From positions 1 to 31,035 of IMG/VR virus record IMGVR_UViG_3300022750_000029: DNA of 31,035 nucleotides; one strand, written 5' to 3'. Under the pieces are notes generated by a model that did no database searches, had not been told where the DNA came from, and worked only from the letters and a program-made list of their open reading frames with translations. A program made the position numbers and the translations under genes. Origin of the DNA: a virus. This document shows, in pieces, positions 1 through 31,035 of the stretch. Position 1 is the first letter of the stretch; every line of letters begins with the position of its first letter.

Positions 1-112
1 TCGCGTTCGCGGGCGGTGGTGAGTGTGCGTCCGCTGCTGTAGTTTGATGCCCACCAGAAGCGCATCCGCCCATGCATATCAATACCAATGTCAGAGTGAG
101 TAATTTACTCAT
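1..112 (-). CDS. Lipoprotein, N-terminal part (runs off left edge)
   Basis: Reading leftwards from an ATG at 112, 37 codons are open to the window edge. The peptide begins MSKLLTLTLVLICMGGCASG, a textbook lipoprotein signal: lysine at residue 3, a hydrophobic stretch and a lipobox (MGGC) with the acylated cysteine at about residue 17. After it come Thr/Ala/Pro-rich residues typical of a linker. A purine-rich ribosome site (AAGGAG) lies about 8 bases upstream of the ATG. The family cannot be named from this fragment. Given the phage lysis remnant next to it, an outer-membrane spanin is possible, but an ordinary host lipoprotein is equally likely. Confidence 0.6.
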   Translation of the reverse strand, partial: MSKLLTLTLVLICMGGCASGGHQTTAADAHSPPPANA

Positions 113-444
113 TACCTTTGCTCCTTTCCTCTAAGTCATAACGTTATATCAGCTGTAGCTTAGACAGCTTTGAATAAAAAAATATAATATTTCACGATAA
201 AGCTAATAGCCTTGCACACTATGATTGATCAGTCGTACTTTTACGATCGAGTAGCCAAGCCATCCTATCTATAATTTAATTCAGTGCTTGGAAAATGTCC
301 GACGTTCAATATGGCTACTTCAACAGAAAAATAGTTAAATAAATTTGGAATCAGCAATAGGCGCCGTACCGATGTATTACTTTTTCCAGTCGAAGAAAAT
401 CAGCCCTCGCAGCTTAGATCAGTGCTCGTAACCAGTTCGCCTTG
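113..444. other. AT-rich intergenic stretch
   Basis: About 330 bases with no convincing gene on either strand. It is visibly more AT-rich than its surroundings (for example around 170-200 and 325-350). It holds a small inverted repeat at about 151-169 (AGCTGT, 7-base loop, ACAGCT). It probably contains the promoter of the leftward lipoprotein gene, but I cannot pick -35/-10 boxes with confidence. Confidence 0.4.
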
Positions 445-869
445 TCATGGCACAGTCTTGTAGAAGATGTGGTTGCCGAGCTTTAGCTTCTGCCTTGCAC
501 CCTTCGCCCAAACTGGCGGCTTTGGCATGCTGGTCGCGCAGTAGTGAGTCGCGCCGCCTTTGGGGTCCGGCACCTTTGCGGCCATCACCTGGTCAGCAGC
601 AATTTGAGCCTGGGCGAACTTGCGGGACGGAATCGGCTTCGTGCCGCTCAGGCAGACGTAGTTCGGTTCGTACTTGTTCCATCAGCTGAACTGGTAGGGC
701 TTTGGCATACGCCCTCTCCCCACTACGATTTAGCTTTGCCATCGAACACTCGGTTACGGATGGTCCACGCTACGGAGATCTGGCCCGCCAAGCCTTCACC
801 GCGAGCCCCCGTCCAAAAGGTTCGAGCGCAAATGTCGCGCTCTATTTCAGATGCAGTCACGATGTTACC
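445..869 (-). pseudogene. Decayed SleB-type cell wall hydrolase (endolysin), second copy
   Basis: Read on the minus strand this aligns along its whole length with the intact endolysin at 15871-16296. Recognisable pieces are RDICARTFWTGARGE, then GQISVAWTIRNRVFDGKAKS, and at the end a form of KLKLGNHIFYKTVP followed by TGA. It is dead in several ways. The Trp codon after KAKS is TAG, three codons (YAG in the intact copy) are missing, and one base is lost just after, in the region matching QKPWQFSCW. The ATG start is also gone (the equivalent place reads NIVTAS). The catalytic GEARGE motif has become GARGE-like. This is a remnant of a related prophage end. Confidence 0.85.
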
Positions 870-875
870 CCAGAC

Positions 876-899
876 AAAAAAAGACCCGCGCTCGGCGGG
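876..899 (-). terminator. Relic intrinsic terminator upstream of the endolysin pseudogene
   Basis: On the minus strand CCCGC, a 5-base loop and GCGGG are followed by GTC and a run of seven T. The same hairpin type sits at the same place upstream of the intact endolysin (16313-16334), so it is part of the same relic prophage segment. Confidence 0.6.
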
Positions 900-937
900 C
901 GTAACAAAACGGTATTCAGTCCGGTCGCGGAGGCCGC

Positions 938-988
938 ATGAAGCGCATCTACCTCAGCGGGCCAATGATCCTTGGCTGGTTGAGGTAG
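938..988 (+). pseudogene. Fragment of a DUF4406-like phage gene (first ten codons)
   Basis: An ATG preceded by GCGGAGG opens MKRIYLSGPM, which resembles the N-terminus of phage-encoded DUF4406 (nucleoside deoxyribosyltransferase-like) proteins. After ten residues the likeness is lost and the frame stops at a TAG seven codons later. I read it as the stub of a gene cut by recombination. Such a short match could be chance. Confidence 0.35.
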
Positions 989-1040
989 AGCGTAAGACCG
1001 TCGCCAAGCCCGCTCTGTATCGTCCGAGCAGCTACAACGC

Positions 1041-1391
1041 TCAAGACTGGAGTAACGCCCTCAGTTGCTCAGGAACCTCAATAACTTCCCTGGTAACCGG
1101 TGAGATGCAAACGTGTGTAAGGCTAGAAGTAAATGCCAAAACATCTGGCGCTACATTACCCTCGACCAGAAATGTGAACGAGTGAAGCCCAACACTGGAA
1201 ACACTTACCTTTATAGCAAGCTCGTCATCCCAAGTGACCGGATGAAGAAACTCTAGCGAGAATGCCCTTGCCGGAGGCAGTAAATTAAAACCTAGCAGAG
1301 TTCTTAATCCGGGACCGGACAGCCAAACTGTAAGTGCATCATGAACGGCCTCAACAACGAAGTACGAAAACCTAGGTGTATATCCAGATGC
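1041..1391 (-). pseudogene. N-terminally truncated acyl-CoA thioesterase (hotdog fold)
   Basis: The minus strand is open from about 1400 down to a TGA at 1041-1043. It encodes roughly 115 residues with the look of a 4-hydroxybenzoyl-CoA/acyl-CoA thioesterase: SYFVVEAVHDAL, then LLPPARAFSLEFLHPVTWDD, SVGLHSFTFLVEG and a C-terminal SPVTREVIEVPEQLRALL. Family members are about 140 residues, so some 25-35 N-terminal residues, including the usual start, are missing. Upstream in frame there are only stops (TAG TGA at about 1414-1419). The break coincides with the leader of the next, rightward gene, which suggests a recombination junction at about 1390. No start codon remains, so it is easily missed by ORF callers. 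Family assignment is from motif likeness only. Confidence 0.6.
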
Positions 1392-1420
1392 TACCCTGAC
1401 CTCTTCGCGGAGGATTCACT

Positions 1421-1583
1421 ATGCCCAATTCAAATGTACTCCCTTCTCTTCTTTTCAAGATCAACTAAAATCAGCTCATCCTGGAGGCTGCCATTATGGA
1501 GCTAACCCTGTGGGTCGAGCAGCGCGGCTCTTCGGAAGTCGCCGGCGATGTCCAGGGCGCTCTGCAGACGATCGACAAGAATG
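1421..1583 (+). pseudogene. Broken copy 1 of the 69-aa repeated gene
   Basis: It starts MPNSNVLPSLLFKIN and matches the intact copies at 7575 and 13323. The codon for Glu16 is now TAA. Downstream the frame still carries EAAIMELTLWVEQRG and GALQTIDKN, so it decayed recently. After ATCGACAAGAATG the sequence jumps to the tail of a toxin-like ORF, so the last 15 or so codons are lost. The leader (CCTCTTCGCGGAGGA before the ATG) is shared with the other two copies. Confidence 0.85.
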
Positions 1584-1658
1584 GAAGCGGCGCAGTATTT
1601 AGTACCTAACATAATTGAGTGGCCGCCTGCTAAACTCATCGGTGAAATCGATATTTAG
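1584..1658 (+). pseudogene. Toxin-like ORF, last 24 codons (copy 1)
   Basis: Reads EAAQYLVPNIIEWPPAKLIG followed by EIDI and TAG, nearly the same as the end of the longer fragment at 8199-8435. It sits 8 bases before the 104-aa gene in both copies. That is the layout of a toxin C-terminus followed by its immunity gene, as in Rhs/CDI-type displaced cassettes. The upstream part of the ORF is absent here. Confidence 0.55.
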
Positions 1659-1666
1659 GAACCGGC

Positions 1667-1981
1667 ATGAACATTATAGATTTAAAACAGAGCGCTATTG
1701 ATCTTCGTGAGAAACTGGCTTTTTACAAAGACAAAGAGCCGTCCGCCTTTGCCTTATATCAACAGCTTGAACATTTAATATCAGCAGCTGAACGTGGGAT
1801 GATCAAAGAAAAAATGCAAGCGAGAGACATTCCTGGATACCGTACCTTTGTCGAGTCTAATTTAGAGCAATACCCTGACCTTTCGAAAGCCTATAATAAT
1901 TTCTTTATTGAACTGAATGATGGCAGAAAGTCTGAGGCCTTCGAGATGCTACAAGAGATGTTAAGAAAAAGCAGATTATAA
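1667..1981 (+). CDS. Putative immunity protein, 104 aa (copy 1)
   Basis: Intact small protein, predicted all-helical and acidic/basic mixed, with no signal peptide or membrane segment. It is near-identical to the product of 8444-8758; the differences cluster at residue 5, around residues 17-29 and at residues 68-71. I do not recognise a named family. The role is inferred from position: in both copies it begins 8 bases after the stop of a short ORF that looks like the C-terminal end of a polymorphic toxin. Small soluble helical proteins directly downstream of such tails are usually cognate immunity proteins. Here the toxin is only a stub, so this would be an orphan immunity gene. It is more AT-rich than the flanking genes, which suggests recent transfer. 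It could instead be an unrelated small hypothetical protein. Confidence 0.6.
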   Translation: MNIIDLKQSAIDLREKLAFYKDKEPSAFALYQQLEHLISAAERGMIKEKMQARDIPGYRTFVESNLEQYPDLSKAYNNFFIELNDGRKSEAFEMLQEMLRKSRL

Positions 1982-2106
1982 GAATATTTGAATCGTCTGC
2001 GTACCTTGCCGCGACTGCTACAGCACAGGCGCAGGCGAGCTATACACGTCATAAAGCACTACTGGCAAGAGTTCCATAGTCTCGCTATCTAGAGCGACCT
2101 GATCAG

Positions 2107-2576
2107 GGATCATAGCCACCCTCCCAGCGACCTCATTGTAGGCACGAGTCAATCAACTCAATCTCCGTCTGAAGCCTCTCCCTCAGTTGAGGTAGCTCCG
2201 ACGCAGTAAGCGCATGCGGCCTCCCTGCCATGCCCAAAAACGCAGCCAAGGCCAAGTCAGAATGCCTCACCAAGGCCACTAAATGCTTACCACTCGGCCC
2301 GTTGCTCCCGGCCATTCCAGTTCTTTACCGTTCTCTCATTCGCACTCGTCCAACGCATCATCGTCTTCACCCCCTGGTGCGTCCCGCCTAGTTCCAAATG
2401 AAGTGCCTTAGCGATGCCGTCTGCGTACTGTTGTTGAGTCAGAAAAGAGTTGCCCGTTTTCGTGAACATTTTTCCCTCCCCGGTCTTCTTCCTTGTTTAG
2501 AGCCACTTTCTAAAAAACGAGATGCTGATCACGGTCTCCGCGTTGTTTCCAGCGGCTGTTGATCAGAATGAGGACA
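2107..2576. repeat. Direct repeat block B, copy 1 (partner 9433-9901)
   Basis: The 111-aa gene, its divergent leader and the first bases upstream of the recombinase start are repeated at 9433-9901. This copy is one base longer (the frameshifting T). Similarity stops at about 2576, just where the recombinase coding region would begin. Confidence 0.9.
2133..2469 (-). pseudogene. Frameshifted copy 1 of the 111-aa putative DNA-binding protein
   Basis: The gene starts at 2469 as MFTKTGNSFLTQQQYADGIA and should end at 2133 as ERLQTEIELIDSCLQ. At the region coding NERTVKNW one extra T (CCATTCC against CCATCC in the copy at 9459-9794) shifts the frame and ends the first reading frame at 2287. The second half resumes in another frame as MAGSNGPSGKHLVALVRHSD. 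Both halves are otherwise well kept, so the lesion is young. Confidence 0.85.
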
Positions 2577-2593
2577 CGAATGAAAAGCGAATG

Positions 2594-2676
2594 AAAAGGG
2601 GACGGATGTATTTTTGCTCTCCCCGCTCTTCCACCTTGGCGGTGGGCGCCTGAGAAAACAAATCCGTCCCCCTTTT
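2594..2676. repeat. Inverted repeat ending in AAAAGGGGACGGAT, MITE/REP-like
   Basis: AAAAGGGGACGGAT at 2594-2607 is mirrored by ATCCGTCCCCCTTTT at 2662-2676, leaving about 55 bases between. Near-identical GGGGACGGAT/ATCCGTCCCC ends are common around IS200-like/RAYT transposase genes in Pseudomonas (from memory). No transposase is present, so this would be a non-autonomous element or relic. It lies immediately after the end of repeat block B. Confidence 0.5.
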
Positions 2677-2925
2677 CAGTAATTTTGCAAAGGTAGGGGC
2701 CAGGTGAGGTGAGGTGAGGTGACCACTTATTCCCTATGAAGTGCGTCTTTCAAGTCCTTCGTCTGGAAACGCGAATCGAGTCTAAAAGGTTTGATAGCCA
2801 AACGCCACTCACTACCTCGATCAGCCAATCCATCGTACAAACAACTCTCAAGGGCTGAAAAAAATAAACTTCTTGAAGCAAAGAAGCAGCTGGGTGATAC
2901 AGCGCTGATCGGCGCTCGCGATTGT

Positions 2926-2954
2926 TGACAGGCTAGCTATTAGCCACTTAGGAT
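2926..2954 (+). promoter_or_regulatory. Possible sigma-70 promoter for the 201-aa/helicase unit
   Basis: TTGACA (perfect -35) is followed after an 18-base spacer by TAGGAT (4 of 6 matches to the -10). It lies about 135 bases upstream of the 201-aa gene. The -10 is weak and there is no experimental support. Confidence 0.3.
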
Positions 2955-3090
2955 CAGGCTATGCCTCGGGAGGCACCCTGCTGCGTTGGGGAACACCCTT
3001 CTCTTTCTTCTCTCAGATTTTCGCCAGTAAAGGCCAAGCAAGCAGCAATGCGGGTATCGGTGCATCCGATATAGGCCTGTGGAGAAAGTC

Positions 3091-3684
3091 ATGTCCGCAT
3101 CAGTCGACTGCGTCAAAAACTTCAAGTACCTCGTCCGTCGCTCACCCGATCAGGGAATGGGCTATTCCGAACGCCTGCATTTTCATGGCAAGGAAATCGG
3201 GTTCAACAACTTTGATCACTTTCTGCTTTCGCTGGCCAAGCTAAGCGATGACCGCATTGGGAAGATCAATACTAAACTGATGCGGTTGGCCTGCGCTCGA
3301 ACGATGCCAAAACCGAGTCAAGAGTATTTCGAGTTCATCGCCCACAAAGACCGTCGTATGCGCTTCTACAGCCACTGGATCGGTTGGGATAAGCGTGGCC
3401 AAGAAGTTCGCGTGCCCAGCCTGATGAATGCCTCCTACCGCGTTCCGAACCTACGCGAACGACTCGACGCGCCGGTCTATGTCATTGAGACTCGGCCACA
3501 GCTGCTGGCCTGGCGCCACAAATGGCAAGGGATGGCCTACGTGGTCCAAGAGCTAGCAGAGCGCGAATTGCGCCCAGCGTTCGACCGAGAACCGGATGTA
3601 GTACCCGGCATCCGCGAAGAAGTCATCGATCTGGAAGAGGATTACACCCACAACTACGCCACCTGGTATCCCTCAGGTAAGTGA
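3091..3684 (+). CDS. Hypothetical protein, 197 aa, partner of the SF1 helicase
   Basis: I chose the ATG at 3091 because GGAG ends 6 bases before it; an in-frame GTG at 3079 would add four residues (201 aa). The protein starts MSASVDCVKNFKYLVRRSPD, has no signal peptide or membrane segment, and I do not recognise a domain. Aromatic and charged residues are concentrated in the centre (RRMRFYSHWIGWDKRG) and the C-terminus is acidic (REEVIDLEEDYTHNYATWYP). It lies 113 bases upstream of the helicase gene on the same strand with no terminator carrying a T-run between, so the two are probably co-transcribed. An accessory or specificity subunit for the helicase is an inference from that pairing only. 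Confidence 0.75.
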   Translation: MSASVDCVKNFKYLVRRSPDQGMGYSERLHFHGKEIGFNNFDHFLLSLAKLSDDRIGKINTKLMRLACARTMPKPSQEYFEFIAHKDRRMRFYSHWIGWDKRGQEVRVPSLMNASYRVPNLRERLDAPVYVIETRPQLLAWRHKWQGMAYVVQELAERELRPAFDREPDVVPGIREEVIDLEEDYTHNYATWYPSGK

Positions 3685-3699
3685 CTCGGCCCACGATCA

Positions 3700-3763
3700 G
3701 CATCGCTTCCGCGCCCCGGCGCCAGGAAGCGATGCAACATGCCTGATATCCTTCCCTATCAGG
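3700..3763 (+). other. Two consecutive hairpins between the 201-aa gene and the helicase gene
   Basis: GCATCGCTTCC (3700-3710) pairs perfectly with GGAAGCGATGC (3725-3735), with GCGC/GGCGC pairing possible inside the loop. CCTGATA (3742-3748) then pairs with TATCAGG (3757-3763). Neither is followed by a T-run, so they are not typical terminators. They may stabilise or process the mRNA, or tune translation of the helicase. Confidence 0.55.
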
Positions 3764-3801
3764 AATACAAGCCCCAGCGCTTTCAAGGACGTAGTAAATG
3801 A
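3739..3801 (+). CDS. Possible 20-aa leader ORF overlapping the helicase start
   Basis: ATG at 3739 opens MPDILPYQEYKPQRFQGRSK and stops at TGA 3799-3801, overlapping the helicase ATG (3798) as ATGA. That geometry suits translational coupling. There is no strong ribosome site upstream (GGAAGCGATG at about 3725-3734), and the hairpin at 3742-3763 lies inside it. It may be chance. Confidence 0.25.
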   Translation: MPDILPYQEYKPQRFQGRSK

Positions 3802-6800
3802 ATTCGCAAAATATCGTGCGTTACTGGCACGCCGTCGAACTGCTGCAACCTCAGGCAGCCCCAAAGCTGAAAAAGCGCGACAGCGACTACCAGCCGTTTT
3901 TCCAAGACATCCCCACCTCGTCCCAAATCCTGCCGTGGATGCCAGCCAACCCTCTGAGCCGGCAGCGCCTGCCGAACAGACGCGTATGGAGCCACACGCT
4001 CTACGCACACCTCTACAACAACCTGAATGTTTCTCGCCAGCTAGAGACTCTCTACGGCGCCGACCAAGGCTACAAGGAGCCACAACAAAGGCTCGCCGCC
4101 TTGTACGCGCTCAAGTTCAACGATCAAGGCATGATGCTGGTCGATAGCTTGGTGCTATCCAGCGAGGCATGGTTCGTCGGCTGCGCCATCAACAAGAAAG
4201 ATTGGACACGCGGCTTCGAGGAGACCCAGGACTCCCTCCGCGAACAGGCTAACAGCCTGCTCAGTGGCGTGGTCCACGCCGCAGACCTGTCACGCCTAAC
4301 AAACTATATTCGTCAGACCTTGGGACTCGACGAGTTTTTCGCAGACGAGCCGCGCGAACATCGCTTCCGCTCAGCACCGATCAACCCGAACAAGCCCGAA
4401 CAAGAAGACGATCCGCTCAACAGCTTCCTGCTAAGCGATTTGGCCGACATGGCCGATGCCCTAGCCCGTGGCGAAACCAGCGAGCCGTTGGCCCGCTACC
4501 TGAGTCATCACGACACCACCCTGCGTCTGCACCTCGACAAGCCCGAAGCAGATCTGGCTCTGATTGATCGCCTCGCCCCCTCGCGCTATGCGACCGGCTG
4601 CTGGCCTGCCGAAAGGCATTTGGGGTTGGTGCACTCCCAACAACTGGCAGTCAACAGCCTGCTCCAAAACCTCAGCAACAACACCGGCATAATGGGCGTC
4701 AACGGTCCGCCAGGTACCGGGAAGACCACCCTACTCCGCGACCTGATCGCGGCAGTGGTGACACAACGAGCCGACGTACTGGCCTCGTTGAGTAGGGCCT
4801 CGGACGCCTTCATCCAGGATGGTCGCGAATCCGCCAACGATGGTGGACGCGAACGCTTTGCCTATCAACTCAAGCCCAGCCTGTTCGGCTTCGAGATGGT
4901 GGTAGCATCCTCCAACAATGGTGCCGTGGAGAACGTAACTCTCGAGTTGCCCCAGCACGATAAGGTTGACCCATCCTGGCTGCCCGATGCCGAATACTTC
5001 AGCGAACTGGGCGAGCTCACCAGCGGCAAACCAGCTTGGGCAATGATCTCTGCGGCATTGGGCAGCAAAGCCAAACGTACCCAGTTCGTCGATCGCTTCT
5101 TCTATGGCAAGCGTCCACCCAAAACGACGGAGACCAAAGACGAATCCACATTCTCCCAACCAGAGGCCCTCGACAACGGCACCTTGGACGAAGATCTCCA
5201 CGACGGCGATCCAACGCCCGACGCGTCCGTAGCGAACAACATGGGAGACAAGCCAGCCCCCAAGGGCATGCGCGAATGGTTGTCCGAGCAAGTCCCACAA
5301 ATGAAGTTGCTCTCGTCCGCCGAAAAAACCAATTTCTGGCGCGCCGCCGTAAAGCAATACCAGGACGCCAAGAACGCCGAACAAGCGATACGCGCTCAAG
5401 TTAGCGACATTCTGGAACGGATTCAGGCAGTGATCAGCGCCAAAGCCCGAGTACATCAGAAGGAAAAGGAGCGCCAAGTCCGTCTGACCCAACGCAGCAG
5501 TCTCGATGACGAACAAGCTACGCTGGAAACACTGCAGCTCACGCCCGCTCGCGAGCAACTGCAACGCGAACTTCAGGCTCTTGAAGCACACCTTGCAAAA
5601 AAGCCGGGTTTTCTCGCCAACCTATTCAGCCTCTGGGGTGCTCATCGCACGTGGGCAACTCGGCAACGACTGCTCGATAGCTCTCGCACCTTGGCCAAGG
5701 ACGCCTTCGACAGCGCCCAACGCCAAGCGCAGCGACTAGTCGGCCGGCTCACCGAACTCAATCAACAATTGGCTAAGGACGAGCAGGAGATCAATGAAGC
5801 AGTGCTCCACGCCGCCCTGCAGATTGACAAGGCTCGCAGCATTGCCCAGGCTGGCAAGGCCAAGCACCTGCAGGTCTGGCTCGAACAAGGTCAGATCGGT
5901 AGAGGCAGCGAGATCGAGCTGCTCGAACCCTGGATAGTCGAAGGCTGGCGTCAGGCTCGGGCGAAGGTATTCATCGAAGCGCTCAAGCTACACCGCGTCT
6001 TCTTCCAGATCGAAGCCTCGCGTTTACGCGCTAACTTGGACTTCATCACCAGCACGCTCACCGGCAGTCATTATCGGGGGGTATCCAAGGCCGTGGTACG
6101 TTCGGCATGGGCCTCGCTTTTCATGGTAGTGCCGGTGCTCAGCAGTACCTTCGCCTCGTTCGCCCGCTCCTTCGGCAGCCTTGGCTGCGGAGAGATTGGC
6201 TGGCTGTTGGTGGACGAAGCCGGTCAGGCTACACCGCAGGCTGCAGTGGGTGCCCTATGGCGTGCACGCCGGGCTGTGCTAGTCGGTGATCCGCTGCAAT
6301 TGGAGCCGATTGTCACCGTATCTGATGCCGTGCTCGAACACATGCGTACCCGATATCAAGTCGACGCAAGCTGGCTACCCAATCGCCAGTCCGCCCAAAC
6401 CTTAGCCGACCAGGCCACTCCTTGGGGTCGCATGGCTGGTCCCAAGGACAAGAAACACTGGGTCGGCCTGCCGCTGGTAGTGCATCGTCGCTGTGACAAA
6501 CCGATGTTCGACCTGGCTAATCGCATCGCCTACGACGGAGCCATGGTCTATGGCACCATCGCGCCCTCATCCGCCAAAGAAACTCCTGCCCGCCTACCCA
6601 CCGGCTGGGTGCACGCGAGTGGCCGCTCCTCTGGCAATTGGGTCGACAATGAAGGCAAGGCGCTCGAGCGTCTGTTGGCCTTGCTTGATGGCTACGGTGT
6701 GCCGCTGTATAGCATCGCAGTTATCACGCCCTTTCAGGACGTGCGCAACCAGCTCAAGGATCGATTAGATACCAAGATCGTGCGCGGTACGATTCACACC

Positions 6801-7037
6801 ATGCAAGGTAAGGAGGCCGCAGTGATCATCCTTGTCCTGGGTGGGAGCAGTGAAAACGGCGGCGCTCGTGAATGGGCAGTTTCCAAGCCTAACCTGCTCA
6901 ACGTCGCTGCCACCCGGGCCAAACGCCGCTTGTATGTGATTGGCGATCGCAATGACTGGAAGCAGCGGAAACTCTTCTGTGACGTTATTGAGCTGCTACC
7001 AGCTCATTCCCAGATAACCGCCGACAGCCATGCATGA
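3798..7037 (+). CDS. SF1 (Upf1/Dna2-like) helicase, 1079 aa
   Basis: ATP-dependent nucleic-acid helicase/translocase of superfamily 1. A roughly 290-residue N-terminal region of no known fold to me begins MNSQNIVRYWHAVELLQP. Walker A follows at about 300-312 (GVNGPPGTGKTTL). A long insert at roughly 440-790 includes Lys/Glu/Gln-rich stretches of coiled-coil type (about 530-710). Walker B is at about 802-810 (WLLVDEAGQAT) and motif III at about 828-836 (VGDPLQLEP). Motif IV (ITPFQDVRNQL), motif V (GTIHTMQGKE) and motif VI at about 1032 (LLNVAATRAKRRL) complete the core, so all motifs are present and the enzyme should be active. RNA or DNA cannot be told from sequence. The ATG at 3798 has AAGGA 8 bases upstream. 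Large SF1 helicases with one small partner are frequent in anti-phage islands, so a defence role is plausible but inferred. No nuclease motif is evident. Confidence 0.9.
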   Translation: MNSQNIVRYWHAVELLQPQAAPKLKKRDSDYQPFFQDIPTSSQILPWMPANPLSRQRLPNRRVWSHTLYAHLYNNLNVSRQLETLYGADQGYKEPQQRLAALYALKFNDQGMMLVDSLVLSSEAWFVGCAINKKDWTRGFEETQDSLREQANSLLSGVVHAADLSRLTNYIRQTLGLDEFFADEPREHRFRSAPINPNKPEQEDDPLNSFLLSDLADMADALARGETSEPLARYLSHHDTTLRLHLDKPEADLALIDRLAPSRYATGCWPAERHLGLVHSQQLAVNSLLQNLSNNTGIMGVNGPPGTGKTTLLRDLIAAVVTQRADVLASLSRASDAFIQDGRESANDGGRERFAYQLKPSLFGFEMVVASSNNGAVENVTLELPQHDKVDPSWLPDAEYFSELGELTSGKPAWAMISAALGSKAKRTQFVDRFFYGKRPPKTTETKDESTFSQPEALDNGTLDEDLHDGDPTPDASVANNMGDKPAPKGMREWLSEQVPQMKLLSSAEKTNFWRAAVKQYQDAKNAEQAIRAQVSDILERIQAVISAKARVHQKEKERQVRLTQRSSLDDEQATLETLQLTPAREQLQRELQALEAHLAKKPGFLANLFSLWGAHRTWATRQRLLDSSRTLAKDAFDSAQRQAQRLVGRLTELNQQLAKDEQEINEAVLHAALQIDKARSIAQAGKAKHLQVWLEQGQIGRGSEIELLEPWIVEGWRQARAKVFIEALKLHRVFFQIEASRLRANLDFITSTLTGSHYRGVSKAVVRSAWASLFMVVPVLSSTFASFARSFGSLGCGEIGWLLVDEAGQATPQAAVGALWRARRAVLVGDPLQLEPIVTVSDAVLEHMRTRYQVDASWLPNRQSAQTLADQATPWGRMAGPKDKKHWVGLPLVVHRRCDKPMFDLANRIAYDGAMVYGTIAPSSAKETPARLPTGWVHASGRSSGNWVDNEGKALERLLALLDGYGVPLYSIAVITPFQDVRNQLKDRLDTKIVRGTIHTMQGKEAAVIILVLGGSSENGGAREWAVSKPNLLNVAATRAKRRLYVIGDRNDWKQRKLFCDVIELLPAHSQITADSHA

Positions 7038-7274
7038 CAAAACGTACGCCTTAAGTCCTACTTCTAGGCTTTATACGAAATCAGGGAAGAACCAACATCA
7101 GCCTGTCTCGTGCTGAGCTGTTGTAGAGCCTATGACATCCAAGGAAAGGAATCCTATGACGGCGAAGTGTCATGGACTGTCTGATAGGGCTTTGGATGAC
7201 GAACTCTGGCATTAGTACCAGTGAAATACTCCGCCCAGAGCCAGCCGTTTTGTAGGGGTAAAAACGCCTAAAAA
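7038..7274. other. Intergenic, no feature recognised
   Basis: About 240 bases between the helicase stop and the terminator of the tRNA fragment. I see no gene, promoter or strong hairpin in it. Confidence 0.4.
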
Positions 7275-7311
7275 TAAAAAGGGGTCGCGAGATAAAATCT
7301 CGCAACCCCTT
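7275..7311 (-). terminator. Intrinsic terminator after the tRNA-Pro fragment
   Basis: On the minus strand AAGGGGT(T)GCGAGAT pairs with ATCTCGC(G)ACCCCTT across a short loop (14 paired bases, one mismatch) and is followed by TTTATTTTT. It lies directly 3' of the tRNA fragment and looks like the original tRNA terminator. It may also slow transcription leaving the helicase gene. Confidence 0.75.
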
Positions 7312-7319
7312 GAATTATA

Positions 7320-7380
7320 TGGTCGGGACGGAGTGATTCGAACACTCGACCCCTAGCACCCCATGCTTGCAGGGGCGCTA
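7320..7380 (-). tRNA. 3' fragment of tRNA-Pro(GGG), likely attachment-site remnant
   Basis: Read on the minus strand it runs from a D-stem-like TAGCGC through an anticodon arm with loop ATGGGGT (anticodon GGG), variable loop AGGGGTC-like, T arm GAGTG-TTCGAAT-CACTC, the acceptor 3' strand CGTCCCG and an encoded ACCA end at 7320. The 5' third is wrong: nothing before TAGCGC can pair with CGTCCCG, and one anticodon-stem pair is mismatched. A piece carrying the anticodon loop to CCA is what integrating elements leave behind or bring as an att site. It is very unlikely to make a working tRNA. Confidence 0.8.
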
Positions 7381-7574
7381 AAAAGCTATACAGAACAGTC
7401 CTTTGGAACGGCGCCCACTGCAATCGATGCCTGACCATGACTAACTGTGTTTTACGAATCCCCGCAAAAGTCCCTACCGGGTTTCGCCAAGAAATCCCCT
7501 GCATCCCGGCGTCCTGCCGACAGAACACAAATCGCTTGAACTGCTACGCTTTTCCTCTTCCACGGAGGAACACC

Positions 7575-7784
7575 ATGCCCAACTCTGACCTTCTCCCTTC
7601 CCTGCTGTTTAAGCTCAACGAAAACCAACTTGCCCTTGAGGCTGCCATCATGGAGCTGACTTTATGGGTCGAGCAGCGTGGCTCAGCAGAAGTGGCCGGA
7701 AATGTCCGCGGCGCCCTGCAGACGATCGACAGGAATGAAGAGTTCATCAAGATGACACTGGCCGTCCTAATGACGCCGGAGTGA
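7575..7784 (+). CDS. 69-aa repeated small protein, copy 2 (intact)
   Basis: Starts MPNSDLLPSLLFKLNENQLA and contains EAAIMELTLWVEQRG; it is predicted helical and acidic, with no signal or membrane segment. CGGAGG lies 7 bases before the ATG at 7575; an in-frame ATG at 7437 is rejected because it has no such site and the upstream part is not conserved. The same protein is encoded at 13323 (three or so substitutions) and as a broken copy at 1421. All three share about 40 bases of leader (CTGCTAC, CCTCTT and GAGGA blocks), so gene and control region move together. The function is unknown to me. Its repeated occurrence beside prophage or mobile genes suggests a phage-derived accessory protein. 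Confidence 0.75.
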   Translation: MPNSDLLPSLLFKLNENQLALEAAIMELTLWVEQRGSAEVAGNVRGALQTIDRNEEFIKMTLAVLMTPE

Positions 7785-7982
7785 CCTAACCTATTGATTT
7801 AAAACCGCTATGGCTCGTTTCTAGGGTGGCAAAACATCCGCTTTTTTGTGCTTATCCAAACGGTAACTCATGGCCTGCAGCGGAGGTTTTGCGCAAGCTT
7901 ACCTGCAGCTGACGGGAATTTTGTCGACGTCCGCACCTCCAATTTGTAGGGCGCATCGCCCTGCATACAGAGGCCATGAACA

Positions 7983-8105
7983 ATGCCGCAGTCGAAGCCA
8001 AAACCAGCTAAAGCAGAACAGCCGAAAGTTGAAAACCTGCCCAGCAAAAAAACCGGCAAGGTGTCTGGAAAGAAAAGGGGAAATGCAGATCCCAAACAGA
8101 AATGA
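7983..8105 (+). CDS. Small basic Lys/Pro-rich protein, 40 aa
   Basis: ATG at 7983 with AGAGG about 10 bases upstream opens MPQSKPKPAKAEQPKVENLP, then SKKTGKVSGKKRGNADPKQK and TGA. Lysine makes up about a third of it and there are six prolines, so it is very basic and probably disordered. Such peptides are seen as hypothetical proteins in Pseudomonas genomes. The strongly biased composition in one frame argues that it is real rather than random. No function can be assigned; nucleic-acid binding is possible. Confidence 0.5.
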   Translation: MPQSKPKPAKAEQPKVENLPSKKTGKVSGKKRGNADPKQK

Positions 8106-8198
8106 TCCAGGGTCGACCGCGCCCAAACCATGTATGAAAGCCGATGGCTTGGGTGCGGCAACACTTGATAGGACACCAACATGTCAAGGTGACCCCTA

Positions 8199-8435
8199 GG
8201 CCGATATAAGCTATTGATAGCCGATTCGCTCGGCCTACCAGTCCTCAGTGAAAACGCTAGATATTCAATTTTTGAAATCACACCACTCAAGCCTACCGAT
8301 GTTTTTGTTAGTAAGGTCGCGCTGACGGTAGAGTTTGGAGGTAACATCACAAGAACTGGGGAAGCGGCGCAGTATTTAGTACCTAACAGAAATGAGTGGT
8401 CGTCTGCTAAACTCATCGGTGAAATCGATAATTAG
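8199..8435 (+). pseudogene. C-terminal fragment of a toxin-like protein (copy 2)
   Basis: The frame is open from 8193 (after TGA 8190-8192) to TAG at 8435. It reads GRYKLLIADSLGLPVLSENA, then RYSIFEITPLKPTDVFVSKV, and ends EAAQYLVPNRNEWSSAKLIG EIDN. No ATG or ribosome site precedes it (only TTG at 8214), so it is a headless fragment rather than a gene. It sits 8 bases before the 104-aa gene, the standard order of toxin tip then immunity. The ending resembles the '...QY.xP....L...G.I' close of some NAD-dependent toxin domains (TNT/ART type), but this likeness is weak and only a suggestion. Confidence 0.5.
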
Positions 8436-8895
8436 GACCTAGCATGAACATTATAGTTTTAAAACAGAGCGCTATTGATCTTCGTGAGAAATTGGATTTC
8501 CACAAAGACAAAGAGCCGTCCGTGCTAGCCTTATATCAACAGCTTGAACATTTAATATCAGCAGCTGAACGTGGAATGATCAAAGAAAAAATGCAAGCGA
8601 GAGACATTCCTGGATACCGTACCTTTGTCGAGTCTAATTTAGAGGAACACTCCGACCTTTCGAAAGCCTATAATAATTTCTTTATTGAACTGAATGATGG
8701 CAGAAAGTCTGAGGCCTTCGAGATGTTACAAGAGATGTTAAGGAAAAGCAGGTTATAAGAATGCTTGAATCGTCTGCGTACCTTGCCGCGACTGCTACAG
8801 CACAGGCGCAAGCGAGCAATTTACGTCATGAAGCACTACCGGCAAGAAATTCCAGAGTCTCCCTACCTAGAGCGACCTGATTAGGGATCAGAGCC
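8361..8895. repeat. Direct repeat block A, copy 2 (partner 1584-2117)
   Basis: Toxin tail, 104-aa gene and trailing 3' sequence, matching 1584-2117. Immediately after GGATCAGAGCC (8885-8895) the copies part company. Confidence 0.85.
8444..8758 (+). CDS. Putative immunity protein, 104 aa (copy 2)
   Basis: Same family as the product of 1667-1981 and the same length. Copy 2 has MNIIVLKQSAIDLREKLDFH where copy 1 has D at residue 5 and an altered stretch from residue 18. The region from about residue 30 to the end is almost unchanged, including RDIPGYRTFVESNL and the C-terminal EMLQEMLRKSRL. Both copies are intact while the DNA around copy 1 has decayed, which suggests selection on the protein. 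No membrane segments are seen. It begins 8 bases after the stop of the toxin-like fragment. Role as immunity protein is inferred from gene order. Confidence 0.6.
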   Translation: MNIIVLKQSAIDLREKLDFHKDKEPSVLALYQQLEHLISAAERGMIKEKMQARDIPGYRTFVESNLEEHSDLSKAYNNFFIELNDGRKSEAFEMLQEMLRKSRL

Positions 8896-9432
8896 AATTG
8901 ACCGCGATGTAGTGCTAGGCGCAAGGCAAGCCGCAAATATTCTTGAGTTTGGGGTTTGAGCACCGGTCACCGCCACCAGTGGTGAATACCTGATCGAACC
9001 TGAGTGTTTGGGCATGTTCCGTAACCCATCTCAAAGATCTGCTGAGACGGCTGCCAACGCAACAAGCGAGGGGAATATTCCAACTACTACCGCAATAGAG
9101 CGGTACCTTGTTAGTTTGCGCGGATTTGTTGCATGGACGCTTCGGTGTCGAGCACGGTTAGATGCCCCTATACATCGTCAATAGCATGACATCGGGCGAT
9201 TGCCGAAGGGCCACGCAATAATCAGTCTTCGCGCATGAACTTTACATGCGCATATGCGTGATTAGAGCACCGACCATCATTCTCTTGTCATATTGCCCTA
9301 GTGCTTGTCCACATTTCGCATTCGGCGTAATCGGGCTCGCACGCCCATCATAGGCGTATTTGATCCAAGACTATATAGGCGTTCGGATCACATTCCTGGC
9401 AGCGTTCTAAGGTGGGTTCGTCGCCGTCACGT
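8896..9432. other. 537-bp segment present only in copy 2, no clear gene
   Basis: No ORF with a believable start, and no tRNA-like or CRISPR-like structure. It is bounded by imperfect 11-base direct repeats, GGATCAGAGCC (8885-8895) and GGATAATAGCC (9433-9443). In copy 1 these are fused to a single GGATCATAGCC (2107-2117). A near-palindrome CATGCGCATATGCGTG lies at about 9246-9261. Confidence 0.5.
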
Positions 9433-9901
9433 GGATAATAGCCACCCTCCCAGCGACCTCATTGTAGGCACGAGTCAATCACCTCAATCACCGTCTGAAG
9501 CCTCTCCCTCAGTTGAGGTAGCTCCGACGCAGTAAGCGCATGCGGTCTCCCTGCCATACCCAAAAACGCAGCCAAGGCCAAGTCAGAATGCCTCACCAAC
9601 GCCACTAAATGCTTACCACTCGGCCCGCTGCTCCCGGCCATCCAGTTCTTCACCGTTCTCTCATTCGCATTCGTCCAACGCATCAACGTCTTCGCCGCCT
9701 GGTGCGTCCCTCCTAGTTCCATATGAAGTGCCTTAGCGATGCAGTCTGCGTACTGTTGTTGAGTCAGAAAAGAGTTGCCCGTTTTTGTGAACATTTTTCC
9801 CTCCCCGGTCTTCTACCTTGTTTAGAGCCACTTTCTAAAAAACGAGATGCTGATCGCGGTCTCCGCGTTGTTTCCAGCGGCTGTTGATCAGAATGAGGAC
9901 A
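9433..9901. repeat. Direct repeat block B, copy 2 (partner 2107-2576)
   Basis: The 111-aa gene, the divergent intergenic region and sequence up to the recombinase ribosome site. It matches 2107-2576 except for scattered changes and one missing T. Confidence 0.9.
9459..9794 (-). CDS. Putative DNA-binding protein, 111 aa, divergent from recombinase
   Basis: Starts MFTKTGNSFLTQQQYADCIA with a very strong ribosome site (GGGAGG, 6 bases before ATG). The central NERTVKNWMAGSSGPSGKHL VALVRHSD segment (about residues 44-71) reads like a helix-turn-helix: 'ERTVKNW' is the recognition-helix style of XRE/Cro-like phage regulators, followed by a conserved helix ending in LAAFLGMAGR. It is transcribed away from the recombinase across about 110 bases, the usual layout for a repressor of the divergent operon. 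That regulatory role is inference. Its frameshifted twin is at 2133-2469, still joined to the same divergent leader. Confidence 0.7.
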   Translation of the reverse strand: MFTKTGNSFLTQQQYADCIAKALHMELGGTHQAAKTLMRWTNANERTVKNWMAGSSGPSGKHLVALVRHSDLALAAFLGMAGRPHALTASELPQLRERLQTVIEVIDSCLQ

Positions 9902-9906
9902 TGTCG
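9795..9906. promoter_or_regulatory. Divergent control region, 111-aa gene / recombinase operon
   Basis: Conserved between the two repeat copies (9795-9901 and about 2470-2576). It contains CGCGG-TCT-CCGCG and an outer pair CTGATC (9851) ... GATCAG (9887), which could be operator half-sites. The recombinase ribosome site AATGAGG is at its right end. No clear -35/-10 pair could be fixed. Confidence 0.4.
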
Positions 9907-11472
9907 ATGCAAACTCTCATTGGCGCGTATAACACTAGCAATGCCTCAACCGCAGCCATGGCGGCGGCGTATGTGCGCATGTCCACAGAGCACCAGCAGT
10001 ATTCGACAGAAAATCAGCTCGATACGATCCGCTTATACGCAGCAACACATGCGCTGGAAATCAACAAGGTTTACACCGACGCGGGCAAAAGCGGCTTGCG
10101 CTTGGAAGGTCGTGATGCTCTCAAACAGCTCTTCTTCGACGTAGAGAAAGGGCTAGCCAATTACTCGACAGTCCTGGTTTATGACGTTAGCCGTTGGGGT
10201 CGTTTCCAAGATCCTGACGTCAGCGCCAGTTACGAGGTGCGCTGCCGGCAAGCTGGTGTATCGGTTCAGTATTGCGCAGAGCAGTTCACCAACGACGGCT
10301 CACCGGTCTCCAATATCGTCAAAAGCGTCAAGCGCATGATGGCCGGCGAATACAGCCGAGAACTCTCGGTGAAGGTATTTGCTGGCCAATCGCGCCTGAT
10401 TCAGCTGGGGTATCGCCAGGGCGGCCAAGCGGGATACGGTTTGCGCCGGCAATTGGTCGACGGACATGGCTCGCCGAAAAACGAATTGGATCTTGGAGAA
10501 CATAAAAGCATCCAAACAGACCGTGTAATTTTAGTACCTGGCCCTCCAGCCGAAATTGAGATGGTGCATAACATCTATCGGCTGTTCGTCGAGGAAGGCA
10601 GAAGTGAGCGCGAAATCGCAGACTGGCTGAACTCGCAGCGAGTGCTTAATGACCGCGGCAGAGCATGGTCACGTGGCACGGTGCACCAAGTGCTAATCAA
10701 TGAAAAGTACATCGGCAATAACGTGTGGAATCACACGTCTTTTAAACTGAAGCAAACCCACACGCAAAACCCGCCTGAGGAATGGATACGAGCGAACGAA
10801 GCCTTCTGCCCCATCGTGAGCGTCATCCTCTTCAAGGCTGCTCAGTCGATCATACAAACACGCTCCTACCGCATGCCCGACGAGGAAATGTTGCACGCCT
10901 TGAAGGCAATCTATCAACGCACAGGTTATTTGTCGGGGATCGTCATCGACGAGTCTGAAGGTTGTCCCTCGAGTAGTGCGTACCAGCAGAGATTTGGAAG
11001 CTTGCTTCGATCTTACTCCCTGATCGGATACTCCCCTGCACGCGACTACCGGTACATCGAAGCCAACAAACGCCTACGTCAGATGCACCCGCTTCTCCTA
11101 CAACAAACGACTCAGAAGATTGCGGATGTTGGTGGGAAGGTCACTGTAGATCCATGCACCGACCTCATGGTGGTCAACCAGGAGATTTCGATTTCTTTGG
11201 TGCTGAGCCGTTGCCATGTGTCACCTACCGGCAGCAAGAGATGGAACGTCCGATTCGATTATGGATTGAGCCCAGACCTGACAATCGCAGTTCGAATGAA
11301 AGAGCAGGAAGAGGCGGCTCTGGATTACTACATTTTGCCAACGATCGACATCGAAACCCCTAGGCTCCGCCTTGCCGAAAGTAACCAGGCGAACCTCGAA
11401 ATTTACCGGTTCGACACCTTGGAGATCCTGTCTGAACTGGCACGCCGCAGTGAGTTTAGGAGGGTCGCATGA
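9907..11472 (+). CDS. Large serine recombinase, 521 aa
   Basis: Site-specific DNA recombinase of the resolvase/invertase superfamily. The N-terminal catalytic domain begins AAAYVRMSTEHQQYSTENQL, with the nucleophilic serine in VRMSTEHQ (about residue 26) and the conserved YDVSRWGRFQD motif near residue 95. The recombinase DNA-binding domain follows from about residue 160, with GYRQGGQAGYGLRR and REIADWLNSQRVLND...WSRGTVHQVLINEKYIGN. The C-terminal 200 residues lack an obvious four-cysteine zinc ribbon. I place the start at 9907 because GAGG is 8 bases upstream; ATG 9901 and ATG 9847 are alternatives, the latter lying inside the repeated leader. It overlaps the next gene by ATGA and forms an operon with two ParB-like genes. 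Its substrate site is unknown. Confidence 0.9.
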   Translation: MQTLIGAYNTSNASTAAMAAAYVRMSTEHQQYSTENQLDTIRLYAATHALEINKVYTDAGKSGLRLEGRDALKQLFFDVEKGLANYSTVLVYDVSRWGRFQDPDVSASYEVRCRQAGVSVQYCAEQFTNDGSPVSNIVKSVKRMMAGEYSRELSVKVFAGQSRLIQLGYRQGGQAGYGLRRQLVDGHGSPKNELDLGEHKSIQTDRVILVPGPPAEIEMVHNIYRLFVEEGRSEREIADWLNSQRVLNDRGRAWSRGTVHQVLINEKYIGNNVWNHTSFKLKQTHTQNPPEEWIRANEAFCPIVSVILFKAAQSIIQTRSYRMPDEEMLHALKAIYQRTGYLSGIVIDESEGCPSSSAYQQRFGSLLRSYSLIGYSPARDYRYIEANKRLRQMHPLLLQQTTQKIADVGGKVTVDPCTDLMVVNQEISISLVLSRCHVSPTGSKRWNVRFDYGLSPDLTIAVRMKEQEEAALDYYILPTIDIETPRLRLAESNQANLEIYRFDTLEILSELARRSEFRRVA

Positions 11473-12380
11473 CAGCTATCGAGACCCATCGCAGAGCGCT
11501 GATGCACATCGCCGAAGAGACGAACATTCAGCTCATTCCCATTGAAGAAATTCGGGTGCTTAATCCACGGGCACGTAACAAGCAAGTGTTCGCCAGGTTG
11601 GTTGAGAATATATCGGCGTTAGGCCTCAAGCGGCCGATTACGGTCGCCCCTACGATGGGCGGCACCGAACCCTATGAAATCGTCTGTGGCCAAGGTCGCT
11701 TCGAAGCATTGCAGGCACTTGGAGAGAAAAAAATCCCGTGCATCGTGGTGAGCGCTAGCGAAGCGGATCGATATCTGATTGGTTTAGTTGAAAACCTCGC
11801 GCGTCGAAAACATTCCAACCGTGAGCTTTTGGCCTCAATCCAGCTCCTCTCAGATCGTGGTTATACCTGCCCGCAGATTGCCGAAAAAACCTGTTTGGAT
11901 GCAGGTTATGTACAAGGGATTTTGGTGCTGTTGCGTCAGGGCGAAGAGCGACTGATCGCAGCCGTGGAAAAAGGCTGGTTATCCATAAAATTGGCGATGG
12001 AAATTGCCCGTTCGAAGGATGTCGATCTTCAAAAAGCCATGATGGAGGCCTACGAAAGCGGTGTACTCAAAGGCGAACAACTGATGAGGGTTCGCCGCCT
12101 CGTTGATAGGCGCAAAACCTTCGGAAAGCGGTACGGCCAGCAAGCACCTCGCGCAGAGAAACACACGCCCCAAAAGCTTCTAAAGGCTTATCAAATAGAA
12201 GTTCGCCGTCAGAAAGTCATGATCAAAAAGTCAGATATCAATGAGCAGCGGCTACTGATCATAGTAACCGCGATGCGCAAATTGCTCGCCGATGATTATT
12301 TTAAGACGTTGCTTCGTAACGAAGATATTCCGGATATGCCCAAGCCGCTGGCCGACCGGATCTTTGGAGAGACGCCGTAA
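11469..12380 (+). CDS. ParB/RepB-like partition protein 1, 303 aa
   Basis: ParB N-terminal domain from about residue 18: IQLIPIEEIRVLNPRARNKQ, then GQGRFEAL (74-81) and ENLARRKHS (108-116), which are the box I/II-type signatures of the ParB nucleotide-binding fold. A helix-turn-helix of the KorB/ParB kind follows at about 130-152 (SDRGYTCPQIAEKTCLDAGYVQG). The last 100 residues are basic (RRKTFGKRYGQQAPR). It resembles RepB-type plasmid partition proteins, which bind centromere repeats and normally work with a ParA/RepA ATPase, but no ParA is present here. The ATG overlaps the recombinase stop (ATGA) and the stop overlaps the next ATG (TAATG), so the three genes are translationally coupled. 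A role in DNA recognition for recombination or in stabilising an excised circle is inferred. Confidence 0.85.
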   Translation: MTAIETHRRALMHIAEETNIQLIPIEEIRVLNPRARNKQVFARLVENISALGLKRPITVAPTMGGTEPYEIVCGQGRFEALQALGEKKIPCIVVSASEADRYLIGLVENLARRKHSNRELLASIQLLSDRGYTCPQIAEKTCLDAGYVQGILVLLRQGEERLIAAVEKGWLSIKLAMEIARSKDVDLQKAMMEAYESGVLKGEQLMRVRRLVDRRKTFGKRYGQQAPRAEKHTPQKLLKAYQIEVRRQKVMIKKSDINEQRLLIIVTAMRKLLADDYFKTLLRNEDIPDMPKPLADRIFGETP

Positions 12381-13282
12381 TGTCAGAGGTCAAGCAGGCA
12401 TTCGAGAGTCGTGTAATCGCCATCCCCCTAGACCGAATCCTTCCATCGCGAAAGGTCGATCAACTTATAACTGGCAGCAAAAAGTACGCAAGTATTTTGA
12501 GCTCGATTAGAGAGCTGGGCGTCGTTGAACCCTTGGTGGTTCATCCCAAGCCCCTCATCGCAGGTGGAATATCTTCGTTCATGCTTCTGGACGGACATTT
12601 TCGTTTAGAGGCACTCAAGGCATTAGGCGCGACTGAGGCGCTATGTTTGATTTCTACCGACGATGAAGGGTTTACCTACAATCGGCAAATCAACAGGCTG
12701 ACGCCTATCCAAGAACACAAAATGGTCGTTACCGCTCTGAAAAAAGGTATTGAAGCTTCTCGGATTGCATCCGTGCTTGGCATCAATGTGGTTCGAGTTC
12801 ACGAAAGAGAAACCTTGCTGAAGGGCATCGCACCTGAAGTAGCGGAGATGCTGAAGGTTCGCATGGTATCGCAGGACGTGTTTCGCGCTCTTCGACTCAT
12901 GAAGCCTATCCGTCAAATCGAAACAGTTGAAATGATGATTTCAGCCAACTGCTTCACGAGAAATTATGCGCGGATGGTATTAGCTGCATCTCGCCCTGAG
13001 ATGCTGGTCGAAACAAAGAAAAAACCGAGTGACGTAAGTGCCGTCGACATTGCCCGAATGGAGCGAGAAATGGAAAACCTGCAGCATGATTACAAGCAGG
13101 TTGAGGATACTCTGGGCGAGACGATGTTGGTTCTGGTTGTAGCAAAAGGTTATCTCGTGCGCATCCTGCGTAACGAAACAATCGCAGGTTATGTTACTCG
13201 CTACTACGCAGAGCTACTCGAAGAGCTGGTGTCCATCATGGAAGCAGTAACCTCTGACGCGAGGCAGCTTGAACGGGAGTAG
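12380..13282 (+). CDS. ParB/RepB-like partition protein 2, 300 aa
   Basis: Distinct from its neighbour but of the same superfamily. The ParB-like fold runs through VIAIPLDRILPSRK, LGVVEPLVVHP, the DGHFRLEALKALGA box (71-84) and NRLTPIQEHKMV (105-116). Next comes a helix-turn-helix (ASRIASVLGINVVRVHERETLL, about 126-147) and a helical C-terminal half with a coiled-coil-like MEREMENLQHDYKQVEDTL near residue 230, probably for dimerisation. This matches RepB C-terminal-domain proteins annotated as 'plasmid partitioning protein RepB'. The canonical GERR arginines are reduced to GHFR, so CTP handling may differ from classical ParB. It is the last gene of the coupled recombinase operon; the 69-aa gene copy 3 starts 40 bases later. 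Confidence 0.8.
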   Translation: MSEVKQAFESRVIAIPLDRILPSRKVDQLITGSKKYASILSSIRELGVVEPLVVHPKPLIAGGISSFMLLDGHFRLEALKALGATEALCLISTDDEGFTYNRQINRLTPIQEHKMVVTALKKGIEASRIASVLGINVVRVHERETLLKGIAPEVAEMLKVRMVSQDVFRALRLMKPIRQIETVEMMISANCFTRNYARMVLAASRPEMLVETKKKPSDVSAVDIARMEREMENLQHDYKQVEDTLGETMLVLVVAKGYLVRILRNETIAGYVTRYYAELLEELVSIMEAVTSDARQLERE

Positions 13283-13322
13283 CGCTTGCCTGCTACGATC
13301 ACCTCTTCACCGAGGACTCACC

Positions 13323-13532
13323 ATGCCCAACTCAGACCTGCTCCCTTCCCTACTTTACAAGCTCAATGAAAACCAGCTCGCCTTGGAAGCCGCCATTATG
13401 GAGCTGACGTTATGGGTTGAGCAGCGTGGCTCATCAGAAGTCGCCGGCAATGTGCGAGGCGCTCTGCAAGCGATCGACCGGAATGAAGAGTTCATCAAGA
13501 TGACCTTGGCAGTGCTAATGACGCCGGAGTGA
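13323..13532 (+). CDS. 69-aa repeated small protein, copy 3 (intact)
   Basis: Begins MPNSDLLPSLLYKLNENQLA and ends IKMTLAVLMTPE. It differs from copy 2 by F12Y, A44S and T54A or thereabouts. The ATG at 13323 has GAGGA 6-8 bases upstream; the in-frame ATG at 13269 lies inside the end of the ParB-like gene and is not favoured. It sits between the recombinase operon and the SOS-controlled pair, with the same leader blocks as the other copies, so it probably has its own promoter. The function is unknown. Confidence 0.75.
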   Translation: MPNSDLLPSLLYKLNENQLALEAAIMELTLWVEQRGSSEVAGNVRGALQAIDRNEEFIKMTLAVLMTPE

Positions 13533-13576
13533 CCCAGTCGTCGCCCTACCCTCGCGGAAAAACGCCGCCTCGATTA

Positions 13577-13592
13577 CTGTATATCCAAACAG
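13577..13592 (+). promoter_or_regulatory. LexA (SOS) box
   Basis: CTGTATATCCAAACAG fits the gammaproteobacterial CTG-N10-CAG LexA consensus with the central TATAT. It lies 20 bases upstream of the GTG start of the coiled-coil gene and should repress the two-gene unit until DNA damage. Confidence 0.85.
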
Positions 13593-13611
13593 TATCCGTT
13601 AAGGCATCACC

Positions 13612-13938
13612 GTGGACCCGTACGAAATCGAAGACACCAGCGACTGGCTGGGCAGTCCGACCAGGCTCGAAACTTTGAAGCACTACGCGAGCATGCTCGA
13701 GGAGGATATTCAGGCGATGAAGCGGGAGCTTCGTGCAGCCAAGGAAAATATCACCGGGCTCATCACAATGAACGATGAGTTGTCCGCCGATCTCCTAAGA
13801 AAGCGTACGTGGATCGCCAACCTCGAATCGGAGACCACCGAGCAGTTGACCGACATCCAACGGCTGAACAGGATTCTCGACCAGAAAGAAGCCGTCATTC
13901 GGGAGCTGCAGGCGATCAAGCTGAATCACAGGAGATGA
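13612..13938 (+). CDS. SOS-regulated coiled-coil protein, 108 aa
   Basis: GTG start at 13612, with TAAGG 8 bases upstream and a LexA box just before that. The protein begins MDPYEIEDTSDWLGSPTRLE. From about residue 22 to the end it is a continuous heptad-rich helix (YASMLEEDIQAMKRELRAAK, then NDELSADLLRKR and LNRILDQKEAVIRELQAIK), so it is probably a dimeric coiled coil. No signal or membrane segment. The stop at 13938 is two bases before the ATG of the SRAP gene, so the two are one transcription unit. I know no named family; a partner or scaffold for the SRAP protein in damage repair is an inference. Confidence 0.75.
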   Translation: MDPYEIEDTSDWLGSPTRLETLKHYASMLEEDIQAMKRELRAAKENITGLITMNDELSADLLRKRTWIANLESETTEQLTDIQRLNRILDQKEAVIRELQAIKLNHRR

Positions 13939-13940
13939 CT

Positions 13941-14636
13941 ATGTGCGGACGACTTTCCCAATACCACGGTATCCACGACTTCGTAGCAGCGCTGAACATG
14001 CCTAACGCGCTGATCAACAACGCAGGTGATCAGCCGTTCGAGCGGTACAACGCTGCGCCCACTACTCAACTCGCGATCTTCCACCAGGAAGGCGAGTACC
14101 TGCACGCCGATATGGTTCGTTGGGGATGGCGGCCGCACTGGGCAAAGGACCGCGCCGCGCCGATCAATGCCCGAGTGGAGAAAGTCGCTCACGGTCCCTT
14201 CTTCCGGGCGATCTGGCCGCACCGGGCAATCATCGCGATCGACAACTGGTTCGAGTGGGTTGATGAAGGTGGTCCGAAGAAACAGCCATATCTGATCCGC
14301 CACCGCGATCAGTCGCCGATCCTTTGCGCTGCAATCGGCCAATACCCGAACGCAGAGCATGAACCAGGTGAGCACGACGGATTTGTCATCATCACTGCAG
14401 ACAGTGCGGGCGGCATGGTGGACATCCACGACCGGCGTCCGGTGGCGCTGACACCTGAGCTTGCCCGAGAGTGGCTGGACCCGGCCACGCCAAAGGAACG
14501 CGCCGAACAGATGGTGTTGCTACAAGGCGAATCGACTGAGTCGTTCGAATGGTTCAAGGTCGATCGTGCGATCGGCAACGTGCGCAATCACGGTCCTGAG
14601 CTGATCAAGCCGACTGAGGTCGGCGGTTTGTTCTAG
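13941..14636 (+). CDS. yedK: SRAP/YedK-type abasic-site peptidase, 231 aa
   Basis: SOS-response-associated peptidase. It forms a covalent thiazolidine link through Cys2 to abasic sites in single-stranded DNA, shielding them from cleavage. The sequence starts MCGRLSQYHG, so Cys2 is exposed after Met removal, and this fixes the start at 13941 (AGGAG 6 bases upstream). The other active-site residues are present: Asn76 in PINARVE, Glu105 in NWFEWVD and His163 in DIHDRRPVAL. The length of 231 is normal for the family. It is preceded by a coiled-coil gene under a LexA box, which agrees with DNA-damage control. Genes of this type are often found at prophage borders in Pseudomonas (from memory), so it could be chromosomal or carried by the prophage. 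The symbol is by family, not strict orthology. Confidence 0.92.
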   Translation: MCGRLSQYHGIHDFVAALNMPNALINNAGDQPFERYNAAPTTQLAIFHQEGEYLHADMVRWGWRPHWAKDRAAPINARVEKVAHGPFFRAIWPHRAIIAIDNWFEWVDEGGPKKQPYLIRHRDQSPILCAAIGQYPNAEHEPGEHDGFVIITADSAGGMVDIHDRRPVALTPELAREWLDPATPKERAEQMVLLQGESTESFEWFKVDRAIGNVRNHGPELIKPTEVGGLF

Positions 14637-14775
14637 GAAGTCGAATGTTCTGGTGTGCCGGGAAATGGTCAAGGTGCGCGCCCACGCTTTAATTTTCATA
14701 TCTGCGCCTACTAAAGTTCATGTTAGCGCTGCCGATATACGCCTGGACGCACCATAATTATTAAGGACTACCCAA

Positions 14776-15813
14776 ATGAAGCAGTATGCTATCCACCTGA
14801 CTGCATTAGTCGCCTCCCTCTCTTTGCTCTCTCTTGCTGGCTGCTCACAAGAAGAGTTGGAATGGCGAAATGCTCAGATGTCAAATGGGATAATCTATCA
14901 GGGAACGGCCAACAAGCCATTTAGCGGCTCCATAAAGCATATGCCAGAGAAAAACATCGGCATGTCCTATGGATGGAACGATATGTTGGTGGCATACAAC
15001 AAAAGCATGAACAGCATCAAAGCGGCAAATCAAACTTGGATTGGCCAGCCTTGGGTATGTGACGTCAACGCCAAAGAAGGAAAGCTCTCTGGGCCTGCCA
15101 CTTGCTATTCTTCATACTCCAACTCTAAAAGATACGAAGCCATATTCAAAGATGGAGCTTTGACTGGCGATGTTTCGATTTACAGTGAAGACGGAAAAAC
15201 TATTCTACTGAAGGGCGAGATGAATCAGGGGGCTCTAGACGGGAAGCTTGAGATATACAGCCCAAAAACAGGAAAAATCATAGGTCAGTACAACATGACC
15301 GATAAAAAAATTGATGGCAGCCAAGAAACGTTTGACGAGCTCACTGGGAACGTTATTTATCAAGCGCAAGCGAAAAATGGGAAATACATTGGCGATGTAA
15401 AAACATTTAGCGCTGAAGGGAAAGTTACATCCGTGATTTCCTATGTCAATGGACTTAAAGAAGGCACAGCACGACAATGGGATACAGCTAGCGGTCGCCT
15501 GTTGATTGAGGCCAACTACCACCTCGGACTGCTTGAAGGAGAGCGTACAGAGTGGAATCCAGATGGTAGCCTGTTTACGCACTCACTCTACGCTGGTAAC
15601 GCGATGGTGAAAGAGTTGCCACTCGATAACAAAACTAACGATTCCGATACTGCGGTTACTATGGTCACAAAGATGGTGGCATCAAATAGCGCAGAACAAT
15701 GCTCAGATGCATGGATTGCCGCTTTCCACAAAGAGGCAGGAGAGGACGCTATGATTTCGTCGGATCAGCTAGGTGAATGGGAAGTTTGGTGCCAAGAAGG
15801 GAAAATGCCGTAA
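14776..15813 (+). CDS. MORN-repeat lipoprotein, 345 aa (YwqK-like)
   Basis: Signal MKQYAIHLTALVASLSLLSL with lipobox LAGC, acylated Cys23, next residue Ser, so outer-membrane sorting is expected. The rest contains at least five degenerate MORN-like units of the 'GxLxGxxxxYxxdGk' type: DGALTGDVSIYSEDGK, QGALDGKLEIYSPKTGK, NGKYIGDVKTFSAEGK, NGLKEGTARQWDTASG and LGLLEGERTEWNPDGS. Two cysteines near the end may form a disulfide. MORN variants of this kind occur in proteins named 'YwqK family antitoxin', an annotation without functional proof here. AAGGA is 8-9 bases upstream of the ATG. The gene is AT-richer than its neighbours, suggesting transfer. It converges on the prophage lysis gene and may be a lysogenic-conversion gene. 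No terminator is evident between the two stops. Confidence 0.8.
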   Translation: MKQYAIHLTALVASLSLLSLAGCSQEELEWRNAQMSNGIIYQGTANKPFSGSIKHMPEKNIGMSYGWNDMLVAYNKSMNSIKAANQTWIGQPWVCDVNAKEGKLSGPATCYSSYSNSKRYEAIFKDGALTGDVSIYSEDGKTILLKGEMNQGALDGKLEIYSPKTGKIIGQYNMTDKKIDGSQETFDELTGNVIYQAQAKNGKYIGDVKTFSAEGKVTSVISYVNGLKEGTARQWDTASGRLLIEANYHLGLLEGERTEWNPDGSLFTHSLYAGNAMVKELPLDNKTNDSDTAVTMVTKMVASNSAEQCSDAWIAAFHKEAGEDAMISSDQLGEWEVWCQEGKMP

Positions 15814-15870
15814 GGCAGTAATTTAGAGGAAGCCATACTGAAGTCCGGCCACAATCTTCCTAGCCAAGAC

Positions 15871-16296
15871 TTACGGTACATCCTTAAAGAAAACATGACG
15901 CCCAAGCTTCAACGTCTGCTTAGCGTTTTTCGCCCAGACAGGAGGCTTCGGCATTGTGGTTGCATAGTAATGTGTCGCTCCACCGGTTGGATCGGGCGTT
16001 GTGCCCGCCATAACTTGGTCAGCCGCCTTCAACGCCTGAGCGTATTGCGCAGCCGGAATAGTCTTCACGCCGCTCAGGTAGGCGTAGTTCGGATCGCTCT
16101 TGTTCCAGCAGCTGAACTGCCACGGCTTCTGGCAGACACCTGCGTAGCCTTCGCCCCACCATGACTTGACCTTGCCGTCGAATACGCGATTGCGGATGGT
16201 CCAGGCAACTGCAATCTGGCCAGCCGGTGATTCGCCGCGAGCCTCACCCCAAAGAGTGCGGGCGAGAATGTCGCGTTCTTGATCGGTCACTGTCAT
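15871..16296 (-). CDS. SleB-type cell wall hydrolase, phage endolysin, 141 aa
   Basis: Peptidoglycan hydrolase of the Hydrolase_2/SleB family. Starts MTVTDQERDILARTLWGEAR with the catalytic glutamate in WGEARGE (about residue 18), followed by AGQIAVAWTIRNRVF and GVCQKPWQFSCWNKSDPN, all typical. There is no signal peptide, so it would need a holin, which I do not see in the window. GGAG is 8 bases before the ATG. A terminator (16313-16334) lies upstream, so it may be expressed from its own promoter or by read-through. It is the last leftward gene of the prophage seen here; a decayed relative is at 445-869. Confidence 0.88.
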   Translation of the reverse strand: MTVTDQERDILARTLWGEARGESPAGQIAVAWTIRNRVFDGKVKSWWGEGYAGVCQKPWQFSCWNKSDPNYAYLSGVKTIPAAQYAQALKAADQVMAGTTPDPTGGATHYYATTMPKPPVWAKNAKQTLKLGRHVFFKDVP

Positions 16297-16312
16297 AACT
16301 TTTCTCCAGGCG

Positions 16313-16334
16313 AAAAAAAACCCGCGAGGGCGGG
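16313..16334 (-). terminator. Intrinsic terminator after the 84-aa gene
   Basis: Minus strand CCCGC, loop CCTC, GCGGG, followed by eight T. It sits between the stop of the 84-aa gene and the endolysin start. Confidence 0.8.
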
Positions 16335-16356
16335 CTGCTTGTTGTTCGGATAGCGG

Positions 16357-16611
16357 TCAGCAGTCGGTTGCATCCGAGAAATCGGGTAGAGTTTTCAGGT
16401 ATTCATATCCCTGCTGTATCGGGTTTTCTCCATGCAAGTTATAGGAACACTGAATACTCTCGTTGTTGAACGGCATCTCAGAACTCGATGCTGTGTAATG
16501 GACGACGAAGTCAAGACGCTCATTGCCTGGACTGATCGTGACCCCACTGATCCGGATGTATGCGTTCTCAATGGATATACCGCGGAAATTGATAGTTTGC
16601 TTGAGAGCCAT
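16357..16611 (-). CDS. Hypothetical phage protein, 84 aa
   Basis: Starts MALKQTINFRGISIENAYIR; GAGGT lies 4-5 bases before the ATG. It is a beta-rich, acidic, soluble sequence (YIRISGVTISPGNERLDFVV) of the kind common next to tail fibres in Pseudomonas phages, where it may be a small structural or fibre-associated protein. There is no recognised domain. It lies between the tailspike gene and the lysis gene and is followed by its own terminator. Confidence 0.65.
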   Translation of the reverse strand: MALKQTINFRGISIENAYIRISGVTISPGNERLDFVVHYTASSSEMPFNNESIQCSYNLHGENPIQQGYEYLKTLPDFSDATDC

Positions 16612-16666
16612 AAGTACCTCGAAATAACGTGAACCCCTGTGATCGGGTGCCCTGGAGTTTAAAATT

Positions 16667-19000
16667 TTACGGCGGCGTAACCTTCACGAATCCGCTAGCG
16701 TCTTTATATATGGCCTCGGTTGCGCCAGGGACTGCAGTGGTCAGCCCGAAAAAACGTATAAATCCTGCCGGATCTATAACAATCTTGCTCGCGCCGTTTT
16801 GTTGTATTGCGACAGTCTTGCCGGCAGCACTGTTGACCGTAATCGAGCCGTCATAGGCTACGATAACCCGCGCAGCTCCAGCGCCATCATGCAAGGTTAG
16901 TTTGCCGTTACCTCCGTTCTCTGTTGAAACGCGAACATTGCCTTCACGATCAAGAAGCCGGACTTGGTTTGCGTCAAAAAGCTCTGTTCGGAAGTTGTTA
17001 ACGCGAACTCCGCCAGTTCCATTCTTCCCAGCGTAAATTGCGGCGTTCGCCGCGTTGCGGACATTTAGCCCGCCGGCGGACAGGTACTCGATAGCCGAGT
17101 TAGAGGGGTCCGCAGAGACAAATTTTACAAGACTCGCATTGAGGGAACCGACGGTAAAAACCTGGGCGGTCGCGCTCTGTGCGCCTTGCAAAAAAGAAAC
17201 CGAGGATGTGTAAACATCTGCTTCGCACCGGTTGAATTGACTGCGACCAAAAGCTACAAAGCAAGCCGAAGTGAATGCAAAGAATCGACCACCCCGTACC
17301 ACGTTTTGCGTGCATAGCGAGGGTGAGCTGTGATCGACAAATACACCGCATGTGGAATTCTCAATCGCTTTAATGCTTAAAATTTCCGTGCCCCAAGAGT
17401 TCGCCAGGTGCCAAACTTTACCGAAACTCGCTGAAACAATAGAGGTTGTCGCGCCACTAGTGCCGCCGACTATCGTGTCTAGCGAGCGCGGAACATAAGC
17501 AGAGGACCCGTTTGATGGTGTGATTACCCTCAGATCGGAGCCAGATATAGAGGACACGACGGCCTTGTATCCGTCACCTGTAGTTATGGTCTCGCCAACA
17601 ACAAAACCCGCCGAACTGCTAACTGTGATGCGTGCTGCTTTTAGGTTTCCGCCTGCGCAGGCGATGAATTTATTTCCCCCGCAGTTATAAGTACTCGAGC
17701 CTACAAGGAATGCGGTACCAATTGACGTTTCCCCTGCGCCGGACACGGCATCAACGTTAAAAAATGTGCATTCGTTAGCGGCTGACAACACGAACAGAAG
17801 GCCGTCGCGGTCAGCGGTATGCTGCCCCGCGTTACCATCCCATATTGCGAGGCAGTTGCTAACTAGGAAGCCTTGCGTTACTGAGTGGGCGTCTCGCGAA
17901 GACTTGCCAAGCTCAATGAGGTGTGTGTAGTAGCGAATGAATTGGACCCGCTCAATAGACGACGAGTTACGTCCGCCCCCAATCCAGATGCCCTTAACAT
18001 CTGTGCGGTTGCTGAAGTCGAGCGACATATCGACGATGTGGCAGTTATACAGGTCGTCGCCACTTAATACATAAGCCGCCTCCCATATAATCATCCACTT
18101 GCCAAGCAGTGCTGGCCCCGAATCAGCGGAAAAAACGCCGGTTGTTGCTTGGAGTATCGTGGCCCCCTGGCCCGCCCCGGAGAGGGTGGTATTTACCGAC
18201 TTAACGACCAGCGGATTGGATATCCGGTAGATTCCCTCAGGGAAGTACAGCGTTGCGCCGCCAGACCTCTGCTGCGTGGTCAAGAAGCTATTGGTGATAG
18301 AGTCCAGCGCCGCTTGAATAGCGGCAGTATCGTCCGCAACGCCATCGCCAGCTGCGCCAAAGTTCTTGACGTTGACCACTTGAACCGTACCCGCAACCAT
18401 CCACGAGCCTTTATCCCGGTCAGTATGATTGGAGAGATCCTGGCGAATCGTTTGATCGTTTCGCAACACCAAGTGCGTCTGGTCAGTCGCCCATATCCCG
18501 GTAAGCGCGTATGGAAATAAAGCGGGCCGACGGACTGTGTACAGATTTTCGTCGCGTGCTACAAGCTGCGAAACTCTTTCAACCTGAAGTGGCGTACCGT
18601 CCACATAATTTAGCGGGGGATTTTCAAATCCTGTCGAGTCCAAGTAGTCGTTAAACTGAATTTCACGAAGACTTTGATCAGCGCCGAACTCGTCCTCTCG
18701 GCGAGTCTGGTCGGAATCAAACTCAGTTTCTCGGCGTGCCTGGTCTGCGTTGTGCTCACCCTCCATCCCCTTCCACGACTTTAGTGAAACCCCCAGTCGG
18801 TTGGGATGAGATACGCCGTCCCCGGTCATCAGGTAATCAAGGTCCTCCGCGTTATCAATCAAGTCTTTCGGGGAGGACGAGCCTGGCGGATTGCCGGTGT
18901 TATAGGCCATGGTTATCTTGCTCGCAGAGTACGCCAGCGGCGCCGCGAAAGACGCGGTACCGAGGGCGCTGAGTTTTAATAAATTCCGGCGATTAACCAT
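16667..19000 (-). CDS. Tailspike/tail fibre with pectate-lyase-like beta-helix, 777 aa
   Basis: Receptor-binding tail protein. I chose ATG 19000 over GTG 19084 because it opens with a recognisable motif. The first 25 residues, MVNRRNLLKLSALGTASFAA, look like a twin-arginine signal. Residues about 30-65 are the usual phage fibre head (TMAYNTGNPPGSSSPKDLID and PNRLGVSLKSWKGME), and about 68-110 are a charged coiled coil with repeated 'DQxRREtEFd' units. From about residue 207 a pectate-lyase-3 beta-helix begins (VNVKNFGAAGDGVADDTAAI, then GGATLYFPEGIYRI), as in tailspikes that bind or cut surface polysaccharide. The C-terminal 150 residues (GKNGTGGVRVNNFRTELFDA) are probably the trimerisation tip. 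It is AT-richer than the tail genes before it, as expected for an exchanged host-range module. Confidence 0.85.
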   Translation of the reverse strand: MVNRRNLLKLSALGTASFAAPLAYSASKITMAYNTGNPPGSSSPKDLIDNAEDLDYLMTGDGVSHPNRLGVSLKSWKGMEGEHNADQARRETEFDSDQTRREDEFGADQSLREIQFNDYLDSTGFENPPLNYVDGTPLQVERVSQLVARDENLYTVRRPALFPYALTGIWATDQTHLVLRNDQTIRQDLSNHTDRDKGSWMVAGTVQVVNVKNFGAAGDGVADDTAAIQAALDSITNSFLTTQQRSGGATLYFPEGIYRISNPLVVKSVNTTLSGAGQGATILQATTGVFSADSGPALLGKWMIIWEAAYVLSGDDLYNCHIVDMSLDFSNRTDVKGIWIGGGRNSSSIERVQFIRYYTHLIELGKSSRDAHSVTQGFLVSNCLAIWDGNAGQHTADRDGLLFVLSAANECTFFNVDAVSGAGETSIGTAFLVGSSTYNCGGNKFIACAGGNLKAARITVSSSAGFVVGETITTGDGYKAVVSSISGSDLRVITPSNGSSAYVPRSLDTIVGGTSGATTSIVSASFGKVWHLANSWGTEILSIKAIENSTCGVFVDHSSPSLCTQNVVRGGRFFAFTSACFVAFGRSQFNRCEADVYTSSVSFLQGAQSATAQVFTVGSLNASLVKFVSADPSNSAIEYLSAGGLNVRNAANAAIYAGKNGTGGVRVNNFRTELFDANQVRLLDREGNVRVSTENGGNGKLTLHDGAGAARVIVAYDGSITVNSAAGKTVAIQQNGASKIVIDPAGFIRFFGLTTAVPGATEAIYKDASGFVKVTPP

Positions 19001-19094
19001 GACGACCAAACCTAAGAAACGGGAACGGTCGGCAGTATACCGGTAGGGATGTCGTGTGTTCGTGAAGGCCAGGATGGCCAACACTGGGCTTTGA

Positions 19095-19553
19095 TCAGCC
19101 GAGGTGGCGAGGCCACTTCTGGGTCATGGCCCTATCGAAGATGTCGGAATGCAGAACGTACTCCGGAGCAGCCAGCCACTCTTTACCAATCAGCGGTCGC
19201 TTCAGCAGCCAGAGCTGAGCAGTGAAGCGCCAGTGCTTCAGCTTGGTCAGGTAACCACCCTTATAAATATCGTCGAACTCGGCGGTATACTTATCGAGCC
19301 CAAGCGGCGTCAGCAGTGGGCATTCGAACTTCTTCACGCCTGAGACAAGCGTGTACTCCCACCACGCTTCGAACAGCTGCGCCTGGCCGGCATCGAGCTC
19401 CCAGATCACATTGACGAGCACTGGGACGTTCTTGAACTTTCGCCGAGCCTCGCTCCTGCCGTTGCCAAGCTTGGAGCGCGTCATGGGGCTGACAGGCTCA
19501 AGCCCATAGTTCTCCCGCAGCGGATACGGCAGGCCTTCCGGGTAATCGATCAT
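19095..19553 (-). CDS. Phage tail-associated protein, 152 aa
   Basis: ATG 19553 (AAGGA 6 bases upstream) is preferred to the in-frame TTG 19559. It begins MIDYPEGLPYPLRENYGLEP and has aromatic-rich segments (FEAWWEYTLVSGVKKFECPL, then LKHWRFTAQLWLLKRP). This protein type regularly follows the J-like tip gene in Pseudomonas siphophages, suggesting a baseplate or fibre-joining role. It follows the J stop by 9 bases. No enzyme motif is visible. Confidence 0.7.
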   Translation of the reverse strand: MIDYPEGLPYPLRENYGLEPVSPMTRSKLGNGRSEARRKFKNVPVLVNVIWELDAGQAQLFEAWWEYTLVSGVKKFECPLLTPLGLDKYTAEFDDIYKGGYLTKLKHWRFTAQLWLLKRPLIGKEWLAAPEYVLHSDIFDRAMTQKWPRHLG

Positions 19554-19562
19554 GGCCAATCC

Positions 19563-22500
19563 TTATGCGGGGGCGATGGAGTTGTCGTAGGTGTAAACGC
19601 GGGCGTCATAGGGCATGCCCTTCATGGCCACGTTTCCGTTTGATGGATCAGATTTGGTGACCAGAACCGGGTAGGCCCACTTGCCGTCGGGTCCGAACAG
19701 GATCTGCGGCAGGTTGATGTCATGGCTGGTGTCCGGATCGAAATCCAGGTCGGCGATGAACACCTGGTACTCATCCACCTGAGTCGCTGGATAGGGACCG
19801 GAAAGCGTGCCGTCAGGCCGGCTGAAGCCGATCTTGTGCGCACCACCTGCTGACCAGTCGAGCGGCTCGGTTGAGGTGATGACGAATCCGCCGGTGACAG
19901 GCTGGACATCCTCGATCTGCGCGCTCTGGCAGGTGCCAGGCGCATTTCCGGCCACTGCGCAGAAGCTCAGGTAGCCCGAGTTCATGCCGGCCATGGTCGT
20001 TTCCCAGCCATACACGTCCTGCCGGAATTTCTGGTGACCGCGACGGCGCATGCCGAAACGGTAGGCCTGATTCCTGTTGCCGACTCCTGGCAGCTTGAGC
20101 TTCTCGACCTTCTGCCCGGCATCGCCAGGCCACCGGCATTGCACGGTTTCCCATGCCCAAGTGGTGCTCGAGTAGAACTCGACATCCACGCCGTCGAAAT
20201 CGTTGGCCGACGAGTGCGGGCCATTGATCACCAGCGGCTTCTCGGTCATGTTCTGCGGCGAGTAGGTCTGAGTCTTCGGGCCGTATTCGCGATCGAACGC
20301 AGCCCGCGGCTCATCCCGCACCAGACTGACCAGTCCGTTGTTGATGGTCAGCTCAGCCCAGCCGCAGGCGAGTGCGTCGTTCAGCTGATCCTTTGCCGTG
20401 CTACCGGCGTCGATCGTTCGGTCGTAAGTCTGGCCGGCGCCGTAGAAGACGCCGTGCAGGCGATCCCACTCCGCCAGATCAATATCCGAATCCTCGTAGC
20501 CCAATGACTTCAGGATGTACAAGCACCACGGCACGATCTCGCGTGTAGGCTCTGGCGGCAGCCAAGTGCCGGCGTATCGCAATGGCAGCTTGCGGGTAGG
20601 CTCGGCGCTTATCTGGCTCTCGGATTGCGAAGACAGGCGATCACCCCCGCGAATCTTGGCCGACATAATCGTCATGCCCGGATAGCTCGCAGGCCGCACC
20701 TGGCGCAGCGCACGGAGGTTGTACCAGTTGATGTCGTCCTGCTTTTCGCTATCGATGCGACCGGGCTGGCTCACGAAGCGCTTCTTGATCCGAGACTCAG
20801 GGTTTCTCATCGGATACGGTAAGTCCGTCCAGTAGGTGAAACCCTGGGCGTCACGGCTGCTCCCCGCGTGTTCCTTCTCGATTGCAGTCCAGGGACCAGC
20901 CAAATCACCATCGCGGAATTCAAAAGTGTGGAACGAGCGCACCTCATAGATCTGGCCTTCCCGACCGATACCGCAAAGCCCGTTCGGGTGAAACACAGTC
21001 CACTCAAGGCGAGTGACCAGTTCCCCGTCCGGACTTGATTTGAAAGGCCCTCGATAGCCGCCCTCAAGGTTCGACGGGTCAAGTGTGATGGTGCCGTTCA
21101 CCGTCTCCATCAGGTTGAATCCAGGCCACCCAGCATCAACCGGCCCTGCGGAAGTCAGACGATCCACCACCATCACCGTGGAGCTGAAGGCGGTGATCCG
21201 GTAGCGCAGGCCGCGCGGGCCGATGGTTGCCAAGCCAGAACCCAGGGCCAGGCCGACAACTGGTGTGCCGCCGTCGTAGTCCAGGGTCATTTGCGCCGGA
21301 ACTTCAGCCGTCCCAGTGCTGGCCGGTGTGCCTGTGGTGTTGGTCGGGCTGCTGCCGAGGATATCGGCGCCGCCGGTGGCCACCATGGTTTCGCCGCCGA
21401 AGGTGCCGAACTGCGTGATGAGCAGGCGACCAGATGAAGCGCTGGCAATGAACGGGGCTGAGCCCTTGGCGGTGTTGAATGCCGACACCAAGCCGGCAAG
21501 GTTCGTGGTTGCCGTGGTCAGGTTGACCGCGTACGGCGTGCCGCCCAGCGTCACGGTGACCGACAGCGGAGTGACGTTGAAGTCGTAGCGCGCCGGGATG
21601 CTCGATCCGAGGATGGTCGACGCGGTACCCGATGTAGGCGGCACCGCCGGCGAGTAAGGCGTATAGCTGTTGACGACGTAGTTGCCAGCATTCGCCCCGG
21701 CCACCTCGATCAGCGTGCCCGGCGTTGGGTTGAGCATCTCCAGCGGGCCTTGCACGATGTCCCGCCCTGCCCCGCCATCCACGACGGTGTAGTTGTAGGG
21801 AGCCTGGACGCGAATCACCAACCCGCTTTCCCAGTCATCCGGAAATGTCCCGGCGCCAGCGGGTATCGATATCGAGTGGCCGTTGAACTGGTAGGCAGAC
21901 GCAGCGGAAGACGGCGCAATGCTTTTCGACTCGGTCATTTCGAGACCTGCCGAACCGCTGGAGCTGGCCCCGACTTCGCCGACGTTGTACCAGAGCATCG
22001 AGGCGGTATCGCCAAGCACGCTTGCACCTGGTGCGTAGACCGTCACCTGTGCGTCGGCGCCCAGCGAGATCAGCGGCGTGTCGCCGACTTTGATGGTGTT
22101 GATTGGAATGTCGACATCGCCCTCGGAAACGTACAGCAGCATCTCCACCCACTGCTCGCGAGGCGCGGCGAACCAGGTGCGCGGCTCGCTCAGGTAGGAG
22201 GGGAACACCTTCTGCTTGCCGACAACGTGGCGAATGGTTTCGCCCAGTTTGACCTTGTTGCCTCGGGCGCTGGCTTCCCGGAGCGGGTCGCCCTGCTGGG
22301 TGCCGGCCGTCGATGGCATGCCGGGCATCTTTGGCATGAGCCATTTGCCGACGGCTTGCACGCCCTTGAACAAAGCGATCGCCATCGAGAACGGGTCGGT
22401 GCCTTTCGGCTCGCGCCAGATCTGCACATGGTCAGCGGGTTTGAACTTCACTTTGTGCCATAGGTGCGGCTCGATGATTTCGCCGTTGAGCTCAATGCTG

Positions 22501-22634
22501 ATCGGCGCACTCTCCCGCCGCTCGTACCCTGGCGCCTGCGACTTCAGCCACACTTCCAGGGACATGCGGCGATTGGTCTTGAAGGTCGCGATCGGCGCCG
22601 AGTCGGCGATCTTGTTTGGGAAAAATTCGATCAT
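19563..22634 (-). CDS. J-like tail tip / host specificity protein, 1023 aa
   Basis: Central tail-tip protein that contacts the receptor and the tape measure. The start at 22634 (MIEFFPNKIADSAPIATFKT) is fixed by its ATGA overlap with the NlpC/P60 gene, although the frame stays open further. The N-terminal 300 residues carry the tail-tip fold, for instance IVKLGETIRHVVGKQKVFPS and PREQWVEMLLYVSEGDVDIP. A Gly/Ser/Thr-rich beta region spans about 200-520. The region from about 560 (DGELVTRLEWTVFHPNGLCG) to 900 holds the J-type core, with LNDALACGWAELTINNGLVS and PLVINGPHSSANDFDGVDVE. It is shorter than lambda J (1132 aa) but in the family range. It is followed closely by a small tail gene and the tailspike. 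Confidence 0.85.
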   Translation of the reverse strand: MIEFFPNKIADSAPIATFKTNRRMSLEVWLKSQAPGYERRESAPISIELNGEIIEPHLWHKVKFKPADHVQIWREPKGTDPFSMAIALFKGVQAVGKWLMPKMPGMPSTAGTQQGDPLREASARGNKVKLGETIRHVVGKQKVFPSYLSEPRTWFAAPREQWVEMLLYVSEGDVDIPINTIKVGDTPLISLGADAQVTVYAPGASVLGDTASMLWYNVGEVGASSSGSAGLEMTESKSIAPSSAASAYQFNGHSISIPAGAGTFPDDWESGLVIRVQAPYNYTVVDGGAGRDIVQGPLEMLNPTPGTLIEVAGANAGNYVVNSYTPYSPAVPPTSGTASTILGSSIPARYDFNVTPLSVTVTLGGTPYAVNLTTATTNLAGLVSAFNTAKGSAPFIASASSGRLLITQFGTFGGETMVATGGADILGSSPTNTTGTPASTGTAEVPAQMTLDYDGGTPVVGLALGSGLATIGPRGLRYRITAFSSTVMVVDRLTSAGPVDAGWPGFNLMETVNGTITLDPSNLEGGYRGPFKSSPDGELVTRLEWTVFHPNGLCGIGREGQIYEVRSFHTFEFRDGDLAGPWTAIEKEHAGSSRDAQGFTYWTDLPYPMRNPESRIKKRFVSQPGRIDSEKQDDINWYNLRALRQVRPASYPGMTIMSAKIRGGDRLSSQSESQISAEPTRKLPLRYAGTWLPPEPTREIVPWCLYILKSLGYEDSDIDLAEWDRLHGVFYGAGQTYDRTIDAGSTAKDQLNDALACGWAELTINNGLVSLVRDEPRAAFDREYGPKTQTYSPQNMTEKPLVINGPHSSANDFDGVDVEFYSSTTWAWETVQCRWPGDAGQKVEKLKLPGVGNRNQAYRFGMRRRGHQKFRQDVYGWETTMAGMNSGYLSFCAVAGNAPGTCQSAQIEDVQPVTGGFVITSTEPLDWSAGGAHKIGFSRPDGTLSGPYPATQVDEYQVFIADLDFDPDTSHDINLPQILFGPDGKWAYPVLVTKSDPSNGNVAMKGMPYDARVYTYDNSIAPA

Positions 22635-23014
22635 TTGTAATACACCACTCTCGGATAATCGGATTCGAAGTCGCGCACTGTGCGAACCCGCACGCCGCCC
22701 GGGTTGGTGTCGATGACCTTCAACCGGCCTTCGACATCGACCACCACACCGACGTGCGCCATCAGCTGCCCGCGAAACACTGCGGCGATCGCCCCAGGCT
22801 CTGGCGGGCACTCTTCCATGCCTTGTTTCAGCTCGCGGTAGGCCACGGTGTTATCCCGCAGGCGGTTGCGCCCAACGCTGCCCAGGCTTGGAAGCAGTGG
22901 CAGTCCGAAAACGCCAGCCCTGATTGCCACGCACAAGCCCCAGCAATCGAAGGACAGCGGCCCGCGTGCGCCGTCCACGTATGGGGCGCGCATGTACTTG
23001 GCGAGGTAGGTCAT
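22631..23014 (-). CDS. NlpC/P60 family tail assembly peptidase, 127 aa
   Basis: Cysteine peptidase-like protein of the C40 fold, lambda gpK type, placed in the tail tip. Cys24 in SFDCWGLCV is the nucleophile and His87 in QLMAHVGVV is the base; a third polar residue follows (about Asp99, VIDTNPGG). It is short, as is normal for the NlpC-only form without the JAB domain. It probably nicks peptidoglycan during DNA entry or helps tip assembly. The ATG overlaps the preceding stop and its own stop overlaps the J start, each as ATGA. Confidence 0.85.
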   Translation of the reverse strand: MTYLAKYMRAPYVDGARGPLSFDCWGLCVAIRAGVFGLPLLPSLGSVGRNRLRDNTVAYRELKQGMEECPPEPGAIAAVFRGQLMAHVGVVVDVEGRLKVIDTNPGGVRVRTVRDFESDYPRVVYYK

Positions 23015-23496
23015 ATGAAGATGATCCCCGGCGCGATCGCGGCGGTCAGTTTGCGGCGCGGATACTCGGTGCCCAGCAGGTCGAACAGCCCGCAGGTGAG
23101 CGTGGCGGTGTCGCCTTCGTACTGTCGATTGAGCAGTGATAGGTGCATCCGCTCTTGGGGGTAGCTCAGGTCGCTTTCCAAATACCGGCGATAGGCGATC
23201 GTGACTCGAGCCTCGGCCCGCCTAGCCTCCTCCAGCTTCTGCTGGACCAGGCCGTTGGTGTTATCCAGTCCGATCAGCAGGTTTTGGAATGCGCTGTTGT
23301 CTCGAGACGGCAGCGCCTCCTCAAACCCCATGGCAGTGAACAGTGGTGTCCGCCCATCCTCGGTGCCAAGGATGTAGTCGTCATAGCCAGCACAGAACCT
23401 GATGGAGTCAGGCCAGATGCTGCACATCGCCTCGATCGTGTTGATGATCATGTCGCTACCCGCAGAGGCGTAGCAGATGGCGATTGGGTTGCTCAT
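23011..23496 (-). CDS. DUF1833-like minor tail protein, 161 aa
   Basis: ATG 23496 has AAGGA 7 bases upstream; the frame extends to 23520 but that would start inside the upstream terminator. It begins MSNPIAICYASAGSDMIINT and shows a beta-rich pattern (SIRFCAGYDDYILGTEDGRT, then YPQERMHLSLLNRQYEGDTA) as in DUF1833 tail-tip proteins, equivalent in position to lambda gpL/gpM. It ends in IAPGIIFI, overlapping the NlpC/P60 start. Confidence 0.75.
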   Translation of the reverse strand: MSNPIAICYASAGSDMIINTIEAMCSIWPDSIRFCAGYDDYILGTEDGRTPLFTAMGFEEALPSRDNSAFQNLLIGLDNTNGLVQQKLEEARRAEARVTIAYRRYLESDLSYPQERMHLSLLNRQYEGDTATLTCGLFDLLGTEYPRRKLTAAIAPGIIFI

Positions 23497-23520
23497 TGCC
23501 AAATCCTTTTCTGTAGGCAT

Positions 23521-23545
23521 AAAAAAGCCCGCCGAGTTGGCGGGC
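23521..23545 (-). terminator. Intrinsic terminator after the 102-aa gene
   Basis: Minus strand GCCCGCC, loop AACTC, GGCGGGC, then six T. It lies between the stop at 23567 and the DUF1833-like gene, inside the late tail operon. Confidence 0.8.
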
Positions 23546-23566
23546 TTGCGACTTGCTACTTGTGGT

Positions 23567-23875
23567 TCAGTCTGTTCTGTTCCAGATCTCTCGGACCTGT
23601 CCGGCGGGGCCGAAAGTTGTCCCGGCTGCCTTCAACGAGCTCTCCTTCCATTTTTGCTCCGACGCCCGAATGGTCATCGCGATGTCAGCACCAACCGGCC
23701 CCTCATGTAGGCAGACGGCAAGCGAACGGCCAAGCATGACGCCTACCAGCTCAAGTCGCGCTCTGATCTCATGCATAGGCGTAGACGCCGTCAGCTCGCC
23801 AACACCAAAGAACTTCGCCAGAAAGCCCGCGAGCTCCTTCCCGAAGTCGTCTTTGTTCCATTCGATGTCATTCAT
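23567..23875 (-). CDS. Hypothetical phage protein, 102 aa
   Basis: ATG 23875 with AAGGA 8 bases upstream; it starts two bases after the tape measure stop. It begins MNDIEWNKDDFGKELAGFLA and is predicted mostly helical and soluble, with ASTPMHEIRARLELVGVMLG in the centre. No domain recognised. An intrinsic terminator directly follows it, a pattern of an inserted extra gene (moron) or of graded late expression. Confidence 0.65.
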   Translation of the reverse strand: MNDIEWNKDDFGKELAGFLAKFFGVGELTASTPMHEIRARLELVGVMLGRSLAVCLHEGPVGADIAMTIRASEQKWKESSLKAAGTTFGPAGQVREIWNRTD

Positions 23876-23877
23876 AA

Positions 23878-26805
23878 TCAATATCCTTGCCGACTCAGTC
23901 CGTAGGAGTGCTCTAAAACGTTGTTGAAGTCGCCATTGCCCTGGGCCACGCCCTGGACCAGATGGGCTTCAACCTCTTGGATGATAACCCGCAGTCGTCC
24001 GGCCTCGTCCGTTTGCGTGCTGACCCGAGCAGATGAGTAGTTGTTTATTTCTACACTCATGCTCGGAGCCGCCGACGGAGCGTTTGGCGCTGATCCACTC
24101 GACGACTTGGAGCCGCTTGCGCTGATCCCGGCAGGCATCGCATCGCCGCGGCGCATGGCCTCGACTGCTGCCACGCCGCCTGACCGGTTGATGTCGGCCT
24201 GCGACCAAACCACTTCGCCCTTGTGGACGATGCCGGCCGGCTGATTGACGCCGCCGGGGCCTGTGTAGCCGCCCTCGGAGAAACCCTTGATCAGCGCGAA
24301 GGCCGCGAGCAATGCGCCCCCGCCGACGACTGCTGCTGCACCGAACGATCCGATGGACGCAACGAGAGCAGCAGGCAGCCAAGACGCCAGCGTGGTGCCG
24401 GCTGCTGCTACTTGGGCAGTTGTGGTTGTTGCTGTTGCCGCAAGAGACGACGCAGTAGCCACGCCATCCGCCGCGACCTTGGCCGTTGTAATAGCGGCCT
24501 CTTTGCCTAGTTCGGCGGTCATTTCGGTTGAAATTCCTGCCATCTTGGCAATGTGCAAAGCCTGCTCGGTCTGCCCAAATGCGAGCTTGATACCCTGCAG
24601 CACAAGCCACTGAGCGCCCATCTGGCCAAGTCCATCGAGGACCGTCCGGGCAAGGCTGTCGAAGACGCCGCGAGTCACCTCGCCGAAGCTCTGTCCGTCC
24701 AGCGCCATCTTGCTGAATGCGCTTCCGTATCCCGCTGTGACCGTGTCCAGCGAGTCCGTCATTATCGTTTCGGTCTGGTAGGCCACGTCCGCGACCTTGG
24801 CCTGGTAGTTATCCCATCCGGCCGTGATCCCGTTCATCCAGTTGGCTTGCGCGGCATCCACCTGGGCCCAGCCGTTCTCCATGATGGCGATCTGCTGGGG
24901 GAACATCTCATTGGTGATGTCGATCTGCGCTTGCAGGGCTTGACGCTGCTTCTCGCCCTGGGCGTTTGCCAGTTCTGTGCGAAGGCCGAGGATCTTGTCG
25001 TTGGTTTCCTTCTCAAGCGCCAATCGCTCTTGGGCTCGAGCGGCCTGCTCACCACCGATGCCGACTGCCGCAGCCTGCGCATTCGCGGCGTCCTGCTGGT
25101 TCTGCAGTTGTTTCTGTATCTGTAGCCGGTATTGCTCAGCCTGAGATAGCTCGCCGGTCTTGGCGATCAGGGCCGAGTAATTGATCGAGGCCTGGGCCAT
25201 TGCCTGCCCGTATTGCTCCTGAGTAATGCGGCCCTTATCGAAAAGCTGATCAAGCTGGCCTTGCTCTTCTACCAGCAGTCTTGCTGCCTGACCTACTGGG
25301 TCGTACTGGCTGTAAAGCTTGGCAAAGGCGCTCTCTGCTTGCTGGATGCCCTTGAGCGAATCTGATTGAGCCTTGAGCGAGGCAGCTGATGATTTCTTGG
25401 CGGCCTCTTCGGCTGCTTTCTTGGCGTCCTTTTCCTCTGCGTACTTGAGCAGAAGCTTTTCCTGCTCTGGCAGCAGCTTGCCCAGCTCGCCGGCCTCGAT
25501 GGCGTAGCGGACGCGCGCGGCCTCAGTGTTTTCGCCTTGTAGTGCCGCCTGCTTCTTGAGGTTGGTCAGCAGCTTTTCGTATTCGGCATTTACAGCAGCA
25601 GAAGGCGCATCGCCTTTTGGGGTTGCGCCACCTGCCGCACCGGAATCCTTCGCAAGCTTTGAGGTCAGCGTTTTTATCGTGTTGGCGCGGGACTGAAGGC
25701 CGGCAATCTCGGCGTCGATCTCGGCCCGGTTGTAAAACTTGAAGTTGAAAAATGCTGTGTCGTTTGCGTCTCCAGACAGTCTGGTCCTGGCTGATTGGAG
25801 ATCACGGATCCCGGCAAGAGTCACACTCAGTTCATTGTTGAGGCCGGCGACCGTCTGCTTGTTCTCCCGAAAGAAGTCGAGAAATTCGCCAGAATTGAAC
25901 CGGTCCATGGCGCCGGCGAGTGACGCGATGCCCTGGGCAAGTCCACTGCTTGCGCCTGTCGCCTGATCGAGCTTGCCGATGGTGACGATCAGCGCGTTAT
26001 TGAATGCGGTGAAGGACTGGCTGACAGTCAAGTTCAGGCTGCTGCTCAGCTCGTCGACCTTGTCCTTCTGGCTCTGGAGCGCTGTAACAATGGCGGCCGA
26101 TGTCAGCTTGCCCTCGGCGCCCATCGCACGAAGCTGCCCGATGGTGACGCCAAGCCCGCGAGCAATGGCCTGGGCCAGCGCTGGGGTTTGCTCCATGATC
26201 GAGTTGAGTTCGTCGCCGCGCAGCGTACCGGATGCCAAGGCCTGACCAAATTGAACCATGGCGGCATCGGCCGCTTGAGCGCTTGCACCGCTGAGCGCGA
26301 CTGTCTTGGCAACGGTTTCCGTGACGCTCGCGACTTGCTCAAAATTCAGACCGAGCTGCTGGGCGTTCTGCGCGATTCGCTGGTAGACCTGCGCCGTCAC
26401 TTCAAGAGTTTGGCGGGAATTCTGCGCGACCTGGTAGACAGACTCTTGGGCGAAAGCGAGCTGCTCAGTTCCTTCGGTCACCAGACGCAGACGGTTGGTG
26501 ATGTTGGTGTACTGATCGGCAGCTGCGGCGATTTTGGAAATACTGAAGGCGGCGGCCAGTGGCGCAGCAAGGCCTGAGGCGGCAGAGATCAGCTTGCTGG
26601 TCTGCCCCTCAAGCCCTTTGACGTTCGAGGCGCTCGAAGAGGCGCTCTTGCCCATGCTGTCCATAGAGCTGCCGGCCTTGCGCATTGCTGGGTCGACCTT
26701 GTTACCGGCCGTCTCCAGCGAGCCCAGTTCCTTGCGCATTGCCTCTGCGTCACGCTGCGCGCCACGGGAATCAATCGTTATCGCGAGTCGTGATTCTTGA
26801 GACAT
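23878..26805 (-). CDS. Tail tape measure protein, 975 aa
   Basis: Sets tail length and is ejected with the DNA. The start at 26805 (MSQESRLAITIDSRGAQRDA) has GGAG about 8 bases upstream. The N-terminal 300 residues hold the standard tape measure domain: ADQYTNITNRLRLVTEGTEQ, then GQALASGTLRGDELNSIMEQ, PALAQAIARGLGVTIGQLRA and MGAEGKLTSAAIVTAL. The middle, about 390-690, is Ala/Glu/Gln/Lys-rich coiled coil. At about 800-880 there are hydrophobic stretches rich in Ala/Thr (LAATATTTTAQVAAAGTTLA, WLPAALVASIGSFGAAAVVG) that could insert in the host membrane. It ends in FSEGGYTGPGGVNQPAGIVH KGEVVWSQADINR, a motif common in these proteins. By its length the tail should be about 140-150 nm using the usual 0.15 nm per residue. 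Confidence 0.92.
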   Translation of the reverse strand: MSQESRLAITIDSRGAQRDAEAMRKELGSLETAGNKVDPAMRKAGSSMDSMGKSASSSASNVKGLEGQTSKLISAASGLAAPLAAAFSISKIAAAADQYTNITNRLRLVTEGTEQLAFAQESVYQVAQNSRQTLEVTAQVYQRIAQNAQQLGLNFEQVASVTETVAKTVALSGASAQAADAAMVQFGQALASGTLRGDELNSIMEQTPALAQAIARGLGVTIGQLRAMGAEGKLTSAAIVTALQSQKDKVDELSSSLNLTVSQSFTAFNNALIVTIGKLDQATGASSGLAQGIASLAGAMDRFNSGEFLDFFRENKQTVAGLNNELSVTLAGIRDLQSARTRLSGDANDTAFFNFKFYNRAEIDAEIAGLQSRANTIKTLTSKLAKDSGAAGGATPKGDAPSAAVNAEYEKLLTNLKKQAALQGENTEAARVRYAIEAGELGKLLPEQEKLLLKYAEEKDAKKAAEEAAKKSSAASLKAQSDSLKGIQQAESAFAKLYSQYDPVGQAARLLVEEQGQLDQLFDKGRITQEQYGQAMAQASINYSALIAKTGELSQAEQYRLQIQKQLQNQQDAANAQAAAVGIGGEQAARAQERLALEKETNDKILGLRTELANAQGEKQRQALQAQIDITNEMFPQQIAIMENGWAQVDAAQANWMNGITAGWDNYQAKVADVAYQTETIMTDSLDTVTAGYGSAFSKMALDGQSFGEVTRGVFDSLARTVLDGLGQMGAQWLVLQGIKLAFGQTEQALHIAKMAGISTEMTAELGKEAAITTAKVAADGVATASSLAATATTTTAQVAAAGTTLASWLPAALVASIGSFGAAAVVGGGALLAAFALIKGFSEGGYTGPGGVNQPAGIVHKGEVVWSQADINRSGGVAAVEAMRRGDAMPAGISASGSKSSSGSAPNAPSAAPSMSVEINNYSSARVSTQTDEAGRLRVIIQEVEAHLVQGVAQGNGDFNNVLEHSYGLSRQGY

Positions 26806-26823
26806 TCTCCAAACTCCAGGCAC

Positions 26824-26845
26824 AAAAAAACCCGCTCAAGGCGGG
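26824..26845 (-). terminator. Intrinsic terminator after the zinc-ribbon membrane protein gene
   Basis: Minus strand CCCGC, loop CTTGA, GCGGG, then seven T. It lies between the stop at 26864 and the tape measure start. Confidence 0.8.
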
Positions 26846-26863
26846 CTTCTTCAATAAATAATT

Positions 26864-27160
26864 TTAGGCGGGTATTTTCTCAAGGTCGGACTGGCAGTGC
26901 TTGCACTTGATGGCCTCGATGTTGACGATCTCAGCGCACATCGGGCACTTGCGGTACAGCGATGAGACGCCAAACTTCTTGGCTATCTCCAGGCTCTTCT
27001 CCTGATCGATGCCGATCGGGTTTACGAGCCAGGCCGCGAACAGTGCAAATACCGAGAACAACAGCCCCAGAACAAACCACGATCCCGCGCTTCGGCCTTT
27101 CTTGCTGGCGACGTACGCGGTGCCGGCCGCGACGGCCGCCCAGATAATCAAATACTCCAT
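26864..27160 (-). CDS. Small membrane protein with C-terminal zinc ribbon, 98 aa
   Basis: ATG 27160 with GGGAG 6-7 bases upstream; the frame extends to 27391, but the extra part is the other strand of chaperone sequence and looks random. Two membrane helices are predicted (about residues 3-18 and 26-46, LGLLFSVFALFAAWLV). A cytosolic tail carries two CxxC knuckles, Cys72/Cys75 (CPMC) and Cys86/Cys89 (CKHC), a zinc ribbon. Tail assembly does not need such a protein. It sits between the chaperone genes and the tape measure with its own terminator, so I read it as a moron, perhaps expressed in the lysogen. Superinfection exclusion or a membrane sensor role are possible and unproven. Confidence 0.75.
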   Translation of the reverse strand: MEYLIIWAAVAAGTAYVASKKGRSAGSWFVLGLLFSVFALFAAWLVNPIGIDQEKSLEIAKKFGVSSLYRKCPMCAEIVNIEAIKCKHCQSDLEKIPA

Positions 27161-27212
27161 GCCAATCTCCCTGTCAGTTACGGGAAATCTAGCATTATTG
27201 CCGGGTGACCAC

Positions 27213-27557
27213 CTACTTCTCGGCGCCCTTCTTCTTGCTCTGTTCGTCTTCCCAGTGTTTGCGGAATACGTCGTCCAGGGCAAAGATCGCCTCGTCAAAG
27301 TCGCGGCGGGCGACGGACGATCCGTAGGCAGCCAGGTAATCAGTGATCGCGCCGAGCGAAATCGGCGCAGGCGCAGCGGCCATGCCGACATACTGCCTGC
27401 CTCGGCTGATCGCGTAATAGGCGGTCAACAGCTCATCCCCTACTGCGTCAATCTCCGGCTGGTCCGGTATTGCTACCCTCAGGCGCTCGCGGACTTTTCT
27501 TTTGCGGTCGTTCGACTCGCCCGCCCACTCGATCGCCCACCGGTAGGCTTCGATGGC
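27213..27557 (-). CDS. Tail assembly chaperone frameshift extension (GT, T part)
   Basis: The -1 frame relative to the chaperone gene is open without stops from the slippery site at 27557-27563 to TGA/TAA at 27213, giving about 114 residues (AIEAYRWAIEWAGESNDRKR at its start, AISRGRQYVGMAAAPAPISL later, and DDVFRKHWEDEQSKKKGAEK at the end). It has no good start of its own (only a TTG at 27428). It should be made as a G-T fusion of about 260 aa, the lambda gpGT model, in which G binds the tape measure and T recruits tail tube subunits. The position between tail tube and tape measure is canonical. Confidence 0.82.
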   Translation of the reverse strand, partial: AIEAYRWAIEWAGESNDRKRKVRERLRVAIPDQPEIDAVGDELLTAYYAISRGRQYVGMAAAPAPISLGAITDYLAAYGSSVARRDFDEAIFALDDVFRKHWEDEQSKKKGAEK

Positions 27558-27994
27558 TTTCCCAGGGTTTCCGCTGCTTGCTCCTTCTGGCGAGTCGCGA
27601 TTGCCTGGGCAGTGGCCATTACCAGGTAGTAAACCTGTGGCAGCTGCTGGATCAGCAGTACGCCTCGCTCCGGGGTGTAAGTGGCTTGAATCGATGGGTT
27701 ATCCGCTTCAGCTACACCTTCCCAATCCACGATCAGATGCTTGCAGGCCAGTTCGGTGAACAGTGAGTCTGAGTCAAAGTCGACCGTTTCGTCATTGCCG
27801 AGCACGCTGAATCCAGGGGTCCCGATGCCGCTCTTGCTCGACATGGCCGCGACGTGACGCATGATCATGCGGTAATCGCTCTTGTAGCCTTCCTTCGCCG
27901 CCGACGCCACCTTGATGCGCAGGCCTGCAACCGGCTCAATCCAGCGGGTACTGATCGCGTCGAGCAGCTCTTTCTTCTGCAGAATAAAGATCAT
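27479..27994 (-). CDS. Tail assembly chaperone (gpG-like), 171 aa
   Basis: Starts MIFILQKKELLDAISTRWIE with AAGGA 5 bases upstream. Order (after the tail tube, before the tape measure), size and the frameshift signal identify it as the G chaperone. The body to about residue 145 is conserved-looking (DFDSDSLFTELACKHLIVDW, VYYLVMATAQAIATRQKEQA). The last 25 residues after the slippery site (PSKPTGGRSSGRASRTTAKE KSASA) are low-complexity, as expected for the short non-shifted tail. It acts in the cytoplasm during tail assembly and is not in the virion. Confidence 0.82.
   Translation of the reverse strand: MIFILQKKELLDAISTRWIEPVAGLRIKVASAAKEGYKSDYRMIMRHVAAMSSKSGIGTPGFSVLGNDETVDFDSDSLFTELACKHLIVDWEGVAEADNPSIQATYTPERGVLLIQQLPQVYYLVMATAQAIATRQKEQAAETLGKPSKPTGGRSSGRASRTTAKEKSASA
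27557..27563 (-). promoter_or_regulatory. Programmed -1 frameshift site GGGAAAG
   Basis: On the coding strand the heptamer G GGA AAG is in the zero frame of the chaperone gene (codons CTG GGA AAG), exactly the X XXY YYZ arrangement and the same heptamer used in lambda G/GT. Slipping back one base gives GGG AAA and enters the long open T frame. Confidence 0.88.
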
Positions 27995-28039
27995 ACGAAT
28001 CCTTGTTGCCGCCCCGGTGCAGGGCAGCGGTCGTGAGGT

Positions 28040-29209
28040 TTAAACAGTGACGGTGATGTTGCGGGTTACCGTCTTGCTCGGATCGGACACGCTTGTTGCG
28101 GTCGCTACGGCGGAGCCTGCGGCAATGCCAGTGACCAAACCCGATGGCGAGATGGTTGCCTTGGTCGGATCGCTGATCGACCAGGTGACAGCCTGATTCG
28201 CGCCGGCTGGGCTGACGGTGGCGGTTAGCTGCTGCGTTGCGGCTACGGCAATCGACACGGAGGCCGGAGCAACCGACACGCTGGTAGGTGCCACATACGG
28301 CGCCCGGGTGATGGTTGGCGGCGTGCGGCGGGCTGCGACGTTCAGCTCAACCTCGATCACGTCGGTAGCGCCGCCGTCTGGCCAGTCACCGTTCACTTCC
28401 ATTTCCGGCAGGCTGAAGGTGTATCGACCGTCGCCGTTCTCCAGCGTGAAGCTAAGCGCGATCGAGCCGCCGGTCTGCTGCTTGATCCACAGGGCGTACG
28501 ATGCAGCGGACCACGCGATGGTGATCGAGCCAGTAGCGCCGAAGATCGTCGGAATGACGTTGCCGACGAATGCGCCGTTGTTGATGCAGCGCTGGGTCTG
28601 AACGTTGTTGTCGAACGTCAGGTCCATGGCGCTGATGCAGGTTCCGCTTTCCGGAGTAGCTTCAACGCCATCCAAAGTCAGGCTGGTGAAGTTCTTGAAG
28701 TTGAACCGGTCACCATTCACTTCGGGCGCGGCGCTGGCAAAATACGGGGTCGCGTCTACCTTGCCCTCCCAGCCGATCGCCGTCAGGTTGGTGGCGATGG
28801 TGATGTCGTCATCAGTACCGAAGGTGAAGGCCATGCTGGCGACCTGGGCACCGCGGGCGATCGAGGACACCAGCACGTCACTGGCAAACGATGCCAAGGA
28901 GTAGCTGATACGCTCATCACCTATGGTCAGGACGTTGCCACTCCAGCGGCTGCCAAAGCACGACTCGAGGAAGTCATCGATCGCGCCGCCGTAGCGCCAC
29001 TTCTGGCCGATCTCGCCAGCGACATCAACGGTGGTCGCCGATGTGCCTTGCGACATGCGGTTCTGCGAGATCTCGTTGTTCTCGGCGGTGTTCTGGGTCG
29101 GGCCCAGACCATACGAGGTGCGGATCAGTTCTTTCCAGCCGGTGGCCGGGGTAACGCCCTGCGTCACTTCTTCGACGTAGGCCGTTCTGTTCTTGGCGCC
29201 TGAACTCAT
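28040..29209 (-). CDS. Major tail tube protein with C-terminal Ig-like domain, 389 aa
   Basis: Structural subunit of the tail tube. It begins MSSGAKNRTAYVEEVTQGVT with AGGAG about 9 bases upstream. Residues 1-300 fit the phage tail tube fold (TGWKELIRTSYGLGPTQNTA at the start, then VDATPYFASAAPEVNGDRFN). The last 85 residues are a bacterial Ig-like group 2 domain (PTSVSVAPASVSIAVAATQQ LTATVSPAGANQAVTWSISD, ending in KTVTRNITVTV). As in lambda gpV, this domain would decorate the tube outside and may help weak cell-surface binding. It precedes the chaperone genes by 45 bases. Confidence 0.87.
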   Translation of the reverse strand: MSSGAKNRTAYVEEVTQGVTPATGWKELIRTSYGLGPTQNTAENNEISQNRMSQGTSATTVDVAGEIGQKWRYGGAIDDFLESCFGSRWSGNVLTIGDERISYSLASFASDVLVSSIARGAQVASMAFTFGTDDDITIATNLTAIGWEGKVDATPYFASAAPEVNGDRFNFKNFTSLTLDGVEATPESGTCISAMDLTFDNNVQTQRCINNGAFVGNVIPTIFGATGSITIAWSAASYALWIKQQTGGSIALSFTLENGDGRYTFSLPEMEVNGDWPDGGATDVIEVELNVAARRTPPTITRAPYVAPTSVSVAPASVSIAVAATQQLTATVSPAGANQAVTWSISDPTKATISPSGLVTGIAAGSAVATATSVSDPSKTVTRNITVTV

Positions 29210-29243
29210 TGGGTAGCTCTCCTGTAAGGATGTGGTGCTGGGC

Positions 29244-29642
29244 TCAGTGCGCCCGGTATGGGATCGAAACGTTTACTTGCCAGAAGCCCAGACCGTCGTC
29301 GCCGATCAGTGCCGACGAAGCAGCGAAGCACTCGAAGGCGCCCTGGCTGAAGAATTGGAAGTGCTCGACCAGCGTGTCGGCTGCCTTGGTGATGTCCAGC
29401 GTCCCCTTGTAGGTCGGAACGAACAGCTGAACCACGATGATCCCGGTCTTGCGCACATGAGGCGTCAGGCCGATCTCTGGAGTGCTGGACAGGCCAGGGA
29501 GGTTCGCCAGTCGCGCCCAGATCGGCTTGCCGGCCGGGTCGAACGGAACGTTGTTGTTCGGGTAGTCGACGCTGGTAGCCGGGATGCCGGTCCACTGCGT
29601 CATGCGGGTGATGACGATGCTGCGGATCTGTTCGAAGGTCAT
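29244..29642 (-). CDS. Tail terminator / head-tail protein, 132 aa
   Basis: The frame beginning MTFEQIRSIVITRMTQWTGI is chosen over the longer overlapping frame because its ATG overlaps the stop of the preceding gene (ATGA) and the protein has a sensible phage pattern. FDPAGKPIWARLANLPGLSS and GIIVVQLFVPTYKGTLDITK fit the DUF4128/tail terminator group (lambda gpU-like ring that caps the tail). It lies just upstream of the tail tube gene, as usual. Confidence 0.78.
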   Translation of the reverse strand: MTFEQIRSIVITRMTQWTGIPATSVDYPNNNVPFDPAGKPIWARLANLPGLSSTPEIGLTPHVRKTGIIVVQLFVPTYKGTLDITKAADTLVEHFQFFSQGAFECFAASSALIGDDGLGFWQVNVSIPYRAH

Positions 29643-30028
29643 GAGCTATAGGCCTGTGAGACGCCGGCAAAGGCGACACCGTAGATGCCCGCAGGCGCCT
29701 GGGCTGAGTGGCCGTTTTCGAGCGGGACGCTGTAAATCAGGTTGTTCTGGACGAACACTTGCGTGAACGGCTCCAGGCCGGTCATTGCAGAAATTCCGCG
29801 GCTGATCGTGTCCGAGCCGCTCGGGTCAATGGTTGCTGTGCTGCTGTAGACCGGTGCGCCGACGCTGACGATGTTGTTTCCCCGGAAGCGCCCGGTATCA
29901 ACCGGCGACCGCAGGACGATTTCATTGAGCAGGGCCAGGGCAATCACGCGAACGCGCTTCACCAGGTCTTCCTCGACCACTTCAGCGAACAAGCTCGGCG
30001 GCGTGCTCCACCCTCTGCTCTTGGCCAT
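29639..30028 (-). CDS. HK97 gp10-like neck protein, 129 aa
   Basis: Begins MAKSRGWSTPPSLFAEVVEE with GAGGA 6 bases upstream. A helical N-terminus (VVEEDLVKRVRVIALALLNE) is followed by SPVDTGRFRGNN, the 'PVDTGxLR' signature of HK97 gp10/lambda gpZ-type tail-completion proteins, and a beta C-terminus with YSVPLENGHS. It probably joins tail to head. It overlaps the tail terminator gene by ATGA and is one base from the gene before. Confidence 0.83.
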   Translation of the reverse strand: MAKSRGWSTPPSLFAEVVEEDLVKRVRVIALALLNEIVLRSPVDTGRFRGNNIVSVGAPVYSSTATIDPSGSDTISRGISAMTGLEPFTQVFVQNNLIYSVPLENGHSAQAPAGIYGVAFAGVSQAYSS

Positions 30029-30029
30029 G

Positions 30030-30410
30030 TCACTTCCTCATCTGGATCTCGTAATGAGCAACTGCCGGATCAACACCCGGGTTGACGATGGTGTAAACCG
30101 CAGGCTCGCCCGTCAGCAGTTCGATGGTCGTGACCTTGTGGCCGATGGCAGGCTTGTCCGTGGTTTCGTTCGCGAGGCAGATCAGCAGCACGTCGCCGAC
30201 CTTGATGTTCACGTTGTCGATGCGCCGGCTGTCGTAGTTGTCCAGCACGCCGCGCCCGGTATAGGTCACGGGCTGAGCGGTTGTCTCTTCGGTCACCGGA
30301 TCGTAAACACCTGGCCCCAGGTATTCACCGGTGAACGGCTGCACCGCATCGGCCAGGTCAGTGTCGAAGGCCTCGGCCAAGTCGGTTTGGATCTCGTCTC
30401 GTAATCCCAT
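30030..30410 (-). CDS. Head-tail connector-region protein, 126 aa
   Basis: Starts MGLRDEIQTDLAEAFDTDLA. A short helical N-terminus is followed by a beta domain (QPVTYTGRGVLDNYDSRRID, NVNIKVGDVLLICLANETTD, KPAIGHKVTTIELLTGEPAV) of the kind found in head-closure or stopper proteins between connector and neck genes. I cannot assign it more exactly. It follows the preceding gene by three bases and precedes the gp10-like gene by one. Confidence 0.72.
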   Translation of the reverse strand: MGLRDEIQTDLAEAFDTDLADAVQPFTGEYLGPGVYDPVTEETTAQPVTYTGRGVLDNYDSRRIDNVNIKVGDVLLICLANETTDKPAIGHKVTTIELLTGEPAVYTIVNPGVDPAVAHYEIQMRK

Positions 30411-30413
30411 GGG

Positions 30414-30803
30414 TCACCTGTACACATCGAAGCTGTATGCGCTTCGGATCCATGGACTGAGGAGTGCCAGCGCGAACTGGACATCACCCGGCTGCGCGAT
30501 GAGTTTGCTGGTGTCGATCGAGGCGAACGTCTTGCTGGTGCTAACCGATCCGGCTTTCACGGTCTTGGCTTCCAGCGACCCTTCGGTCTTCTGCTGGTAG
30601 AGCTTTCCATCCGCTGCCGTCTTGGCGAGCTCGGCGCCGGCCTGTTTCACCTCCACCGGGATGGCATCCATGTCGATGCACGCCAGGTTCAGCGAAGTCA
30701 TATACGCGTTGGCCTGCATGACCGCGCGCGCCTTCTTGTCATCGGCAGCCCATGTCGGCCCGAGGATGGCGTCAACGTCCGCCACGGTGATGTAGGTAGC
30801 CAT
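30414..30803 (-). CDS. DnaT-like/head-tail connector protein, 129 aa
   Basis: Begins MATYITVADVDAILGPTWAA with GGAGG 4 bases upstream. The opening and the helical body (DDKKARAVMQANAYMTSLNL and VKQAGAELAKTAADGKLY) fit the phage proteins classed as 'DnaT-like' or gp6-type head-tail connectors, which attach to the portal. The gene order, directly before the closure and neck proteins, supports the connector role rather than replication. Confidence 0.72.
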   Translation of the reverse strand: MATYITVADVDAILGPTWAADDKKARAVMQANAYMTSLNLACIDMDAIPVEVKQAGAELAKTAADGKLYQQKTEGSLEAKTVKAGSVSTSKTFASIDTSKLIAQPGDVQFALALLSPWIRSAYSFDVYR

Positions 30804-30843
30804 CAGGCCTCCGCTTGAATGAGTGGGGCCGAAGCCCCGGGTG

Positions 30844-31035
30844 TTACTGAGCTGCTTTTAGCAGTGCCAACAGTTCAGGCTTCAGATCGCCCGACTTGTA
30901 AGTGATGCCCTTTGCCTCCAGCTGCTCTTTGAGTTGGGCGGCTGTCAGTTCAGCAAGGGAATCGGCGCCTTCATCGGCAAGCTTGGTCGCCGCCGCCTTG
31001 AGGCTCGCAATCTGGCCGCGCAGACCTTCTGCTTC
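30844..31035 (-). CDS. HeH/SAP-like domain phage protein, C-terminal part (runs off right edge)
   Basis: 63 codons are open from the right edge to TAA at 30844-30846. The end reads LAELTAAQLKEQLEAKGITY followed by KSGDLKPELLALLKAAQ, a helix-extended loop-helix (HeH/LEM/SAP-like) motif found in small phage proteins encoded after the major capsid gene. The upstream part (EAEGLRGQIASLKAAATKLA) looks coiled-coil. It is missed by ORF listing because the start lies outside the window. Confidence 0.7.
   Translation of the reverse strand, partial: EAEGLRGQIASLKAAATKLADEGADSLAELTAAQLKEQLEAKGITYKSGDLKPELLALLKAAQ

Follow-up and report, generated by a model that had tools for sequence, protein, structure and literature searches.

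A gene for a large serine recombinase that runs directly into two genes for different ParB-fold proteins raises the question of whether such a trio moves DNA or partitions it. We analyzed this locus in a window of 31,035 nt, which is the whole of the virus contig IMGVR_UViG_3300022750_000029 and encodes tail, endolysin and head-closure genes in its right half. A preliminary description had named four genes here, a recombinase gene coupled by stop-start overlaps to two ParB/RepB-like genes and a small divergent HTH gene beside them. All four lie where it placed them, with the overlaps it reported, ATGA between the genes for the recombinase (REC) and the first ParB-like protein (PARB) and TAATG between those for PARB and the second (REPB). 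The features of the region are as follows.

1667-1981, in the window: second occurrence of the MNII gene, in a truncated copy of the unit
2107-2576, no strand assigned: older copy of the left part of the unit, truncated, with a frameshifted HTH gene and the very start of the REC ORF
3079-7037, in the window: Mokosh-like helicase gene (1079 aa; MkoC match, E 4.5e-68), with a 201-aa neighbor
7318-7367, minus strand: 3' part of a tRNA-Met gene, which adjoins S87 in relatives
7575-7784, plus strand: left copy of S87, native left-hand context (the tRNA-Met fragment) kept
7785-13322, plus strand: inserted unit between the S87 copies (MNII gene, divergent HTH gene and trio)
8444-8758, plus strand: MNII gene, 104 aa, no family match
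9459-9794, minus strand: divergent gene, putative regulator, 111 aa, HTH-like by eye (phrog_23106, E 3e-7)
9847-11472, plus strand: REC, large serine recombinase, 541-aa ORF, likely start at ATG 9958
11469-12380, plus strand: PARB, ParB_N and RepB-type protein by Pfam profiles
12380-13282, plus strand: REPB, second ParB-fold protein, with a DGHFR box, without the E-N box and with long C-terminal helices
13323-13532, plus strand: right copy of S87, a 69-aa prophage gene (PHROG 12397), native right-hand context kept
13577-13592, in the window: SOS (LexA)-like box, beside S87
13941-14636, in the window: SRAP (SOS response-associated peptidase) gene, beside S87

REC matched PF00239 (E 8e-20) and PF07508 (E 8e-23), both above cut-off, and its Ser46 and the SRWGR arginines R116 and R119 were invariant among 25 diverse homologs. 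The protein has the makeup of a large serine recombinase, a resolvase catalytic domain with the active Ser and Arg plus a Recombinase domain, and its nearest solved structures are TP901-1, YokA (SPbeta) and TnpX. The best NCBIfam match was CcrB (E 2.6e-14), at 52.8 bits against a cut-off of 900, and no zinc-ribbon domain match was found in REC. Because most distant relatives align only from residues 36 to 39, the true start is probably ATG 9958 rather than 9847, and the part of the ORF upstream of this ATG is probably untranslated in most relatives. Among the trio proteins REC is the best conserved (53 to 60% at the greatest distance). In some members of the Verrucomicrobia loci (L040-L042, L050 and L057), a short, truncated resolvase-like frame lies directly before REC.

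PARB matched ParB_N (E 1.7e-10) and RepB PF07506 (E 3e-17), and REPB matched PF07506 (E 1e-32), with no ParB_N match for REPB in the domain search. Profile searches found Spo0J/Noc for both proteins (E 4e-17 for PARB and 5e-9 for REPB), and Noc, Spo0J and KorB were among the structures closest to them. AlphaFold models were obtained with pLDDT values of 74 for PARB and 77 for REPB. The PARB model matched ParB with a Z of 15.0 over 93 residues at 1.6 Å; the REPB model matched Noc with a Z of 12.3 over 189 residues at 9.2 Å, a deviation indicating that domains match rather than the whole protein. REPB is predicted from this model to have a ParB/Noc-like fold. The canonical CTP boxes of ParB, found in PARB as CGQGRxEA (C73-G-Q-G-R) and ENxARR (E108-N-x-A-R-R), were invariant in 63 of 63 loci, whereas box I of REPB is altered to DGHxR in 58 of 61 and the E-N pair of its box II is absent. 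Thus, PARB has the GxxRxxA and ENxxR boxes of the ParB CTPase fold and REPB does not, although it is predicted to keep the fold. The preliminary description had singled out GHFR, in place of the usual GERR, in the second protein. This observation is correct for REPB, but PARB is also without GERR, having GQGR, and GHFR is not special to this locus, DGHxR being the rule for the second protein. Because both GQGR and GHFR are conserved, they do not reflect decay.

The trio was searched for in other genomes, as the preliminary description had suggested. A scan covering one genome per species yielded 52 loci, of which 48 have a REC at least 53% identical over most of its length, and viral contigs contributed four more related loci. 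Of 59 loci examined, four run off the contig; 53 of the 55 with enough sequence keep REC-PARB-REPB in order, which places the arrangement far beyond chance. The exceptions are L041, without a REPB match, and L055, a distant REC alone (39% identity), and all complete additional loci retrieved also keep the order. A further candidate for a recombinase-only member, G152, looked to be without REPB and was rejected, its contig ending inside PARB. The divergence of the three proteins was correlated (Spearman 0.73 to 0.81, 0 of 500 permutations) over 58 rows, one of which (L058) has a misassigned REPB. At about 50 of the 59 loci, tblastn placed a homolog of the divergent gene, for which no Pfam match was found, in the corresponding divergent position; in some distant lineages it found none. 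The proposal that these genes make up one coherent unit is therefore borne out by conserved order, overlaps and correlated divergence; as for a recombinase commonly occurring alone, which the description had considered, intact RECs of the family were not found alone in close relatives.

Hosts range beyond Pseudomonas into the Alpha- and Betaproteobacteria, the Verrucomicrobia and the Myxococcales, and include Stutzerimonas, Magnetospirillum, Sphingomonas, Bosea and Roseomonas relatives as well as Verrucomicrobia and Myxococcales MAGs. Further hosts, known from plasmid records, are Agrobacterium, Sphingobium, Methylibium, Xanthobacter and Paraburkholderia, and the block is found in prophages, on plasmids and in genomic islands. 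Within the Pseudomonadales, 294 evenly sampled genomes included four with REC, three of which have REPB, the fourth being cut by a contig end.

That the block is mobile is well supported. In an all-against-all DNA comparison, homology ended just outside the four genes, and near-identical blocks of only these genes (3.9 to 4.7 kb) were present in unrelated surroundings. Specifically, 3,904 bp are 96.9% identical between Agrobacterium C58 pAt and pAt1D1460, where they lie in two different places, and the left flank of one Agrobacterium block occurs without the unit in other plasmids. L047 and L048 are 98.4% identical over 4.1 kb; L003/L028, L029, L044 and L060 share 4.5 to 4.7 kb at 92 to 97%; and one Bosea genome has two copies of the unit. 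In the P. putida group, a 4.7-kb unit lies between inverted copies of a dispersed repeat. At a site occupied by the complete unit in P. guariconensis relatives, G206 (L148) has an inverted remnant of its left part, truncated to the HTH gene and residues 1 to 133 of REC. Together with the empty site described below, the moved blocks and this inversion uphold the earlier suggestion of a mobile element.

The ends of the unit are formed, depending on the lineage, by S87 repeats, T-arm-like direct repeats, an inverted dispersed repeat or a conserved element after REPB. End comparisons found no att core common to all lineages, and a single universal att site was rejected, the end sequences being lineage-specific. 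The Agrobacterium block has the 19-bp motif CCTTGAnnGGAATCGAACC, which resembles a tRNA T-arm, in direct orientation on both sides. This motif is strongly strand-biased in pAt C58, where 20 of its 21 copies share a strand (control 1), and it is likewise found at the ends of AbiEii, VapBC and Fic cassettes; since its copies bound trio-free cassettes too, another enzyme may move them. The motif is dispersed in NC_003064.2 (L090, L141) and in other rhizobial megaplasmids (L096, L097, L098, L101 and L142-L146), and at the ends of toxin-antitoxin/Fic cassettes it is followed by unrelated sequence in each plasmid. The element after the REPB stop is a noncoding stretch of ~110 nt found in L034, L035, L036, L037, L039, L054 and L091, almost unchanged between the Alphaproteobacteria and a single Thermoanaerobaculia MAG (GGGGACCCGGACCC..AGCGCGGGGACC..GGAGACGCC..), for which no Rfam family was found. 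Copies of the element without an intact REPB occur in G218 and G215.

S87 is present in the window at 1421, 7575 and 13323. The order is S87, 5.5 kb with the MNII gene, the HTH gene and the trio, S87 and then SRAP; the copies bounding the unit differ at 29 positions over 210 nt and are 5,748 bp apart from start to start. The preliminary description had proposed mapping the ends from empty sites, and L218 and L197 provide the unoccupied form of the window site, with the tRNA-Met fragment, one S87 and the SRAP gene contiguous; S87 and SRAP also stand together in L196, L200, L203, L212, L216 and L219. These empty sites belong to related species at 71 to 82% identity, one genome per species having been searched. 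Because relatives join the same flanks around one S87, the unit is an insertion with S87 duplicated. A crossover point inside S87 was considered and rejected, the native copies being without a clear switch. A reading of S87 arrays as integron-like cassettes was dropped because S87 is a common prophage gene. A truncated copy of the unit's left part spans 1583-2576, within which 2107-2576 is 96 to 97% identical to 9433-9901.

We tentatively favor the explanation that the unit may well be a minimal mobile cassette moved by its own REC, with PARB and REPB as site-binding clamps that control synapsis or direction. REC would act on short recombination sites at either end of the unit that encodes it, and the 3.9- to 5.7-kb block of regulator, REC, PARB and REPB would leave or enter accessory slots of other mobile elements, namely prophage ends, plasmids and integrative elements. 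PARB, with intact CTP motifs, and REPB, as its diverged ParB-fold partner, would bind specific DNA near the ends, and these clamps would pair the sites and/or set the direction of recombination, as directionality factors do with other serine integrases. The divergent gene would repress the operon. We infer that movement of the unit is catalyzed by REC, and likewise which bases are exchanged and all roles given here to the products of PARB, REPB and the HTH gene. The preliminary description had proposed site recognition, directionality or circle stabilization for the ParB-type proteins, roles that they may have. ParA-independent ParB proteins include VirB (PMC10770331) and KorB (PMC11790492), and a link to mobile elements is frequent among orphan ParBs, which vary in nucleotide use (PMC12704722, a text in which recombinases are not mentioned); directionality factors for serine integrases are a further published precedent (PMC5737554). 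Counting against this explanation, the 210-nt S87 repeats could stem from homologous rather than site-specific recombination, the ends share no common att core, the slots are of defence type and parS-like sites show no excess. Its bolder form is somewhat unlikely: a new class of serine-recombinase cassettes gated by heteromeric ParB-fold clamps that combine a CTP switch with a diverged partner, in which a clamp driven along DNA by nucleotide would control pairing or direction while the cassettes hop between accessory slots and dispersed repeats across phyla.

It is rather unlikely, in our estimate, that the trio is instead the integration/excision core of larger islands, moving itself together with variable cargo in the way that the gin operon, with its three integrases, serves GInts and ccr serves SCC elements. 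In L006, REPB and S87 are 6.6 kb apart, whereas S87 directly follows REPB in other close relatives; in the window, S87 copies delimit two stretches in tandem, and one of them includes the Mokosh-like helicase gene, which sits between the truncated and full unit copies; L023 has two tandem segments in one hotspot; and the GInts are a four-gene recombination operon with variable cargo (PMC5385486). Against such a core, the recently moved blocks hold the four genes only, and a constant partner end beyond the cargo was not found.

The slots that the unit occupies bear on another alternative. An accessory slot of Pseudomonas (L023, L049 and L241-L248), flanked by a MobI-like gene on one side and a 133-aa gene on the other, holds trios in L023, L049 and L060 and 4.8- to 25-kb inserts in six other genomes. 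The three inserts read contain CBASS-type genes (cyclase, E 7e-143; TRIP13, E 2e-135), a UvrD/Gabija-like gene, and an M78 peptidase with a beta protein, and tblastn found no trio in them. Other trio copies fill slots that hold defence or toxin-antitoxin genes elsewhere, and the neighbors of the Agrobacterium unit are AbiEii, Fic and VapBC; thus, defence genes and the unit use the same accessory slots. A 9- to 12-bp core at the mobI hotspot, first taken for an att site, was rejected because both of its "ends" lie inside conserved flanking genes. This sharing of slots, with the discrete and very patchy occurrence of the block, would suit a passenger, perhaps an anti-plasmid, anti-phage or competition system, for whose movement other enzymes or homologous recombination would be responsible. 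We regard this as improbable: in PADLOC (library dated 2023) no family matched REC or REPB and PARB matched only a weak methyltransferase model, an intact recombinase is an expected mobility gene, and blocks of the same content are present in several copies per genome (L045/L046).

The preliminary description had also reported that ParA is missing, and this holds: a PF13614 search of 18 trio genomes found no ParA gene in the unit, and the RepB domain occurs in these genomes as the adjacent pair. ParABS systems encode a ParA ATPase with ParB, and the unit does not. Among the rows listed, the nearest ParA is mostly tens of kilobases off; the chromosomal ParA is 27 to 49 kb from the trio in five Pseudomonas genomes, and a ParA-like gene about 5 kb away in G003 is part of another gene set. 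In Bosea (G017), three single RepBs lie beside ParA genes (about 1.3 kb), but the paired RepBs do not. Sixteen-bp parS-like palindromes showed no excess in 12 loci, a comparison that diverged sites could escape; neither ParA nor such an excess was found with the unit, the description having named a ParA gene and centromere at the other end as counterevidence. A plasmid or partition origin was rejected, there being no ParA and the Pseudomonas copies being mostly chromosomal. A stabilization system, in which multimer resolution by the recombinase, together with marking or pairing of copies by the two ParB-like proteins, would prevent loss of a circular element or plasmid, is very improbable: the ParB/RepB homology, REPB relatives in 97 plasmid records and units on large plasmids in Sphingobium and Agrobacterium speak for it, but these chromosomal copies without ParA, the carrier plasmids' own ParA/ParB (KK22, L-1) and the large serine integrase architecture of REC, which is not that of a small resolvase, speak against it.

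Read as a mobile cassette moved by its own REC, the trio can be set beside known systems. The integrases of Bxb1, phiC31, SPbeta and PLE have, like REC, resolvase catalytic and Recombinase domains, and direction in those systems is set by accessory proteins of other origin; in the trio, two ParB-fold proteins are obligate companions in the operon, with no counterpart in the literature searched. Noc, KorB and VirB, orphan ParB-type CTP switches, have a ParB fold without ParA as the trio does, and PARB keeps the CTP motifs; unlike them, the trio has a recombinase-linked pair of diverged paralogs with RepB-type (PF07506) C-terminal parts. The PF07506 match of PARB and REPB is common to RepB of repABC, which adjoins RepA (ParA), whereas the trio's pairs do not. 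The GInts (ginABCD) are likewise a compact multigene recombination operon, in Pseudomonas islands (PMC5385486), but consist of three tyrosine recombinases and a small protein (GinD) rather than one serine recombinase and two ParB-fold proteins. SCC ccrAB shares a large serine recombinase core with variable neighbors; the trio is without the rlmH target, the CcrA partner and a REC zinc-ribbon match, and has the ParB pair instead. By their membership criteria, the trio belongs neither to SCC (ccr) nor to the GInts. The open-access literature searched, with subscription papers and preprints outside that search, contained no description of the trio. If this explanation is true, ParB-type DNA clamps would gain a new job in the control of site-specific recombination, and a compact, widespread mobile unit would be added that is now annotated separately as "recombinase" and "plasmid partitioning protein." Chromosomal "RepB partition protein" genes of Pseudomonas would then need renaming, and the unit could be drawn on for new serine recombinases that come with dedicated control proteins.

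The block in the window is in the end region of a prophage. The tRNA-Met fragment at 7318-7367 is probably a remnant of the prophage attachment site, and the helicase and its 201-aa neighbor are probable defence cargo beside the trio unit. The SOS (LexA)-like box and SRAP gene beside S87 form an arrangement that is kept in several relatives.
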